From an uncultured Flavonifractor sp. (lineage in GTDB: Bacteria > Bacillota > Clostridia > Oscillospirales > Oscillospiraceae), in contig CANAAV010000016.1 of the NCBI GenBank assembly GCA_947346365.1, positions 1 through 60,766 of the forward strand: a DNA stretch of 60,766 nt, written 5' to 3'. Below are positions 1 through 60,766 of the stretch, piece after piece. The notes beneath the pieces were generated by a model that was not told where the DNA came from, did no database searches, and saw only the letters and a program-made list of their open reading frames with translations. How positions within the stretch are numbered: the first letter of the stretch is position 1; each line of letters starts with the position of its first letter. A program made the position numbers and the translations under genes.

Positions 1-135
1 CTCGGCGGCCTGGCTGGGGGCGGCGGACGGCGCGGTGCTGCCGCTAGCGTCGCTGTTGTCCCCGCCGCTGCACGCGGCCAGGGACAGAGCCAGCACACCG
101 GCCAAAATCAGGGCCAAAATCTTTTTCTCTTTCAT
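1..135 (-). CDS. Lipoprotein, N-terminal part only
   Basis: The visible 45 codons start at ATG 135 behind a strong GAGGAGG ribosome-binding site and run off the left edge of the window. They encode a lysine-rich n-region (MKEKK), a hydrophobic stretch and a lipobox LAAC with the lipidated cysteine at residue 22, then a Gly/Ser/Asp/Ala-rich linker. This is the signature of a membrane-anchored lipoprotein, typically an ABC-transporter solute-binding protein in this group, but the functional domain lies outside the window, so the substrate cannot be named. Confidence 0.8.
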   Translation of the reverse strand, partial: MKEKKILALILAGVLALSLAACSGGDNSDASGSTAPSAAPSQAAE

Positions 136-161
136 ACTATGATAGCCTCCTCTAAATAATT

Positions 162-190
162 GCCGGGTCCCGGTATGACTGGGATCCGGC
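162..190 (-). other. Imperfect hairpin between HTH gene and lipoprotein gene
   Basis: Arms GCCGGGTCCC and GGGATCCGGC pair with one mismatch around a 9-nt loop. It follows the minus-strand HTH gene and precedes the lipoprotein start. There is no clear T-run, so it could be a weak terminator or a leader structure for the lipoprotein mRNA. Confidence 0.35.
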
Positions 191-237
191 GTGCCTTCCC
201 ATGCAGTGTATCATCTCTGTGAGGAGAAACCAATTAC

Positions 238-252
238 CTGGCTGCATAGGGT
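238..252. repeat. 15-bp direct repeat, copy 1
   Basis: CTGGCTGCATAGGGT occurs here, just beyond the 3' end of the XRE-type gene, and again exactly at 805-819, beyond its 5' end. Two perfect copies bracket the regulator gene. Their role is unknown; operator sites or a footprint of insertion are possible. Confidence 0.7.
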
Positions 253-301
253 CGGAGCTTTTTTCGGATTGCTTCAACAAAACGAGGAAAGCCGTCAAAG
301 G

Positions 302-727
302 TCAGGACAGCGTCTTTTCATTTTCCGCGAACAGCGCCTCGTTGATCTCCCTGAGGGGGCGGTGGTGGATCAGCGCGTGGCTGATGATGGCGTCCCGCCG
401 CAGCCGGGGGTACAGCTGGGCATAGCCCGCCTGCTTGAGCATCTGATTGGCCCCCTCCAGGGACGCATCCATCCCCACACACAAGGCCAGCAGCCGGTCC
501 CGGGACGGGTTGCGCCGCCCGGAAAACACCTGGTGGAGATACACCTCGCTCATCCCCGACCTTCGGGCAATCTCCGCCTTGGGCAGTCCGCACCGCGCAC
601 GCAGGGCCTCCAATAAGTCTAAAATACCCTGCTCCATGAAGCAGAACTGGTTGTCGCTGAGATAGGCCTCGATGTTGGGCTGGTCCATCAGCTCCTGCTG
701 TAGTTCGCCGGTGGTCTTATCAGCCAT
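302..727 (-). CDS. XRE-type helix-turn-helix regulator
   Basis: 141 aa from ATG 727, which has the ribosome-binding site AGGGGAG at good spacing; the GTG at 733 is too close to it. Residues about 49-75 form a Cro/C1-type helix-turn-helix (PKAEIARRSGMSEVYLHQVF, then SGRRNPSRD). The C-terminal third is helical with a His pair (HHRPLREIN). No enzymatic domain is visible. The gene is divergent from the kinase/beta-helix pair and shares a 110-bp AT-rich intergenic region with it, which suggests that it controls that pair or that it and the kinase act together. Kinase-linked XRE proteins are known in clostridia, but the target is an inference. Confidence 0.75.
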   Translation of the reverse strand: MADKTTGELQQELMDQPNIEAYLSDNQFCFMEQGILDLLEALRARCGLPKAEIARRSGMSEVYLHQVFSGRRNPSRDRLLALCVGMDASLEGANQMLKQAGYAQLYPRLRRDAIISHALIHHRPLREINEALFAENEKTLS

Positions 728-804
728 GTCCACATCTCCCCTTTACTTTTTGGTGAAAATGTTATATTATTAGTTTAATACTTCAGTCCAAACATCGCAA
801 TATG

Positions 805-819
805 CTGGCTGCATAGGGT
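805..819. repeat. 15-bp direct repeat, copy 2
   Basis: Second perfect copy of the 238-252 sequence, lying between the divergent XRE gene and the kinase gene, 25 bases upstream of the kinase start. Confidence 0.7.
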
Positions 820-843
820 TGAAAATTTTGGGCTTGCCATGGG

Positions 844-1551
844 GTGACAATCTTGTACACTTGGCTGGAAAACGTCTTGGAGGAGGAGTATGAGCCGGTC
901 CGTCTGTTGAAGCAGACCCCCCGGAGCAGCGTCCGCCTGGTGCGGCACAGAAGCTCGGGCAAACGGTTCATCCTCCGGCAGTTTACCGGCAACGGGGAAG
1001 TCTATCAAAAGCTGGTGGGCCTCTCCTGCCCCAACCTGCCCCTCATCATGGAGGCGGCGGAGCGGGACGGGGACAACCTGGTGGTGGAGGAGTTCATTGA
1101 GGGGGACAACCTGGGCTTTCTGCTGGAGGGGGCGCTGTTCACCCCCAGAGAGACCCGGGACATCGTCAGGCAGCTGTGCCAGGCCCTGTGGGTGCTCCAC
1201 TCCATGACAGCGGTCCACCGGGACATCAAGCCGGAAAACGTCATTCTCCGTGGAAAGGATGCCGTGCTCATCGACTTCGACGCTGCCCGACTCCACAAGC
1301 CGGGGGCGGAGACGGACACCCAGGTGCTGGGCACCACCGGCTTCGCCGCCCCAGAGCAGTACGGCCTGTCCCAGTCCGATGTGCGCACGGATATCTATTC
1401 CCTGGGGGTGCTCATCAACGTGATGCTCACCGGGGAGCACCCCTCCAAGAAGCTGGCGGAGGGACATATGGGCCGGGTGGTCCAGCGCTGCACCCAGGTC
1501 AATCCCCATAAGCGATACAAAGATGTTTTACATTTGATGGAGGCCGTTTGA
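844..1551 (+). CDS. Atypical Ser/Thr protein kinase (PknB-like, soluble)
   Basis: 235 aa from GTG 844. The eukaryotic-like kinase fold is clear: catalytic loop HRDIKPEN (H125, R126, D127, K129, N132), metal-site motif DFD at 144-146 in place of DFG, and the activation-segment APEQYG (169-174) followed by the DIYSLGV F-helix. The usual VAIK lysine position reads FILRQF, with Arg at residue 45. The N-lobe glycine loop is poorly preserved. It has no transmembrane or PASTA region, unlike housekeeping PrkC. The next gene starts 1 base after its stop, so the two are almost certainly co-transcribed. The substrate is unknown; the downstream membrane protein or the divergent XRE protein are candidates. 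The changed N-lobe residue leaves open a weakly active kinase or a pseudokinase. Confidence 0.88.
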   Translation: MTILYTWLENVLEEEYEPVRLLKQTPRSSVRLVRHRSSGKRFILRQFTGNGEVYQKLVGLSCPNLPLIMEAAERDGDNLVVEEFIEGDNLGFLLEGALFTPRETRDIVRQLCQALWVLHSMTAVHRDIKPENVILRGKDAVLIDFDAARLHKPGAETDTQVLGTTGFAAPEQYGLSQSDVRTDIYSLGVLINVMLTGEHPSKKLAEGHMGRVVQRCTQVNPHKRYKDVLHLMEAV

Positions 1552-1552
1552 C

Positions 1553-2806
1553 ATGAACCCCTGTCCCCACTGCGGCTCGGCGATCCATGAGGAGGCGTCC
1601 TTCTGCCCCTACTGCGCGGAGCCGGTCAACGCCCGGAAAGAGATTCATCCTCCGAGGCATATGCCTCGGAGGGCGCTGTACAGCGCCCTGATCGTGTTTG
1701 CCGCCGCGGCGGCGCTCGCGCTCCTGGCGTTTGGGCTCCATAACCGCCCCAGGACCTATGAGTCCGACACCGGCGAGCTGGAGTATGGCGGATACCGGCT
1801 CCTGCTGACCAGGGGGCGGGATGTGGAGCCGGTCCCCCTGGCCAGCTTCCATGCGATGGTCGACTATGCCTACCGGACTCCCGCCCCCCTGTACGCCATT
1901 TCCCTGGAGGACGGCACGGCGGCGCCGGAGACCTTCCTGGACGGGGTGGCCTCCGTCACCGCCGCGATCAGCAGCCCGAACAGTCTGGTGAGCATCAGCT
2001 GTACGGAGCCGGAGGCACTGAGTGAGTACTATCCAGAGGCCGTTGTGTTGTCTCTCGTCGACTTCATCCTGAAGGGGCCGGGGGACTGCGCGGCGCAGCT
2101 CCTTTATACGATCACCATGAAAAACGGCGATGTGATCCGTATGCGGCAAGCCTATACCTTTGAGAGCATCTCCATCTATACTTATACCGCCCAGGACGCG
2201 CCCATAGATACCATTGAGGAATTACAGGCCCTGGTGGACAGGGCCTGTGAGGAGATCGGTGAGTACGACCAGCTCCACCTCTATCTCCCCGCCATCACCT
2301 ACGCCGGCGGCCTGGAGATCAGGGACCGGCTCGTCAGGCTCTACGGCAGCCTGGCTCCGGACGGGCAGCGCACCACCTTCACCGGCACGACCCGCATCAG
2401 TTCCCCCCAGGGAGTCTCTGAATTTCAGGACATCGCTTTCCAGGGCAGCGGGCAGGATGTGGGGATCCTGGTTTCCGGTACGACCCGGTTTCAGCTGGTC
2501 AACTGCCGCGTCTCCGGCTGGGAGACCGGTTATCAAGCTGTGGACAGCGCCTGGATCGACGCCGATGGCACCATTTTCGCGGACAATCGCGTGGGGCTGT
2601 GTTTCGACTCGGCGGATACCCCCATGGTGTCCGACAACTACTACACCGGGAACACCTTCCAAAGCAATGACACCGCCGTCCTGCTGAAGCGCGTGGGCAG
2701 CGACGCCTCCCTGGGGTTCCCCGGCAGCCGGTTCGTCGGCAACGGCACGGACATCGACAACCGTTGCGGACAGAAGCTGGAACTGGAGGGAGCTGTGTTC
2801 AAGTGA
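1553..2806 (+). CDS. Zinc-ribbon, single-TM, beta-helix surface protein
   Basis: 417 aa. It opens with a cytosolic zinc ribbon (C4-x2-C7 and C18-x2-C21). Next come a basic stretch and one transmembrane segment at about residues 43-63, then a large extracytoplasmic part. The last ~160 residues look like a right-handed parallel beta-helix of the NosD/pectate-lyase type, with repeated short turns such as GSGQDVGILVSG, NCRVSGW and DNRVGLCF. It is translationally adjacent to the kinase gene (1-base gap). The topology, with a cytosolic zinc ribbon and an external beta-helix, would allow signalling across the membrane to or from the kinase. Function and ligand are not known. Confidence 0.8.
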   Translation: MNPCPHCGSAIHEEASFCPYCAEPVNARKEIHPPRHMPRRALYSALIVFAAAAALALLAFGLHNRPRTYESDTGELEYGGYRLLLTRGRDVEPVPLASFHAMVDYAYRTPAPLYAISLEDGTAAPETFLDGVASVTAAISSPNSLVSISCTEPEALSEYYPEAVVLSLVDFILKGPGDCAAQLLYTITMKNGDVIRMRQAYTFESISIYTYTAQDAPIDTIEELQALVDRACEEIGEYDQLHLYLPAITYAGGLEIRDRLVRLYGSLAPDGQRTTFTGTTRISSPQGVSEFQDIAFQGSGQDVGILVSGTTRFQLVNCRVSGWETGYQAVDSAWIDADGTIFADNRVGLCFDSADTPMVSDNYYTGNTFQSNDTAVLLKRVGSDASLGFPGSRFVGNGTDIDNRCGQKLELEGAVFK

Positions 2807-2814
2807 GGTATGGG

Positions 2815-2907
2815 TGACGGTCTCCGCTGACCCAGATTCCGACCCAGAATAGGAAAAAGGCAGTGGGAACAACGGAGGAAAAAGGGCGGGAAAGTATTTG
2901 GCTCCGT
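2815..2907 (+). repeat. Dispersed repeat R1, copy a
   Basis: The core 2827-2868 aligns to 5397-5438 with 32 of 42 identical bases (shared block GACCCAGAATA followed by an A-rich run). Similarity continues weakly for about 40 more bases (a GGAAAG box and a CTCCG box). Both copies begin shortly after the stop codon of a plus-strand gene. Confidence 0.55.
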
Positions 2908-3175
2908 TGAAAGGAATCTCAGCAAAACATCTACGCGGCCATCCGGCCATACTGTAACACGGTCAAGAAGATCAGCTACCGCATCGTCCGGCAAGACTTC
3001 CAAAAACCGCCCTGGAGCCATATTAGACCCCGTCTCAAACCGTTGGGGTAGTAAAGGTTTTTGGAAATCTGACGCTAAATCGTAATTTTTCTCTCTGAAA
3101 TGACCCCAAAAGTGGACACCTGTCGAAAGCCGCAAATAGTTCCCGGAATCCATGCCCCGGCCCGCAAAAGCCCTA

Positions 3176-3203
3176 AAAGCGGCCCGCAGTGCGGGCCGCT
3201 TTT
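3176..3203. terminator. Perfect GC-rich hairpin
   Basis: Arms AAAGCGGCCCGC and GCGGGCCGCTTT with a 3-nt loop. The A/T ends make it able to terminate transcription in either direction. Confidence 0.65.
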
Positions 3204-3207
3204 ACCT

Positions 3208-3237
3208 GCCGGGCGTCACTTGTGACGCCCGGCTTTT
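3208..3237. terminator. Second perfect hairpin with T-run
   Basis: Arms GCCGGGCGTCAC and GTGACGCCCGGC around TT, followed by TTTTA on the plus strand. It sits 4 bases after the previous hairpin, giving a double terminator-like structure. Double hairpins of this kind often close mobile-element units; that is an inference here. Confidence 0.6.
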
Positions 3238-3443
3238 ATCCCGCTTTTTCCCTTCGCCCTTAAATCCGCCCTCTGCGTTGCCTTTGACCTGGGCATTTGC
3301 CGGATATCGGTTCTTTGCCTTGCTTATTTCACCGTCAATTGACGTCGTGAATCTCAGATGGCAGACAATTTTTACAGGGGATTTTCCTATACGAAAAGTT
3401 AACCGCCCGGCACACTCCTGCGTGTACCGGACGGCATTTTGCG

Positions 3444-3617
3444 TTACCCATAAAACCGCATGGCGCAGATCGCGTTTTTTTCTATCGCACATTCCAGCTT
3501 GCTCAGCTTTTCAATGTGTTCCGAAATGCTATCGGAGGTCTTGGCCTCCTGTGCGGTTTTCCGCTCTGCAAACGGGGAATATACTATCGCAGCAGAGGAG
3601 TGGTTGAACGTGTTCAT
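3444..3617 (-). CDS. Small hypothetical protein, 57 aa
   Basis: ATG 3617 is preceded by AAAGGAG at 8-9 bases, a good ribosome-binding site, and the frame is open for 57 codons to TAA at 3444. The product is a short helical, charged peptide (centre SDSISEHIEKLSKLE, possible coiled coil) with two cysteines. It is divergent from the PucR regulator gene. I do not recognise the family. The good ribosome-binding site is the main support; a remnant of a mobile-element accessory gene is the alternative. Confidence 0.4.
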   Translation of the reverse strand: MNTFNHSSAAIVYSPFAERKTAQEAKTSDSISEHIEKLSKLECAIEKNAICAMRFYG

Positions 3618-3701
3618 AATCGTATGCTCCTTTCATTTTGAGGCGCCTTCTGTTTGCCGCTTCTAAGGACAGTATACGATTGCAAACGGCCCATTTCCAT
3701 G

Positions 3702-3730
3702 TTGACAATTTACAGGATTCTTTTTATAAT
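3702..3730 (+). promoter_or_regulatory. Consensus sigma-A promoter for the PucR gene
   Basis: TTGACA (3702-3707), 17-base spacer, TATAAT (3725-3730). Both hexamers match the consensus exactly, so strong expression is expected unless a repressor intervenes. The start codon at 3773 lies about 37 bases downstream of the predicted transcription start. Confidence 0.85.
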
Positions 3731-3772
3731 TTGTGGCAGTATCACAAACAAGAATATTGGGGGGCGAAAGCC

Positions 3773-5359
3773 ATGGATCATTCCGATTATCCAACCCTGC
3801 ATGAGCTGCTGGAACTTCCGGTTTTTGCGGGAAGCAGGGTGCTGTGCGGCGGGGAATCCCTGAACCAGCCAGTGGCGGGCGTCAGCCTATCCGATATCCC
3901 GGATTATCATAACTGGATCTATCCCCATGAACTGCTTATCAGCACATGTTTTGCCATCCATGATGACCCTGCCGCAATCTCCAGCTTTATCCCAACGCTG
4001 GCAGCACATGGGCTGTCAGGTGCCTGCATCAAGCCCTCCCGCTTCTTGGGTGTGATGCCGGAGGCCATGCTCACCGCCGCAAAGGAGCTGTCGTTTCCGC
4101 TTATCGAATTGCCGGAGCAGATTCGCTTTGCGGACATCACCAAGGCCGTGTCAGATGAACGTCTGCGCCGCCAAACTGCCTTGCTGCGCAGCAGCCTGTC
4201 CGTGAATCAGATGCTCATTCAGACCATCACCGCAGGAGCTTCTTTGGAGCAAATTACGGATATGGTTTGCGAAATTACTGGTAGCAGCGTCCTGCTGGTG
4301 GACAGTCTCAACTGCCGCCAAGCCCGTAGCATCAGCGGGCAAGACACCGCCCGCTTCTCAGGACTGGACGGCTCTGAGGTGGATCAGGCAATTCTGCGGG
4401 ATGCTGACAGCTATGAGATGTGCGTAGACGGCCACAGCTTCGGCGCGCTCTATTTGTGCCGGACTGGCAGGAAGCAGGCATTAGGGAGCGAGATGCTGTC
4501 CCAAGTATTGCAGGCTATCCCCCTTGAAATTTCTCGCGAACACTCCATGCGGGAGCGGGAAAGTCGGAGTTTTTCTGAATTTTTCCTTCATCTTGTGTCA
4601 GATCGGATCATGGATGACCAATGGGAGCAGTCCCGGGCCAACGCATTTGGCCTGAACCTGTCCCGCCCCCATGCCCTGCTGGGTTTGCAGGTGCAGATGC
4701 GGCGGGAAACTGGCAGCTATGCCGCGATATTTCAGCGCACAGCCTTTTTCCAAGCGCTGCGGCAGCAATTTGATAGTTTGAGGCTGAGCGCTCACGTCAT
4801 GGTTCAGAACGGCATGGATCTGATCCTTCTGGAATCACGGGAAGGAAGCGCTCCATTGGAGCCCAGTTTATCGTGCCTTCCCGCCATTTTTAACACGTTA
4901 TTTTTAGATTATCCAGCCTTAACGGCGGTGGGGGGATGCAGCCGCTCCCACACAGGTATACCCGGCTTGTCCTTGTGCCGTTGGGAAGCCGAGCTTGCTT
5001 TGAAGGCGGCGCAGAGCAGGGGTGAAAACTGTTTTCTGCAGTTCGATCAGTTGGGAATCCTCCGGCTCTTGTATTCCGGTGATCCCCATCGGGAAATTGG
5101 CCTATTTGTGCAGGAGAATTTAAAGGGGCTGCTCGATCCAAACACGTCCCATAATGGCGAACTGCTGGATACACTGGACTGCTTTTTCCGGAACTTGGGC
5201 AACCAGCGCCGGATGGCACAGGAGCTGTATGTCCATTACAACACCGTGGCGTACCGCCTGAAAAGCATACAAGAAATCACTCAGGCGGATCTTGGCGATC
5301 CGGCAGAGCGGATGCAACTGGAACTGGCGCTTTATCTGCATAAGTTCAACACGCTGTAG
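3773..5359 (+). CDS. PucR-family transcriptional regulator
   Basis: 528 aa from ATG 3773, chosen because it lies downstream of the perfect promoter and behind TTGGGGGG; the frame is open further upstream, but that start would precede the promoter. Residues 1-130 match the PucR N-terminal domain (LHELLELPVFAGSRVL, later HELLISTCFAI and GACIKPSRFLG). A central GGDEF-like/CdaR region follows. The C-terminus has the PucR helix-turn-helix (NLGNQRRMAQELYVHYNTVAYRL, then a conserved ELALYLHKF tail). Family members activate purine, amino-acid or sugar-acid catabolic genes in response to substrate. No catabolic operon is adjacent, so the target is remote or the gene is self-standing. Confidence 0.9.
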   Translation: MDHSDYPTLHELLELPVFAGSRVLCGGESLNQPVAGVSLSDIPDYHNWIYPHELLISTCFAIHDDPAAISSFIPTLAAHGLSGACIKPSRFLGVMPEAMLTAAKELSFPLIELPEQIRFADITKAVSDERLRRQTALLRSSLSVNQMLIQTITAGASLEQITDMVCEITGSSVLLVDSLNCRQARSISGQDTARFSGLDGSEVDQAILRDADSYEMCVDGHSFGALYLCRTGRKQALGSEMLSQVLQAIPLEISREHSMRERESRSFSEFFLHLVSDRIMDDQWEQSRANAFGLNLSRPHALLGLQVQMRRETGSYAAIFQRTAFFQALRQQFDSLRLSAHVMVQNGMDLILLESREGSAPLEPSLSCLPAIFNTLFLDYPALTAVGGCSRSHTGIPGLSLCRWEAELALKAAQSRGENCFLQFDQLGILRLLYSGDPHREIGLFVQENLKGLLDPNTSHNGELLDTLDCFFRNLGNQRRMAQELYVHYNTVAYRLKSIQEITQADLGDPAERMQLELALYLHKFNTL

Positions 5360-5632
5360 CGTCATAAAACGCAGAAAGAAAAGCCGCACGGTGAGCCTGA
5401 TCCAAGTTTTGACCCAGAATAAGAAAAAAGCGGATGGAAGCAAGTGGAGAGAACAGGGCCGGAAAGCATTCCCCTCCGGAGCAAACACGCCCCGAAAGCA
5501 CAAAAAAACCGCCGCCAGTACCGCTGACCGCCGCTCTTTGCCCGCGGGGCCTCCTGCCTTTTGGGCTTTATTCTCTCTTTGACGTTCTTTAAACGCTTCC
5601 GTGTCTGGACGTCCCCTTCCCAAATTCCTGTC
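5360..5632. other. Intergenic tract downstream of PucR
   Basis: Contains repeat copy R1b (5388-5481) followed by about 150 bases in which I see no gene and no clear terminator; the two short ORFs crossing it have no ribosome-binding site. Confidence 0.5.
5388..5481 (+). repeat. Dispersed repeat R1, copy b
   Basis: Partner of 2815-2907 in the same orientation, again just after the stop of a plus-strand gene. The two copies bracket a 2.5-kb segment holding the double hairpin, the 57-aa ORF and the PucR gene. Confidence 0.55.
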
Positions 5633-5662
5633 TTGACTTATATGCGCAGCTGCGGCTATAAT
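5633..5662 (+). promoter_or_regulatory. Promoter of the VanR-like regulator gene
   Basis: TTGACT (5633-5638), 18-base spacer, TATAAT (5657-5662). The start codon is 24 bases after the -10 element, so the leader is very short. Confidence 0.75.
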
Positions 5663-5686
5663 CTGTTTTGAAGAGGTGAAGCGCCT

Positions 5687-6382
5687 ATGGACGCCAAAAT
5701 TCTGGTGGTAGATGACGAACCGGAGATTGCCGACCTGGTGGAGGTCTATCTAAAAAGCGAGGGCTGCACGGTATTCAAGTGCGGCACTGGGGCTCAGGCT
5801 CTGGCCTGTGTAAAGGAACAGGAACCTGACTTGGCCATTTTAGACGTAATGCTGCCGGATATCAGCGGCTTTGCCCTGTGCGGCGAGATCCGCCGCAGCC
5901 ATCGCTTTCCGGTGCTAATGCTTACCGCCAAGGCCGGCGATATGGACAAGATCACCGGATTAACCATCGGTGCGGACGATTACCTCACAAAGCCCTTCAA
6001 CCCTCTGGAACTCATGGCCCGGGTCAAGGCCCAGTTGCGCCGGTATACCCGCTATAATGAAACCGAAAAAACCGGAGACTGCCGGGATATCATCGACTTC
6101 AACGGTTTAATTATCAACCGCTCTACCCATCAGGCCCAGCTGTATGAGCGGGAATTGGGCTTGACGCCCATCGAGTTTGATATTCTCTGGATGCTGTGTG
6201 AAAACCGCGGGCAGGTCATCTCCGCCGAGCGGCTGTTTGAAACAGTCTGGGGCGAGAAGTATTTAGACCGCAACAACACCGTAATGGTCCACATCCGCCG
6301 CCTGCGGGAAAAAATGGGGGAACCCAGCCGCAACCCACGGTTTATTAAAACCGTCTGGGGTGTGGGGTATAAAATTGACTAG
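5687..6382 (+). CDS. OmpR/PhoB response regulator, VanR-like, orphan
   Basis: 231 aa. The receiver domain has acidic residues D9/D10, phospho-acceptor D53 (AILDVMLP), T80 and K102. A winged-helix DNA-binding domain follows (SLTPIEF-like LGLTPIEFDILWMLCENRG, and the ending IKTVWGVGYKID). Recalled comparison with enterococcal VanR shows unusually close agreement, for example EIADLVE, KITGLTIGADDYLTKPF and LREKM. The family is phosphorylated by VanS-type sensor kinases and switches on cell-wall genes. No histidine kinase, vanH/A/X or vanG gene is next to it: repeat R2 and the tRNAs follow at once. It may therefore serve a distant kinase. The stop codon overlaps the first bases of repeat R2a. Confidence 0.9.
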   Translation: MDAKILVVDDEPEIADLVEVYLKSEGCTVFKCGTGAQALACVKEQEPDLAILDVMLPDISGFALCGEIRRSHRFPVLMLTAKAGDMDKITGLTIGADDYLTKPFNPLELMARVKAQLRRYTRYNETEKTGDCRDIIDFNGLIINRSTHQAQLYERELGLTPIEFDILWMLCENRGQVISAERLFETVWGEKYLDRNNTVMVHIRRLREKMGEPSRNPRFIKTVWGVGYKID

Positions 6383-6490
6383 GCCTTGTTTGAAAAGTGG
6401 AACTATGCCCAAGGACGAGGGATTTTTTCGGCTGGCAAGGGGTTTTGACGCAGGAATCCTGACGGATTTCAAAAATGGAAAAAATGAAAA
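6381..6490 (+). repeat. Dispersed repeat R2, copy a
   Basis: About 100 bases beginning AGGCCTTGTTTGAAAA and including ATGCCCAAGG, CTGGCAAGGGGTTTTG and AATCCTG-CGGATT blocks. It matches 23408-23507 at roughly 80 % by eye. It starts at the stop codon of the response regulator and ends just before the tRNA promoter. Confidence 0.75.
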
Positions 6491-6496
6491 AAAGGA

Positions 6497-6525
6497 TTGA
6501 CAAACCGCAGGCAATCAGGTATACT
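6497..6525 (+). promoter_or_regulatory. Promoter of the tRNA cluster
   Basis: TTGACA (6497-6502), 17-base spacer, TATACT (6520-6525), 31 bases before the first tRNA. Confidence 0.8.
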
Positions 6526-6556
6526 AATTCTTGCCCTGTTCAAGAGGGTTTGACTT

Positions 6557-6633
6557 GGCGGCATAGCTCAGTTGGCTAGAGCATGCGGTTCATACCCGCA
6601 GTGTCCCCGGTTCAAATCCAGGTGCCGCTACCA
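6557..6633 (+). tRNA. tRNA-Met (CAT)
   Basis: Full cloverleaf. The acceptor GGCGGCA pairs with TGCCGCT (one G-T pair). The anticodon stem TGCGG/CCGCA carries loop TTCATAC. The T arm is GGTTCAAATCC and CCA is encoded. The G-starting acceptor points to elongator Met; a lysidine-modified Ile tRNA with CAT cannot be fully excluded by eye. Confidence 0.92.
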
Positions 6634-6637
6634 AGGA

Positions 6638-6667
6638 CCCAAAAGACGGCACACGCCGTCTTTTGGG
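6638..6667 (+). terminator. Hairpin between tRNA-Met and tRNA-Glu
   Basis: Arms CCCAAAAGACGGC and GCCGTCTTTTGGG, loop ACAC: a perfect 13-bp stem. It lies inside the tRNA cluster, so it may partly terminate, or serve as a processing or spacer structure, because no separate promoter for the next tRNA is evident. Confidence 0.6.
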
Positions 6668-6704
6668 GCTTCCCTTACGAAGTTCCCGGCCCGTTGGGCA
6701 GTCT

Positions 6705-6779
6705 GGCCCGGTGGTCAAGCGGCTAAGACACCGCCCTTTCACGGCGGTAACACGGGTTCGATTCCCGTCCGGGTCACCA
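6705..6779 (+). tRNA. tRNA-Glu (TTC)
   Basis: The acceptor GGCCCGG pairs with CCGGGTC. The anticodon stem CCGCC/GGCGG holds loop CTTTCAC, giving anticodon TTC. The T arm is CGGGTTCGATTCCCG and CCA is encoded. Confidence 0.95.
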
Positions 6780-6782
6780 TAT

Positions 6783-6858
6783 GGAGGCATAGCTCAGCCG
6801 GTAGAGCGCTCGCCTCACACGCGAGAGGTCACAGATTCGAGTTCTGTTGTCTCCACCA
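6783..6858 (+). tRNA. tRNA-Val (CAC)
   Basis: The acceptor GGAGGCA pairs with TGTCTCC. The anticodon stem CTCGC/GCGAG holds loop CTCACAC, giving anticodon CAC. CCA is encoded. It begins 3 bases after tRNA-Glu, so both come from one transcript. Confidence 0.95.
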
Positions 6859-6893
6859 AACAAAAAGACACGCCTTGGCGTGTCTTTTTGTTT
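6858..6893 (+). terminator. Terminator of the tRNA cluster
   Basis: Perfect 17-bp stem AAACAAAAAGACACGCC / GGCGTGTCTTTTTGTTT with loop TT, directly after the CCA of tRNA-Val. Confidence 0.9.
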
Positions 6894-6992
6894 GCAGCTA
6901 AGCGGCTTGCGTTCTCCTCGATTGCCATAATATAAACGGCTTCGTCTATAGCCACATCCGGCAGTTTCATTCTATGCCATACGCCGTCTTAT

Positions 6993-7021
6993 TTGCAAAA
7001 CCCATATAAATGTGCTATGAT
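6993..7021 (+). promoter_or_regulatory. Promoter and leader of the DEAD-box gene
   Basis: TTGCAA (6993-6998), 17-base spacer, TATGAT (7016-7021). The coding start is at 7171, which leaves a leader of about 140 nt. The leader contains a perfect hairpin GGGGCGG-ATGG-CCGCCCC at 7035-7052. Long structured leaders are typical of cold-induced RNA-helicase genes; that regulation is an inference here. Confidence 0.65.
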
Positions 7022-7170
7022 AGCTGTAAGTATTGGGGCGGATGGCCGCCCCTGTAGATTTAAGGTCGCGCTTCCGGACAGATGGGGCGTTGGGGTGCAG
7101 AGCAAGAGATGTTCAGCTGCCTGCGGGGACCTTGGATCAGGCAGTTTTGACAGAAAGGAATTTTGCATCC

Positions 7171-8352
7171 ATGGAAATCAACGGCGAACAGGTCAATAAA
7201 ACTGTCACCTATGCACAGCTCAGCCTCTCCGGCGAGGTCATGAAGGCTATTGAAAAAAAGGGTTATGTCCAGGCCACCCCTGTTCAGGCGGGAGCTATTC
7301 CTTATTTTATGGAATGGCGGGATGTAATCGCCAAAGCGCCCACAGGCACTGGCAAGACCTTTGCTTTCGGCATCCCCATGGTGGAGCACATTGATTCTGC
7401 CGCTCAGGAGGTCCAGGCCTTGGTATTGGCCCCCACCCGGGAGCTGGCAGTGCAGATCCAGGAGGAACTGCGGGACCTATGCGAATTTAAGGAGGGCGTA
7501 CGCACTGTCTGCCTCTATGGCGGCGCTCCGATTGACAAACAGATTAACGCCCTGAAAAAGCGCCCCCAGATTGTAGTGGCCACTCCAGGGCGGCTGATGG
7601 ACCATATGAAGCGGCGCACCGTACGACTGGACAAGGTCCAGACCGTAGTCCTAGACGAGGCCGACCGGATGCTGGACATGGGCTTTGTCCGGGATGTAAC
7701 CCGTATTTTAGACCAATTGAAGCATAGGAAAAACATGGGCATGTTCTCTGCCACCATCAGCCGGGAGGTCATGGATATCTCCTGGGTTTACCAGCGGGAC
7801 CCGGTTGAGATTACTGTCCGCCCAGTGGAAGAGTCCAAGCCAGACATCACCCAATACCGTATTGATTTAGACGGCCGGGAAAAGAAGCTGGACACCATCG
7901 CCGCGCTGATTACCCACGGGGAATATGAACGGGCCATCGCCTTCTGCAATACTAAAAACATGACCGACCGGCTGGCAGGCCTGTTGAAAATGCGGGGCAT
8001 TTCCTGTGAGGCCATCCACGGGGATATCCAGCAGCGGATACGGGAAAAAACCCTGGAGAAGTTCAAGCGGGGGGACATCCGGGTGCTGGTGGCCACCGAT
8101 GTGGCCGCCCGAGGACTTGATATTGACGACGTGGATGCGGTGTTTAACTACGACGTGCCCGACGAATTGGAAAACTACACCCACCGCATCGGGCGCACCG
8201 GGCGCGCCAAGCGTCACGGGGTATCCTATACCTTTATTTCCACTGTCACTGAGAGCATCCGTATGGACGATATCGTCCGCAATACGCGTATGGAGGTGCA
8301 GCGTCTAAAGTATGACGAGGACGGCTGCTTAATGCTGGTGGATGAAGCATAG
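7171..8352 (+). CDS. DEAD-box ATP-dependent RNA helicase
   Basis: 393 aa from ATG 7171 behind AAAGGAA; the longer open frame upstream lacks a ribosome-binding site and crosses the leader hairpin. Both RecA-like domains are present. They include the Q motif (GYVQATPVQAGAIP), motif I APTGTGKT (56-63), PTRELA, DEAD (162-165) and SAT (193-195), then ARGLDIDDVD and HRIGRTGRAK. The C-terminus is short, without the long basic or RRM tail of DbpA/CshA. It unwinds short RNA duplexes in ribosome assembly or mRNA decay. It is monocistronic, with its own promoter and a strong terminator. Confidence 0.93.
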   Translation: MEINGEQVNKTVTYAQLSLSGEVMKAIEKKGYVQATPVQAGAIPYFMEWRDVIAKAPTGTGKTFAFGIPMVEHIDSAAQEVQALVLAPTRELAVQIQEELRDLCEFKEGVRTVCLYGGAPIDKQINALKKRPQIVVATPGRLMDHMKRRTVRLDKVQTVVLDEADRMLDMGFVRDVTRILDQLKHRKNMGMFSATISREVMDISWVYQRDPVEITVRPVEESKPDITQYRIDLDGREKKLDTIAALITHGEYERAIAFCNTKNMTDRLAGLLKMRGISCEAIHGDIQQRIREKTLEKFKRGDIRVLVATDVAARGLDIDDVDAVFNYDVPDELENYTHRIGRTGRAKRHGVSYTFISTVTESIRMDDIVRNTRMEVQRLKYDEDGCLMLVDEA

Positions 8353-8380
8353 CGCTTACGAATACCCTATCGTTTTCGCA

Positions 8381-8425
8381 AATGGAACGCCTTGGACGCT
8401 GGATAAGCGTCCAAGGCGTTCCATT
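8381..8425 (+). terminator. Terminator of the DEAD-box gene
   Basis: A very strong perfect 20-bp stem (AATGGAACGCCTTGGACGCT and its complement, loop GGATA) ending in TTTTA. It also lies beyond the 3' end of the minus-strand endolysin gene and could work for both. Confidence 0.85.
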
Positions 8426-8502
8426 TTATCGCGGCCTGCCTTCCGATCTTTTTATGCCTCCAGGTGCTCTCATGATCCCCCCCTTCGCCTCCGGGTCAAG
8501 CG

Positions 8503-9969
8503 CTAAGCACCATGCCTCATATTATAGAGCATCTGCCAGACCTCCGCGCGGGTGGCGGGGTCCCCGGGGCGGTCCACGCCGCTGACGCCCTGGGTCCGGA
8601 CCCAGTCCTGGGCCTGGGCATACCAGGGGGCAGAATTCGTATTCCCGCCGCACAACGCCAAAAATTCCTCCCACGCCCCCGCCGTGTGCCGGATCGTATA
8701 GGGACAGTCCTTCCCGTTCCAGCGGTTGTGCTGCACCACGCGCTCCAGGGGAATTCCGTGTTCCTTCACCAGCAGCCGCACCAGGGCGGCGGCGTTGGCC
8801 TTTGCCGCCTCAAAATTCCCACCCCGGTCCACGCAGATCTCAATGCCAATGCTGCAAAGGTTCCCCGGACCCCGCGCCCCGTCCCCGGCGTGGTAGGCGC
8901 TCTCACCGTCCGGCAGGTGCTGGACAATGCTCCGGTCGTCCACCGTGTAGTGCCAGCTGACTTTGTCCCGCGCCGCCGCCTCGCTTTTGAGATACGCCCC
9001 GTGGGCCGCCGCGTCCGCCCCCTGGGCGGTGTTGCCGGTCTCGTGGACCGTGATGTACGTGCACGCGTTTACCCCGCCGGGGCGGTTGGCGCTGCCCGGT
9101 GGGATCAGGTCGGGCACAATGGCAACGCCGCTGTCCGTCCTCCGCTGTCCCTCCTGTCCATCGGGCGCGGCCTCCAGGTAGTCCATGCACACCCATCCCT
9201 CTTTCGTCCTGCCCCAGCCGTCCCGGAGCTCCAGCACCTCCACTGTGGTCCCGCGGGAATAGGCCCCCCCTTTGGGGAAGCCGCTCCCCGGACCGCTGCG
9301 GATATTCACTCCCACGCTGGGGACCACCCTGTACCTGCCCTTCACACGCCCGTCCTCCTTTTTCTTTACCCATACGCACAGGTAGCCCGCCGCCCGGCGG
9401 GAGCTGTGAATCTCCCCGCCGGGAAACATGCACTGGCTGGAGCCGCCGGAGTCTAGCCCCAGAGCCCGCAGGCTCTCTCCGGCGGCGTATTCCCGCCCTA
9501 GCTCCGCCAGCTCATCCCGGAGCTCCTCCGGGGTCTTGGCCTGCGACGTGCCGTCCTTGGAGCAGTACAGCACCAGCCGCTCCCCTGCCAGCAGCACCGC
9601 CGAACGCCCCCGCCTTCCGCCATAGGCCGCGGGATAGTCCAGCTCAGCCCCCGGCCCCCGGCCGGGCGCCAGCAGCTCCACCCCGGACAGCCAGTTCTCC
9701 CCGCCCCGGTCCGGAATCACCTCCATGCGCACGTCCGCTCCTGTGTCCCAGCTCAACCCGTAACAGTTCCACGCCGCCTGGGACAGCACCTCCCCCCGCG
9801 CCTTCACATGCCCCACCGGCCGGCCGGTGGACAGGTCATAGAAGTAGCTGTTCAGGATGTAAGCGCACCCCTCCTGCGCCTTTACCTGCGCCATGCTTCG
9901 CCCCTTGGCCTGGACCGTGGCTATCCGCTCCACCTCCGCCAGGGGGATCACTTCGGCGAGCCGGCTCAT
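8503..9969 (-). CDS. Phage-type endolysin: NAGPA-like + SH3 + amidase
   Basis: 488 aa in four parts. Residues ~1-205 resemble a phosphodiester-glycosidase (NAGPA/DUF2233) domain, with its hallmark DSGGSS at 173-178. Residues ~210-265 are a bacterial SH3 domain (VNIRSGPGSGF, EGWVCMDYLE). Residues ~285-430 are an Amidase_2 (N-acetylmuramoyl-L-alanine amidase) domain with likely zinc ligands H309 and H414 and the conserved C422, plus GIEI (E377) and SWHYTVDD. Residues ~447-488 are an SLH-like repeat. It cuts the amide bond between MurNAc and the stem peptide of peptidoglycan. Its start overlaps the holin stop by 4 bases, a classic holin-endolysin arrangement. There is no signal peptide, so export relies on the holin. 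Confidence 0.9.
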   Translation of the reverse strand: MSRLAEVIPLAEVERIATVQAKGRSMAQVKAQEGCAYILNSYFYDLSTGRPVGHVKARGEVLSQAAWNCYGLSWDTGADVRMEVIPDRGGENWLSGVELLAPGRGPGAELDYPAAYGGRRGRSAVLLAGERLVLYCSKDGTSQAKTPEELRDELAELGREYAAGESLRALGLDSGGSSQCMFPGGEIHSSRRAAGYLCVWVKKKEDGRVKGRYRVVPSVGVNIRSGPGSGFPKGGAYSRGTTVEVLELRDGWGRTKEGWVCMDYLEAAPDGQEGQRRTDSGVAIVPDLIPPGSANRPGGVNACTYITVHETGNTAQGADAAAHGAYLKSEAAARDKVSWHYTVDDRSIVQHLPDGESAYHAGDGARGPGNLCSIGIEICVDRGGNFEAAKANAAALVRLLVKEHGIPLERVVQHNRWNGKDCPYTIRHTAGAWEEFLALCGGNTNSAPWYAQAQDWVRTQGVSGVDRPGDPATRAEVWQMLYNMRHGA

Positions 9970-10175
9970 GCCCGCTCATCCCTGCACTCCGGCAGGCCCG
10001 CCGCGCTGGTCAGCAGGGACAAAATGCCCGCCAGCGCCGACGCGGACACAACCACCGCCCAGTTGACCTCGCTGAGCACCGCCGCCGCGCCAATCGCCGC
10101 AACCGCGGACTGGCAGACAGTTTTCAGCGCCCGCACGCCGGCCGCCGCAAGCCATTTTTTTGTCTTTTCACTCAT
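9966..10175 (-). CDS. Phage holin
   Basis: 69 aa, with a short basic N-terminus (MSEKTKKW). Two hydrophobic segments follow (about 15-35 and 38-60, VVVSASALAGILSLLTSAAG), and the tail is charged (CRDERA). Size, topology and the 4-base overlap with the endolysin gene identify a small two-TM phage holin (r1t/phiLC3-like). It would form membrane lesions that release the amidase. Confidence 0.85.
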   Translation of the reverse strand: MSEKTKKWLAAAGVRALKTVCQSAVAAIGAAAVLSEVNWAVVVSASALAGILSLLTSAAGLPECRDERA

Positions 10176-10190
10176 CTGTGTGCTCCTTTC

Positions 10191-10514
10191 TCAACGCACC
10201 CCCGGCATGCCGGAGGCCATCCACAGTACAAAGGCTCCCACCAGGGCGCTGAGCGCATACCCCACAAGGCTCTCCCAGCGCTTCCCCGGCTTTTCGGACA
10301 GGACGTTCACCTTCTCGGCGATCCCGTCCAGCTTCTCATCCATACCGTCCAGCTTTGTCCTCAAAATGGCGCCGCTCTGTTCCAGGGCTCCGATCCGCTC
10401 AAACATCTTCCGGTGGGTCTCCGAGGAATTGCCCCGGTAGCGGTCAAATTCATTCTCCAGCGCGTCTACACGGGCGCTTACCGGGCAGTCGCCGGGATTG
10501 CAGTTGTCGTACAT
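10191..10514 (-). CDS. XhlA-like phage lysis accessory protein
   Basis: 107 aa from ATG 10514, which has AAGGAG at 8 bases; GTG 10523 is possible but badly spaced. A long amphipathic coiled coil (residues about 15-75) ends in one C-terminal transmembrane segment (LVGYALSALVGAFVLWMASG). This matches the hemolysin XhlA family of PBSX-type phages, which cooperates with holin and amidase. The N-terminus carries two cysteines (NCNPGDCP). Confidence 0.75.
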   Translation of the reverse strand: MYDNCNPGDCPVSARVDALENEFDRYRGNSSETHRKMFERIGALEQSGAILRTKLDGMDEKLDGIAEKVNVLSEKPGKRWESLVGYALSALVGAFVLWMASGMPGVR

Positions 10515-10519
10515 TGTAT

Positions 10520-10660
10520 TCACTCCTTCTCCAGCATCTCCGCCAGCTCCAGATATTCCCCCTGGGAGAGCTTGTCCGCGGCGTAGAAGATGTCCAGCTT
10601 CTCCGCCATACCCTGGGTCTGACCCCGCTCAATCATCCGCTTCAGGGTCCGGTACAGCAT
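10520..10660 (-). CDS. XkdX-like small phage protein, 46 aa
   Basis: ATG 10660 follows GGAGAGGGGGG, and the frame of 46 codons ends at TGA 10520. The product begins MLYRTLKRMIERGQTQGMAEK and continues with a short acidic helix. Small proteins of this form sit between tail-fibre and holin genes in clostridial phages. Biochemical function is unknown. Its last bases form the ribosome-binding region of the XhlA-like gene. Confidence 0.7.
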   Translation of the reverse strand: MLYRTLKRMIERGQTQGMAEKLDIFYAADKLSQGEYLELAEMLEKE

Positions 10661-10661
10661 A

Positions 10662-11015
10662 CTATCCCCCCTCTCCAAGGCCCAGCTCCAGCAGAGCCAG
10701 GCGGTATTCGTGCTCCACCAGCAGCCCGTCCGTGTCGGCGGCGGGGTCCGCCCCCTCCGCCGCTTCCGGGGCCGGATGCGCCTTCTCCCAGGCGGCGGCC
10801 TCCTCCGGGGAAGCGTCCTCCTCCCAGGCCGCTGTGTTCCAGCGGGGGGAGATCAGCCCCGCCCCGCCGGCGTGGGGACGCAGCGGCGGAGCGGAAACCT
10901 CCAGCAGGCGCTCTCCGGGCTCCAGCTCATAGTGCCGCACCCGCTCCCCCTCCACCAGCACAAAGGTTTTATAGCGCCCTCCCGCGTCCACGACGCAGCA
11001 ATATTTGTAATCCAT
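10662..11015 (-). CDS. Phage tail-associated hypothetical protein
   Basis: 117 aa starting MDYKYCCVVDAGGRYKTFVL; the C-terminal half is acidic and Ala/Glu-rich. The N-terminal part looks like a small beta-rich domain, and the position directly after two tail-fibre genes fits a fibre-assembly chaperone. I do not recognise a named family, so the role is inferred from position only. Confidence 0.6.
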   Translation of the reverse strand: MDYKYCCVVDAGGRYKTFVLVEGERVRHYELEPGERLLEVSAPPLRPHAGGAGLISPRWNTAAWEEDASPEEAAAWEKAHPAPEAAEGADPAADTDGLLVEHEYRLALLELGLGEGG

Positions 11016-11028
11016 CTCTCCCCCTCCT

Positions 11029-11523
11029 CTACGTTCCGGCGTAATACGCCAGGTCTATGAAAATATAGCGATAGGATGCGGTAGGTTTGACCAGTCTCAC
11101 ATATACCTCTCCAGATGCTGCAACCAGCGCCCCCAGCGGGGAGCTCGAGCTGTAATCATAGCCCGTTCCGCACGCGTTGCCTCCCACCGGACGAAACCCC
11201 GCCGGTATAGTGGCAATTTGCTGAGAGTTAAGCGTAACAGCACTCTCGCGTATCGCCGACAGGTGCAGGTGGACAAATCCGTCCGCGCTTTTCCAATAGC
11301 GTGTGTGCCCCCAGCCGCCAGCGGCGGCGTGGGACCAGCCGTTGACCAGCGGCAGCTCATAGGGGCCCTCCGCCTTTCCCGGCGCCAGCTCCGCCCACTC
11401 CGTCTCGTAATCCCCCGCCCCCGTTTTCCGCAGCACCGCTCCCAACGCCCCGCCCGCGGGGAGCGTACGGCTTTTGAGCCTGTCCCACAGGTGGGCCAGC
11501 CCCGTCCTGTTCAGAAATTCCAT
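11029..11523 (-). CDS. Phage tail-fibre-like protein
   Basis: 164 aa. The N-terminal motif FLNRTGLAHLWDRLKSR is shared in form with the neighbouring gene product (FLDENGLLYLWNKIKAQ). A beta-rich distal part follows (DGFVHLHLSAIRESAVTLN, IATIPAGFRP), as in receptor-binding tips of tail fibres. It lies 3 bases after the stop of the upstream fibre gene. Likely host-surface recognition; the ligand is unknown. Confidence 0.7.
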   Translation of the reverse strand: MEFLNRTGLAHLWDRLKSRTLPAGGALGAVLRKTGAGDYETEWAELAPGKAEGPYELPLVNGWSHAAAGGWGHTRYWKSADGFVHLHLSAIRESAVTLNSQQIATIPAGFRPVGGNACGTGYDYSSSSPLGALVAASGEVYVRLVKPTASYRYIFIDLAYYAGT

Positions 11524-11526
11524 CCA

Positions 11527-12048
11527 TTATTCCCCCGACAGGATGGCGTCAATCTCCGCGTTGGAGATGCCCTGCACCTCAAATACTTCGCCCAGGGCGT
11601 CCCATTGTTCCCCGTCCCAGGCGTAGTTCATCCCGGTGGCCTCCACGTTCCACACGTCGCCCACGGCGTTGCCCCCCTCGGGCAGGGCGGCGAAATTGGT
11701 CACGCTGCCCTTATACTTGTAGACGCTGCTCAGCTCGCTCTTCAATACCAGCTCCGGCTTCCCGGTGACGTTCTCCCACGCTACGCTGTCCGCCGTACCG
11801 CCTCCGGCGGCGGAGAGCACGCCGGCGCTGATGCTCAGACCGGCCCCCACCTTCACGCCGCCTAAGATATCCGCAGTGGCCGCGGGGAGAACATAGTTCT
11901 CCAGTCCCGCCAGCTTGGCCTTGTCCTCGCCCGTGAAATCGTTGGAGGACAGCCCCTTGCCCTCCGCCTTGTCCACCTTGCCCCCCAGCTGGGCCTTGAT
12001 CTTGTTCCACAGGTACAATAGTCCGTTTTCGTCCAAAAATTTACTCAT
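11527..12048 (-). CDS. Phage tail-fibre-like protein
   Basis: 173 aa. The N-terminal helix SKFLDENGLLYLWNKIKAQL is followed by the clostridial fibre pattern of LSSNDFTGEDKAKLAGLENY and GGVKVGAGLSISAGVLSAA, then a C-terminal segment (VYKYKGSVTNFAALP, GDVWNVEATGMNYAWDG) typical of short fibre or head-fibre proteins. The start overlaps the stop of the BppU-like gene by 4 bases. Confidence 0.75.
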   Translation of the reverse strand: MSKFLDENGLLYLWNKIKAQLGGKVDKAEGKGLSSNDFTGEDKAKLAGLENYVLPAATADILGGVKVGAGLSISAGVLSAAGGGTADSVAWENVTGKPELVLKSELSSVYKYKGSVTNFAALPEGGNAVGDVWNVEATGMNYAWDGEQWDALGEVFEVQGISNAEIDAILSGE

Positions 12049-12548
12049 TTCAACAGCTCCTCCAATTCAAGATTTGTAAGCGCCTCCGCCGGCTCGGGAA
12101 TCCGGGAGAGCGCCTCGGCCAGGCCGCTGATTGCCCCCACCGGGTGCTGCTCCGCCGCCTCGCGCCCTGTCAGCTGCCGGTGGTCCCCCCCTCCCCCGCC
12201 GCTGGGCGGCGGCTGTCCCGTCTTGCCGGGGGACACCCCTTCCAGGATGGTCCCCAGGCTGGCCCATACCGTGGGCAAAATCATCTCTGTACCCTTGCTC
12301 CCGTATACCCCCGCGTACAGCGTCTCGTGGGGCTTTACCAGCACCTCCCACGGGATCGTGCACCCTCCCGCTTCCTTCAGCGGCACAGATATGGCGGTTT
12401 CCCCCGCGCGGAATACCGCCGTCCGCTCCACCCCCTCCCACGCCTGCGAAAATCTAAACTCCGCCCTGTACGCGTTCACGCTCCCGCTCGTCACTGCCTC
12501 CCTCTCTATTACCCGCGCTGCGCCGTCTTTTACTTCTAGAATAAAAAT
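12045..12548 (-). CDS. BppU-like phage baseplate upper protein, probable ATT start
   Basis: The open frame gives 149 aa from GTG 12494, but that codon has no properly spaced ribosome-binding site. In-frame upstream codons encode FILEVKDGAARVIEREAV, which continues the BppU N-terminal domain (then GSVNAYRAEFRFSQAWEG). An AAAGGAG site lies 9 bases before ATT 12548. I therefore extend the gene to an ATT start (167 aa). ATT initiation is rare; a sequencing error or mutation from ATG is the alternative. The N-terminal ~110 residues anchor fibres to the baseplate, a Gly/Pro linker follows, and the C-terminus is helical. It is the first gene of the cassette; no tail or capsid gene precedes it. Confidence 0.7.
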   Translation of the reverse strand: MFILEVKDGAARVIEREAVTSGSVNAYRAEFRFSQAWEGVERTAVFRAGETAISVPLKEAGGCTIPWEVLVKPHETLYAGVYGSKGTEMILPTVWASLGTILEGVSPGKTGQPPPSGGGGGDHRQLTGREAAEQHPVGAISGLAEALSRIPEPAEALTNLELEELLK

Positions 12549-12807
12549 AAGGTGTCACTCCTTTCTTCTACGTTTCAAACATAATCTGCCCGCCTCCTAA
12601 ATAGGTACTATTTCATACATCCAGCAGCTGCAAAATAAAAACTGCGCCTGTTTACTCACACGCGAAGCGTTTGCCGGTTGGACACCGCCTTTCCTGCGGT
12701 GCGTTTTGCTCCTTGGTTTAGACTGTCAAAATAAAAATAAAAAAGGGCTTGCATTGGACCGTAAAATGTGGTAGTATAATCACGTTGTTTAGCTATTGTA
12801 GCTGTTT
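12549..12807. other. Intergenic region between phage cassette and tRNA-Pro
   Basis: Contains a four-codon mini-ORF on the minus strand (ATG TTT GAA ACG TAG) with a strong AGGAGG site just upstream of the BppU-like gene, and a probable -10 element TATAAT (12775-12780) for tRNA-Pro. The matching -35 hexamer is not clear. No other gene is seen. Confidence 0.45.
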
Positions 12808-12884
12808 CCGGGTGTGGCGAAGTTTGGTATCGCGCTTGAATGGGGTTCAAGAGGCCGCTGGTTCGAATCCAGTCACTCGGACCA
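12808..12884 (+). tRNA. tRNA-Pro (GGG)
   Basis: The acceptor CCGGGTG pairs with CACTCGG. The anticodon stem CTTGA/TCAAG holds loop ATGGGGT, giving anticodon GGG. The T arm is GGTTCGAATCC and CCA is encoded. tRNA 3' ends are common phage attachment sites; no duplicate of this 3' end was noticed elsewhere in the window. Confidence 0.93.
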
Positions 12885-12920
12885 CGTCGGAGCAAAGTTC
12901 GCTTTGCTCCGACGATTTTT
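12885..12920 (+). terminator. Terminator of tRNA-Pro
   Basis: Arms CGTCGGAGCAAAG and CTTTGCTCCGACG, loop TTCG, followed by ATTTTTT, immediately after CCA. Confidence 0.92.
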
Positions 12921-13119
12921 TACAAAATCGTCATCCGCTCCGTTTCCTTGCTCCTCCTCTCCAAACCGGACCCGCTGCGCTGGGCTCCGGTTTGGTTTTG
13001 GGCGCAGGCGTGCGAAAAATCGGTTTTGACCGCTTATTGCAACTTATGATAATCCGAGCGCTGTCCTCCAAGTGGGGGGACGTGTTCGGATTTATTATCT
13101 CTGTTGGAAACATAATTTG

Positions 13120-13159
13120 ATAAGCACGGGCAGGAATAACATATCCCGCCCGTGCTTAT
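13120..13159. terminator. Hairpin beyond the two-component operon
   Basis: Arms ATAAGCACGGGC and GCCCGTGCTTAT with a 16-nt loop that can form an inner GGA/TCC pairing. It lies between tRNA-Pro and the 3' end of the minus-strand unknown gene, so it probably ends the operon; the T-run is poor on both sides. Confidence 0.55.
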
Positions 13160-13187
13160 TAGTTTTGAGTAATGAATTATTAGGCTT

Positions 13188-13643
13188 TTAGTCCTCCGAA
13201 TAGGGTGAAAAGGAAATCTTATGGCCTTGCTCACCATCCTCCTCAAGCCGATAAATGCCCGGAGATACAGTTCTTCCCTTTTCTGACTCATATAAATCCA
13301 TGTTTCGTCTTACTGTGGTGGGCTGTGCATTAAGGCGAGTTTGCTCCGTTTGCTCTACAGCTTGGGTGCCGCTCCCCTTTGCAGTCCGCAGTTCAGCGGC
13401 CACTTTCTCCAATTCGGCCTCCACGACCTTTTGGGTTTCTGCGGTAGCTCCTGCGCTATCGGTGCCCGTCGCTTTAAGAAGGAGCATTTGGTTTTGCAAC
13501 TGTTGCTGTCTGGTTTGAAGCTCCGTCACCTTGTCAGCCGCTCCACCTTTCTGGACGGCAGGCCAGCCCAACTTCTGAGCAGTTTTTTTGTCTGCCATCA
13601 TGGTGAGCGGATTTACATAGTCGGGGCGTATCTGCATTGCCAT
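13188..13643 (-). CDS. Hypothetical coiled-coil protein behind sensor kinase
   Basis: 151 aa from ATG 13643, which has TGGAGGT at 8 bases. N-terminal residues read MAMQIRPDYVNPLTMM; the middle (about 50-110) is a Gln/Glu-rich predicted coiled coil (ELQTRQQQLQNQMLLLK); the C-terminus is polar with VSPGIYRLEEDGEQGHKIS. It has no signal peptide or membrane segment. It follows the Agr-type kinase gene by 157 bases on the same strand. I do not recognise the family. It could be an output gene of this two-component system or an accessory factor. Confidence 0.65.
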   Translation of the reverse strand: MAMQIRPDYVNPLTMMADKKTAQKLGWPAVQKGGAADKVTELQTRQQQLQNQMLLLKATGTDSAGATAETQKVVEAELEKVAAELRTAKGSGTQAVEQTEQTRLNAQPTTVRRNMDLYESEKGRTVSPGIYRLEEDGEQGHKISFSPYSED

Positions 13644-13800
13644 AATTGCGAACCTCCATTTCGTGTGATCGTCTTGCCCTCCAAACAATGTACCATTTGC
13701 TTACAACAAGTATATCGAATCAAAAATGCAAAGAAAAAGGCCACTAACATAAACGGTTGATTTTGGTTCGTGAATGGTATTGTTAAGTCTATGTAAAAAA

Positions 13801-15078
13801 TCAATGTGAGCAAAGCAGTACACTGATTCTGAATTTGCCGTTGCTTAGTTCAGTTTCCACTGTGCCGTGGTATTTTTCGGCCATATGCTGGATGTTCATC
13901 AAGCCTGTTCCCCAGACAATCGGTTGGCTGGCGCTTGTCGTATTGACAGCTTCAACAAGTAAGAATTGCGATTTCACTTTGACAGATAGAGATAATTGGT
14001 GTTCCTCCTCCGCCCCTCCAATGCAGGCAGTAATCGCGTTGTCCAGGATATTAGAGAACAGCACACACAAGTCCATATCGTCTATGGAAAAATCTGAGGG
14101 AATCGCCACATCATGCGACACAGCGATGTGATTGCGTTTTGCATAGCTTATTTTTTCCTTCAGCAGAACATCGAGAATCGGCTTTCCAGTGGACACGTTC
14201 ATAAGAAGCTTCCCGCAACTGATATGCAGTTTTTGGGTATACTGTTCTGCCTGTGCAAACTGCTTGTCATGGAGTAGGCCAGATATCACCAGCAAATGGT
14301 TATCAATGTCATGCTGAAACGAGGCATAAAGTTCATTGCGCTTTGCTGCTTCTTCGATATAAACTCGTTGCCCGTTCAACTGACTTTGTAACAAAGCCGC
14401 CGCTTTTTCATGCTTGGTAAGCTGTATGATTTTGCAAAAGGTTTCAATCATCATAACGACAATGATTGTCGCTCCGAGCATCGTAAAAAGCACTGCAAAT
14501 CTGGCATTAACGCCAAATGAAGCAAGGTGCTGCTCAAAATCGCGGCCATCCAGTTTAAGCCCACACCGAATGAGCAGGACAACCAATGTGCATGGAAGCA
14601 AGAGAATGTAAAGGTAAGACGAAATTGATTGCCGTAAAGTATAGGAATACCTCTTTTTAATAATTTGCAATACACCTAAAAAAAGAATGTCCAGAAGAAG
14701 GGGAACAAAAATCTGTTCCATTTTTCCCCCTGTGGGAGAATGAAAATTAGATGATACCCACGACATGATAGATGCCGAGTACCCTTCCATAAATGTGTAG
14801 AAAGTGAATATAATCGTAATCGGTGCGACAAGTTCAGTGTTTGGGATTTTTAGAACAGCTTTTGCAAAAGCAAGCAACACCAGGACATCAATGAAAAAGG
14901 TTCCCGGAAGTTGGGCAAAAGTTACAATGACCGTAATCAAGCCATTGACTATGAGCCAGATTGGAAGATACCGTCTGCCGTCCTTCTGAGTGATGCAGAA
15001 CAGAAACTCAAAAATGAAATAGTGTACAAAGCTATTCACCAGTACACACCATACACAAAAAAGCAACTGTGACGGCAT
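13801..15078 (-). CDS. AgrC/ComD-type sensor histidine kinase
   Basis: 425 aa from ATG 15078, which overlaps the regulator stop (TAATG). About six to seven transmembrane segments fill residues ~5-215. A helical linker follows, with the HPK10-type phospho-acceptor site FQHDIDNHLLV (H256). The GHKL ATPase domain has the N-box FSNILDNAITAC (N343/N347) and a degenerate G-box (WGTGLMNI). This family senses secreted peptides or small ligands at the membrane and phosphorylates a LytTR regulator. No agrB/agrD or pheromone gene is next to it, so the signal is unknown. Base composition is clearly more AT-rich than in neighbouring genes, which suggests acquisition by transfer. Confidence 0.9.
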   Translation of the reverse strand: MPSQLLFCVWCVLVNSFVHYFIFEFLFCITQKDGRRYLPIWLIVNGLITVIVTFAQLPGTFFIDVLVLLAFAKAVLKIPNTELVAPITIIFTFYTFMEGYSASIMSWVSSNFHSPTGGKMEQIFVPLLLDILFLGVLQIIKKRYSYTLRQSISSYLYILLLPCTLVVLLIRCGLKLDGRDFEQHLASFGVNARFAVLFTMLGATIIVVMMIETFCKIIQLTKHEKAAALLQSQLNGQRVYIEEAAKRNELYASFQHDIDNHLLVISGLLHDKQFAQAEQYTQKLHISCGKLLMNVSTGKPILDVLLKEKISYAKRNHIAVSHDVAIPSDFSIDDMDLCVLFSNILDNAITACIGGAEEEHQLSLSVKVKSQFLLVEAVNTTSASQPIVWGTGLMNIQHMAEKYHGTVETELSNGKFRISVLLCSH

Positions 15079-15785
15079 TATATCAGCCCTTTCCTGCAAA
15101 CCTCCAACAGCCTTTGCGTAAACTCTTGCTGCTTTCTGCGGGCAATCAAAATATGATCCCCACCCTCCATAGTCGCTGAACCGAGTTGCTTATCTATTAC
15201 GTGGTTCATATTGACGATGTAACTCCTATGACAGCGGAAAAAACGATTATCCAGCTTTTCCTGTACTGCATCCAGCGTTCCAAAAAATTGAATTTGCTCT
15301 GTCGCTGTATGTACTGTGATTTGATGGTTCATTGCTTCACAATATAGAATATCTTTGAGCGGCACTCTGGATGCGGATGTCCCATTTGTAATCAAAAGCG
15401 TTTTTCTACTGTTAGAAGCTATGCGCTTTATTGCTTTATCCAAGGCAGAAAACAGCTTTTCTGCCGATACAGGTTTGAGAATGTAATGAACAGCATCCAA
15501 ATCAAATGCTTGAAACACATATTTTTGAAACGCAGTTATAAAAATCACCTGACTGTCACTACCACATTTCCGCAGATGCCGAACAATTTCCATGCCATTG
15601 TTTCCTGGAAGCTTAATATCCATCAAAATGATATCCGACATCTGGCCGGATGCCAAAAGTTTTTCGCCGTCTGAAAATGTAACAACGGAAGCATGAATTT
15701 TTCTTGAATCGCAATATTCACCCATCAACTTGTTCAACTCGGCCATAAAATAGGCTTCGTCCTCGCAAATGGAAACTGTTATCAT
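15078..15785 (-). CDS. LytTR-family response regulator
   Basis: 235 aa from ATG 15785 behind GGAGGT at 7 bases. The receiver domain has D9 and phospho-acceptor D56 (IILMDIKLP), then LKPVSAEKL. The C-terminal LytTR DNA-binding domain is recognisable from VPLKDILYCEAMNHQITVHT and FFRCHRSYIVNMNHV. Such AgrA-like regulators bind direct repeats upstream of targets and usually their own operon. It is translationally coupled to the kinase. Confidence 0.92.
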   Translation of the reverse strand: MITVSICEDEAYFMAELNKLMGEYCDSRKIHASVVTFSDGEKLLASGQMSDIILMDIKLPGNNGMEIVRHLRKCGSDSQVIFITAFQKYVFQAFDLDAVHYILKPVSAEKLFSALDKAIKRIASNSRKTLLITNGTSASRVPLKDILYCEAMNHQITVHTATEQIQFFGTLDAVQEKLDNRFFRCHRSYIVNMNHVIDKQLGSATMEGGDHILIARRKQQEFTQRLLEVCRKGLI

Positions 15786-15828
15786 TGCAAATACCTCCAA
15801 ACCAACTGCGTGAATTAGTAATATGGTC

Positions 15829-15857
15829 ATTATAGACGTATTGCTTCTCTTTTTCAA
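15829..15857 (-). promoter_or_regulatory. Promoter of the LytTR two-component operon
   Basis: On the minus strand, TTGAAA (15857-15852), 17-base spacer, TATAAT (15834-15829), about 44 bases before the regulator start. Confidence 0.8.
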
Positions 15858-15940
15858 TTCTTTCGTGAGAACCAAATTATGAAACAAGCCATTGCAAACA
15901 AATAAGGCAGGAGCATCATTGGAGATGTTCCCGCCCTGCA

Positions 15941-16129
15941 TTATACCTGTTCTTTTTGTTCAGCGCCCCGCTGTGCTTTCCACCCGGCAAACTCCCTCTG
16001 CCCTTCCTCGCTCTCGAAAAACGCCTGTATTTCCGGGAGCAGGACACGGGCCAGGGCTTCCACTTCATGGAGGGGTATGCCTGTGCCGTAGTCGTTGGGC
16101 TTGCGGTTTGATTTTGGATGCAGACTGGG
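15941..16129 (-). pseudogene. Fragment of a small mobile-element-type protein
   Basis: An open frame of about 60 codons without a start, ending at TAA 15941, encodes NDYGTGIPLHEVEALARVLL then EIQAFFESEEGQREFAGWK. The regular amphipathic, acidic-helix composition is protein-like, and the frame is interrupted upstream by TGA. I take it to be the surviving 3' part of an accessory gene of an integrative element; the family name is not certain. Confidence 0.4.
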
Positions 16130-16316
16130 TCATGTCGCAGGGCGGGCATCATATTGTTTGCGGCGGCTTTTTAAATTGTCTCTCACTCACTTTGCCGCGT
16201 TTTCTTTCCAACTCAAACCTGCTGCGCCGGGCTTCGAGTCGGTTTAACGTTAACTCTTAAAATATCCCGCCTTTTTGGCCAAAATACTGAAACTATTTTT
16301 TCATTTCTTACACAGA

Positions 16317-16344
16317 TTGACAATACAAACCGATGTGTTATAAT
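16317..16344 (+). promoter_or_regulatory. Promoter of the TGS/uridine-kinase gene
   Basis: TTGACA (16317-16322), 16-base spacer, TATAAT (16339-16344): both hexamers are perfect. Confidence 0.8.
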
Positions 16345-16536
16345 TTATAAAAAGGCTTTCTCCTGCGGGGCTATCCCCCGGCCTCCCGACGGGCTGCACC
16401 GCCATAGAACACCCCGCCGGAGCGCAAAAAAATGTATTCCCCCGCGGAATGCCGTATGACAAAAAACATGCCGGATGTCCGGCAGTCTGTCTCTTCGACG
16501 GGACGGTGATGTAAATATAAGGGAGGAGAGCGTCTT
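16345..16536 (+). promoter_or_regulatory. Long leader (about 185 nt) of the kinase gene
   Basis: From the predicted start to ATG 16537. GC-rich and able to fold: GCCGGA-TG-TCCGGC near 16469-16482 and several complementary CCGC/GCGG blocks. No known riboswitch consensus was recognised, and no terminator-like stem with a T-run precedes the gene. Confidence 0.4.
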
Positions 16537-18207
16537 ATGGAAAAAGAGAAAATCATCAAGGTCACTGTAGGCGGTGCGCAGTATGCCTATCCTTACGGAA
16601 CGTCCTACCGGAAAATTGCGGCGGATTTTCAGGAGCGGTTTTCCTGCGACATTTTGCTGGTCAAGCAGGACGGGGCGCTGCGTGAACTTCACCATGTTTT
16701 AAAGCGGGAGTGTGTCCTGGAGATGGTCACTGCCCAAGACGTGCCCGGCATCCAGACCTATGAGCGCAGCGCGGTCTTTCTGATGCTGAAGGCCTTTTAC
16801 GACGTGGTAGGCCGGCAGGATGTGGAACGCATTTCCATTGAATACTCCCTCAGCCGCTCCATTTTTGTTCTGGCCCAGGGTAATTTTACCCTTGACCAGG
16901 CCCTTTTGGATCGGATAGAGGAACGGATGCGCGAGCTGTCCGCCCAGGCGCTGCCCATTGAAAAGCAATCCATCCGCGTTGACGAGGCCATGGAGCTGTT
17001 CCGGCAGGCCGGAATGCTTCACAAGGCCCAGCTCCTCAGCTTCCGCCTTGACTCTCACGTCAACGTCTATTCCCTGGACGGTTTTGTGGACTATTTTTAC
17101 GGCTATATGGTGCCGGACACCGGCTATATCCGCTGCTTCGGACTGGAGCTGTTTGAGGACGGCTTTGTCCTGCGCCTGCCCACTTTGAAGAATCCCAACC
17201 AGTTGGGCGGCTTCCACCCCTCTAAAAAAATCTTCCGGGAGCTCCACGAATCCTCCCGGCGCTCTCAGGCGCTTAACGCCTCCAACGTGGCCGAGCTGAA
17301 CACTACCGTCGCCCAGGGCGGCGCCACGCCGCTCATTTTGACCTATGAGGCTATGATGGAGAAAAAAATCGGCGACATCGCCGCCGAGATCGCCGGACGC
17401 AGGCAGGTTCGCTTTGTCATGATCGCGGGCCCGTCCTCCTCCGGGAAAACCACCTTTTCCCACCGGCTTTCCACCCAGCTGCGGGCTTGCGGCCTGCGGC
17501 CCCACGCCATCGCCACGGACAATTACTTCAAAAACCGGGTGGACACCCCCTTAGACGAAAACGGCCAGTACGACTTTGAGTGCCTGGGCGCCATGGATGT
17601 GGAGCAGTTCAACACGGATATGGTCCGGCTGCTCCACGGCGAGACCGTAGAGCTTCCCTCCTACAATTTCAAAAAGGGCGTGCGGGAGTACAACGGCACC
17701 TACCTCACCCTGGAGGAGGGAGATGTGCTGGTCATTGAGGGCATTCACTGCCTCAACGACCAGTTCACCCACTCCCTGCCGAAACAGAGCAAGTACAAAA
17801 TTTACATCAGCTGCCTCACCACACTGAATATCGACGACCACAACCGCATTCCCACCACCGACGCCCGCCTGCTGCGGCGGATTGAGCGGGACGCCCGGAC
17901 CCGGGGCTACAGCGCCCAGGCCACCATTAAGCGGTGGCCCTCCGTCCGGCGGGGCGAGGAGCTCAACATCTTCCCCTTTCAGGACAGCGCGGACGTTATC
18001 TTCAATTCGGCGCTGATCTATGAGACCTCCCTGCTCAAGCCCTATGTGCAGCCCCTGCTCTTCGGCGTTCCCCGGGACAGTGAGGAGTACATCGAGGCCA
18101 AGCGGCTGCTGAAATTCTTAAACTATTTCCTGCCCATCCCCGCGGACAACGTCCCCAAAACTTCCCTCATGCGGGAGTTCATCGGCGGGGGCTGCTATCA
18201 CGTCTGA
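16537..18207 (+). CDS. TGS-domain nucleoside (uridine) kinase-like protein
   Basis: 556 aa from ATG 16537 behind GGGAGGAG. The N-terminal ~65 residues form a TGS-like ubiquitin-fold domain. Residues ~70-270 resemble the second domain of threonyl-tRNA synthetase. The C-terminal part is a P-loop kinase of the phosphoribulokinase/uridine-kinase group, with Walker A GPSSSGKTT (298-306), ATDNYFKNR, DFECLGAMDVEQ and VIEGIHCLND. Proteins with this exact order are common in clostridia and annotated as uridine or nucleoside kinases. They probably phosphorylate a nucleoside using ATP or GTP, but the true substrate is uncertain. It is monocistronic, with strong promoter and terminator. Confidence 0.88.
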   Translation: MEKEKIIKVTVGGAQYAYPYGTSYRKIAADFQERFSCDILLVKQDGALRELHHVLKRECVLEMVTAQDVPGIQTYERSAVFLMLKAFYDVVGRQDVERISIEYSLSRSIFVLAQGNFTLDQALLDRIEERMRELSAQALPIEKQSIRVDEAMELFRQAGMLHKAQLLSFRLDSHVNVYSLDGFVDYFYGYMVPDTGYIRCFGLELFEDGFVLRLPTLKNPNQLGGFHPSKKIFRELHESSRRSQALNASNVAELNTTVAQGGATPLILTYEAMMEKKIGDIAAEIAGRRQVRFVMIAGPSSSGKTTFSHRLSTQLRACGLRPHAIATDNYFKNRVDTPLDENGQYDFECLGAMDVEQFNTDMVRLLHGETVELPSYNFKKGVREYNGTYLTLEEGDVLVIEGIHCLNDQFTHSLPKQSKYKIYISCLTTLNIDDHNRIPTTDARLLRRIERDARTRGYSAQATIKRWPSVRRGEELNIFPFQDSADVIFNSALIYETSLLKPYVQPLLFGVPRDSEEYIEAKRLLKFLNYFLPIPADNVPKTSLMREFIGGGCYHV

Positions 18208-18215
18208 TAAAAAGA

Positions 18216-18260
18216 AACACCGTTTTTCGGGCAGACAGCCCGAAAAACGGTGTTCTTTTT
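18216..18260 (+). terminator. Terminator after the nucleoside-kinase gene
   Basis: Arms AACACCGTTTTTCGGGC and GCCCGAAAAACGGTGTT, loop AGACA, followed by CTTTTTTT. Confidence 0.95.
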
Positions 18261-18359
18261 TTACTCTCCGCGTCAATCTCATTTTCATTTTCAAACAAAA
18301 CCCAGCGGTTCATCCGGCCGGGAATCGAATTTACACTTGCAGCGGGCGCACATCCCGCT

Positions 18360-18686
18360 TTATTCCCTGCCTGCTTTATCGGTCCATTTTTTCCGCTCCA
18401 CCCAGCGTCCCAAAATAAAAGCGATTACCCCCACGCCAATACCGGTCTGCACGCAGAACATCAGGCTTTCGATCTCACCAGGAAGCTCGCCGCCCAGGGC
18501 GGTCTCCAACACGGGGGTAAACCAGGGCTCGTACTGCGTGCCGGTGACCTCCGCCACCATTTGACTGCCCGCGTCGTCTGAGCCGCCAAACTCCGCTCCC
18601 GGCAGGAGAAACAGCGGAAGCAGGCTGATAAGAAGTACGGCGGCCAGAAGCAGGATAACGAGACCTTTGCGGCTTTGCTGTTTCAT
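18360..18686 (-). CDS. cbiN: Cobalt ECF transporter small subunit CbiN
   Basis: 108 aa with two transmembrane segments (about 8-30 and 78-96) and the typical periplasmic loop between them (GAEFGGSDDAG, YEPWFTPVLE). CbiN joins CbiM to form the substrate-specific part of the cobalt energy-coupling-factor transporter. Its start overlaps the cbiM stop by 4 bases. Last gene of the B12-riboswitch operon. Confidence 0.93.
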   Translation of the reverse strand: MKQQSRKGLVILLLAAVLLISLLPLFLLPGAEFGGSDDAGSQMVAEVTGTQYEPWFTPVLETALGGELPGEIESLMFCVQTGIGVGVIAFILGRWVERKKWTDKAGRE

Positions 18687-19435
18687 ATCTCGTTCCCTCC
18701 CAGATACCCGATATCTTTCAGCTCCCTGGCCGCATAGGTCTCCAGGGCCATCACGATTACAACGGTCAAAATTCCCTCCACAATGGCCAGGGGCAGCTGC
18801 GTCGGTGCGAACACGCCCAGGAATTTTACCAGGGAAACCGGTAGGCCGCCCTCTGCGGCCGGGTAGGCGGCCGCCAGCTGAACGCTGGTCACGCAGTAAG
18901 TAAACAAATCCCCCAAAAACGCCGCGAGAAACACGCTGGCCTTGCGCTCAACCTTAACCGCTCGGAGCGCCCGGTACAGGCCATAGGCGGCCAGAGGGCC
19001 CGCAATCGCCATAGAAAAACAGTTGGCCCCCAAGGTAGTCAATCCGCCGTGGGCCAGCAGGATAGCCTGAAAGACCAGAACAATCAGCCCCAGCACGCTG
19101 GTGGCCGCGGGCCCAAACAGGATCGCGCTCAGGCCGGTGCCCGTCATATGGGAGCAGCTGCCGGTAACTGAGGGAATTTTCAAAGAAGAGATGACGAATA
19201 CAAAAGCTCCGCAGAGGGCCAGCAGCAGCAGGTTCTGGCTCTGTCCGTCTGTTTTTCTCTGAATATTCCGAACCCCAAGGACGAGAAATGGCAGGCAGAC
19301 GGCCCCCCAGGCAATGCACATCGCCGGGGGGAGGTAGCCCTCCATGATATGCATCGCGCCTGCCGTGGGGGCAAACGCGGCCGCCATGCACAGTACAGTA
19401 AAAAATGCGAATCGATTCCGCTGTCTCTGCGTCAT
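18683..19435 (-). CDS. cbiM: Cobalt ECF transporter substrate-binding subunit CbiM
   Basis: 250 aa, polytopic. A cleavable-looking N-terminus ends in AGAMHIMEGYLPP. After processing, the conserved Met-His-Ile-Met N-terminus of CbiM provides the amino-group and His2 ligands for Co(II). Other family motifs are SSLKIPSVTGSCSHMTGTGL and VFQAILLAHGGLTTLGAN. It is preceded by an AGGAG site and a 78-base gap from cbiO. Confidence 0.95.
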   Translation of the reverse strand: MTQRQRNRFAFFTVLCMAAAFAPTAGAMHIMEGYLPPAMCIAWGAVCLPFLVLGVRNIQRKTDGQSQNLLLLALCGAFVFVISSLKIPSVTGSCSHMTGTGLSAILFGPAATSVLGLIVLVFQAILLAHGGLTTLGANCFSMAIAGPLAAYGLYRALRAVKVERKASVFLAAFLGDLFTYCVTSVQLAAAYPAAEGGLPVSLVKFLGVFAPTQLPLAIVEGILTVVIVMALETYAARELKDIGYLGGNEI

Positions 19436-19513
19436 AGTATACTCCTCCTTTTCTCTGTTTATCGTCTATATGAAATATCCCGCCCCGGGACGAGATGCGC
19501 GGTACGCGTTGCC

Positions 19514-20356
19514 TCATTGGACTGCGGCAGACGGGGAACATCCATCCAGCAGCGCTTGGACGGTGCGCGGATATGCTTCGCTGCTCAAAAACCCTTTAGC
19601 CGCCAGCCCCTCGCAGATGTCCAGAAGCATTGGGCGTTTTAAGCTGGCCTGAGAAATTACACTGCGGTTTTGAAACACCTCAAGGGGATCTGCGTCCGCG
19701 ATCACCCGTCCGTCGTGGAACACCACCAGGCGCTCTGCCCACCGGTAGGCCAAGTCCACATCGTGAGTGGAGAGCAGAATGGTTTTCCCCTCGGCGGACA
19801 GCCGGTCCAAGACCTGCTCCAGTATCTCCGCGTTCAGCGGGTCCAGGGAGGCGGTGGGTTCGTCAAAAATGATAATCTCCGGGTGCATAGCGATCATATC
19901 CGCAATGCTCACGCGCTTTTTTTCTCCGCCGCTGAGGTAATGCGGGGGCCGGTCCTTATATGCAGACAGGTTCATGTAGGCAAGCGCCTCCTCCACCCGG
20001 CCGACCACTTCTTCCCGCGGCAACTTTAGGTTCACCGGTCCGAAAGCGACCTCCTCCCAAACCGTGGAGGCGATCATCTGGTCGTCGGCGTTTTGAAAAA
20101 CGATGCTGACGTGTCTGGGCAGCGTGTCTGCCGTCTTTTTCGTTATCCTTACGCCGTGACAGAGGATTTCTCCACTGTACGGCCTGAGAACACCGTTGAG
20201 ATGGAGAAAAAAAGTGGATTTTCCCGCGCCGTTGGAGCCAATCACCGCGATTTTCTCCCCTCGGGCAATGTCCATGCTCACACCGTCCAGGGCCATGTGC
20301 TCTCCGCCATAGGAATAGCGGATATCCCGCGCCTGCAAAATAATTTCCCGATTCAT
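19514..20356 (-). CDS. cbiO: Cobalt ECF transporter ATPase CbiO
   Basis: 280 aa ABC ATPase, with Walker A GSNGAGKST (40-48), Q-loop (VFQNADDQ), signature YLSGGEKKR, Walker B IIIFDEPTASLDP and switch His (LLSTHDVD). It drives the CbiMNQ membrane complex by ATP hydrolysis. Start ATG 20356 lies 5 bases after the cbiQ stop. Confidence 0.95.
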   Translation of the reverse strand: MNREIILQARDIRYSYGGEHMALDGVSMDIARGEKIAVIGSNGAGKSTFFLHLNGVLRPYSGEILCHGVRITKKTADTLPRHVSIVFQNADDQMIASTVWEEVAFGPVNLKLPREEVVGRVEEALAYMNLSAYKDRPPHYLSGGEKKRVSIADMIAMHPEIIIFDEPTASLDPLNAEILEQVLDRLSAEGKTILLSTHDVDLAYRWAERLVVFHDGRVIADADPLEVFQNRSVISQASLKRPMLLDICEGLAAKGFLSSEAYPRTVQALLDGCSPSAAVQ

Positions 20357-20360
20357 TCGT

Positions 20361-21173
20361 TCACCCCGCCGTGCGCCAGAGTATGGTCAGCAGTATGAGA
20401 AAACCAGCCGCCAGCAGGACCTGCGGCGGGCGGACCGGTTTTTTTTCGCTCAGGAACTGGAGCTCTCCGCTATAGCAGCGGGAAGCGAGGGCCTGATAGT
20501 AAACCGCGCCCTTTTTCAGGGACACGACCAGCAGGTTCGAGGCCGTCCTGCCGAAGGTGGACAGGGCAGTCCGGTAGCCGCAGTATCCCAGCCGGGCGCA
20601 GGCCGCGTTTTTCATCCGGCACTGTGTGTCCATAAGGATAAATATGTAGCGGTAAATAAGGTTCATCAGCTCCACAATCGTTTTGGGGACGCGGATGGAA
20701 CGGAGTACCTGAATGATCTCGCTGGCCGGGGTGGACAGGGTGAGCATATACATTGCGCTGACCGCGCCAAGCGCTTTCAGCATCAGGCGAAGGGCCTGCG
20801 TCAGTCCACCCTGCGCGATATACAGGTAAAAAAAGCCCAGATGCAGATGGTACCGCCCCGCCGGTTGAAGAGAGACGCCCAGCGCGATGGCCGCGCCGCC
20901 CAGCAGGATAAACACAAGGGGAACCGACAGCAGCGAGAGGTAACGCCGCAGGGGGAGAGCGCCTAGGCAGACGGAGATAAAGCCCATGGCAAGAATAACC
21001 GCCATAGAAACATAGAGGTTGTCATATACAATGCATAAGATTACACAGGCCACAGAAAAGGCGGCCTTATAATAGGGATTCCATCCGCGGATCGCCGAGG
21101 CATAGGCGTAATAGTCGATGGAAAGCGCCGCGCCGTCGTGCCGGTGCCCGTGATGGTGTTTTTGTCGTTCCAT
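20361..21173 (-). CDS. cbiQ: Cobalt ECF transporter transmembrane subunit CbiQ
   Basis: 270 aa from ATG 21173, preceded by AGGAGGG; a longer frame from 21200 lacks such a site. The His-rich N-terminus (KHHHGHRHDGA) is probably metal-binding. Four to five transmembrane segments follow, with the ECF-T coupling motifs around ARLGY and ALASRCYSGE. It is the energy-coupling T subunit. First gene of the operon, in the order Q-O-M-N. Confidence 0.93.
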   Translation of the reverse strand: MERQKHHHGHRHDGAALSIDYYAYASAIRGWNPYYKAAFSVACVILCIVYDNLYVSMAVILAMGFISVCLGALPLRRYLSLLSVPLVFILLGGAAIALGVSLQPAGRYHLHLGFFYLYIAQGGLTQALRLMLKALGAVSAMYMLTLSTPASEIIQVLRSIRVPKTIVELMNLIYRYIFILMDTQCRMKNAACARLGYCGYRTALSTFGRTASNLLVVSLKKGAVYYQALASRCYSGELQFLSEKKPVRPPQVLLAAGFLILLTILWRTAG

Positions 21174-21207
21174 AGAGCCCTCCTGAGGTTTGGGCGGCAA
21201 AATGAAA

Positions 21208-21240
21208 AAGGGCTTATTCTGATAAGCAGAATAAGCCCTT
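21208..21240 (-). terminator. Intrinsic terminator of the cobalamin riboswitch
   Basis: On the minus strand, AAGGGCTTATTCTG-CTTAT-CAGAATAAGCCCTT followed by TTTC. A 14-bp stem sits between the riboswitch and cbiQ, so control is by transcription attenuation: with cobalamin bound, transcription should stop here. Confidence 0.88.
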
Positions 21241-21287
21241 GCCTTTGGTGTTCTTTCCCCGCTGCCCAGAAAACATCGATTCCCTCA

Positions 21288-21449
21288 GGGCAGGTCTCCT
21301 GACTCACGCATCTCCCTTAGAACGCCTTCCCGTTTTCACAGTGGCTGTCTGTTCCTTGTCCGCGCTTACAGTAGTGGCTGCTGTGGAGGCTTTGCACCTC
21401 GCTTCCCTTTTACGACAACTGGGTTGTCGCCCTGAAAGTATTCAATTGT
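21288..21449 (-). ncRNA. Cobalamin (B12) riboswitch
   Basis: The minus strand shows the class hallmarks in order: TTGAATACTTTCAGG at the 5' side, GGGAAGCGAGGTGCAAAGCC, the B12-box core CAGCCACTGTGA, then GGGAAGGCG and the closing AGTCAGGAGACCTGCC. It lies between a perfect promoter and the terminator upstream of cbiQ. This fits repression of cobalt uptake when adenosylcobalamin is plentiful. Confidence 0.95.
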
Positions 21450-21506
21450 ATGTCCACGAAAACGCCGGCTTTAACGGCTTTTCCAGCTATCCTCACAACG
21501 GTAGTG

Positions 21507-21535
21507 ATTATAGCAAATCTCTCCCATGCTGTCAA
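21507..21535 (-). promoter_or_regulatory. Promoter of the cobalt-uptake operon
   Basis: Minus strand TTGACA (21535-21530), 17-base spacer, TATAAT (21512-21507); consensus at both hexamers, about 60 bases upstream of the riboswitch aptamer. Confidence 0.88.
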
Positions 21536-21593
21536 GGGGGGGCAAGGGGTGTCCAAACGCAGCTGTTCTGCCGTAAAGCCTTTTTTCGGGCGC

Positions 21594-23318
21594 TTACCCC
21601 CGCAGCTTTTCCGCCCAGGCGGCGTATTTCGCCACCTTTCCGTCGGTCTCCGCCCGGTTCTCCCCATGTGCCAGAATATAGACCTTCACCTTGGGCTCCG
21701 TGCCGGAGGGGCGCACGATCAGACTGGTGCCGTCGCTGAGCTCATAGCGCAGTACGTTGGAGCCGGAGAGCTCCATTGTGCTTTTGACCCCGGCGGCGTC
21801 CACTACGCTGCCATCCTGGTAGTCCTTGCGCTGGGCCACCGCCACCCCGGCAATTTCCGCTGGCGGATTCTCCCGCAGGCCGGCCATCAGGGCCGCCATT
21901 TTCTTCAGTCCATCCAGGCCGGGCATGACCAAATTGAGGGTCTTCTCCCCATAATAGCCGTATCTTTCATAGCAGGCCAGCAGCGCGTCATACAGAGTCA
22001 TGCCCTGCCCGGCATACCAGGCCGCCATCTCGGTCAGGGACAGGGCGGCAGTGACGGCGTCCTTGTCTCTGACGTAGTCGCCCAGCATATAGCCATAGCT
22101 CTCCTCATAAGAGAAGATGACCTTCCCCTCTCCGGCATTCTCCAGCTTGTCTTTCTTCTCTGCCAGGAATTTGAAGCCGGTAAAGGTGTCATAGCACTTC
22201 AGACCGTTGCTCTCCGCCACCTTGCGGGCCATCTCCGTGGTGACGATGGTCTTAAGGGCCACCGGATTTTCCGGCAGCTTGCCGGTACGCTTCTTCGCCC
22301 CAATCAGATAGTCCAGCAGCAGCACGCCGGTCTGGTTGCCGGAGAGGACCTTAAATTCTCCGTCAGACGTGCGCACCATGATGCCCACCCGGTCGGCGTC
22401 CGGGTCAGAGCCCAGGATGAAATCGGCCCCCTCTTTTTTTGCCAGGTCCACCGCCAGATAAAAGCCCTCCGGGTTTTCCGGGTTGGGGGAGGCCACGGTA
22501 GAGAAATTGCCGTCAATTTCCATCTGCTCGGGCACGCAGATCACATGCTTCATGCCCAGGCGCCGGAGGGCCTCGGGAATGAGCTTATAGCCGGTGCCAT
22601 GGAAGGGGGTGTAGACCATTTTAAAGGTGTCTGCCACCCGCTCCACCGCAGCCTTATCGTTGACCTGGTTCATAACGTTTTCCAAAAACTTTTCGTCGGT
22701 CTCCGCGCCCATAAGCTCGATGGCGCCTTTGGCGAGAGCCTCGCTGTAGTCCATGCGCTTAACGCAGGCGAACAGATCCAGCTCCTCCATCTTTTTGGCG
22801 ATGGCGCTGGCATGGTGGGGAGGCAGCTGGGCCCCGTCCTGCCAGTAGACCTTGTAGCCGTTGTACTCCTTTGGGTTGTGGCTGGCGGTGACGTTCACCC
22901 CGGCGATACAGCCGTACTCCCGCACGGCGAAGGACACCTCCGGCGTGGGGCGCAGCGCGTCGAACAGGCGCACATGGATGCCGTTGCCCGCCATCACGCA
23001 GGCGGTCTCCCGGGCAAACTCCTCAGAGTGATTGCGGCAGTCATAGCACACCGCCACACCCCGCCGGGCGGCGTCGCCGCCCTCCGCCAAAATGACCTCG
23101 GCAAAGGCCTGAGTGGCGTGGCGGATCACGTGCACGTTCATCTGGTGCAGTCCCACGCACATAGTGCCCCGCAGCCCGGCGGTTCCGAACTCCAGGGGGC
23201 CGAAAAAGCGGCTTTCAATCTCCTTTTCGTCACCGGCAATGGAATCAAGCTCGGCCTTTTCCTCTTGAGACAGGGCGGCGCTGGCGCGCCAGGCCTCATA
23301 CATGTCGCGGTAAGACAT
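21594..23318 (-). CDS. pgcA: Alpha-phosphoglucomutase / phosphomannomutase
   Basis: 574 aa from ATG 23318 behind GGAGGG. Four-domain alpha-D-phosphohexomutase: GTAGLRGTMCVG near the N-terminus, active-site serine in TASHNPKEYNGYK, metal-binding loop GSDPDADRVG, sugar loop around EESYGYMLGD and the C-terminal phosphate loop RPSGTEPKVK. It interconverts glucose-1-P and glucose-6-P (or the mannose pair), feeding UDP-glucose, glycolipid and glycogen synthesis. Length and motifs match Firmicute PgcA. Confidence 0.93.
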   Translation of the reverse strand: MSYRDMYEAWRASAALSQEEKAELDSIAGDEKEIESRFFGPLEFGTAGLRGTMCVGLHQMNVHVIRHATQAFAEVILAEGGDAARRGVAVCYDCRNHSEEFARETACVMAGNGIHVRLFDALRPTPEVSFAVREYGCIAGVNVTASHNPKEYNGYKVYWQDGAQLPPHHASAIAKKMEELDLFACVKRMDYSEALAKGAIELMGAETDEKFLENVMNQVNDKAAVERVADTFKMVYTPFHGTGYKLIPEALRRLGMKHVICVPEQMEIDGNFSTVASPNPENPEGFYLAVDLAKKEGADFILGSDPDADRVGIMVRTSDGEFKVLSGNQTGVLLLDYLIGAKKRTGKLPENPVALKTIVTTEMARKVAESNGLKCYDTFTGFKFLAEKKDKLENAGEGKVIFSYEESYGYMLGDYVRDKDAVTAALSLTEMAAWYAGQGMTLYDALLACYERYGYYGEKTLNLVMPGLDGLKKMAALMAGLRENPPAEIAGVAVAQRKDYQDGSVVDAAGVKSTMELSGSNVLRYELSDGTSLIVRPSGTEPKVKVYILAHGENRAETDGKVAKYAAWAEKLRG

Positions 23319-23407
23319 AAGCGGTAACCCTCCATCTTATCTTTTTTATATGAGGAATATTCTTGCTTTAGCATATCACACTGCGCGCCTGTTTTCCACC
23401 TCTTTTT

Positions 23408-23507
23408 AGGCCTTATTTGAAAAATAGGAATATGCCCAAGGGCGAGGAATTTTTCGACTGGCAAGGGGTTTTGGCCCAGAAATCCTGGCGGATTGTAAGG
23501 AAAAACC
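23408..23507 (+). repeat. Dispersed repeat R2, copy b
   Basis: Matches 6381-6490: AGGCCTTATTTGAAAAAT, ATGCCCAAGGGCGAGG, CTGGCAAGGGGTTTTG, AATCCTG-CGGATT. It lies between the promoter side of pgcA and the 3' end of sigE; no coding function. Confidence 0.75.
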
Positions 23508-23549
23508 CCCGGCCCCTCCGGGCGGCGGGCCGTTTGACGTAACTGCCCG

Positions 23550-24272
23550 CTAGAGCATCCGCAGAATCTCCCGTTTCAGCCGGGAGATAATCCGCTTTTC
23601 CAGCCGGGAGATATAGGATTGAGAGATACCCAGGCAGTCGGCCACCTCTTTTTGGGTGCGCTCCGGCCGGCCGTCCAGTCCAAAGCGCATGGTAATAATC
23701 TGCCGCTCCCGCTGCTCCAGCTTATCCATGGCCTGAAACAAAAGCTGCCGGTCCACATCGTCCTCTATGGGCTTCATCACCAGGTCGTTCTCGGTACCCA
23801 GAATGTCGGACAGGAGCAGCTCGTTGCCATCCCAGTCGGTATTCAGCGGCTCGTCAAAGGAGACCTCGCTTTTTAAGTTGGCGGTCTTGCGCAGGTGCAT
23901 CAGGATCTCGTTTTCAATGCACCGGGAGGCATAGGTAGCCAGCTTGATGTTTTTGGCGGGCTTATAGGTGTTTACCGCTTTGATTAATCCGATAGTGCCG
24001 ATGGAGATCAGATCCTCAATCCCCACGCCGGTGTTTTCAAAGCGCCGGGCGATATAGACCACCAGGCGCAGGTTGCGCTCTATCAGCTGGGATTTGACCT
24101 CCTCGTCTCCCTGATCCAGCCGCTGGATCAGCCCGGCCTCCTCCTCCCGGTCCAGGGGCGGAGGAAGCGTATCGCTCCCTCCGATATACATGACCTTCCC
24201 CGGCAGCCTCAGCCCCAATTTTGACAAAACCCGCTGAACCCCGACATACCAGCGCAGCATCCAACCCATCAT
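23550..24272 (-). CDS. sigE: Sporulation sigma factor SigE (pro-sigma-E)
   Basis: 240 aa. The N-terminal ~30 residues form the pro-sequence (amphipathic helix up to [14 protein letters not shown], the usual SpoIIGA cleavage region). Region 2 follows ([44 protein letters not shown]) and then region 4 ([25 protein letters not shown]). It directs mother-cell transcription after processing. It lies 18 bases after spoIIGA in one operon. In many Firmicutes sigG follows; here it does not. Confidence 0.96.
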
Positions 24273-24290
24273 TGTCCCATTACCTCCCCG

Positions 24291-25145
24291 TTATGTACCG
24301 ATCAGAGCGCTGTATCCCCCGCCGTCAGACAGGCGGTTGGGGGAGAGCGCCACCAGCAGCTTCCCATAGTCCTGCCCGCCCACCCGGGCTCCGTCCACCC
24401 GCACGCAGAGCAAAAGCCCGCACTCCACCCCCACCGCCTGATAGGGCAGCAGGCGGCAGCGCCGCCATCCATGCTCCGCCAGGCGCTGCATGGTCTGCGC
24501 CGGGTCCCGGAGGGCCTGAGCGTCCGGAGCCAGCCCCTGCGGAAAAAGGCGGGAGAGCCGCTCGCCCTCCGCCACCATGACGGGCCGCCCATCCACCGGG
24601 TCGGTGAGCGTGTTGCCCGTGTCCACCAGGGCGGTAAGCGCCGCCTTTCGCCCCTCCAGGGTCAGCAGTACAGGGGCAAGCTCTGCCGCCGCGGCGCTGT
24701 GCCGGCCGGCCCGGTGGAATACAAGGGTGATGAGCACATAGCAACTGGCAGCCGAGAGCAGAATCACCCGCAGGTCCATCGCGGAGTAAAACACGCCGTT
24801 GTGCAGCGTCAGACCCCGCCCTCCCAGCAGCTCCAGCGCAAAGATGCCGCCTCCAAAGGCGGCGGCCGCGGTGAAAAAACACAGGGACACCCGCAGCAGG
24901 CGGCGGCTGCCGCCGTAGCCGGCCAACAGGGCCAGCACCGCCGCGGCCAGCTTGCACAGGGGATGCAGGAGAAAGCCCATGCCTGGAAAAAACACCGCCG
25001 CTGCATAGGCCGCTCCCACGGCCGCTCCCAGCGCCAGCCGCCGTCGCCGCAGCGTCTCTCCCGCCAGGCGTCCGGCGCACAGCAGCAGCAGATAATCCAC
25101 CACAAAGTTGAGCAGAAAGAGCGAGTCAATATACACCACACGCAC
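24291..25145 (-). CDS. spoIIGA: Sigma-E processing peptidase SpoIIGA
   Basis: 284 aa with GTG start at 25145 behind GGGAGGGG. Five transmembrane segments fill the first ~155 residues (YIDSLFLLNFVVDYLLLL at the start). A cytosolic aspartic-protease domain follows, with catalytic motif LVDTGNTLTDPVDGRPV. It cleaves pro-sigma-E at the septum after a forespore signal. Position upstream of sigE confirms identity. Confidence 0.95.
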   Translation of the reverse strand: MRVVYIDSLFLLNFVVDYLLLLCAGRLAGETLRRRRLALGAAVGAAYAAAVFFPGMGFLLHPLCKLAAAVLALLAGYGGSRRLLRVSLCFFTAAAAFGGGIFALELLGGRGLTLHNGVFYSAMDLRVILLSAASCYVLITLVFHRAGRHSAAAAELAPVLLTLEGRKAALTALVDTGNTLTDPVDGRPVMVAEGERLSRLFPQGLAPDAQALRDPAQTMQRLAEHGWRRCRLLPYQAVGVECGLLLCVRVDGARVGGQDYGKLLVALSPNRLSDGGGYSALIGT

Positions 25146-25177
25146 GCCCGCACCCCTCCCCCTCCCGGTTTGGATTT

Positions 25178-25210
25178 ATTATAAGACAACCTCCGCTCAA
25201 AAAAGGTCAA
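25178..25210 (-). promoter_or_regulatory. Candidate Spo0A-type promoter of spoIIGA-sigE
   Basis: Minus strand TTGACC (25210-25205) and TATAAT (25183-25178) separated by 21 bases, too long for ordinary sigma-A use. The Bacillus subtilis spoIIG promoter is known for a similarly stretched spacer that needs Spo0A. GGTCAAA on the opposite strand over the -35 region is a two-mismatch approximation of the 0A box TGTCGAA. Confidence 0.5.
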
Positions 25211-25225
25211 AACCGGGGCAGGGGA

Positions 25226-25262
25226 AAAAAGAAGCGGGGAGGCGCTGTGCGCCTCCCCGCTT
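25226..25262 (-). terminator. Terminator of the GH3 lipoprotein gene
   Basis: Stem AAGCGGGGAGGCGC / GCGCCTCCCCGCTT with a 3-nt loop, followed on the minus strand by CTTTTTT. It separates the GH3 gene from the spoIIGA promoter. Confidence 0.88.
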
Positions 25263-25270
25263 GCGACCGT

Positions 25271-25297
25271 TGAAAAAGCGGCTCCACCGCTTTTCGA
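25271..25297. repeat. Hairpin repeat R3, copy a
   Basis: GAAAAAGCGG-CTCCA-CCGCTTTTCGA, very close to 57756-57784. It sits just upstream of the terminator at the 3' end of the GH3 gene. Confidence 0.5.
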
Positions 25298-25304
25298 GAC
25301 AGTT

Positions 25305-26552
25305 CTACTGCTCCCACAGGCCTGCGATTCTGCCATTGAGCGCTTCTAGGTCAGGAACCTCTTTACAGCCGCCGCTCAGTCCGTAGGCCTCCTTCAGCGT
25401 TAAAATCCGCCGGACGCTCTCGTCCAGCCGCTCCTGAGAAATGCGCCCCTCCCGCACCGCGTCCAACAGGGCACCGCGGGCCTGCTCCAGGTCGTCTATG
25501 CGCCCGCACACGAGCAGCAGATCGCATCCGGCCTCCACCGCCAGCACTGCGGCCTCCCCAATGCCGTAAGTATTCGCAATGGCTCCCATGGTCAAATCAT
25601 CGGTGCACGCCACTCCGTTAAATCCCAGCTCCTCCCGAAGAAGTCCGGTCACTACCGCCGGGGACAGGGACGCCGGACGCTCCGGGTCCAGCTGTGTCAT
25701 GAGCAGGTGGGCGGTCATGACGGCGGGCACGCCCGCCTGGACGGCCCGCCGGAAGGGAATCAGCTCATTTTGCCGCAGCTCCTCCAGGGACTTGTCCACT
25801 ACAGGCAGAACGGCGTGGGAGTCCAAACTGGTGTCCCCATGGCCGGGAAAATGCTTGACCACCGGAATTACTCCGCCTGTCCGCGCCATGCCCTCCAAAG
25901 CCGCCAGGCCCAGCTGCGCCACGCGCTCGCCGTCCCGGCCCAGCGCCCGGTCCCCAATGACGGTGTTTTCCGGGTTGGACCAAATATCCAGGCAGGGGGC
26001 AAAATCCATATTAAAGCCGAACGCCCCGCAGGCCGACGCCAGCACGGCCCCGTACTCCCGCGCGGTCTCCGGCAACTGACTGTCGCCCACCCGCTGGGCG
26101 CTGGGGGTGCGCAGTACCTCCGGCGGCATCCGGTCCACCCGTCCGCCCTCCTGGTCCACGCATAAAAACAAAGGCACATGATCTCCGTTCAACGATTGCA
26201 GGCTGTTCAGCAGTCCGATGAGCTGGGCGCCGCTTTCAATGTTGGAGCGAAACAGGATCACCCCGCCTACTTGATACTCCCCAATCGCCGTCTCGGCCTG
26301 TGCCCCCGCCTCGGTTCCCGGCAGGGCGGTTACCAGCAGCTGACCCACCTTCTCTTCCTCAGAGAGCGCCTTCAGCCGCTCCTCCACCGGGTCGGGCGTA
26401 GGGGTGGGTTCCGGCGTGGGAATAGGGGGCAGGGTGGCGGCAGCCTCCGGCGCGGGAGTCGGCACAGGGCTCCCCGGCAGCTCCGGGGTCGAAGCGCAGG
26501 CGGCAAGGGCGGCCAGAGCCAGCAGCAGGACGGAAAACCGGCGTTTCAGCAT
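25305..26552 (-). CDS. Glycoside hydrolase family 3 lipoprotein (NagZ-like)
   Basis: 415 aa from ATG 26552 behind GGAGGAG. A lipobox LAAC near residue 19 is followed by a Pro/Thr-rich linker, then the GH3 catalytic barrel: VGQLLVTALPG, DQEGGRVDRMP, KHFPGHGDTSLDSHAVLP (general acid/base His-Asp region), and TDDLTMGAI with the nucleophile Asp. Enzymes of this type remove beta-N-acetylglucosamine from peptidoglycan fragments at the cell surface. It lies 66 bases after spoIIE on the same strand, so a role in cortex or wall turnover is possible. Confidence 0.9.
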   Translation of the reverse strand: MLKRRFSVLLLALAALAACASTPELPGSPVPTPAPEAAATLPPIPTPEPTPTPDPVEERLKALSEEEKVGQLLVTALPGTEAGAQAETAIGEYQVGGVILFRSNIESGAQLIGLLNSLQSLNGDHVPLFLCVDQEGGRVDRMPPEVLRTPSAQRVGDSQLPETAREYGAVLASACGAFGFNMDFAPCLDIWSNPENTVIGDRALGRDGERVAQLGLAALEGMARTGGVIPVVKHFPGHGDTSLDSHAVLPVVDKSLEELRQNELIPFRRAVQAGVPAVMTAHLLMTQLDPERPASLSPAVVTGLLREELGFNGVACTDDLTMGAIANTYGIGEAAVLAVEAGCDLLLVCGRIDDLEQARGALLDAVREGRISQERLDESVRRILTLKEAYGLSGGCKEVPDLEALNGRIAGLWEQ

Positions 26553-26618
26553 CTCTTTCTCTCCTCCGGCAAAAGCGTTTTTCGAAGAGGCCGGACCGGC
26601 CCCTCCCGCAAGACGCTG

Positions 26619-29003
26619 TCATCTTACCACAGGCGCTTCCTCTTTGCAAGCGTCCTTTCCGCGGCTTGCCAGCTTGAGAACCAGCGCTGTGCGGTCGTCG
26701 GTAGCGCCGCCTCTGCCGGTGCTCTCTTCAATCAGGCGCTGAGCCAGGTCCTTGGGACTGTTCCCGTCAAAGCCGCCCATCAGCTCCCGCACCCACAGGT
26801 CGGATTGGCTTCCCGCCACTCCGTCGGTGGCCAGCAGCACCCAGTCCCCCGCGGAGAGCTGAAGCCGTGCCACGTCCGGCTCCACCCCCTCCCCACCCAC
26901 CAGTCCGGCGGGGAGAGCCGCGCCGGAAATCCGCGTCACCGCCGTCCCCTGGCGGACATAGGTGGGAGCCGCGCCGTATTTGTACACCTCCGCCGCCCCG
27001 GTGAACAAGTCCAGCCGCAGCAGGTCGATGGTGGTAAAGCCGCCGTGCTCCTCTCCCCGCAGAGCCAGCGCGGCGCTGAGCGTGCGCAGGGCGGGCTGGG
27101 GGCGCACTCCCGCCCGCAGGAAGCGTTCCAGCAGCTCCACCGCCAGCGTGCTCTCCCTTCCCGCTTCCGGTCCGCTGCCCATGCCGTCGCAGAGGATTAC
27201 GTACAGCGAGCCATCGTCATGCTTAAACCAGGCGCCCGTATCTCCGCAGACGCTCTGCCCGTCCTTCCGCTGGGCGGCTACCCCCGCTACCGCCACCAGG
27301 GGCTCCTGCTCCACCAGCACCAGCCGGTCCGGCCGCTCCCCGCCCGCGCAGCGCAGGGCGGCGCCCAGGGCTTTGCCCAGTCGCTGCTCCTCCTCCGGCC
27401 GGCGCAGGGCGGACACCCCCTGTCCCTCCAGCTCCAAGCGCAGGCGGCCTGCCTGGTCATAGTAAACCGCCGAACGGCACTCCATCCCCCGGGCCATCAG
27501 GTGCTGGCGCAGGCGGCGCTCCCGCACCGGGTCCGCGGAGAGCTCTGTTCCCAGCTCTGCCGCCGCCTCGCACAGCACATCCGCCAGCTCCCCATATTGG
27601 CCGCACACCGCCGAGCGGTTTTCCCGCAGCCGCGCCTGAAACTGCCGCCGGTAGAGCAGGCCCGCCAGCTCCTCGTTGGCCGCTGTTAAAAACTCTCCGA
27701 ATTTTAGACAGCGGGCAGAAAAATAGGCTGGGAAATCCTCCCCCTCTCCCCGGCCCCGCTCCAGCATGGCAGGCAGGGCGTCGTTCAAAGCGTTAAATGT
27801 AGACACGTAGTCCCGCTGCCAGCACGCGCTTTGCAGCGCGCAGCTTTTGCACACCCGGCCGGCGGCGCGGTCGAATACGCTGGCGGCGTCGTTGTCGTTG
27901 GGCCGGGCGGTGGAAAAGGCGGCGTGCAGGCTCTCGCTGAGGGCCTGGAAGGCCTTCGCCGTAGCTTCCAACCGCTCCTTCACATAGGCCGCCGCCCAGT
28001 CCCGCGTTTCCTGCCGGGGCTGAGGGACGCTCAAAGCTCCTATCCGCCGCAGGACCGCCGGCGGGAGCATCAGGAACAACACCGAGGCGATGAACACCTC
28101 ATACAGCAGGGAAATACGGGGCTGCTCCGCCCAGGCCCACAGCACCGCCAAGCCGTTGGCAAGCACGTAGGCCACCGCACAGGCCAGCCGTCCCTGCCGC
28201 CGGAAAATGCCCGCCATCACCCCGGACAGCGCATAGGCCATGGCATAAAAGGGAACTCCCCCCGCGGCTAAATCCATGCCAACCCCCACGGCGGTGCCCG
28301 CGGCGGCCCCCACGCCGAGCCCTCCCTGACTGGCCGCCGCCATCACCGCCAGAGCCGCCGCCAGCCGTCCCAAGGACAGATCTCCCCACAGGAGGATGTT
28401 GGACAGCGTCACTAGCACCGTCCCGGCCAGAATCAGCAGGCTCACCGTCTGGCGGACCGTCAGGTCCTCTTCCTCCCGCTTGGCAGTCCAGGGGGTAAAC
28501 GCAATGCGGTAAAAATAGGCTGAGGCCCCGCACAAAAGCAGCTCCGTGCCAAAAAAGATCAGGCTCTGAGCGGTCCAGCCCCGCTCGGAGAGCGCCACGA
28601 AACCGGTCATACCGTCCATTAAAGCCGCAATCGACGGCATAAACCAGCTGCGGCGGTACAAGCGAATATCGTAAAAGGCAAACGCTACCGCGTAGATCAG
28701 CACAGCCGCCGCCACATACCGCAGCCCCTCCGCAAAGCCCCGCAGGGATATGTATCCAAAGCAGGCGCCCAGCAGAGCGCAGAAACCGTCCAGACCGGAG
28801 CCGCAGGATGCCACCAGTCCCAGCCCAAAGGGGGCGTATCCCCCAAAAATCTCCGCCCCCGCCAGCACGGCCCCCAGCATCAGCCGCATAGCGCTCTCCG
28901 CCCAGCGCACCAGCACCGCCGAGGGCAGCGCCACCCGGCCGGTTTTCCGCACCTCCTCCTGTAATTTGGCAGCGTGTACCTTCAGCTTCTCCTTTGCAGC
29001 CAT
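26619..29003 (-). CDS. spoIIE: Stage II sporulation protein E (SpoIIE phosphatase)
   Basis: 794 aa from ATG 29003 behind AAAGGAG. Residues ~40-320 contain about ten transmembrane segments. A central region with a Cys cluster (CKSCALQSACW) follows. The C-terminal PP2C-type Ser phosphatase has ILCDGMGSGPEA, LLATDGVAGSQ and GATDDRTALVLKL metal-binding motifs. It dephosphorylates SpoIIAA to release sigma-F in the forespore and also acts in asymmetric septation with FtsZ. TATAAT lies about 60 bases upstream; a clear -35 was not found. Confidence 0.96.
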   Translation of the reverse strand: MAAKEKLKVHAAKLQEEVRKTGRVALPSAVLVRWAESAMRLMLGAVLAGAEIFGGYAPFGLGLVASCGSGLDGFCALLGACFGYISLRGFAEGLRYVAAAVLIYAVAFAFYDIRLYRRSWFMPSIAALMDGMTGFVALSERGWTAQSLIFFGTELLLCGASAYFYRIAFTPWTAKREEEDLTVRQTVSLLILAGTVLVTLSNILLWGDLSLGRLAAALAVMAAASQGGLGVGAAAGTAVGVGMDLAAGGVPFYAMAYALSGVMAGIFRRQGRLACAVAYVLANGLAVLWAWAEQPRISLLYEVFIASVLFLMLPPAVLRRIGALSVPQPRQETRDWAAAYVKERLEATAKAFQALSESLHAAFSTARPNDNDAASVFDRAAGRVCKSCALQSACWQRDYVSTFNALNDALPAMLERGRGEGEDFPAYFSARCLKFGEFLTAANEELAGLLYRRQFQARLRENRSAVCGQYGELADVLCEAAAELGTELSADPVRERRLRQHLMARGMECRSAVYYDQAGRLRLELEGQGVSALRRPEEEQRLGKALGAALRCAGGERPDRLVLVEQEPLVAVAGVAAQRKDGQSVCGDTGAWFKHDDGSLYVILCDGMGSGPEAGRESTLAVELLERFLRAGVRPQPALRTLSAALALRGEEHGGFTTIDLLRLDLFTGAAEVYKYGAAPTYVRQGTAVTRISGAALPAGLVGGEGVEPDVARLQLSAGDWVLLATDGVAGSQSDLWVRELMGGFDGNSPKDLAQRLIEESTGRGGATDDRTALVLKLASRGKDACKEEAPVVR

Positions 29004-29132
29004 GCTACTCGTCTCCTTTGCGCACTCCGGCGGGCTTGTCCGTCCGGGGTTTTGGAGAGATTATATCCCAAATTATGGAAAAATTTAGTCGGAAGCCGTA
29101 GCTCAATCCGGTCGCGCCGGGCCTTGCGGGCA

Positions 29133-29180
29133 AAATAAATACCCCCACGCAGGAAACGCCTGCATGGGGGATATTTATTT
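29133..29180. terminator. Bidirectional hairpin upstream of spoIIE
   Basis: AAATAAATA-CCCCC...GGGGG-ATATTTATTT with a CCCCCACGCAGG/CCTGCATGGGGG stem (one mismatch). It ends the minus-strand Cys-rich mini-gene before the spoIIE promoter. Confidence 0.75.
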
Positions 29181-29201
29181 GCCATATGCGTTTTCAGCCG
29201 C

Positions 29202-29396
29202 TCAGCAGCACTCGTCCCAGTCCTCGTAATCGTCCTCGTCCCTGCCGCAGCAGCATTTCCGCCCCTCCAGCGCGTCCTTCAGGCGGTACACAGCGGCTTC
29301 GATCCGGTCCCAGTTGAGCGCCACGGCATAGGCCGCGGCGCTGAGCACGGCCAGCATGGCGGCGAGCTTGAGGAGACAGGCAAACAATTTCTTCAT
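29202..29396 (-). CDS. Small Cys-rich single-TM protein, 64 aa
   Basis: Start ATG 29396 is preceded by AAGGAGG; the open frame extends upstream but lacks a site. One transmembrane helix (KLFACLLKLAAMLAVLSAAAYAV, residues ~3-26), a linker, then an acidic Cys-rich tail with CCCGRDEDDYEDWDECC. The triple and terminal double Cys plus acidic residues suggest metal binding or disulphide formation. Family and function are unknown. Confidence 0.7.
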   Translation of the reverse strand: MKKLFACLLKLAAMLAVLSAAAYAVALNWDRIEAAVYRLKDALEGRKCCCGRDEDDYEDWDECC

Positions 29397-29524
29397 AGCA
29401 AGGGCCTCCTTGTCTTGATGACGGGTTTTTATAACCAGCACTATCAGTGTACACGCTTTCAAGGGAAAATACAAGTTTTCTTTTCCCTTGAGCGGGACTT
29501 TTTAGCCCTCTGTTCCGGGCGCAA

Positions 29525-29566
29525 TTGACAAGGTATGGGAAACAACCTATACTATAGCCGCTATAG
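29525..29566 (+). promoter_or_regulatory. Promoter with dyad operator for the XRE gene
   Basis: TTGACA (29525-29530), 17-base spacer, TATACT (29548-29553). A dyad CTATAG-CCG-CTATAG (29552-29566) overlaps the -10 element and start point, which is a plausible autoregulatory operator for the XRE protein encoded downstream. Confidence 0.7.
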
Positions 29567-29649
29567 GCGAACAACAAACGCAACGTGCAACCGGAAGGCG
29601 CGCGATTGTAAAGGGCGGGCGGTTGCAAAAGGCGGGAGGATGGACTAAC

Positions 29650-30087
29650 ATGAAGCTCAGTGAAAAGATCTATTTTTTCCGGAAACAGCGGGGCATGTCC
29701 CAGCTGGAGGTGGCGGAAGCTCTGGACGTATCGCGGCAGTCCATATCCAAATGGGAGCAGGGAACGGCGCAGCCGTCGATAGAAAACCTGACGGGGCTGG
29801 GACAGCTGTATGGAGTTTCCATTGATACGCTGATAAACGAAGAAATCCCGGCGCAGTGCCCGCCGCAGGCGGGGTGCGTCCAGGAGACGGCGCTGGAGGC
29901 GCGGCAGGACGGCGCGAAGAGGAAGAGCCGGTGGGCGCTTGCCCTGCTGTGCGTCTTTATTGCCGGCGTTGTCATAGGCGCGCTCCTTACGATCTGGGAG
30001 GTGGGAAAGCCGGAAAAACCGATTCCAATCAAAGAGTTGGATCGAGAGGTGGTGACGATTGACGAAGAATTTACAATGAAGCCATAA
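29650..30087 (+). CDS. Membrane-anchored XRE-family regulator
   Basis: 145 aa from ATG 29650 behind GGGAGGA. The N-terminal helix-turn-helix (KIYFFRKQRGMSQLEVAEAL, DVSRQSISKWEQGTAQPS, about 5-60) is of the standard Cro/C1 type. After a linker comes one transmembrane segment (ALALLCVFIAGVVIGALLTIW, about 100-120) and a short outer tail. A DNA-binding protein tethered to the membrane implies sensing of an envelope signal. The two following small secreted-protein genes are likely partners. Confidence 0.85.
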   Translation: MKLSEKIYFFRKQRGMSQLEVAEALDVSRQSISKWEQGTAQPSIENLTGLGQLYGVSIDTLINEEIPAQCPPQAGCVQETALEARQDGAKRKSRWALALLCVFIAGVVIGALLTIWEVGKPEKPIPIKELDREVVTIDEEFTMKP

Positions 30088-30109
30088 TTCCATGTGGGGG
30101 GTGTTAAAA

Positions 30110-30414
30110 ATGATCATTAAAAAAGGACGTGTATGTTATAAAATGCAGCCGTTTTGCACTGCTCGCTGTTTTGGCAGCTTTGATTCTTTCTGTTTCCCCC
30201 GACTGCTTGGCCACGGCTGTGACAAGTCAAACCCGTTCGGTTACCGTGTACGGATGTACATATAGGATATGTATACGCAGCAGATCTCCGCCGCGGACAG
30301 CCGCAGTCTTTGGAAGATGCCCTCCGGTATACGGCGTCCGCCCGGGAAAGCTATGTGATTCCGGTTTATGAATCGGACGGTAAAACCATAATCGACAACT
30401 TTGTCGTTCAATAA
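30110..30414 (+). pseudogene. Decayed paralogue of the next small secreted protein
   Basis: A hydrophobic signal-like segment (FALLAVLAALILSVS) is encoded in one frame (from about 30129). The C-terminal part is encoded in another frame up to TAA 30412: GYVYAADL, PQSLEDAL, YVIPVYESDGKTIIDNF. This matches the product of 30439-30828 (GYVYSDEL, PQSLEEVL, CLIPVYEADGETVIDMF). At least one frameshift lies between 30220 and 30265, and a second near the start is likely because ATG 30110 with its GGGGGTG site is in a third frame. Confidence 0.7.
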
Positions 30415-30438
30415 TTCACATTTGGAGGGTGGACGCTT

Positions 30439-30828
30439 ATGAAACACCGCAAATGCATCCGACTGTCTGTACTGGCCTTTATGGCATCGCTGTGCTTTGC
30501 CGCCATCATACTCTCCAGCGCGGGCCGCGCGGAGTATGCGCAAAAAACCCCCGGCCGCTATCAGACAAATGAAAAGGGACAGACGTACGGTTCAAACGCT
30601 GACGTAACGGAACCTGACGGCACTCCGCCTGACCTGACGCAGGTACTGGGAATCAACGGCAAAGTGGGGTACGTCTATTCAGATGAATTAAATTGGTGGA
30701 ATCCGCAGAGCCTGGAAGAGGTATTGGAGTATATGGAATCTGAGAAACAGAGCTGTCTCATCCCTGTTTATGAGGCGGACGGAGAGACCGTAATCGATAT
30801 GTTTACCGTATACCGGCTGGCGTCTTGA
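30439..30828 (+). CDS. Small secreted/membrane protein
   Basis: 129 aa from ATG 30439 behind TTTGGAGGG. An N-terminal signal or anchor (about 8-28) is followed by a small extracytoplasmic domain with GKVGYVYSDEL and CLIPVYEADGETVIDMFTV. Related short domains occur in secreted clostridial proteins, often beside XRE or M56 regulators; no enzymatic role is known to me. It lies in tandem with a decayed copy, downstream of the membrane-anchored XRE gene. Confidence 0.7.
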   Translation: MKHRKCIRLSVLAFMASLCFAAIILSSAGRAEYAQKTPGRYQTNEKGQTYGSNADVTEPDGTPPDLTQVLGINGKVGYVYSDELNWWNPQSLEEVLEYMESEKQSCLIPVYEADGETVIDMFTVYRLAS

Positions 30829-30851
30829 ATGCGCTTGCGTCAAACAAGCAC

Positions 30852-30891
30852 GCGCAGCCGGCGGACGTTTAAAAACATCCGCCGGCTGCGC
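30852..30891. terminator. Bidirectional terminator
   Basis: Arms GCGCAGCCGGCGGA and TCCGCCGGCTGCGC, between the convergent secreted-protein gene (+) and SDR gene (-). Confidence 0.8.
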
Positions 30892-30954
30892 TGTAATCAT
30901 TGTATGGCGGAAAAAGATCCGCCGTTTGGGGTTTTGACATTTTGCAAACAAGGC

Positions 30955-31722
30955 CTAGGGCCGCAGGCCGCTGCCCCCCTGCATGGTGATGCTCTCGCCG
31001 GAGATATACTTGGCGTCTTCCGAGCACAGGAACACGGCGGTGCGGCCAATGTCCTTTTCCGCATCGCCAAAGCGTCCGGCGGGAATGCCTTTGATGGTCT
31101 GCTCATATACGGCGGGGTAGGCCTGCTTCCACTGCTCCAGGGCGGCGGTCATGACCAGGGGACAGATGACGTTGCAGTTGATTCCGTCGGGTCCCCACTC
31201 GGTGGCGGCCACGCGGGTCATGCCCCGGATACCCTCCTTGGCGGCGGCATAGGAGCTCTGCCCCGGCTTGCCGAACAGTCCCGCGCCGGAGGCAAAATTC
31301 ACCACTGATCCCTTGGTCTGCTTCAAATAGGGATAACAGTGCTTCATATAGAAAAACGCGGCGTACAGCCCGGAGTAAACCGCCTGGTCAAACTGCTCCT
31401 TGGTGTGCTCCGCCAAAGGCACGCCGGAGGCGGAATTCTGGGCGTTGTTAATCAAAAAGTCAATGCGCCCAAAAGCGTCCGCCGCCTGCTTGACCACGCC
31501 CGCCACCTGCTCCTCTACGCCGCCGTCGGCCTGGCAGGCCAGGACCTTAACACCGTAGAGCCGCTCCAGCTCCTCCTTGCCATCGTCCAGCTTTTTGGTG
31601 TTGCGCCCGGTAATAACCAGATTGCACCCCTCCTTGGCAAACGCCGTGGACAGGCCGTAGCCTATGCCGCCGCCCTTGCCGCCGCCGGTGATAATCGCCA
31701 CCCTGCCGTCAAACTTGCCCAT
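30955..31722 (-). CDS. Short-chain dehydrogenase/reductase (SDR)
   Basis: 255 aa from ATG 31722 behind AGGAGG. Rossmann fold with glycine motif GGGKGGGIG near residue 13, NNAQ, catalytic Ser in VNFASGAG and YAAAK (Tyr/Lys). The C-terminal VICPLVMTAALEQWKQ and SGESITMQGGSGLRP complete a classical SDR. It oxidises or reduces an alcohol/ketone with NAD(P); the Arg/Asn after the second strand (TGRNTKK) suggests NADPH. The substrate cannot be deduced. Confidence 0.9.
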   Translation of the reverse strand: MGKFDGRVAIITGGGKGGGIGYGLSTAFAKEGCNLVITGRNTKKLDDGKEELERLYGVKVLACQADGGVEEQVAGVVKQAADAFGRIDFLINNAQNSASGVPLAEHTKEQFDQAVYSGLYAAFFYMKHCYPYLKQTKGSVVNFASGAGLFGKPGQSSYAAAKEGIRGMTRVAATEWGPDGINCNVICPLVMTAALEQWKQAYPAVYEQTIKGIPAGRFGDAEKDIGRTAVFLCSEDAKYISGESITMQGGSGLRP

Positions 31723-31885
31723 GGTAAAGATTCCTCCTGTCGTGATGATGACAGCCCGCTCCCCGCAAGGGGCTCTGCTTAGGCTTTGTGTGAAACGCCG
31801 TTTTCAGGCAAGGCCTGAACGCAGTCCGAGCCGGACTTGAGACATATATTACCACATCGAGATTGAAAACGCAACGGTTTATCTC

Positions 31886-32746
31886 CTATGCCTCTTCCGG
31901 TCCCGGCCGCCGGAAAAAGGCCACCGCCACCGCGCCGGGCCCTACGTGGGCGCCGATAGTGCCGCCCACCGTGCAGATGGGGAGGGCGTCTGCGCGCCCT
32001 TCCCACAATCCCCGGCTGTCTTCCACATATTTCTCCAAAAGCTCGCCGCTCAGCCCCGCATATCCCAGGCGGAAGGGCCGGTCAAAGTCGATCCCCGTGG
32101 TCTTCTGAATCTCCTGGACCAGCAGGTTGTTCCCGTTCCGGGAGCCTCTGGCCTTGCCCAGGACGCAGACCTCCCCCTGCCGCACCGCCACCACCGGCTT
32201 GATTGACAGCAATCCGCCCACCCATGCCGCCGATGCGGAGATGCGTCCGCCCCGCTTTAAATACTCCAGCGTATCCAGCAGCGCCACCAGATGGATTTCC
32301 TTTTTCTCCCGCTCCAGCCGCGCTGCGATCTCTCCGGCGGAACAGCCCCGGTCCATCAGCTCCACCGCCCGCAGCACCAGAATCCCCTCGCCGATGGTGG
32401 CATTTTCGCTGTCCACCACGTGCACCCGGCCGGGGAACTCCTCCGCCGCCAGGCGGGCGCTCTGGCAGGTGCCGGAGAGCTTGCCGGAGAGCACCACTGC
32501 CACCACGTCTTCCCCGGCCTCCACCGCCGCCCGGAAGGCATCCTCAAACTGGGCGGGTCCGATTTGGCTGGTGGTAGGCAGCGTGTCCCCCTCGACCAGC
32601 AGCTCATAGAACTGCCGGTGGGTCAGGTTCACCCCGTCCAGGTACTCTTGGGCACCAAAGGTGACCGCCATGGGTAAAACGGTGATTTCCGGCCTGTGGG
32701 GCGGCAGAATATCTGAGGCGGAATCGGTTATAATACGAATTGCCAT
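31886..32746 (-). CDS. DegV-family fatty-acid-binding protein
   Basis: 286 aa from ATG 32746 behind AAAAGGAG. Family motifs: IRIITDSASDI at the start, TTSQIGPAQFEDAF, VLSGKLSGTCQSA, VDSENATIGEGILV, LKRGGRISASAAWVGGLLSIKP. DegV/FakB proteins bind a fatty acid and present it to the kinase FakA. No fakA is near. It lies 34 bases behind a MarR gene, in one minus-strand operon. Confidence 0.92.
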   Translation of the reverse strand: MAIRIITDSASDILPPHRPEITVLPMAVTFGAQEYLDGVNLTHRQFYELLVEGDTLPTTSQIGPAQFEDAFRAAVEAGEDVVAVVLSGKLSGTCQSARLAAEEFPGRVHVVDSENATIGEGILVLRAVELMDRGCSAGEIAARLEREKKEIHLVALLDTLEYLKRGGRISASAAWVGGLLSIKPVVAVRQGEVCVLGKARGSRNGNNLLVQEIQKTTGIDFDRPFRLGYAGLSGELLEKYVEDSRGLWEGRADALPICTVGGTIGAHVGPGAVAVAFFRRPGPEEA

Positions 32747-32780
32747 ATAGATTCTCCTTTTCCTGTTTGTTCCGGAGGGC

Positions 32781-33227
32781 TCACAGCCGCACCCCGGCCG
32801 CAGAGAGCTTTTCGCAGCTGCGCACAAAGCGCAGGGCGTCCTCCTCGCCGATTACGGCTATAATCCGCTCCGCCAGAGCGAGAGACTGCCGGTGCACGGC
32901 CAGAAAGGCGGGAAGCTGTTCCGGCACGGGGGAGACAAACAGGCTGCGGGCGTCCTTCTCCCCGCGGGCCTTTTGAAGATATCCCTTCCGGCACAGAGCG
33001 TTCACCGTACGGTTTGCCAGGCTTTTGAGCATATTGGTGCGCTGCAAAATGCGTTGCACCGGCACGCGGCCCTGCCCGTCTTCCCGGTACTGGTCGTACA
33101 CCAGCTTCATTACCACAGCCTCGTTATATGTCAAAGCGCCCGCAAGGCGGGATTCCTTCAGCGCGCCGTTAATGCCGATCCAGGCCGCCAAAAGCCGCTC
33201 CTGCAGCTGCTCTTGCTCCTCCGGCAT
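32781..33227 (-). CDS. MarR-family transcriptional regulator
   Basis: 148 aa. Winged-helix MarR fold: LTYNEAVVMKLVYD, VQRILQRTNMLKSLANRTVNAL (recognition helix) and the wing KARGEKDARSLFV. It is transcribed with the DegV gene. An ideal inverted repeat at the predicted transcription start suggests that it represses its own operon, and the DegV partner suggests a fatty-acid-related ligand (inference, by analogy with FabT). Confidence 0.88.
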   Translation of the reverse strand: MPEEQEQLQERLLAAWIGINGALKESRLAGALTYNEAVVMKLVYDQYREDGQGRVPVQRILQRTNMLKSLANRTVNALCRKGYLQKARGEKDARSLFVSPVPEQLPAFLAVHRQSLALAERIIAVIGEEDALRFVRSCEKLSAAGVRL

Positions 33228-33243
33228 AACTCCCTCTCCTTTC

Positions 33244-33294
33244 GTTCACTTTGTGAACCTTATGCAGAATACCACATTCCGCCGCCTATTGCAA
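33244..33294 (-). promoter_or_regulatory. marR-degV promoter with inverted-repeat operator
   Basis: Minus strand TTGCAA (33294-33289), 17-base spacer, TATTCT (33271-33266). Just downstream lies GTTCAC-AAA-GTGAAC (33258-33244), a perfect 15-bp inverted repeat covering about +1 to +15, the classic place for a repressor operator. Confidence 0.75.
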
Positions 33295-33395
33295 GCCTTT
33301 TCTGTCCTGTCTTGCGCCCACAGCATCCTGGGTGTATACTGATTTTATTCTTGCCTGGAGGAAGCAGAAGCTTTTTAGCAAAGGAGGAACCCGCC

Positions 33396-34079
33396 GTGTC
33401 CCTTCTCCCGCCTGCGCACGTTATCGCCCATATCAGCAGCGATTTCCCCACGAAATTCGGCATTCCCAGGCAGAGCGGCCTGGTAGACGCCCTGCGCGCT
33501 CAGATCCGTTTTGCGCCGGAATACCGCTGCCCGGACGCTCTGCGGGGACTGGAGGGCTTTTCCCACATCTGGCTGATCTGGCAGTTCTCTGCGGCGGTCC
33601 GAAAGAACTGGTCCCCCACGGTGCGCCCGCCCCGCCTGGGCGGCAACACCCGCATGGGGGTGTTCGCCACCCGCTCCCCGTTCCGGCCCAACCCCATCGG
33701 CCTATCCTGTGTAAAACTGGAACAGGTGGTCGTTTCCCCAGAGCCCTATCTGGAGATCTCCGGGGCCGATCTTATGGACGGCACTCCTATTTTAGATATC
33801 AAGCCTTACCTACCCTATACCGACTGCCACCCGGAAGCGTCGGGCGGCTTTGCCGCCTCCGGAGAGGGCGCGCTTTTGCAGGTGGACTGTCCGCCGGAGC
33901 TGCTCCGCCTTCTGCCGGAGCAGAAGCGCCAGGCCCTGCTGGGCGTGCTGGCCCACGACCCCCGGCCTGCCTACCAGGAGGACCCGGAGCGGATCTACGG
34001 TATGGCCTTTGGAGAGTTTGAGGTGCGCTTCCGGGTGCGGGAGGGCCAGCTGTTAGTGCTGGGAATTGCGCCGGGGTAA
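33396..34079 (+). CDS. TrmO/TsaA-type tRNA m6t6A37 methyltransferase
   Basis: 227 aa from GTG 33396 with AAAGGAGGAA at 6 bases. The YaeB/TsaA beta-barrel domain is evident: IAHISSDFPTKFGIPRQSG, FSHIWLIWQF, RPPRLGGNTRMGVFATRSPFRPNPIGLS, DLMDGTPILDIKPYLPY. TrmO methylates N6-threonylcarbamoyladenosine at position 37 of tRNA-Thr using SAM. The C-terminal ~70 residues are the usual extension. Annotation rests on the family; bacterial members outside gamma-proteobacteria are less studied. Confidence 0.88.
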   Translation: MSLLPPAHVIAHISSDFPTKFGIPRQSGLVDALRAQIRFAPEYRCPDALRGLEGFSHIWLIWQFSAAVRKNWSPTVRPPRLGGNTRMGVFATRSPFRPNPIGLSCVKLEQVVVSPEPYLEISGADLMDGTPILDIKPYLPYTDCHPEASGGFAASGEGALLQVDCPPELLRLLPEQKRQALLGVLAHDPRPAYQEDPERIYGMAFGEFEVRFRVREGQLLVLGIAPG

Positions 34080-34217
34080 GCGCGTGTCAAAATTTGTTTG
34101 CGGACTATTTAAATTTCGTAGCAAGAATCTTCATGCTTTATACATAATTTGTGGTTATGCTAAGCACTGTGAAAAGCAAACGACAGCCGCCCCAGGCGGC
34201 AGAAGGAGTGCCGAGAT

Positions 34218-35528
34218 ATGTATTACAGTGATTACAACCGCCCCCCTCAGGAGCAGGACCCTATTGAGAGCTATCATTACCGCGTCAGCGACCCCATTCC
34301 AGAACCTCCGAAAAAACGCAAAGGGGCCGCCGCCAAGCTGATCGCCGTAGGCCTGTGCTGCGCCTTGGTGGGCGGCTTGGCCGGCGGGCTGGGCGTCTGG
34401 GCCGCCGGCGGGCTGGGCGCTTCCACTACCATCTACCAGTCCGGCCGCGCCCCCACGGTGGTGAACATCGCCAATGTCACCGGCCGGGACCTGCTCACTG
34501 TCCCGGAAGTCTACGCCACCAATGTGGGCTCCACCGTGGGCATCAGCGGCAACGTCTCCACCAATGTATTTGGTCAGACGGTGCGCAACGCCGTCTCCGG
34601 CTCCGGCTTCATCATCACCCAGGACGGCTACATTCTCACCAATTACCATGTCATCAACGGCGTCAGCGATATTAAAGTGACCCTCTACGACGGCACCAGC
34701 TATGACGCGGAGCTGATCGGCGGCGAGGAGGACAACGACATCGCCGTGCTGAAGGTAGACGCCCAGGGCCTGACCCCTGTAGTTATCGGCAGCTCCAGCG
34801 ACCTGCACGTGGGAGATCAGGTGGTAGCCATCGGCAATCCTCTGGGCGAGCTGACCTTCACCCTCACCGGCGGATATGTCTCCGCCATGGACCGCAGCAT
34901 CACCATGAGCGACGGAACCATCATGAACATGATTCAGACGGACACCGCCATTAACTCCGGTAATTCCGGCGGCCCCCTGTTCAACCTCTACGGCGAGGTG
35001 GTGGGCATCACCACCGCTAAGCTCTCCTCTTCCGGCGGCTCCTCCGCCAGCGTGGAGGGTCTGGGTTTCGCCATTCCCATCAACGATGTGGTGGATATGA
35101 TCTCTGACATCATGGAACACGGATATGTCACCGGCAAACCCAACGTGGGCATTCTTCTGGACGAGGTCTCTAATCAGGCGGTCCGCTACGGTATCCCCGC
35201 GGGGGCCTATGTGTCCGCTGTTCTTCCCGGCGCGGCGGGCGACAAGGCCGGATTGCAGGAGGGGGACATCATCACCGCCGTGAATGACGCCGCTGTCTCT
35301 TCCGTCAGCGCTCTACAAAGCGCCGTCAAAGACTTTAAGGCCGGGGAGTCCGCCCGCTTCACCGTCTACCGGGACGGTGCCTACGTGGACCTTGCCATTA
35401 CCTTCGATGAAAACAGCCAGCAGCGCCAGCAGGAGCTCAACGAATTAAATATCCAGCTTCAGGAGGAGCAGCAGGCCCAGCAGCAGCCGGGGAACGGCGG
35501 TTACTTCAGCTGGCCCTTCGGCTGGTAA
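34218..35528 (+). CDS. HtrA/DegP-like membrane-anchored serine protease
   Basis: 436 aa from ATG 34218 behind AGAAGGAG. A short cytosolic N-terminus and one transmembrane segment (LIAVGLCCALVGGLAGGLGVWAA, about 38-60) precede a trypsin-like domain. Its triad is His in LTNYHVING, Asp in DNDIAVLKV and Ser in NSGNSGGPLFN. One PDZ domain follows (about 310-400) and a Gln-rich tail. It degrades or refolds misfolded proteins at the outer membrane face of the cytoplasmic membrane. Monocistronic with a strong terminator. Confidence 0.94.
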   Translation: MYYSDYNRPPQEQDPIESYHYRVSDPIPEPPKKRKGAAAKLIAVGLCCALVGGLAGGLGVWAAGGLGASTTIYQSGRAPTVVNIANVTGRDLLTVPEVYATNVGSTVGISGNVSTNVFGQTVRNAVSGSGFIITQDGYILTNYHVINGVSDIKVTLYDGTSYDAELIGGEEDNDIAVLKVDAQGLTPVVIGSSSDLHVGDQVVAIGNPLGELTFTLTGGYVSAMDRSITMSDGTIMNMIQTDTAINSGNSGGPLFNLYGEVVGITTAKLSSSGGSSASVEGLGFAIPINDVVDMISDIMEHGYVTGKPNVGILLDEVSNQAVRYGIPAGAYVSAVLPGAAGDKAGLQEGDIITAVNDAAVSSVSALQSAVKDFKAGESARFTVYRDGAYVDLAITFDENSQQRQQELNELNIQLQEEQQAQQQPGNGGYFSWPFGW

Positions 35529-35547
35529 TAGAAGCTCAAATTTTTGA

Positions 35548-35593
35548 AACCCCAAAAAGGGACGCGCTTAAAAGCGCGTCCCTTTTTGGGGTT
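35548..35593 (+). terminator. Terminator of htrA-like gene
   Basis: Near-perfect long stem built on AACCCCAAAAAGGGACGCGC and its complement, loop of A residues; the T-rich right arm resembles a rho-independent terminator. Confidence 0.88.
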
Positions 35594-35598
35594 AGGCC

Positions 35599-35627
35599 TT
35601 GACAAAGATTTTGTTCAGAATTATAAT
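35599..35627 (+). promoter_or_regulatory. Consensus promoter of tetR-CPBP operon
   Basis: TTGACA (35599-35604), 17-base spacer, TATAAT (35622-35627). The AT-rich dyad-like sequence ATAATTAT...ATTAATTAT just after it (to 35650) could be the TetR operator. Confidence 0.85.
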
Positions 35628-35667
35628 TATCATTATATAACATTAATTATGAAACGAGTGAGACAGC

Positions 35668-36240
35668 ATGCCTCCAAAAGCAAAAATCACGAGAGACATG
35701 GTCGTCTGCGCCGCCTTTGAGATTGCCCGCCGTTCCGGGGCGGAACAGATCAACGCCAGGACCGTGGCCCAAACGCTCGGCTGCTCGACCCAGCCCGTCA
35801 TGTATCATTTTGCGAAAATTGAAGGTCTCAAGCGGGCCGTGTATGAGAAGCTGGACCAGTATCACACGCAATACCTCATCCGTACCCCGGCTCCACAGCA
35901 GGAGGCGCCGCTCTCCATCGGGCTGAATTACATCCGCTTTGCCGTGGAAGAACCTCATCTGTTCCGTTTTCTCTTTCAGTCGGGGTTTGCCCTTGAGAAC
36001 AGCCTGCTTGAGATGATGGATTCTCAGGGATTGCAGCCCGTAATTTCCGCCATGCAGCGCGCGGCGGATCTGAGCCTGGAGCAGGCAAAGCAGGTCTTTT
36101 TCACCGTCGCCTTGTTTACCCACGGATACGCCAGCATCCTCGCCAACAACTCATTTCCCTACGATGAAAAAGCCGCGGCCTTCCATTTGAAGCGGGCCTA
36201 CTGCGGCGCGGTGTCTGCCGTGCAGGAGGAGATAAAATGA
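35668..36240 (+). CDS. TetR/AcrR-family transcriptional regulator
   Basis: 190 aa. N-terminal helix-turn-helix (MVVCAAFEIARRSGAEQINARTVAQTLG, CSTQPVMYHFAKIEGLK; about 8-55) and a C-terminal ligand domain of the TetR type (FRFLFQSGFALENSL, FFTVALFTHGYASILANN). It overlaps the CPBP protease gene by 4 bases (ATGA), so it probably represses that operon. Confidence 0.88.
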   Translation: MPPKAKITRDMVVCAAFEIARRSGAEQINARTVAQTLGCSTQPVMYHFAKIEGLKRAVYEKLDQYHTQYLIRTPAPQQEAPLSIGLNYIRFAVEEPHLFRFLFQSGFALENSLLEMMDSQGLQPVISAMQRAADLSLEQAKQVFFTVALFTHGYASILANNSFPYDEKAAAFHLKRAYCGAVSAVQEEIK

Positions 36241-36956
36241 AGGCCTTGCATGAAAAAAATGAGCTGCTGTTTGCGATCCTGTGGATCGTCGTATACTGCG
36301 CCGTGACCGTTCCCATACGGGGTGCCTGCGGCGACGAGAGCCTCGCGATGCTGGTTGGACTGTCCGCCATCGCGGCAGGTATTCTGGTCTTTATAAAAAC
36401 CTCCCATCTGGAAGGAAAATATGGCCTGGTGAAATGGCGGGGAAGCGCGGGAGACTACCTCTTCTTCCTCCCCATGTTTCTGTTGATGACGGGCAACCTC
36501 TGGGGCGGAATCGGTATGGCCTACAGGGGAAGCGCTCAGCTGTTCGCCGTCCTTTCTATGTTTCTGGTCGGCTTGATTGAGGAATTGATCTTCCGCGGAT
36601 TTTTATTCCGCGCCTTGCTGAAAAAGGACCCTGCCCCCGAGGCAATCGCCATTTCGGCGGTAAGCTTCGGCATCGGGCACATTGTCAACCTTCTGACAGG
36701 GCAGGGCGGCATGGAATCGCTGGTGCAGGTGCTCTTTGCCATTGCCTGGGGCTTTCTCTTTACCTTTGTGTTCTACAAATCCGGAAGTCTGTGGGTCTGC
36801 ATTGCCGTGCACGGATTGGTTGACGTCTTTTCAAAATTCTCGGTGCCAAGCAGCCGCTCCGAGTCCGTCTATGTGGCGGCCACAATCCTCGTCTGCGCCG
36901 CGTACTGCCTCTACTTGAGCCGCAGGCCTCCTGCCCTGGAGCGGTCGCACCCATAG
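36237..36956 (+). CDS. CPBP-family intramembrane metalloprotease
   Basis: 239 aa, about seven transmembrane segments. The Abi/CPBP signature is complete: EELIFRGFLFRALL (motif 1, Glu pair and Arg), FGIGHIVN (motif 2 His) and CIAVHGLVDVF (motif 3 His). Family members are Rce1-like glutamate intramembrane proteases involved in peptide maturation or bacteriocin self-immunity. No bacteriocin gene is adjacent; control by the overlapping TetR gene suggests induction by a small molecule. Confidence 0.9.
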   Translation: MKALHEKNELLFAILWIVVYCAVTVPIRGACGDESLAMLVGLSAIAAGILVFIKTSHLEGKYGLVKWRGSAGDYLFFLPMFLLMTGNLWGGIGMAYRGSAQLFAVLSMFLVGLIEELIFRGFLFRALLKKDPAPEAIAISAVSFGIGHIVNLLTGQGGMESLVQVLFAIAWGFLFTFVFYKSGSLWVCIAVHGLVDVFSKFSVPSSRSESVYVAATILVCAAYCLYLSRRPPALERSHP

Positions 36957-37033
36957 CTGCACGGCCGCTTTTTATTTACAAATCCGCCCCTCCTGTGGTA
37001 AGATAGTGCAAGCTTTAACAGGAGGGGCGTTTT

Positions 37034-37618
37034 ATGCCGGACAGCTTTCATTTTTTCGCCTATCTCTCGCGGATGCGCTATATCAACCGCTGGGGACTGA
37101 TGCGCAACACCTTTCAGGAAAATATTCAGGAACACTCCCATATGGTGGCGGTGCTGGCCCACGCCCTGGCGGTAATCCGGCAGGAGTTCTACGGCGGAAC
37201 CCTGGACCCAGGCGCGGCGGCGGCGGCGGCTTTGTTCCACGACGCGCCGGAGATCTTGACCGGCGACCTGCCCACCCCGGTCAAATACTACAACCCGGAG
37301 ATCCGGGACGCCTACAAGCACGTGGAGCAGTTTTCCGCCCAAAAGCTGCTGTCCATGCTGCCCCAGTCTCTCCGTCCGGCCTACGAGGACCTGCTCACCG
37401 AGGAATATGACCCGCAGCTGCTACAGCTCGTCAAGGCGGCGGATAAGCTCTCCGCCCACATCAAATGTCTGGAGGAGCTCAAAGCGGGCAACCTGGAATT
37501 CAAGCCGGCGGCGGAGCAGACCCGCAGCGCTCTGGAGGAGTCCCCACTGCCGGAGGTCGGGTATTTTATGGAGCATTTCCTCCCCGCGTTCGGCCTGACC
37601 CTGGACGAGCTGCAATAA
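37034..37618 (+). CDS. YfbR-like HD-domain 5'-deoxynucleotidase
   Basis: 194 aa from ATG 37034 behind ACAGGAGGGG. HD metal-binding residues are seen in ENIQEHSHMVAVLAHAL, AALFHDAPE and the late Asp in VKAADKLSAHIKCLEEL. The PEILTGDLPTPVKY block is typical of YfbR, which dephosphorylates deoxyribonucleoside 5'-monophosphates. Followed 35 bases later by the ACT-domain gene. Confidence 0.88.
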   Translation: MPDSFHFFAYLSRMRYINRWGLMRNTFQENIQEHSHMVAVLAHALAVIRQEFYGGTLDPGAAAAAALFHDAPEILTGDLPTPVKYYNPEIRDAYKHVEQFSAQKLLSMLPQSLRPAYEDLLTEEYDPQLLQLVKAADKLSAHIKCLEELKAGNLEFKPAAEQTRSALEESPLPEVGYFMEHFLPAFGLTLDELQ

Positions 37619-37653
37619 GAGCCCGGCAAGCCGGGAGAAAAGGAGCGTGCCGT

Positions 37654-37923
37654 ATGAGAGCCATTGTCACCGTGCTGGGCAAGGACCGGGTGGGCATTAT
37701 GTCCGCTGTATGTTCCCTGCTGGCCAGCCACAACGTCAATATTTTAGACATCAGTCAGACGATCCTACAGGAATATTTCACCATGGTCATGCTGGTAGAC
37801 ACCGCTGGAAGCGACGTGCCCTTCGCCGACCTGGCGGCCCTGCTGGAGCAGGCAGGGCGGGAGCGGGATCTGTCCATCCGCGCCCAGCGGGAGGATATCT
37901 TCAACGCCATGCACCGGATTTGA
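37654..37923 (+). CDS. ACT-domain protein (UPF0237)
   Basis: 89 aa from ATG 37654 behind AAAAGGAG: a single ACT domain ([33 protein letters not shown]) plus a short helix. UPF0237 proteins are small amino-acid-sensing modules. The next gene, 19 bases on, is a UPF0210/PFL protein; the two are a conserved neighbour pair in Firmicutes, suggesting that the ACT protein regulates it. Confidence 0.92.
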
Positions 37924-37942
37924 CAGGCGGAGGGCTGCTTTC

Positions 37943-39301
37943 ATGATTAACCAAAACGAAATCTTACAGACCGTCCATATGATCGACCAGCAGCATTTGG
38001 ACATCCGCACCATCACCATGGGCATCTCCCTGCTGGACTGCGCAGATCCAGACCCCAAGGCCGCCTGCAGCAAAATCTATGAAAAGATCGCAACAAAAGC
38101 CGAAAACCTGGTCTCCACCGGCGAGGCCATTGAGCGGGAGCTCGGTATTCCCATCGTCAATAAGCGCATTTCCGTCACCCCCATGGCGCTAGTCGCCGGG
38201 GCCAGCCGGTGCGGCAGCTACGTCCCCTTCGCCCAGACCATGGACCGGGCGGCCCAGGCCGCCGGGGTGAATTTCATCGGCGGATTTTCCGCCCTGGTGC
38301 ACAAAGGGGCCACTCCGGCGGACAATCTGCTCATCGAATCCATTCCGGAGGCCCTGGCGGTTACCCAGCTGGTCTGTTCCTGCGTCAACGTAGGCTCCAC
38401 ACGGGCGGGTATTAACATGGACGCGGTAGCTCAGATGGGCCGGACCATTAAGGCCGCCGCCCAGCGCACGGCCGCCCAGGGCGGCTTCGGCTGCGCCAAG
38501 CTGGTGGTATTTTGCAACGCGGTGGAGGACAACCCCTTTATGGCGGGCGCCTTCCACGGCGTGGGAGAACCGGAGTGCATCATCAACGTGGGGGTCTCCG
38601 GCCCCGGCGTGGTGCACCACGCCCTCCAGTCGGTAAAAGGCGCCCCGTTTGACGTGGTGGCGGAGACCGTCAAAAAGACCGCCTTCCGGATCACCCGCAT
38701 GGGTCAGCTGGTGGCCCAGGAGGCCAGCCGCAGGCTGGGCGTGCCCTTTGGCATTGTGGATCTCTCTTTGGCCCCCACCCCCGCCGTGGGGGACAGCGTC
38801 GCCCGGATCTTGGAGGAAATGGGACTGGAAGCGTGCGGAACCCACGGCACCACCGCCGCCCTGGCTCTGCTCAACGACGCCGTGAAAAAGGGCGGCGTCA
38901 TGGCGTCCTCCCATGTGGGCGGGCTGTCGGGGGCCTTTATTCCGGTCAGCGAGGACGAGGGCATGATCGCCGCCGCCCGGCGGGGGGCCTTGGGTCTGGA
39001 CAAATTGGAGGCGATGACCTGCGTGTGCTCCGTAGGACTGGACATGATCGCCCTGCCCGGGGACACCTCTGCCGAGACCATCGCCGCCATCATTGCTGAC
39101 GAGGCCGCCATCGGCATGGTCAATTCCAAGACCACCGCCGTACGCCTCATCCCCGCCCCCGGCAAAAAAGTGGGGGACACGGTGGAGTTCGGCGGACTGC
39201 TGGGCTGCGCGCCGGTGATGCCGGCGCATCCCTTCAGCAGCGCGGAATTCATCGCCCGGGGCGGGCGGATTCCCGCCCCCATGCAGAGCTTGAAAAACTA
39301 G
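37943..39301 (+). CDS. PFL-family protein (UPF0210 / DUF711)
   Basis: 452 aa, the usual family length. Characteristic segments: [90 protein letters not shown]. The fold is related to the pyruvate-formate-lyase barrel, but the family is without proven activity. It probably works with the preceding ACT protein. Confidence 0.92.
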
Positions 39302-39372
39302 GCCCTATTTGAAAAACCACAAAACGCTCAAATGACAGGAAAAGACCCGGCCGCACGGCGGATTGCGGTTGT
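39302..39372 (+). repeat. Possible shortened copy of repeat R2
   Basis: It starts AGGCCCTATTTGAAAAA, matching the first 17 bases of R2b with one change, and later has CGGCGGATTG like the R2 end; the middle is different. It lies between the convergent PFL and ABC exporter genes. Confidence 0.4.
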
Positions 39373-39381
39373 GAATGCATC

Positions 39382-41136
39382 TTATACCGACACGGCTTTC
39401 TGCGCCTCGTACAGCCGGGCATACTCTCCCCCCTGGGCCATGAGCTCGGCATGGGTGCCCTCCTCCTGGATGCCGCTGCCGTCGATGACGATAATCCGCC
39501 CGGCGGAGCGGATGGTAGACAGCCGGTGGGCGATGATGAGCGTGGTGCGGCCCTTCGCCAGCTCGTCAAAGGCTCCCTGGATACGGGCCTCGGTGACGCT
39601 GTCCAGGGCGGAGGTGGCCTCGTCTAAAATGAGAATGGGCGGGTTTTTAAGGAAAATCCGGGCAATACTGATGCGCTGCTTCTGTCCGCCAGAGAGCATG
39701 GCGCCCCGCTCCCCCACGTAGGTCTGAAAGCCGTTGGGCATATCCAGAATGTCCTCGTAGATTTCCGCCCGTTTAGCGGCCTCGATAATCTCCTCCTCCG
39801 TAGCGTCCGGCCGGCCGTAGCGGATGTTGTCGTAAACTGTTCCCGCAAAGAGGAACACATCCTGCTGAACGATACCGATCTGCTCCCGCAAAGAGCGCTG
39901 CTTCACACAGCGCACATCCTGCCCGTCCAAAAGAATCCGCCCCCCGGTCACATCGTAAAACCGGGGAATCAGCTGGCACAGGGTGGACTTTCCTCCGCCG
40001 GAGGGCCCCACCACCGCCAAGGTCTCGCCAGGGCGGATATGCAGCGAGACATGCTCCAGCACCGGCTCCTCAGAGCTCTCGTAGCAAAACGTTACATCCT
40101 CCACCCGGATATCTCCCTCTACCTGCGCCAGCTCTTTGGCGTCGGGGGAGTCCTGAATCTCCGGGTCCACCCGCATCAGCTGCACAAAGCGCTTAAAGCC
40201 TGCCATGCCCTGCATAAACTGCTCTACAAAGGCGGAGAGCTTTCGGATCGGGGTGATGAAGGTGGTCACATACAGCGTAAATGTGGTCAGGTCAATCAGG
40301 TCCATTTTCCCCCGCATCATCATATACCCGCCAAAGGCGATGACCAGCACGCTCATGATGCCCATGGCAAATTCCAGGCCCGACTGGTAAACCGCCATGG
40401 CCTTGTAATAGCCCCGCTTGGCCCCCCGGAACTGGTCGTTGGCCCTGCGGAATTTCTCGCTTTCCGCCGCCTCGTTGGCAAAGGCCTTGGCGGTACGCAT
40501 GCCTGAGATGGAGGACTCCACCTCCCCGTTAATACCCGCCAGCCGGGCCTTGACCTCCGTAGACGCCGCCATCATACGCCTGCGGGAGATAATCGTGAAG
40601 ATAATAAACAGCGGCACCACCGCAAAGACAACCAGGGCCAGCTCCCAGCGGATCGACAGCATGACAAAAAAGGCCCCCATCAGGGTGACGGAGGAAATAA
40701 ACAGGTCCTCTGGGCCGTGGTGGGCCAGCTCGGTAATCTCAAACAGATCCCCGGTGACCCGGCTCATCAGCTGGCCGGTGCGGTTCTTATCGTAAAAGGA
40801 AAAGGATAAATCCTGCATGTGGGTGAACAAATCCCGGCGGATGTCCGCCTCCATGCGCACACCCAGCAGATGTCCCCAGTAGGCGACGATGAAATAGAAA
40901 ACGCTCTTGAGCACATACGCCGCCACCAAGGCCCCCATCACCAGGAAGAATGCCCGAAAGGCCCTGTCGGGCAGCAGATGCTCCATGGACAGCCGGGACA
41001 CATAGGGAAAGGCCAGGTCGATGAGGGAGATACACAAGGCGCAGGCCAGATCTAAGGCAAAAATCTTCCAATGCGGCCGGTAATATGAGATAAAAATCCG
41101 CACATAGCCGCTTTTTTTCATCCGTTCTGAGGACAT
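39382..41136 (-). CDS. ABC exporter, fused permease-ATPase
   Basis: About 584 aa; ATG 41136 is chosen with AAAGGAG 11 bases before it (TTG 41145 is the alternative). Six transmembrane segments (about 20-310) are followed by an ATPase domain with Walker A GPSGGGKS, Q-loop VQQDVFLF, signature LSGGQKQR, Walker B ILILDEATSALD and H-loop IAHRLST. A single half-transporter gene implies a homodimer of the MsbA/LmrA type exporting lipid, peptide or drug. It is divergent from the HlyD-like gene. Confidence 0.92.
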   Translation of the reverse strand: MSSERMKKSGYVRIFISYYRPHWKIFALDLACALCISLIDLAFPYVSRLSMEHLLPDRAFRAFFLVMGALVAAYVLKSVFYFIVAYWGHLLGVRMEADIRRDLFTHMQDLSFSFYDKNRTGQLMSRVTGDLFEITELAHHGPEDLFISSVTLMGAFFVMLSIRWELALVVFAVVPLFIIFTIISRRRMMAASTEVKARLAGINGEVESSISGMRTAKAFANEAAESEKFRRANDQFRGAKRGYYKAMAVYQSGLEFAMGIMSVLVIAFGGYMMMRGKMDLIDLTTFTLYVTTFITPIRKLSAFVEQFMQGMAGFKRFVQLMRVDPEIQDSPDAKELAQVEGDIRVEDVTFCYESSEEPVLEHVSLHIRPGETLAVVGPSGGGKSTLCQLIPRFYDVTGGRILLDGQDVRCVKQRSLREQIGIVQQDVFLFAGTVYDNIRYGRPDATEEEIIEAAKRAEIYEDILDMPNGFQTYVGERGAMLSGGQKQRISIARIFLKNPPILILDEATSALDSVTEARIQGAFDELAKGRTTLIIAHRLSTIRSAGRIIVIDGSGIQEEGTHAELMAQGGEYARLYEAQKAVSV

Positions 41137-41226
41137 GGCAAACAACGCTCCTTTTCACAAGCCGCCCTTCCCCGCACGGCGCTCCGGCCGGGGCGGGGCG
41201 CGGCTTTATTTTCGTCAGATTTTATA

Positions 41227-41256
41227 AGTATACCCCGCCAAAGCGCGCTTTGTCAA
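41227..41256 (-). promoter_or_regulatory. Promoter of the ABC exporter with palindromic spacer
   Basis: Minus strand TTGACA (41256-41251), 18-base spacer, TATACT (41232-41227). The spacer contains the perfect 12-bp palindrome AAAGCGCGCTTT (41240-41251), an ideal place for a repressor or MerR-type activator. Confidence 0.75.
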
Positions 41257-41328
41257 CCTCCCGGGCGGCGCAGGCGCGGTCATGCCGCCCCACCCCGCGC
41301 AAAAGGCAAAAACTTTCCAAATCTCCCA

Positions 41329-41357
41329 TTGCAATCTGCAAAAAAATGCCGTAGAAT
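41329..41357 (+). promoter_or_regulatory. Promoter of the HlyD-like / division cluster
   Basis: TTGCAA (41329-41334), 17-base spacer, TAGAAT (41352-41357), 38 bases before the HlyD-like start. Confidence 0.6.
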
Positions 41358-41395
41358 AAGGTTTAACGCCATATTCGCATACATGAGGATCATCT

Positions 41396-42676
41396 ATGAA
41401 GCAAGGAAAGGCCATCAGCCGTATTATCATGCTCCTGCTGCTCTGCGCAGTCATTTTTTACCTTGCCGTCTCCATTTGGCGGGGCTTTCAGGACCCCTTT
41501 TCCACCTACCTCTCTTACACCTGGTCAGTGGACGACACCGTCGAGTGCACCGGTTACCTGGTCCGGGAGGAGCTGCCGCTGATCGGAAGCGGCGGCATTG
41601 TGGATCTGCTTCCGGACGAGGGTGAAAAGGTCGCTCGGGGGGAAACCGTCGCCCTGCTCTACCAGAGCGAGGCCGGCCTGGACCGGCAGCAGGCCCTTCA
41701 AACCCTGTCCCTGGAGCGGGAACAGCTGCAATACGCCCTCCAACACCTGGACCGCGGCGGGGACACCGCCCAGCTCAGCGGACAGATTGTGCAGGCCATT
41801 ACCGCCCTGCGCGCCAGCGCCGCCTCCGGCGATCTGAGCGCCCTGGAGGAGCAGACCATGGCCCTTCGTTCTCTGGTGTACCGACGGGAGCTGACCTATG
41901 AGGACGCCGATGCCGGCGCCGCCCTGGCTGAGTCGATTCAGGCGGTGGACCAGCAGATTGCCGCACTGCGCTCTCAAGCCGCCTATGACACCTCCGTAGT
42001 CGCCGCCCAGGTCTCCGGCATTTTCTCCGGGCAGGCGGACGGCTATGAGGCCCTGCTGACCCCGGACATGCTGGAGAGCCTCTCCGTAGACTACCTGCGG
42101 CAGCTGGATCTCCAAACCCCCCAGCCCCCTCCGGGCACGGTGGGCAAGCTCATCACTAGCGCCCGGTGGTATTTCGCCTGTCTTTTGAACCAGGAGGACG
42201 CGGGCCGTCTGAGCGTGGGCGGCCGCGCTACGGTGCGCTTCTCTCTGGACTGGTCCGGAGAGGTTGACATGGAGGTAGACCGGATCGCGGACGCGGAAAA
42301 CGGACAGTGCCTGGTGGTTTTATCCACCGACCGCTACGCTTCGGACACCACCCTCCTGCGCCGCCAGACAGTGGAGCTGGTATTTGGCACCAGCCGGGGT
42401 ATCCGGGTGCCGAAATCCGCCATCCGGGTGGAGCAGCAGACCCTTACCGATCCGGACACCGGCACCGCCCGGCAGGTCAACGTCACCGGCGTCTACGCCC
42501 TGGTGGGCTCCCAGGCGGAGTTTAAGCCGGTGAACGTTTTGCAGCAGCGGGACGACTACTGCCTGGTAGAGGGAATTCCCTCCGACAGAGCCAGCGAGGC
42601 CAAGAAAACCCTGCGTTCCGGGGACGAAATTATTGTAGCCGCCACAGACCTGTTCGACGGAAAGGTCGTGCGCTGA
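41396..42676 (+). CDS. HlyD-like membrane-fusion / adaptor protein
   Basis: 426 aa: short cytosolic N-terminus, one transmembrane helix (about 10-28), a lipoyl-like hairpin split by a helical region (GGIVDLLPDEGEKVARGETVALLY; helices ~95-190) and beta-barrel-like C-terminal part (YFACLLNQEDAGRLSVGGRATVRF, VRVPKSAIRV-like GIRVPKSAIRV). Periplasmic-adaptor-like proteins of this form precede yggS-sepF in many clostridia and are thought to belong to the cell-division cluster. A link to the divergent ABC exporter is possible but not shown. Confidence 0.8.
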   Translation: MKQGKAISRIIMLLLLCAVIFYLAVSIWRGFQDPFSTYLSYTWSVDDTVECTGYLVREELPLIGSGGIVDLLPDEGEKVARGETVALLYQSEAGLDRQQALQTLSLEREQLQYALQHLDRGGDTAQLSGQIVQAITALRASAASGDLSALEEQTMALRSLVYRRELTYEDADAGAALAESIQAVDQQIAALRSQAAYDTSVVAAQVSGIFSGQADGYEALLTPDMLESLSVDYLRQLDLQTPQPPPGTVGKLITSARWYFACLLNQEDAGRLSVGGRATVRFSLDWSGEVDMEVDRIADAENGQCLVVLSTDRYASDTTLLRRQTVELVFGTSRGIRVPKSAIRVEQQTLTDPDTGTARQVNVTGVYALVGSQAEFKPVNVLQQRDDYCLVEGIPSDRASEAKKTLRSGDEIIVAATDLFDGKVVR

Positions 42677-42718
42677 ACTGCGCCGGAAGGCCGGCGCAAA
42701 AAGGAGGGCAAGGCAGCT

Positions 42719-43447
42719 ATGCCTATAAAAGAAAATATTGCCGCAGTGCGCGCGCGTATAGACGCCGCGGCCCGCCGGGCCGGGCGAGAGCCGGCGGAGA
42801 TTACTTTGGTAGCCGCCACAAAGGTGCAGACCTCCCAGACAATCCGGCAGGCCATCGCCGCAGGAATTACCGTCTGCGGGGAAAACCGGGTCCAGGAGAT
42901 GTGCGCCCACCTGGAGGACAACGCCTATGCCGGGGCCAGCCTCCATTTCATCGGACACCTGCAAACCAACAAAGTCCGCCAGGTAGTGGGCCGGGTAGAC
43001 CTTTTGGAATCCGTGGGTTCCCTGAAGCTGCTGGAGGCCGTGGAGCGCCAGGCCGCCAAGCTGGAGCTGGTACAGGATCTGCTGCTGGAGGTAAACATCG
43101 GCGGCGAGCTGAGCAAAAGCGGCGTGTCTGCGCAGCAGCTGCCCGCCCTGGTGGAGCAGTGCATGAGGTTTGAGCATGTGCGTCTGCGCGGATTAATGGC
43201 AATTCCTCCCGTTTCTGCCACTCCCAGAGGAAATCGAGAATTTTTTGCGAAAATGTATCAGCTTTATGTTGACATAAGAACCGCTTTGGGCGATAATGGG
43301 AGAGGCGTAGACTGCCTTTCCATGGGCATGAGCGGTGATTTCGAGGATGCGATACAAGAGGGCGCTACCCTGGTACGGGTGGGCACCGCCCTGTTTGGTC
43401 CCCGTCCCCCGCTGCACACGGGCGGGACGGTTGATAAACACCAATAA
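42719..43447 (+). CDS. YggS/PLPBP pyridoxal-phosphate homeostasis protein
   Basis: 242 aa from ATG 42719 behind AAGGAGGG. An alanine-racemase-like barrel without the C-terminal domain: PLP lysine K35 in TLVAATKVQT, GENRVQEM, HFIGHLQTNKVRQVV, LLEVNIGGELSKSGV, GLMAIPPVSA, SMGMSGDFEDAIQEGATLVRVGTALFG. It buffers PLP and affects amino-acid pools; the gene is typically next to sepF, as here (29-base gap). Confidence 0.94.
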   Translation: MPIKENIAAVRARIDAAARRAGREPAEITLVAATKVQTSQTIRQAIAAGITVCGENRVQEMCAHLEDNAYAGASLHFIGHLQTNKVRQVVGRVDLLESVGSLKLLEAVERQAAKLELVQDLLLEVNIGGELSKSGVSAQQLPALVEQCMRFEHVRLRGLMAIPPVSATPRGNREFFAKMYQLYVDIRTALGDNGRGVDCLSMGMSGDFEDAIQEGATLVRVGTALFGPRPPLHTGGTVDKHQ

Positions 43448-43476
43448 GCAATGAAGGACGGAGGATTCAAGCATTT

Positions 43477-43977
43477 ATGGGTTTGATGGATGAAATCCGG
43501 CGGCTGGCCCGCCCCTATGAGGACGAAGAAATGGAAGACGATATGGACGATTTTGAGCCTGTCTACCGCGACCGGGATCGGGACCGCCCGGAGCGGAGCG
43601 AGCGGCGCGGCAGTCGGCCGGTTTCCAGCAGCGACGCCGGCGGCCTTTTCCCCGTAGACAACGAGCGCCGGAGCAATAAAGTGGTCAATATTCACACCAC
43701 CACCCAGCTCCAGGTGGTGCTGGTAAAGCCCGACCGGTTTGAAAACGCCTCAGAGATTGCCGACCACCTGCGGGAAAAGCGTACGGTAGTGCTCAATCTG
43801 GAATCCACCAATAAAGACATCGCCCGCCGCCTGCTGGACTTTTTGTCCGGCGTGGCCTATGCCAACGAAGGCAAAATTAAAAAGGTCGCCATCTCCACTT
43901 ACATCATTACCCCTTACAACGTAGACATACTGGGCGATCTCATCGACGAGCTGGAGAACAACGGACTCTATCTCTAA
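43477..43977 (+). CDS. sepF: Cell-division protein SepF
   Basis: 166 aa. An amphipathic N-terminal membrane helix (MGLMDEIRRLA), an acidic/Arg-rich linker, and the SepF core (VVLVKPDRFENASEIADHLR, NLESTNKDIARRLLDFLSGVAY, IKKVAISTYIITPYNVD). It bundles FtsZ filaments and tethers them to the membrane. Followed by divIVA. Confidence 0.95.
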   Translation: MGLMDEIRRLARPYEDEEMEDDMDDFEPVYRDRDRDRPERSERRGSRPVSSSDAGGLFPVDNERRSNKVVNIHTTTQLQVVLVKPDRFENASEIADHLREKRTVVLNLESTNKDIARRLLDFLSGVAYANEGKIKKVAISTYIITPYNVDILGDLIDELENNGLYL

Positions 43978-44026
43978 GCGCTTTCCCGCCCGGCGGGACG
44001 AGACAAACAACAACGGGGTGATACCG

Positions 44027-44749
44027 ATGCTGACACCACAGGAGGTCTCCGAGCATGCTTTTGCCAAGGCGTCTTTCGGCGGCTATAACATGGGCATGGT
44101 GGATGAATTTCTGGACGTGCTGACGGCGGATTATACTGCCTTGTACAAGGAAAACACAACCCTGAAGGCAAAAATGAAGGTGCTGGTAGAGAAAGTGGAG
44201 GAATACCGCTCTACAGAGGACGCCATGCGCCGCGCTCTTTTGGCCGCGCAGAAAATGGCGGACGACATGGTAGCCGAGGCAGAAGCGAAAAAGGCCGCCC
44301 TGCTTAAGGACACCGAGAAGGCCGCGCGGGAGCGCATGGGCCAGCTACGCCAGGAAATTTCGAATGAAGAGTTGCGCCTGCGTTCGGCTCAGGAGGCGAC
44401 CGCCGGATATGTCGGCCAGGTGCGGGAGCTGTGCCGCCGGCAGATGGAGCATTTGAACAGCCTGCCCAGCGTTGTGGCTCCGCCGCCGGAGACAGACCCG
44501 GTAGCCGTCGCCGCCCAGGAGATTGAAGACTCGGTGGAAAAGCTGGTGCAGGACACGCCGGACGCCGTTGCCCAGGCGGACGAGCTCCCGGCTTCAGATG
44601 GCGAGGCCCCCGCTTCCGGAGGTGGGAGCCTTTATGCCGAACTTATGGAGCTCAACCTCTCCGGCCAGGAGGACGCCGTATCCGACGAGCCCACCCGGCG
44701 GATCGACTTTGACCACCTTCAGTTTGGCAAAGATTATGAGATCCGTTAA
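44027..44749 (+). CDS. divIVA: DivIVA-family cell-division / polarity protein
   Basis: 240 aa from ATG 44027; GTG 44018 is probably part of the ribosome-binding region. N-terminal lipid-binding domain (MLTPQEVSEHAFAKASFGGYNMGMVDEFLDVL), then a long coiled coil to about residue 145 and an acidic, Ala/Pro-rich tail ending FGKDYEIR. It recognises negative membrane curvature at septa and poles. Last gene of the division operon. Confidence 0.94.
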   Translation: MLTPQEVSEHAFAKASFGGYNMGMVDEFLDVLTADYTALYKENTTLKAKMKVLVEKVEEYRSTEDAMRRALLAAQKMADDMVAEAEAKKAALLKDTEKAARERMGQLRQEISNEELRLRSAQEATAGYVGQVRELCRRQMEHLNSLPSVVAPPPETDPVAVAAQEIEDSVEKLVQDTPDAVAQADELPASDGEAPASGGGSLYAELMELNLSGQEDAVSDEPTRRIDFDHLQFGKDYEIR

Positions 44750-44756
44750 AAAAGCC

Positions 44757-44785
44757 TTGACAGAATGGATTTTTCCCATTAAGAT
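44757..44785 (+). promoter_or_regulatory. Promoter of the ileS T-box transcript
   Basis: TTGACA (44757-44762), 17-base spacer, TAAGAT (44780-44785), only 7 bases after the divIVA stop. Confidence 0.75.
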
Positions 44786-44786
44786 A

Positions 44787-44816
44787 CTCGCAGGCGCATA
44801 GAGCTGCGCCTGCGAG
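44787..44816 (+). terminator. Hairpin at the start of the T-box transcript
   Basis: Stem CTCGCAGGCGCA / TGCGCCTGCGAG with a 6-nt loop and CGTTTTTG after it. It can terminate the divIVA operon, yet it overlaps the predicted ileS transcription start; a transcript beginning at about 44792 would carry only part of it. Confidence 0.7.
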
Positions 44817-44824
44817 CGTTTTTG

Positions 44825-45094
44825 CGGCGCAAGCCGCGCAGATATGACACATACGCTGGGATGAGGAGGAGTACCTTTCCTGAACTCCGCACAGAGAGCC
44901 GCCGTCTGGTGCAAGGCGGACGGAGCCGGAAGGGGAAAATCACCTCGGAGCGGCCCGCTGAACCCCTTTTAGGGCAGTAGGCGGGGACGGGCGGCGCCGT
45001 TATCCGCCAGTCGAGGGGCCGCGCTGGGTGCGGCAACGAGAGTGGTACCGCAGAGGATTTCGCGCCTTTGTCTCTCCGGAAGAGACAAAGGCGC
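44825..45094 (+). ncRNA. T-box leader of ileS
   Basis: Stem I contains a specifier ATC (44939-44941) in GAAAATCACC, an isoleucine codon. The T-box proper is AACGAGAGTGGTACCGC (about 45034-45051). The intrinsic terminator GCGCCTTTGTCTCT-CCGGA-AGAGACAAAGGCGC (45062-45094) is followed by TTCTCTATTT. Uncharged tRNA-Ile binding to specifier and T-box should favour the antiterminator and allow ileS expression. Confidence 0.93.
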
Positions 45095-45180
45095 TTCTCT
45101 ATTTCACAACCGCCGGCGCCGCTTCTTGAGGCCGGACGTGCACACATTAGATTCTATTTTTAGTAGGAGGAACCACAGCT

Positions 45181-47982
45181 ATGGATTACAACCAGACCGT
45201 CCATCTGCCCAAAACTGATTTTCCCATGCGGGCGGGCCTGCCCAAGCGGGAGCCGGAGATGCTCCAGGCCATGTATGACCAGGATCTCTACCACGCCATG
45301 ATCGCCCGCAACGAGGGCAAACCCCTGTTCATTCTCCACGACGGCCCCCCCTATGCCAACGGCAACATTCACATCGGCACGGCCCTGAACAAAATCCTCA
45401 AGGACATGATTGTCAAGCACCGGAATATGACCGGCTACTGCGCCCCCTATGTGCCCGGCTGGGACACCCACGGCCTGCCCATCGAAAGCGCCATTTTGAA
45501 AAACAAGAAAATCAAGCGGGATGAGCTGACCACCAGCGAATTCCGGGAGAAGTGCAAGGAGTACGCCCTGGATTTCGTGGACAAGCAACGGGAGGGCTTT
45601 AAGCGCCTGGGCGTGCTGGGCGAGTGGGACGATCCCTATCTGACCCTGAAGCCGGAATTTGAGGCCAAACAGATTGAGGTCTTTGGCAAAATGGCCCAGA
45701 GCGGCTTTATTTATAAGGGTATGAAGCCCGTCTACTGGTGTCCCCACGACCAGACCGCCTTGGCCGAGGCCGAGATCGAGTACCAGGACGATCCCTGCAC
45801 CACCATCTTCGTCAAGTTCCCCATCCGGGATGATAAGGGCAAGCTGACCCAGTATGCCGGTCTGGAGCATATTTTCTTTGTTATCTGGACCACCACCCCC
45901 TGGACTATCCCCGGCAACATGGCCATCTGTGTCAACGCCGGTCTGGACTATGTCCTGCTTCAGACCCCCAGCGGCGAGGTCTATATTCTGGCCCAGGCCC
46001 TGGCGGAGGGCGTCTGCAAGGCCGCGGGACTGGACTACGCCGCGTGCAGAACCCTGGCCGTCCTCAAGGGAGAAGAGCTGGAGCTTATGACCGCCAAGCA
46101 CCCTTTCTTCGACCGGGACTCCGTGGTGCTGTGCGGCGATCATGTCACTCTGGACGCGGGCACCGGCTGCGTCCACACCGCCCCCGGCTTCGGCGCGGAC
46201 GACTTCAACATCTGCAAGCAGTATGACGACGCCGGCCTGACCCACATCGGCACTCCTGTGCCCGTCAACGCCAAGGGCGTTATGACCGATGAGAAATATA
46301 ACGGCCGCTATTACGCCGAGGCCAACGAGGCCATTCCTGACGACCTGGCCGCGGCGGGGGCCCTGTTGGCCAGCGAGAAAATCACCCACTCCTATCCCCA
46401 CTGCTGGCGGTGCAAGCACCCCATCATCTACCGGGCCACCGAGCAGTGGTTCTGCTCGGTAGACCCCATCAAGGCCGCGGCCGTGAAGGCCTGCGACGGC
46501 ATTCAGTGGAAACCGGAGTGGGGCAAGGAGCGCATGACCGCCATGATCTCCGAGCGCAGCGACTGGTGCATTTCCCGCCAGCGGGTGTGGGGCGTGCCCA
46601 TTCCCATCTTCTACTGCGCCGAATGCGGCAAGGATATCGTCACCCCTGAGACCATCCAGCACGTAGCCGCCCTCTTCCGGGGGCACGGCTCCAACATCTG
46701 GTTTGACAAAACCGCCGACGAGCTCGCCCCGGAGGGCCTGTGCTGCCCCGTATGCGGCCACAGGCACTTCACCAAGGAAAACGACATCATGGATGTGTGG
46801 TTCGACTCCGGCTCCACCCACGCCGCGGTGTTGGATGGGCGGGATTACCTGCGCTTCCCGGCAGACGTATACCTGGAGGGCGGCGACCAGTACCGCGGCT
46901 GGTTCCAGTCCTCTATGCTCACCTCCATTACCGTTAAAGGCGCGGCCCCCTATAAGCAGATCATCACCCACGGCTGGACGGTAGACGGAGAGGGCAAGGC
47001 TATGCATAAGAGCCTGGGCAACGCCATCGGCCCTGAGGAGATCATCAAGGATTACGGCGCGGATCTGCTGCGGCTGTGGGTGGCCTCCGCCGATTACACC
47101 CAGGACATGCGCATTTCCGGGGAGATTATGAAGCAGCTCTCCCAGGCATATCTGAAAATCCGCAATACCGCCCGGTATATGCTGGGCAACCTGTACGATT
47201 TTGACCCGGACGCCGACATGGTCCCCGTGGAACGGCTCACGGAGCTGGACCGCTATGCCCTGCACCGCTTCAACGAGCTGGCCCGGGCCGCCCAGGCCGC
47301 ATATGAGCGCTATGAATTCCATGGGGTCTACCGGGCTGTGTACAATTTCTGCGTGGTGGATATGTCCAATTTCTATTTGGATATCATTAAAGACCGCCTC
47401 TACTGCGCCGAGCCCGCCGCCCGCCGCTGCGCTCAAACCGCCCTGTACCTGATTTTGGATGGCATGACCCGGCTCATCGCCCCCATTTTGGCCTTCACCA
47501 GCGACGAAATCTGGCACTCTATGCCCCATACCAAGGACGCCGACCCCCGGAGCGTCCTGCTCAATGACATGCCCTGCGGCGATCCCGCCCTGGAGCTTCC
47601 CAGCGAGCTCCAGCAGCGCTGGGAAAAGCTCGTCTCCCTGCGGGACGCGGTCAACAAAGCCCTGGAGAACGCCCGAAATGCAGGCGTATTCAAAAAGGCC
47701 CAGGATACCGAGGTGACCATTTCCGTCAAAGACCCGGCGGACGCCGCCCTGCTCTCCGGCGTGGATCTGGCCGCTTTGTGCATTGTGTCGGCAGTGCATG
47801 TTGTCTCCGAGGCGGTGGAGGGGGAAGAAAATCCCGACTGCCTGATTCCCTGCGCCATTGCGGTGGCCCTTTCCCAGGCGCCCAAGTGCGTCCGCTGCTG
47901 GAACCACGACGGCCGTGTGGGAGAGGATCACGACCACCCTGAGCTGTGTCCCCGCTGCGCTAAAGTGGTGCGGACGCTGTAA
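45181..47982 (+). CDS. ileS: Isoleucyl-tRNA synthetase
   Basis: 933 aa from ATG 45181 behind AGGAGG. Class I synthetase: HIGH motif in PYANGNIHIGTALNK, editing domain, WDTHGLPIE, and the KMSKS-equivalent GEGKAMHKSLGN, in which the second and third positions read AMH. Cys pairs CAEC and CPVC, and a C-terminal zinc finger CVRCW...CPRC. It charges tRNA-Ile. Expression is controlled by the T-box upstream. Confidence 0.96.
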   Translation: MDYNQTVHLPKTDFPMRAGLPKREPEMLQAMYDQDLYHAMIARNEGKPLFILHDGPPYANGNIHIGTALNKILKDMIVKHRNMTGYCAPYVPGWDTHGLPIESAILKNKKIKRDELTTSEFREKCKEYALDFVDKQREGFKRLGVLGEWDDPYLTLKPEFEAKQIEVFGKMAQSGFIYKGMKPVYWCPHDQTALAEAEIEYQDDPCTTIFVKFPIRDDKGKLTQYAGLEHIFFVIWTTTPWTIPGNMAICVNAGLDYVLLQTPSGEVYILAQALAEGVCKAAGLDYAACRTLAVLKGEELELMTAKHPFFDRDSVVLCGDHVTLDAGTGCVHTAPGFGADDFNICKQYDDAGLTHIGTPVPVNAKGVMTDEKYNGRYYAEANEAIPDDLAAAGALLASEKITHSYPHCWRCKHPIIYRATEQWFCSVDPIKAAAVKACDGIQWKPEWGKERMTAMISERSDWCISRQRVWGVPIPIFYCAECGKDIVTPETIQHVAALFRGHGSNIWFDKTADELAPEGLCCPVCGHRHFTKENDIMDVWFDSGSTHAAVLDGRDYLRFPADVYLEGGDQYRGWFQSSMLTSITVKGAAPYKQIITHGWTVDGEGKAMHKSLGNAIGPEEIIKDYGADLLRLWVASADYTQDMRISGEIMKQLSQAYLKIRNTARYMLGNLYDFDPDADMVPVERLTELDRYALHRFNELARAAQAAYERYEFHGVYRAVYNFCVVDMSNFYLDIIKDRLYCAEPAARRCAQTALYLILDGMTRLIAPILAFTSDEIWHSMPHTKDADPRSVLLNDMPCGDPALELPSELQQRWEKLVSLRDAVNKALENARNAGVFKKAQDTEVTISVKDPADAALLSGVDLAALCIVSAVHVVSEAVEGEENPDCLIPCAIAVALSQAPKCVRCWNHDGRVGEDHDHPELCPRCAKVVRTL

Positions 47983-48010
47983 CCCCCTGCGCAGCTTCTC
48001 AATGCACGAA

Positions 48011-48052
48011 AAATGCCCGGAGCTTCCTATAGGAAACTCCGGGCATTTTTTG
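48011..48052. terminator. Terminator between ileS and hfq
   Basis: AAATGCCCGGAG...CTCCGGGCATTT with an inner TTCCTATAGGAA, ending in TTTTTT on the plus strand. It probably serves ileS and possibly the convergent hfq. Confidence 0.9.
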
Positions 48053-48108
48053 TCAAAAGGTCTTCGCCCCGTTTCGCCAAGGCCTGATTTCCCTGTTTCT
48101 GCCGCCCC

Positions 48109-48348
48109 TTATGTATCCGCTTTTTCCTCCACGCCCAGGGGAAGGGCCCGCTCGGGTACAATGGTAGAGATGGCGTGCTTGTAAATAACCTGTTGCTTGG
48201 CCTCGGTCATCAGCACCACTACAAAGGCGTCGTACCCCGCAATCTGTCCCCGCAGCTGATAGCCGTTGATTAGAAAAATAGTGACGCTGGCCCGGCTTTT
48301 CCGGGCACGCAGGAGAAACAGGTCCTGGAGGTTATTTGTCTTTTGCAT
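48109..48348 (-). CDS. hfq: RNA chaperone Hfq
   Basis: 79 aa from ATG 48348 behind AAAGGGTG. Sm fold: NNLQDLFLLRARKSRASVTIFLINGYQLRGQIAGYD (Sm1) and YKHAISTIVP (the YKHAI Sm2 motif). It binds A/U-rich RNA and promotes sRNA-mRNA pairing in enterobacteria; the role in clostridia is less clear. It follows mutL on the same strand but with a 127-base gap that may hold its own promoter. Confidence 0.96.
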   Translation of the reverse strand: MQKTNNLQDLFLLRARKSRASVTIFLINGYQLRGQIAGYDAFVVVLMTEAKQQVIYKHAISTIVPERALPLGVEEKADT

Positions 48349-48475
48349 ATCGGATACACCCTTTCTATCTAGGAAGATGCATCCAATATATACCAATTAA
48401 ATGCAGAAAACCCTCGCACTCCGTCGAAGAGAGAAATTTTCGGCCCCACAGCCCTCTCCCGGACCAAAGCCGGCC

Positions 48476-50347
48476 TTAACTGCGTCCAAAGCGCTGCTCC
48501 AGCTGGGCCCTGGTGAGCTCAATGGCCACCGGTCTGCCGTGGGGGCAGTATTTCACCTGCCCGTCCATAACCGCCCGGGCCACCTTCAAAAGCTCCTCCC
48601 GGCTGTTTTTCTGCCCGCCCTTGATGGCCGCCTTGCACGCTATTGTGTGCATCAGAACGTCTCTGGCGCTTTCCGGGTCCGCCCGGCCGGTAGACAGCAG
48701 CTCTTCCCCAAGGGCGGTGAGGATGCCTTCGATCTCCCCGGCGTCCACCTCCGAAGGGGCGCTGCGAACAATTACCGCGCCGCCCCCAAAGTCCTCCACC
48801 TCAAATCCAAAGCGGCTGAGCAGGGGAAGGTGGGCCAGCAGCGCGGCCCCCTCCTCCATGGGCGGGGTGAACACCAGCGGAGAGAGCAGGGCCTGGACCA
48901 TAATCTGGCGCCCCTCCGCCTTCAGGCGGTCAAACTGCAGCCGCTCGTGGGCGGCGTGCTTGTCGATAAAGAGGACTTTGTCCCCCTGCTCCACGATGAT
49001 GTAAGTGTCCAGCACCTCCCCCGCCATACGCCAGGACTGCGCCGGAGGCATCTGCGGAATCTCCTGGGCGTCCTCTTCCCGCCGGACGGCGGGCGTTTCC
49101 TCTTTTTCCCCCGCCGGGGCGGGGACGCAGGGCCGCTGCTGTTCCGCCGCAGGAGCGGGGCGGAACGCCGGTTCCGCCGGAATAGGGGCTTTGGGGGCGG
49201 TGACGTCGTGAAGGGGAAGGGCGGGGGCGCTCCAGTCTGCTTTCTGGCGCAGCTCCTGGACGGTCATGGAGTGAAAGCCGCCCCTCTGTTCGGCGGGCTT
49301 GGGCGGAACCGGCGGTATGCTGCGCCGGGGCGCGGCCACGGCGGACGGGCGGGCACAGTCGTTGTCCAGCGCCGCCCGGACCGCATAGTACACCGCGTCA
49401 AACACCCGCCGGTCCGAGCCGAATTTCACCTCTTGCTTCGTCGGGTGGACGTTTACATCCACCGTGCTGAGCCTACAGGTCAGGTAAAGCACGCAGCCGG
49501 GAAATTTCCCTACCATTTTTTGATTGGCGTAGGCCTCCTCCAGCGCCGCCATCATGGTACGGCTTTTTACATAGCGTCCGTTTACAAAAAAGAACTGATG
49601 CCCCCGCGTCCCCCGGCAGCAGGCGGGCCGTGTGGCAAAGCCGCTGACGCACATGTCCTCTCCGGCGCCCTGTACCGGGAGAAAGCCCAGCGCCAAATCC
49701 CGGCCCAGCACGGCGTACAGCGCGCTCTGCGGCCTGGCGTCGCCGGGCGTGAGCAGTTCCTGCCTGCCGTCCCGAAGAAATTTAATTCCGATCTCCGGAT
49801 GGGACAGGGCCAGGCGCTGTACCACGGCGAAGCAGGCCGCGCCTTCGGCGGCGTCCTTTTTTATAAATTTCAGCCGGGCGGGGGTATTATAAAACAGGTC
49901 CCGCACCACGATGGTGGTCCCCTGGGGACAGCCGGCCTCCTCCTGGGCAATTACCACGCCCCCCTCCAGGGTGAGAGAGGTCCCCAACTCCGTACCCCTG
50001 GCACGGGTAAGCAGTTCAATGCGGGAGACGGCGGAAATCGCCGCCAGGGCTTCCCCCCGAAAGCCCAGGGTGCCGATGGCCTCTAAATCCCGCTCTGCAC
50101 GCAGCTTGCTGGTGGCGTGGCGGAGGAACGCGGTGGGCGCCTCCGCCGCGGCGATGCCGCAGCCGTCGTCGGTAACCCGGATCAGCGTCATGCCCCCGTG
50201 CTGAATCTCCACCGTAATGCTCCCCGCCCCGGCGTCTACGGCATTCTCCATCAGCTCCTTTACCACGCTGGCAGGGCGCTCAACCACCTCGCCGGCGGCA
50301 ATCAGGTCGGCCACATGGGGATCTAAGCGTTGAATATGCGCTGTCAT
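48476..50347 (-). CDS. mutL: DNA mismatch repair protein MutL
   Basis: 623 aa from ATG 50347 behind AAAGGAG. The GHKL ATPase part has LIAAGEVVERPASVVKELMENAVDAG, DDGCGI and GFRGEALAAISAVS. A Pro/Ala-rich linker (about 330-430) leads to the C-terminal endonuclease/dimerisation domain with DKHAAHERLQFDRL (metal-binding DKHAAHERxxYE-type motif) and ACKAAIKGG, CPHGRP. It lies 25 bases after mutS. Confidence 0.96.
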   Translation of the reverse strand: MTAHIQRLDPHVADLIAAGEVVERPASVVKELMENAVDAGAGSITVEIQHGGMTLIRVTDDGCGIAAAEAPTAFLRHATSKLRAERDLEAIGTLGFRGEALAAISAVSRIELLTRARGTELGTSLTLEGGVVIAQEEAGCPQGTTIVVRDLFYNTPARLKFIKKDAAEGAACFAVVQRLALSHPEIGIKFLRDGRQELLTPGDARPQSALYAVLGRDLALGFLPVQGAGEDMCVSGFATRPACCRGTRGHQFFFVNGRYVKSRTMMAALEEAYANQKMVGKFPGCVLYLTCRLSTVDVNVHPTKQEVKFGSDRRVFDAVYYAVRAALDNDCARPSAVAAPRRSIPPVPPKPAEQRGGFHSMTVQELRQKADWSAPALPLHDVTAPKAPIPAEPAFRPAPAAEQQRPCVPAPAGEKEETPAVRREEDAQEIPQMPPAQSWRMAGEVLDTYIIVEQGDKVLFIDKHAAHERLQFDRLKAEGRQIMVQALLSPLVFTPPMEEGAALLAHLPLLSRFGFEVEDFGGGAVIVRSAPSEVDAGEIEGILTALGEELLSTGRADPESARDVLMHTIACKAAIKGGQKNSREELLKVARAVMDGQVKYCPHGRPVAIELTRAQLEQRFGRS

Positions 50348-50372
50348 AGGCTGGTTTCTCCTTTCCGCCCGG

Positions 50373-52979
50373 TCAGGACAAAAGCTGCTTGAGCTCGTAG
50401 AGCAAATTCATGGCCTCGATGGGCGTAAGGGTGTTTACATCTGTCCGGCGCAGGCGCTCTGCCGCCTGCGCGCTGCCCATGTCCAGCAGCGACACCTGGC
50501 CGGCCGGAGCAGCCGAAGGGGCACACGGGGCAGGCGGAGGAGCGGCCGCGCCCTCCAGCTCCTCCAGAATCTCCCGTGAGCGCTGAATCACCCGCTCCGG
50601 AACTCCCGCCAGCTTGGCCACTTCTACTCCATAGCTCTGATCCGCGCCGCCCCGGACAATTTTACGCAGAAAAACCACGTCCTCCTTGCGCTTTTTCGCG
50701 GCGATGCTGTAATTTTTCACCCCCGGCAGCTGGCCCTCCAGGCAGGTGAGCTCGTGATAATGGGTGGCAAAGAGCGTCTTGGCCCCCAGGCATTTTTTAT
50801 CCGTACAGTACTCCAGCACCGCCCGGGCGATGGACATGCCGTCATAGGTAGAGGTGCCGCGTCCAATCTCATCTAAAATCAGCAGACTTTGGGGTGTGGC
50901 GTTTTTCAGCAGCTCCGCCACCTCGCTCATTTCCACCATAAAAGTGGACTGTCCGGCAGAGAGGTCGTCGCTGGCCCCGATGCGGGTAAATACCCGATCC
51001 ACCACCCCGATACGCGCCGCTCTGGCGGGAACAAAGCAGCCCATCTGGGCCATAAGCACAATCAGCGCCACCTGGCGCATATAGGTGGACTTGCCCGCCA
51101 TATTGGGTCCGGTAATGATGGCCGCTATATTCTCTCCTGCATCCATGCGGGTGTCGTTGGGCACAAACAGGCTGTTTTTCAGCCGCCGCTCCACCACCGG
51201 ATGCCGGCCCTCAGCAATTTCCAATACGCCAGACAAATCCACCTCCGGCCGGCAGTAGCCGTATTCCGCCGCCGCAGCAGCAAAGGATGAGAGCACATCC
51301 AGCTGTCCCACCGCCGCCGCGGAGCGCTGCACACGGCTCACCTGGGCGGCGGCGCGCGCGCGCACCTGGCAGAACAGCTCATACTCCAGGGCGTCGATCC
51401 GGTCCTTGGCGGACAGGATGGCGTGCTCCATGTCTTTGAGCTCCTGGGTGATATAGCGTTCGCAGTTGGCCAGGGTCTGCTTGCGCACGTAGCCCTCAGG
51501 GACCTGGCTGTAATAAGATTTGGACACCTCAATGTAATAGCCGAATACCTTGTTGAAGCCCACCTTCAGGCTTTTAATTCCGGTGCGCTCCTTCTCCCGC
51601 GCCTCTACGGCGGCTACCATCCCTTTGCCATTGGTAATGATCTCCCGCAGGCGGTCGGCCTCTTTGTCAAAGCCCGGGCGGATTACGCCTCCCTCCCGAA
51701 CAGAGAACGGGGGATCGTCGATAATGGCCCGGTCGATCAGCCCGCGCAGCTCCTCCAGATCGTCCAGCTCCTCCCGCAGGCGGGACAGCAAAGCGCAGGT
51801 ACGGCCGGCCAGCAGCTCCCGCACAGCGGGCAGGCGGCCCAGCCCCTTGGACAGCGCCGTCAGATCCCGCCCGCCCGCGCTGCCGTAGACAATGCGCCCG
51901 ATCAGGCGCTCCAGGTCGCCCACCTCCCGCAGCGCAAGGCGCAGCTCCTCCCTGCCGATCGAGTCTCCCGCCAGCTCCTCCACGGCGGACAGGCGGCGGC
52001 TTATGGCGGCGGGAGAGAGCAGCGGACGCTCAATCCAGGCACGGATGAGCCGCCGGCCCATGGGCGTGCGGGTCGTATCCAGCACCCCCAGCAGGCTCCC
52101 CCGCTTCTCTCCGCCCCGCATGGTCTCGGTCAGCTCCAGTGTCCGCCGGGCGGTCAGATCCAGCTCCATAAACTGCCCCTGCGACAGGCAGCGCAGCGCG
52201 GAGATGTGGGACAGATCGGTTTTTTGGGTCTCGTAGAGATAGCTCAGCAGTCCTCCCGCCGCCTGGAGCGCCCGCTCGCTTCCCTCCGGCAGAGCGTCCA
52301 GCCCCTCCCGGAACTGCCGCCGCGCCAGCGCGAGAGCGGTATCGGGGTAAAAGCGCTCTTCCCCGCCGTTTTCGCACCGGCAGGCGAGCTTTTGCGTGAG
52401 AAAGCGCAAAAGCGGCCCGTCAGACCAGGCTCCCCCGCTGAGCAGCGCCTCCCTGGGGGAGAAGCGGCCCAGCTCGTTATAAAGCCGCTCCTCCTCCGCC
52501 TCCCCGGTCTCAAAGGCGCTGACGGCACATTCGCCGGTGGAGATGTCGCAAAAGCACACCCCAGAGCCCTGGCTGTCCCGGTAGATGGCGCAGATATAGT
52601 TGTTGCGCCCCTCCTCCAGCATTGAAGCGTCGATCACCGTGCCGGGGGTAATGATGCGGATTACCTCCCGCTCCACCAGGCCCTTGGCTTGGGCGGGGTC
52701 CTCCATCTGCTCACAGATGGCTACCTTATATCCCCGGCTGATGAGGCGGGCAATGTACGCGTCGGCAGAGTGGTACGGCACCCCGCACATAGGGGTGCGC
52801 TCCTCCTCCGGCTTGCCCCTGTCCCGGCTGGTCAGGGTAAGCTCCAGCTCCCTGGACGCAACCCGTGCGTCCTCGTCGAACATCTCGTAAAAATCTCCCA
52901 GCCGGAAAAAGAGAATGCAGTCGGGGTGCTGCTCCTTCATCTCCTGGTATTGCCTGCGCATGGGGGTCAATTCAGCCAT
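50373..52979 (-). CDS. mutS: DNA mismatch repair protein MutS
   Basis: 868 aa from ATG 52979 behind AAGGAG; upstream in-frame ATG 53009 is less well placed. Mismatch-reading N-terminus (MRRQYQEMKEQHPDCILFFRLGDFYEMF with the Phe-x-Glu motif), clamp and core domains, and the ATPase with Walker A GPNMAGKST, LILDEIGRGTSTYDG and FATHYHEL. It recognises mispaired bases and recruits MutL. Confidence 0.97.
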   Translation of the reverse strand: MAELTPMRRQYQEMKEQHPDCILFFRLGDFYEMFDEDARVASRELELTLTSRDRGKPEEERTPMCGVPYHSADAYIARLISRGYKVAICEQMEDPAQAKGLVEREVIRIITPGTVIDASMLEEGRNNYICAIYRDSQGSGVCFCDISTGECAVSAFETGEAEEERLYNELGRFSPREALLSGGAWSDGPLLRFLTQKLACRCENGGEERFYPDTALALARRQFREGLDALPEGSERALQAAGGLLSYLYETQKTDLSHISALRCLSQGQFMELDLTARRTLELTETMRGGEKRGSLLGVLDTTRTPMGRRLIRAWIERPLLSPAAISRRLSAVEELAGDSIGREELRLALREVGDLERLIGRIVYGSAGGRDLTALSKGLGRLPAVRELLAGRTCALLSRLREELDDLEELRGLIDRAIIDDPPFSVREGGVIRPGFDKEADRLREIITNGKGMVAAVEAREKERTGIKSLKVGFNKVFGYYIEVSKSYYSQVPEGYVRKQTLANCERYITQELKDMEHAILSAKDRIDALEYELFCQVRARAAAQVSRVQRSAAAVGQLDVLSSFAAAAAEYGYCRPEVDLSGVLEIAEGRHPVVERRLKNSLFVPNDTRMDAGENIAAIITGPNMAGKSTYMRQVALIVLMAQMGCFVPARAARIGVVDRVFTRIGASDDLSAGQSTFMVEMSEVAELLKNATPQSLLILDEIGRGTSTYDGMSIARAVLEYCTDKKCLGAKTLFATHYHELTCLEGQLPGVKNYSIAAKKRKEDVVFLRKIVRGGADQSYGVEVAKLAGVPERVIQRSREILEELEGAAAPPPAPCAPSAAPAGQVSLLDMGSAQAAERLRRTDVNTLTPIEAMNLLYELKQLLS

Positions 52980-53013
52980 ATGCTCCCGCTCCTTCTCCAT
53001 ATGCGGCAAGACG

Positions 53014-53041
53014 GGGCGGCCCGTATGCCAGCGGGCCGCCC
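53014..53041 (-). terminator. Hairpin between mrp and mutS
   Basis: Arms GGGCGGCCCG and CGGGCCGCCC with an 8-nt loop. No strong T-run on the minus strand, so it may attenuate rather than end transcription into mutS. Confidence 0.5.
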
Positions 53042-53081
53042 TTTGCGTGCTTCTCTTCGGTCAATCGTTCCAATTCTCCGC

Positions 53082-53906
53082 TCAGTCTTCCGCCAGCTGC
53101 CGGGCCACGTCCGCCAAATAGTTGGGGGCAAACCCCTCAATTCTGCCCTGATCGCACGCGGCCGCCACCGCCGGATCAATGGGCAGCCGGGCCAGAACCT
53201 TCAGTCCCAGCTCCTGGGCCACCTGCTCCAAATGGCTCTGGCCAAAAACGGCGTGCTCCCCGCCGCACTCCGGGCACTTAAAGTAGCTGTAGTTCTCCAC
53301 CAGTCCCAGCACGGGAATGTGCATCAGCTGCGCCATCTTCACCGCCTTGGTCACAATCATGCGCACCAGGTCCTGGGGGGAAGTAACCACCACAATGCCG
53401 TCCACCGGCAGGGACTGAAAGACCGTCAGGGGCACATCTCCCGTGCCGGGAGGCATATCCACAAACAGGTAATCCAGATCTCCCCAAACAACATCGGTCC
53501 AGAACTGCTTCACCGCCCCGGCAATGACGGGCCCCCGCCAGATCACCGGGTCCGTCTCCTGCTCCATGAGCAGATTCAGGCTCATAATCTGGATGCCGCC
53601 GGCGCTGGGAACCGGGTAGATGCCCAGCTCATTGCCCTCCGCCTTGGTGTGGACGCCAAAAGCCGTGGGAATCGAGGGGCCGGTAATATCGGCGTCCAGA
53701 ATCCCCACCCGCTTGCCCCGCTCCGCCATGGCGCAGGCCAGGGCGCAGGCCACCGTGCTTTTGCCCACGCCGCCTTTGCCGCTGACCACGGCGATGACCT
53801 TCCCGATGTGGGACAGGGGGTTGGCGGGAGCGCGCAGGTCCTGGGGAGCGGTGCGCTCCCCGCAGCTCTCCCCGCAAGAGGAACACTCGTGCGTGCAATC
53901 GGACAT
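53082..53906 (-). CDS. Mrp/NBP35-type Fe-S carrier ATPase
   Basis: 274 aa from ATG 53906. The Cys-rich N-terminus (CTHECSSCGESC) could hold a cluster. The deviant Walker A GKGGVGKST (about 43-51), ILDADITGPSIP, FVDMPPGTGD and the conserved FKCPECGGEH Cys pair identify an Mrp family scaffold that transfers [4Fe-4S] clusters to apoproteins. Confidence 0.93.
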   Translation of the reverse strand: MSDCTHECSSCGESCGERTAPQDLRAPANPLSHIGKVIAVVSGKGGVGKSTVACALACAMAERGKRVGILDADITGPSIPTAFGVHTKAEGNELGIYPVPSAGGIQIMSLNLLMEQETDPVIWRGPVIAGAVKQFWTDVVWGDLDYLFVDMPPGTGDVPLTVFQSLPVDGIVVVTSPQDLVRMIVTKAVKMAQLMHIPVLGLVENYSYFKCPECGGEHAVFGQSHLEQVAQELGLKVLARLPIDPAVAAACDQGRIEGFAPNYLADVARQLAED

Positions 53907-53988
53907 AATACTCTGCCTTCTTTCCTGTTTGATGCGTTTCTTGCCTGTCTGACGCCGGTTTGGACTAGCTTTCCCGGCGCTTGAATTT

Positions 53989-55485
53989 CTAACCGGCCTG
54001 AACGGCGTGGAATTCCACCAGCCGCCCCTTTTCCGCCAGCGTTTTTTCCAAATCCCGCAGGTATTCCTGGGGATATTTCGCGTTGCTCAGGCGTACAATC
54101 CGCCCGCTCCTGGCGTCCACCAGCTTGGTTACGCCCCCGCCGCCCAGGGAAACTACGGTGTGCAGCTCCTCCATCATACAGATGTTGTACAGGCTCTCAA
54201 ATCCCGGCCGGGTCCAGCCTACGTTTTCAAAGGAGCCGGACATATATTTCTGCCGGTAGAGGTAGTAGGGTCCATATCCCGCCTCCCGCAGCGCCTTCCA
54301 GGCGTAATCCAGCATGGCGGACACCTGCGCCCCCTCTGGGAGGAGGGTCTCCCCCTCTCCCCACTGGGCCATGAGCCGGGAACCTTTTTTCAGGGCCAGC
54401 GTGTGCACGGTAATATTTTCTGGCCCCAGCGCCAGTACCTGATCCAATGTGGAGCGAAAGCCCTGCGCGCTGTCGGCGGGCAGGCCGGCGATCAGGTCCA
54501 TGTTGACGCAGGGAATCCCGCTCTCTCGGACCAGGGCGTAGGCCCGCAGGACATCCTCCGCCCGGTGCGCCCGTCCCATGGCGGCCAAAACCCTGTCGTC
54601 CATGGATTGGGGGTTGACCGACACCCGGCCCGCTCCCCTGCGGTGGAGCACCTCCAGCTTTGGGGCCGTAATGGTGTCCGGCCGGCCGGCCTCCACCGTG
54701 TACTCGGTGCAGGCGGACAGGTCAATATGCTCCGCCACAGCCCCCATCAGCCGGTCCAGCTGGGGCGCCGAGAGGGTGGTCGGGGTGCCGCCGCCCATGT
54801 ACACGCTGCGCACCCGCAGCCCCGCCTGCTCCAGCGCCCGGCCCGCGGCGGCGGCCTCCCGCACCAATGCGTCCAAAAAGGGCTCCACCAGCTTGAGCGT
54901 CCGGCCCACATCGGCGGAGACAAAGGAGCAGTACGCGCAGCGGGTGGGGCAGAAGGGAATACCGATATACAAGGACGCCTGGTCCGGGAACAGCGCGGCC
55001 CGGGCCGCCAGACTGGCGCCGGCGCAGTCCATGGCCAGCCGCCGCCGGGGCGGCGAGACCCGGTAGGTATCCCGCAAAACAGCCTCCGCCTGGGCGGGCG
55101 ACGCCCCGCCCAGCATAGCCTTGACGGGGATTTTCACCGGGCGCACCCCGGTCATGGCCCCCCAGGGGGGCTCCCGGCCCAGGGCCCGGACGCCCGCGTC
55201 ATAAAACGCCAGCTTCAGAATCCGCTGGAGCGCCCGGTCCGCATCCCGCCCTCCGGCCAGCTCCGCCTCCCGGCAGCGGCGCACCCCGGAAAAGCGCTTT
55301 CCCCGCCAGCTGAGCCGGGCCGAAGCCGTACACCACACCGCCCCGTGGGAGAGGCTCAGCCGCAGCGCGTCCTCCCCCGCTTCCGGCGCAGCCGCCGGAT
55401 ACTCCGGCCGCTGGTCCGGGAACAGCGTCAGCAGCATCTGCTCGACGGCGTATTTATACTCGTGTCCCTCGAAATAGAGCTTCAT
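53989..55485 (-). CDS. hemZ: HemZ-type coproporphyrinogen III oxidase (radical SAM)
   Basis: 498 aa. N-terminal ~150 residues specific to HemZ, then a radical SAM barrel with YIGIPFCPTRCAYCSFVSAD (three Cys for the [4Fe-4S] cluster) and VRSVYMGGGTPTTLSAPQLD. The C-terminal HemW/HemN-like part follows. Family members are annotated as oxygen-independent coproporphyrinogen dehydrogenases, but true activity versus a HemW-like haem-carrier role is uncertain. It starts 1 base after the MBL gene stop. Confidence 0.9.
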   Translation of the reverse strand: MKLYFEGHEYKYAVEQMLLTLFPDQRPEYPAAAPEAGEDALRLSLSHGAVWCTASARLSWRGKRFSGVRRCREAELAGGRDADRALQRILKLAFYDAGVRALGREPPWGAMTGVRPVKIPVKAMLGGASPAQAEAVLRDTYRVSPPRRRLAMDCAGASLAARAALFPDQASLYIGIPFCPTRCAYCSFVSADVGRTLKLVEPFLDALVREAAAAGRALEQAGLRVRSVYMGGGTPTTLSAPQLDRLMGAVAEHIDLSACTEYTVEAGRPDTITAPKLEVLHRRGAGRVSVNPQSMDDRVLAAMGRAHRAEDVLRAYALVRESGIPCVNMDLIAGLPADSAQGFRSTLDQVLALGPENITVHTLALKKGSRLMAQWGEGETLLPEGAQVSAMLDYAWKALREAGYGPYYLYRQKYMSGSFENVGWTRPGFESLYNICMMEELHTVVSLGGGGVTKLVDARSGRIVRLSNAKYPQEYLRDLEKTLAEKGRLVEFHAVQAG

Positions 55486-55486
55486 C

Positions 55487-56092
55487 TCAGCGCCCCATGG
55501 CCTCTTGCATATAATAGTTGCCCTTGCGCTCCTGCTCCAGGGTGGACAGTCCCATGTGGCCGGGAAGCACCTGGAAATCTCCCTCCAGCCCGCCCAGCTG
55601 CCTTAAAGAGGCCATAATCTGCTCATAGGAGCCGCCGCCCAGGTCGGTGCGGCCCATAGAGCCCTGAAACAGGGTGTCTCCGGTGAAGAGCACATCCCCT
55701 ACCCGCAGGGTCACCCCGCCGGGAGTGTGGCCGGGAGTATGCATCACATGGACGGCGAGAGGCCCCACCGCCACCGTATCCCCATCTCCATAGGGGACGG
55801 TCTCTCCAATGGGCGGCATTACGGCGGTCCCCAGCAGGGCGGCGTCGGCGGGATGAAGGTAGACCGGCACGCCGGGCAGCGCCTGCCGCAGCTCCCGCAC
55901 CGCCCCGGTGTGGTCATAGTGCCCGTGGGTCAGCAGGATGGCGCACACCTGCGCCCCCGTCTCCCGAATCTGCTCCAAAATGCCCTGGGCCTCCCCGCCG
56001 GGGTCCACAATGGCGGCGCAACGGGTGGTTTCGTCCTCCAAAAGGTAGCAGTTGGTGCCGATCTGGCCCACCTGCATCAGTTTAATCTTCAT
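55487..56092 (-). CDS. Metallo-beta-lactamase-fold hydrolase (glyoxalase II-like)
   Basis: 201 aa from the third of three ATGs (56092), which gives the best spacing to AAAGGGG. Zinc-binding motif LLTHGHYDHTGA, later HTPGHTPGG and FTGDTLFQGSMGRTDL, and the final PGHMGLST. This matches the small MBL-fold enzymes (YcbL/glyoxalase II-like) that hydrolyse thioesters; the substrate is unknown. Co-transcribed with dtd and hemZ. Confidence 0.9.
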   Translation of the reverse strand: MKIKLMQVGQIGTNCYLLEDETTRCAAIVDPGGEAQGILEQIRETGAQVCAILLTHGHYDHTGAVRELRQALPGVPVYLHPADAALLGTAVMPPIGETVPYGDGDTVAVGPLAVHVMHTPGHTPGGVTLRVGDVLFTGDTLFQGSMGRTDLGGGSYEQIMASLRQLGGLEGDFQVLPGHMGLSTLEQERKGNYYMQEAMGR

Positions 56093-56105
56093 CATCATAC
56101 CCCTT

Positions 56106-56549
56106 TTACATGGTATCGGTGTCCAGCCAAATGGTCACGGGGCCGTCGTTCTGGGAATAGACCTGCATGTCCGCGCCAAACTGCCCGTGTTCCACCGTGA
56201 ACCCCCGCCGGCGGCACTGGTCCATAAACCGCTCGTACAGGGGAACGGCCGTATCCGGCTTAGCCGCCCCGGTGAAGCCCGGGCGGCGGGATTTCGTGTC
56301 GGCATAAAGGGTGAACTGGCTGACCACCAGCAGGCTGCCCCCCACCGCCTCCAGACTCAGATTCATCTTCTCGTTTTCGTCCTCAAAAATACGCAGGCCG
56401 CAGATTTTATCCGCCATCTTATCCGCCTGCGCCTCGGTGTCCTGGCTCCCTACCCCCAGCAGCACCAGGAAGCCCTGCGCAATCTGCCCGTTCACCGCCC
56501 CGTCAATGGTGACGCTGGCGCTTTTTACCCGTGTAACAACTGCTCGCAT
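56106..56549 (-). CDS. dtd: D-aminoacyl-tRNA deacylase
   Basis: 147 aa from ATG 56549. Family signatures: MRAVVTRVKSASVTIDG at the start, VSQFTLYADTKSRRPGF (the SQFT motif with catalytic Thr) and the NDGPVTIWLD ending (Gly-cisPro equivalent). It removes D-amino acids, and glycine mischarged on tRNA-Ala, from tRNA. It is located between an alanine-racemase homologue and the MBL gene. Confidence 0.95.
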   Translation of the reverse strand: MRAVVTRVKSASVTIDGAVNGQIAQGFLVLLGVGSQDTEAQADKMADKICGLRIFEDENEKMNLSLEAVGGSLLVVSQFTLYADTKSRRPGFTGAAKPDTAVPLYERFMDQCRRRGFTVEHGQFGADMQVYSQNDGPVTIWLDTDTM

Positions 56550-56575
56550 AGCCGCACTCCCTATCTGTTTTCAAT

Positions 56576-57643
56576 TCAACGGTATTCCCGGACAAAGCCC
56601 TTGGCATACACCGGGTCGATATCAAAGACGGCGACGTCCCCCGCCGCGCATTTCAAATCGGTCACGTCCACAATGGTCTCGATGGCGCCCACCCGGCCGA
56701 TGACACGGGCGCGCTGCCCATTGATACGCACGCAGACGCGCTTTGCGCCCCACCAGCGGCGCAGAGCGGCCCATAGGCCGGCATCCCGGCTGCGCCCCAC
56801 GGTGAAGCCGTTCTGATAGCCCACCGGAAGCACCGCCACCCGCGTGGGCTTTTTCAGGGTGACGAGCGCCTCGTTGCCTACGGTATGGCCCTTGGGCAGC
56901 CAGCGGGTTTCCTCAATCTCCACCTCTCCATGGCCTACCCGGAGCAGGCCGTCCCCCCGCACGCGGCGGCACCGGCCCAGCAGGGCGGAACCCACCCGCA
57001 CCCCGTCCAGCACAGCCTGCTCCCAGTGCATCAGGGCAAAGGACCCGGCGGCGTGGACCGTGCCCGTTTCAAATCCGGCGGCATGGATGGCCTGCACCAC
57101 CTGCCGGAATTCCTCCAGCTGGCCCTGGGCGTCCCCTCCGCCGGGCTTCGCGGCGTGCAACTGGGTATACACGCCGGACAGGGCCACGTTGGGCAGGCTG
57201 CGGTAGGCGCTTAGAATCCGCTCCGGCTCGCTGGACAAAAAGCCGCCGAAGCCCATGCCGGTGTCGATCTGAATATGGGCCTCGGCTATGGTGGAGCGGG
57301 CCTCCGCCACGGCGTTGAGGGCCATGCCCGTATCGGCGGAGCCCACGGTACACACTACGTTCAGGTCCAGCAGCTCCTCCAGCTCCTCCCGATTGGTGGT
57401 GCAGCGGAGCATCAAGATCTCCTCCTCCACCAATCCGGCCTTGCGCAAGATCTTGGCCTCGCCGGGTTCGGACACCGCAAAGCGCCCAACCCCCTCCTGC
57501 CGCAGAAGCTGGGCCAGCTCCACAATGCCCGCGCCGAAGCCGTCTCCGGTGAGCAGGGCGTAAATGCACGCGCTCCCCGCCCGCTCCTTGACGGCGGCGA
57601 TATTGCTTTTCAAGGCCTCTTGCTCGATAACCAGCCGTTTCAT
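56576..57643 (-). CDS. Alanine-racemase homologue lacking the PLP lysine
   Basis: 355 aa from ATG 57643; the frame is open upstream but crosses the promoter. Barrel domain and C-terminal domain are both recognisable (VVCTVGSADTGMALNAVAEA, AHIQIDTGMGFGGFL, VLPVGYQNG, GRVGAIETIVDVTDL). At the PLP-binding motif, normally K-A/G-N-x-Y-G-x-G, it reads YALLTGDGFGAG: Thr32 stands where the Schiff-base lysine belongs and Tyr is Phe. At the C-terminal site the usual C-M-D reads G-A-I (319-321), while the Tyr of GYxxG (Y276) is kept. A normal racemase mechanism looks impossible; a regulator, a binding protein or another reaction is likely. First gene of the dtd operon, with a consensus-like promoter. 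Confidence 0.85.
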   Translation of the reverse strand: MKRLVIEQEALKSNIAAVKERAGSACIYALLTGDGFGAGIVELAQLLRQEGVGRFAVSEPGEAKILRKAGLVEEEILMLRCTTNREELEELLDLNVVCTVGSADTGMALNAVAEARSTIAEAHIQIDTGMGFGGFLSSEPERILSAYRSLPNVALSGVYTQLHAAKPGGGDAQGQLEEFRQVVQAIHAAGFETGTVHAAGSFALMHWEQAVLDGVRVGSALLGRCRRVRGDGLLRVGHGEVEIEETRWLPKGHTVGNEALVTLKKPTRVAVLPVGYQNGFTVGRSRDAGLWAALRRWWGAKRVCVRINGQRARVIGRVGAIETIVDVTDLKCAAGDVAVFDIDPVYAKGFVREYR

Positions 57644-57680
57644 AGCTTTTGCCGCCTTTCGCGCTTTTTTGATGTTATCT

Positions 57681-57709
57681 ATTATATACGGTTGGAAAGT
57701 TCTAGTCAA
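57681..57709 (-). promoter_or_regulatory. Promoter of the alr-homologue/dtd operon
   Basis: Minus strand TTGACT (57709-57704), 17-base spacer, TATAAT (57686-57681), about 38 bases before the start codon. Confidence 0.8.
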
Positions 57710-57719
57710 TGAAAAGGAC

Positions 57720-57979
57720 GGGGGAACGCGGAATCTCCGCGCTCCCCCGAGACTGTCGAAAAAGCGGCTTTGCCGCTTTTTCGAGCCAATTGCGGCCTGT
57801 GGCGCGCACGGATTGTCCACTTACAGTGGACAATCCGTGCACTGACAGACCGAGAAGTGTTTTCTCCGACGCACATGTCGCCGGAGAAAACGAACCTTTA
57901 CTTGATTCGCGCCCAGCGGCGCGAACTCTGCGAGAATTTTTTGACAACCTGGGGGAACGCGAAATCTCCGCGCTCCCCC
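57720..57979. repeat. Hairpin-dense tract with 29-bp direct repeats
   Basis: Two 29-bp copies (57720-57748 and 57951-57979; 28 of 29 identical; GGGGGAACGCG...CGCGCTCCCCC, each nearly self-complementary) bracket four more stems. They are TCGAAAAAGCGGC/GCCGCTTTTTCGA (57756-57784, repeat R3 copy b), a perfect 16-bp stem GCACGGATTGTCCACT with a 3-nt loop (57806-57840), GTTTTCTCCG/CGGAGAAAAC (57859-57891) and TTCGCGCC-CAGC-GGCGCGAA (57906-57925). No coding gene. It could hold the terminator of the M56 gene, a small mobile element or a structured RNA. Confidence 0.8.
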
Positions 57980-58026
57980 GCCGCGTCAAAGGGCCGTTTG
58001 ATCTGCCTGCGCCGGCGCGCAGAGTC

Positions 58027-60708
58027 TTACGGCCCCGTCCCTGTGCCGTCGCACCGCCAGCCGTTCTCATCCCGGTACAGGTAGGCGCACCGCCACCACT
58101 GCAACGCCCCCTCCGGAGCGCCCTCCCCCTCGTACTCCATGGTGTTGCCCGCCATGGACCAGTTCCGGGCGGCCTCGTTCTCGGGTACAAACACCACGCT
58201 GTACCAGATCAAGAACGCCTCTCGATCTCCAATCGCAGCGGGATAACTCTCCCGCGGTACCCCGGCGTCCTCTTCCACACTGACCACATCCAGGTAGGTC
58301 CACCGCCACTTGCTCCCCCTGGTGGCCAGCAGGTGGGTCCCCTCATACCGCTCCACCCACTCCCGGGCGATCTCCTCCCGGCCGCGGCCGCCGTCCGGGA
58401 CGGCGACGTTCGCCTCCAGAGCCTCCGCTTCGATCTCGTCGTACCACTGGCGGATATACTCAAACAGTTCCCCGGCAAACCCGCCGTCCGTCGCGTTCTG
58501 CTCCGCCTTAAACCAGCGGCGCGCTCCGTCCCGGCGGTATTCCACCAGCTGGGGCCGCCGGTAAAAGGTCAGGGAATTTTCTCCCTGCTCCACCCGCAGG
58601 ACGTCGGTTTCCTTTTGATCCAAAAGCGGGGCCTCTTTCAGCTCCTCCCAGTTAAAATCACTCGTGATATCCCCGGGTCTGTTGTAGCCCCAGCTTATGG
58701 CGGTGGAATACGCGCCGCCGCCCTCGCCGTCCGCCGTCGCCAAATACAGCGTGAGCTCCTCCGCGCCGGCGAGCGCGTCCCACAGGCCCTGCACCTGGTA
58801 TACCGGATCGTCCTGGAGAAGCCCCAGCCGGTGCAGTCCCGGCTGAGCCAGCTGCTCCGGCCCCATGTCGTTGGACATCTCATGCCACAAAAAGCGCAAA
58901 TCCCCATCCTCTTCCACTTGGAAAAACAGATAATCGCAGTTGGGATAGCCCGGCATTACCCAGTCGTCCTCAGTGATGTATCTGCCGCCTGCTATAATCA
59001 CCTTTTCAGGCGTGGCCGTGTGGTATTCGTAGTTAAACCGGTAAACCTGTAGCCGGATGCCCCCCACCTGAAGCTCTGTAGGGCCGGTGATGCTCTCCAC
59101 GCGCCAATCGTCGTACTCCGCCGGATCTGAAAAAGGCGCGCCGCCGGGCCGCGGCGTCCACGTCCGGACCAGCTCCTTGGCCGTTTCCACCACCGCCTCC
59201 GGCGCGTCGATGCCCGACATCACATGCTCTTCGCAGGTTCTGGGGTCCCTGTAGACCAGCAGGCTCTCCCCGTCAAAGCGGAGATAGCGCGTCCAGTTCC
59301 GGGTCACTCCGTCCTCCCCCTGCACAGTCCCCGCAGCCTCCAGCACGCCCGTAGCCGGGTCCCAGCCGCCGCTCCACCGGTCCCAAACGTACTCTGGATA
59401 GGCCTGCGCCCACAGCTGGACCAGGCTGACCCAATAGATTCCGTCCTCCCGCTGGAAAAACAGCTGTCCGGGTGCCACCACTTCGGCATTCCCGTCCCCG
59501 TCGCAGTCCACATGGAAGGTCTCCGACATGCCGGCCGCGGCCTGTACCAGGCGGACAGGCGCGCCGTCTGAACCGATACAGACATAGTCCGTCCGCTCGC
59601 CGCCCTCCTGCGTCCGGTAACTGATGGCGTCCACCGGTCCTTCCTGTCCAAACAGCCCTTCCGGAAAACCCCCGCCGCCGGTAAAACCGGTCCCGCTCCC
59701 CAGGGGCAGGGCCAGAAAACAGCGGTACTCCGGGTGTTCCCGGCGTTTGTCCACCACGGCAAAATACTGCATCTCCTCCTGATAGGAGGTGAGGATGTGG
59801 ATTTCATAGGGGTCCCCCTCCCGGTAGAGCTCATCCTGCTGCGTCCATTCCCCCTTGACCTGTATGGAAAAGGGCTCCGGCTCATAGCGCCGGGCGCCGT
59901 CCAGGGAAAGCGCCGTTTCCGGCTCCCCCCAATCCTGGAGGACCGCGTCCGCCTGGCCGGAGACGGGCGGGGGCGCCGTCTGCCTCTCCCCGGTGAAGGT
60001 GCAGGCGCACACCGCCCCTGCCAGCACCGCCGCGGCGACGCCCGCCGCCGCCAGCTGCCGGGGTCTTTGGGCAATGCGGGTGACGCGTTCTTGCAGCTCC
60101 CGCTTCCCAGATGCCATAGTGGCGGCCGTCAAAAGGCCCTCCGCCGGACGTCCCCGCACCGGAACCAGGCAGAGCAGGGTCTGGCCGTAGGCAATGCGCT
60201 CCCCTTCCCCCAGTCGGGCCAGGGTTCCCTCGTCACAGGCCAGCTCGCAGTCGGTCCGGGACGCGGCGGCGGCAATCCACACCAGGGGATCAAACCAGTA
60301 CAGGGCCAGGCATACACACCGCAGCAGCGCCCACAGGGGGTCCAAGTGCCGGGCGTGGGTTTCCTCATGCGCCAGCACGTGGCCCAGCCGCTCCGGGGTG
60401 GAGACCGCCGCCGGGGTCAGATAGACCGCCGGGCGCAGCAGCCCAAACAGGCAGGGGGAGGGCAGCCCCTCCGCCAGATACGTCCGCCTGGAGCAGCCTT
60501 CAATGGGATAGGGCCTGCGGCAGCGGCGCAGCCGCAGGGCAAAACGCGCGTTCACCCCCAGCAGAAGCGCCGCTGCCAGGGCGGTTCCCATCCAGCGCAG
60601 GGCGGTAAGAGCCTGCGCCGCCGTAAACGCCCGCTCCGGCGGCGGGGAGGGCCTTGGTGCGCAGACGGTGGGGGTTTTCCACCTGCCCCTCCCGGTAAAG
60701 CCGTTCAT
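58027..60708 (-). CDS. M56/BlaR1-type membrane protein, 5' end uncertain
   Basis: 893 codons are open in this frame. A transmembrane segment (about 38-52) and the M56 metalloprotease domain are clear: zinc motif VLAHEETHARH (H114, E115, H118) and the third ligand in DCELACDE, preceded by SPCLFGLLRPAVYL. Another transmembrane segment lies near residues 220-240, followed by a ~640-residue extracytoplasmic part unlike the penicillin-binding domain of BlaR1, with WD/beta-type strands. The upstream transmembrane helices expected for M56 are missing. In the region 60650-60766 a different frame reads protein-like (RSINEAKRIRHKQQVYERLY), so the true start probably lies beyond the window with a frameshift near 60650. 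The usual BlaI partner is not visible. Confidence 0.75.
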   Translation of the reverse strand: MNGFTGRGRWKTPTVCAPRPSPPPERAFTAAQALTALRWMGTALAAALLLGVNARFALRLRRCRRPYPIEGCSRRTYLAEGLPSPCLFGLLRPAVYLTPAAVSTPERLGHVLAHEETHARHLDPLWALLRCVCLALYWFDPLVWIAAAASRTDCELACDEGTLARLGEGERIAYGQTLLCLVPVRGRPAEGLLTAATMASGKRELQERVTRIAQRPRQLAAAGVAAAVLAGAVCACTFTGERQTAPPPVSGQADAVLQDWGEPETALSLDGARRYEPEPFSIQVKGEWTQQDELYREGDPYEIHILTSYQEEMQYFAVVDKRREHPEYRCFLALPLGSGTGFTGGGGFPEGLFGQEGPVDAISYRTQEGGERTDYVCIGSDGAPVRLVQAAAGMSETFHVDCDGDGNAEVVAPGQLFFQREDGIYWVSLVQLWAQAYPEYVWDRWSGGWDPATGVLEAAGTVQGEDGVTRNWTRYLRFDGESLLVYRDPRTCEEHVMSGIDAPEAVVETAKELVRTWTPRPGGAPFSDPAEYDDWRVESITGPTELQVGGIRLQVYRFNYEYHTATPEKVIIAGGRYITEDDWVMPGYPNCDYLFFQVEEDGDLRFLWHEMSNDMGPEQLAQPGLHRLGLLQDDPVYQVQGLWDALAGAEELTLYLATADGEGGGAYSTAISWGYNRPGDITSDFNWEELKEAPLLDQKETDVLRVEQGENSLTFYRRPQLVEYRRDGARRWFKAEQNATDGGFAGELFEYIRQWYDEIEAEALEANVAVPDGGRGREEIAREWVERYEGTHLLATRGSKWRWTYLDVVSVEEDAGVPRESYPAAIGDREAFLIWYSVVFVPENEAARNWSMAGNTMEYEGEGAPEGALQWWRCAYLYRDENGWRCDGTGTGP

Positions 60709-60766
60709 AGACCTGCTGTTTGTGGCGTATCCTCTTTGCTTCGTTTATGGACCTCTCCGGGTTATT

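Follow-up and report, generated by a model that had tools for sequence, protein, structure and literature searches.

Introduction

When a protein of the alanine racemase family has lost the lysine on which the family's chemistry depends, can it still be a racemase and, if not, what is it kept for? This question is raised by a gene on a contig of 60,766 nucleotides from an uncultured Flavonifractor sp. (CANAAV010000016.1, assembly GCA_947346365.1), the whole of which is called here the window. The established mechanism of alanine racemase is PLP-dependent and uses two bases. In Bacillus numbering, which we follow for all pocket residues, the PLP and active-site set is made up of Lys39, Tyr265 (from the other subunit), Arg136, Arg219, Tyr43, Ser204, Gly221, Ile222 and Tyr354, with Arg136 contacting O3 of PLP, and mutants of the matching Arg173 of lysine racemase were inactive (PMC3485190, in excerpt). 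The roles of Lys39 and Tyr265 in the chemistry have also been described, together with that of His166 in tuning Tyr265 (PMC6411801, in excerpt). A reading of the window made from the sequence alone had offered three options for the gene: a sensor of D-Ala or L-Ala, a pseudo-enzyme, or a new activity linked to D-amino-acid control. The analysis presented here makes it probable that its product is a pseudoenzyme, freed from a pathway of FemAB-type peptidoglycan-bridge transferases and retained for binding or regulation without catalysis.

The gene and its surroundings

The gene encodes a protein that we call AlrL, which lies on the minus strand with the following features around it:

57719..57749, minus strand, terminator-like hairpin ahead of the promoter-like site
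57681..57709, minus strand, sigma-70-type promoter-like site, TTGACT-17-TATAAT, 11/12 matches
56576..57643, minus strand, lysine-less alanine-racemase-like protein (AlrL), 355 aa
56628..56647, minus strand, terminator-like site within the end of the AlrL gene, which may be due to chance
56106..56549, minus strand, dtd, D-aminoacyl-tRNA deacylase (PF02580), first gene after AlrL
55487..56098, minus strand, metallo-beta-lactamase-fold (MBL) hydrolase (PF00753)
53989..55485, minus strand, radical SAM protein (PF04055), which we take to be HemZ-like
53082..53906, minus strand, Mrp/NUBPL-type P-loop NTPase (PF10609)
50373..53009, minus strand, presumably mutS, by a tblastn match to the MutS reference of a relative
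48476..50347, minus strand, presumably mutL, by a tblastn match and named in the same way

The AlrL frame runs from an ATG at 57643 to a stop at 56576 without internal stops, and the gene is thus intact, as previously claimed. Both domains of the family are matched in Pfam (Ala_racemase_N at 6e-40, Ala_racemase_C at 4e-12), and the scores against the NCBIfam models of alanine racemase (TIGR00492, 132.4 bits) and of the VanT serine racemase (NF033131, 136.5 bits) stay under the cut-offs of 168 and 460 bits, respectively. The good promoter described in the sequence-only reading was recovered as the 11/12 match listed above, ending 37 bases ahead of the ATG. From AlrL on, dtd and the genes for the MBL-fold hydrolase, the radical SAM protein, the Mrp-type ATPase, MutS and MutL follow in this order on one strand. 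The proposed operon with dtd stands only in part: dtd starts 26 bp after the AlrL stop and no terminator-like site was seen in this gap, but two overlapping ones (56647-56628) fall in the final 72 bases of the AlrL gene, even if shuffled sequences give such sites often (3 in the region versus 2.1, sd 1.6, in shuffles).

An active site without its bases

The positions of AlrL that matter for catalysis and PLP binding are these:

57548..57550, minus strand, Thr32 codon (ACC), position of the Schiff-base Lys39
57248..57250, minus strand, Phe132, position of Arg136 (PLP O3 contact)
57161..57163, minus strand, Gln161, position of His166
56996..56998, minus strand, Arg216, equivalent of Arg219 (PLP N1 contact), kept in 54/54 rows of the window's group
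56873..56875, minus strand, Asn257, position of the second catalytic base Tyr265
56681..56686, minus strand, Ala320-Ile321, position of the Met-Asp pair

Alignment with solved racemases confirmed the earlier assignment, made by eye, of the Schiff-base lysine to Thr32 and of the C-terminal Met-Asp pair to Ala-Ile. Compared with a bona fide alanine racemase (TIGR00492; PF01168 plus PF00842; EC 5.1.1.1), the losses go beyond those then listed, and comprise Tyr265, His166, Arg136, Tyr43 (Phe36 in AlrL) and the long tail. Equivalents of Ser204 (Ser201), Gly221 (Gly218) and Arg219 remain, Ile222 is replaced by Ser219, and the GYxxG tyrosine is retained as Tyr276, which, along with the two Pfam domains, agrees with the claim that the fold motifs and this tyrosine were kept.

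A takeover of the role of Lys39 by another lysine of the chain, the finding that had been named as fatal to the idea, was considered and rejected. AlrL holds 12 lysines, among which only Lys331 is retained in more than 90% of the window's group (51/54 rows), and this residue of the C-terminal domain is judged from its place in the sequence to lie outside the pocket; no conserved lysine stands in a plausible place and none clearly fills in. As the two-base mechanism needs both residues, a protein with neither the lysine nor Tyr265 cannot run the known racemisation, and the earlier statement that the normal PLP mechanism is unusable can be upheld. To judge from its residues, AlrL would not be expected to catalyse racemisation through the established mechanism, with no internal aldimine to form and neither base at hand.

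Fold, insert and tail

Structure prediction, one of the checks originally proposed, gave a confident alanine-racemase fold. The AlphaFold2 model, built with 69 family sequences, has a pLDDT of 93.6 and a pTM of 0.88, with the lowest values at about residues 281-300, and its best matches among solved structures are amino-acid racemases, so that both Pfam and the predicted structure assign AlrL the two-domain fold. By sequence as well as by Foldseek, the closest structure is that of a VanT serine racemase (4ecl); unlike VanT, AlrL lacks the catalytic residues and has no residues left for a membrane domain.

Two regions set the protein apart from canonical racemases, the first of which is the following:

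56732..56806, minus strand, family-specific Arg/Trp-rich insert, residues 280-304

Across positions 279-304, AlrL has 26 residues versus a median of 11 in 8 canonical rows, and the model shows a helix at 290-300 with a pLDDT of about 72. An amphipathic membrane helix was considered for this insert and discarded, the hydrophobic moment being no higher than in shuffles (778/2000 as high for the window protein). The second region is the tail, of 31 aa, for which 8 canonical relatives have a median of 57. Given this short tail and a model in which no helix beyond position 300 reaches four residues, the helix that carries Tyr354 is probably missing from AlrL.

Distribution and loss of the lysine

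A first scan of named genomes yielded 39 loci, 28 of them close relatives and 11 distant racemases; the close relatives came mostly from Flavonifractor and other Oscillospiraceae, and the lysine was absent in 28/28. Further rows were added as 29 loci (L047-L075), then 60 more, and then 20 from outside the window's taxonomic family, the rows standing for fetched loci with weaker or unlisted matches left out. The alignment has 153 rows, and 127 were counted after removal of 15 canonical or distant ones, 7 fragments or same-genome copies and 4 identical ones. At E <=1e-30, a relative is carried by 149 of 300 genomes of the window's taxonomic family, 83 of 197 of the order and 25 of 196 of the class, where lysine status was read for the fetched loci only.

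Among the 127 rows of the protein family, the lysine is kept in 43 and lost in 84 (Thr 46, Ser 35, Ala 2, Asn 1). All 84 lysine-less rows are single open frames, 83 of 350-365 aa and one (L091) of 437 aa, while two further rows end at contig edges. Outside the window's taxonomic family, the lysine occurs in all 20 rows of the first fetch and in five of six from a later one, L172 being the exception. As for the question of whether the threonine is conserved, the window's own group of 54 rows lacks the lysine throughout, but Thr itself is not fixed (Thr 43, Ser 9, Ala 2).

In a tree of 116 rows, the 84 lysine-less rows all fall in one clade of 85, the remaining member of which, L084, has the lysine. 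A tree of 94 hand-picked rows gave a clade of 49 lysine-less rows plus L084, with a support of 99/95, and placed L172 as a separate loss of the lysine, with three changes overall. With canonical racemases as the root, the lysine-bearing forms take the basal position and absence of the lysine is the derived state. L084 has the lysine without Tyr265 and His166, though it sits within the lysine-less clade, and a regain or a repeated loss must be assumed, which counts against the main reading. Also to be set against it are nine lysine-less rows that retain Tyr265: over the 127 rows, both residues are present in 40, Lys only in 3, Tyr only in 9 and neither in 75. In the rows added after these counts, L163, L164, L166 and L173 keep both residues, L165, L167 and L172 are without the lysine, and L168-L171 have the lysine without Tyr265.

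The 355 positions were scanned for residues shared by 90% or more of the lysine-bearing rows but by no more than 15% of the rows in either lysine-less group; only 32, 161 and 257 came through, the equivalents of Lys39, His166 and Tyr265. The scan was done with 40 lysine-bearing rows (L084, L151 and L152 out), and the use of all 43 gave the same three positions. At least five genomes (G013, G063, G075, G198 and G204) contain both a lysine-less and a lysine-bearing copy.

A second lineage, from another family (L151, L152 and L168-L172), has lost Tyr265 in 6/6 lysine-bearing rows and, in L172, the lysine too, with no FemAB in the flanks searched; it is a parallel decay.

The link with FemAB

Neighbouring genes were identified by tblastn with 13 reference proteins, gene calling by longest frame or by base-composition asymmetry having been discarded for its frequent antisense frames in GC-rich DNA. 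As flank lengths differ (about 0.2 to 5 kb), the counts of neighbours that follow are lower bounds, and absences are no proof. Directly upstream of 32 of the 43 lysine-bearing rows there is a gene for a FemAB protein (PF02388; FemX-like at 160 bits, below the model cut-off of 500). Within the window's taxonomic family, FemAB lies upstream of 18 of 23 lysine-bearing rows (17 directly, L095 at 2.7 kb) and, outside it, directly upstream of 15 of 20, while it is absent from the flanks, of the lengths given, of all 84 lysine-less rows.

The surroundings of the lysine-less genes are of two main kinds. In a sister group, mutL follows in 30/30 rows; in the window's group, the next gene is dtd in 40/54, an ATP-grasp-like gene in 8 and none of the 13 references in 6. 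A divergent miaB is found upstream in 21/30 rows of the mutL group and in 31/54 of the window's group. As to the idea of a link with D-amino acids, dtd follows in most of the window's own group but mutL throughout the sister group; the link with dtd is suggestive at most and local to one branch, and both the role of AlrL and any tie to dtd or D-amino acids are putative.

At the level of whole genomes, the analysis covered 58 hand-picked ones, of which 16 are lysine-bearing and 41 lysine-less; G037, a mixed case, was kept out of the FemAB count. FemAB was found in 15/16 of the lysine-bearing and 3/41 of the lysine-less genomes (strong in G020, weak, at 32-38 bits, in G175 and G071), with a Fisher p of 6e-10 that ignores kinship and reflects few independent events. 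It was not found in the window's own genome, of 86% completeness. The tie between lysine and FemAB is not strict, given that G013, G063 and G075, scored as lysine-less in this comparison, carry a lysine-bearing copy without FemAB.

The FemAB-linked lysine-bearing relatives resemble AlrL in length, insert site and short tail, at 30-48% identity. Unlike AlrL, the lysine-bearing relatives keep Lys39 (43/43), Tyr265 (40/43), His166 (40/43) and Arg136 (41/43), and have a longer insert. Loci such as L105 and L139, together with other FemAB-linked ones across the order, have the lysine, an Arg-rich insert of greater length and a short tail, and these genes may code for a racemase of bridge synthesis in peptidoglycan that is as yet uncharacterised.

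A different arrangement occurs at L084, L023, L078 and L091, where the racemase-like gene is followed by genes for an ATP-grasp-like protein, an Asp/Glu-family racemase (in L023, above the cut-off for the cysteate racemase CuyB) and a fused Mur ligase-amino acid kinase. These loci are an unfamiliar D-amino-acid or wall-peptide cluster. Their ATP-grasp-like protein has no Pfam match and no credible counterpart of solved structure, and the matches that it has in NCBIfam, carbamoyl-phosphate-synthase-like, are all weak.

Selection and the fate of the pocket

Substitution rates were obtained with a simple counting method, codon bias uncorrected. For 14 rows (91 pairs), the median dN/dS of AlrL is 0.37, and the medians of its neighbours are 0.40 (hemZ-like), 0.51 (MBL), 0.41 (miaB) and 0.16 (dtd). 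AlrL is therefore under purifying selection, with a constraint similar to that of three of the four neighbouring genes and weaker than that of dtd. By groups, the medians are 0.41 for 776 pairs of the window's group (highest 0.74), 0.18 for 60 pairs of the mutL group and 0.23 for 4 pairs of lysine-bearing rows. The higher value in the window's group, where constraint may be somewhat relaxed, speaks against the main reading.

The pocket itself was followed through the entropy of its barrel residues relative to the barrel mean. In lysine-bearing rows, the values are 0.45 versus 1.92 (0/5000 random sets as low), in the window's group 0.63 versus 1.05 (176/5000) and in the mutL group 1.14 versus 1.25 (1659/5000), where the old pocket is conserved no more than the rest of the barrel.

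A probable pseudoenzyme and its alternatives

Pseudoenzymes are a known kind of protein, and AlrL has several of their traits: it is an enzyme homologue with the predicted fold, it has lost the catalytic residues in a conserved clade, and it is under purifying selection. Of the three options originally offered, the pseudo-enzyme fits best, because both bases and the histidine were lost together and the pocket of the mutL group has no extra conservation. A well-predicted fold under purifying selection would most likely be kept for a non-catalytic role, and a constraint on the whole protein that fades in the pocket favours surfaces over the pocket, pointing to a binding or regulatory subunit. 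The history could have started with a two-domain protein of the PLP-enzyme type bearing the Lys, Tyr and His, with a short C-terminus, encoded directly downstream of a FemAB-type transferase; this ancestor is suggested by the commonest lysine-bearing state and by the tree with canonical racemases at its root. A copy came to adjoin miaB/mutS or mutL in the window's taxonomic family, where most such genomes have no FemAB and the equivalents of Lys39, His166 and Tyr265 are gone. The protein could thereafter have acted on a partner through its dimer and insert surfaces, in the manner of an antizyme inhibitor, with the canonical Alr, a VanT-like racemase or products of the operon such as Dtd as candidate partners.

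The antizyme inhibitor is a pseudoenzyme of PLP fold III. This homologue of ornithine decarboxylase is a case of an enzyme copy that acts through protein binding (PMC10762828, in excerpt), and is compared here only for the way it works, being eukaryotic and of a different subfamily from AlrL. A bolder version of the same history, in which an undescribed FemAB-partnered interpeptide-bridge racemase was freed at the loss of FemAB, dropped exactly the Lys-His-Tyr set, and had its surface recruited for regulation, as a subunit that serves wall synthesis or the quality control of D-amino acids and, in the window's branch, is encoded next to dtd, is put forward as a tentative possibility.

The alternative that survives best is a ligand sensor, in which the old pocket would bind PLP, an amino acid or an adduct of the two, no Schiff base being formed, and its bound state would signal to a partner or control wall or D-amino-acid metabolism. 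In its favour, the pocket of the window's branch, with the low entropy mentioned above, keeps a new conserved set: Gln125 in 49/54 rows, Gln161 in 50/54, Gly200 in 51/54, Ser201 in 53/54 and Gly218 in 53/54, besides the invariant Arg216. His197 is strongly kept too, and this residual conservation, which could mean ligand binding, weighs against a purely surface-based role. The frequent dtd downstream and the Asp/Glu-family racemase of several ATP-grasp-type loci would also suit a sensor. However, the phosphate-binding Tyr43 position is variable in the window's group (Gly 21, Gln 14, Tyr 8, His 4, Arg 3 of 54), where Arg136 has also gone and the tail is reduced, and in the mutL group the Arg219 equivalent is Cys in 10/30 rows and the pocket has no more conservation than the barrel; altogether, we regard a sensor as unlikely, if worth keeping in view.

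A new catalysis, with PLP held non-covalently or PLP-independent through the Thr/Ser32-Gly-Asp motif and the kept His197, seems to us quite improbable. The strong retention of His197, Ser201 and Arg216 in the window's group would be in its favour, and a canonical racemase with Tyr265 changed to Ala is reported to gain aldolase activity (PMC6411801, in excerpt). Nevertheless, position 32 may hold Thr, Ser, Ala or Asn and position 257 has hardly any restriction, unlike a new catalytic pair, and the mutL group shows no pocket constraint. Even less credible, and very improbable in our view, is a functionless remnant of a duplicated racemase on its way to decay: the lost catalytic residues, the lost pocket constraint of the mutL group and the higher dN/dS of the window's group than of the few lysine-bearing pairs would agree with it, but the 84 lysine-less rows are all single open frames, the dN/dS is close to the values of three of the four neighbours, and half of the genomes surveyed in the taxonomic family (149/300, lysine status read for part of them) carry a relative. 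Finally, the idea of a normal racemase masked by an error of sequencing or alignment, for which no evidence was found, is refuted for practical purposes, since the lysine is absent from 28/28 close relatives in other assemblies and its loss follows the tree.

A pseudoenzyme of this kind has consequences for annotation, as the Pfam matches make one expect the label of racemase, which in the lysine-less clade would overstate the number of D-alanine-making genes in gut bacteria. Moreover, the 43 lysine-bearing and 84 lysine-less rows offer a dense before-and-after series for the passage from a PLP enzyme to a pseudoenzyme, with the loss of the FemAB partner as the candidate trigger of release, and draw attention to a racemase-like family with FemAB linkage that spans the order. 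In the open-licence literature, as far as titles and the starts of abstracts go, neither an alanine racemase devoid of the lysine nor a pairing of FemAB with a racemase was found described.

Other racemases and further elements

The second, canonical alr that the sequence-only reading had suggested looking for does exist in the window's genome (TIGR00492 at 338 bits, cut-off 168), accompanied by a VanT-like racemase. A canonical alr above the cut-off is present in 57/58 genomes, the exception being G053, a lysine-bearing one, and AlrL does not seem to be needed for the supply of D-alanine. The VanT-like racemase (L002, G000:C4, about 43911-45014) scores above the VanT-G cut-off, and its neighbours, as named by eye, are a serine acetyltransferase, a D,D-carboxypeptidase and the end of a D-Ala-D-X ligase, in a VanG-like arrangement.

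Three more elements were noted in the window itself:

42719-43447, plus strand, PLP-binding barrel protein of 242 aa, presumably YggS-type
44849-45072, plus strand, T-box leader, preceding an isoleucyl-tRNA synthetase-like gene at 45181-47982 (named by eye)
21272-21449, minus strand, cobalamin riboswitch

The pyridoxal-phosphate homeostasis proteins YggS/PLPBP, which are not racemases, share the PF01168 barrel with AlrL; the presumed YggS-type protein of the window is a single barrel and, unlike AlrL, has no C-terminal domain.
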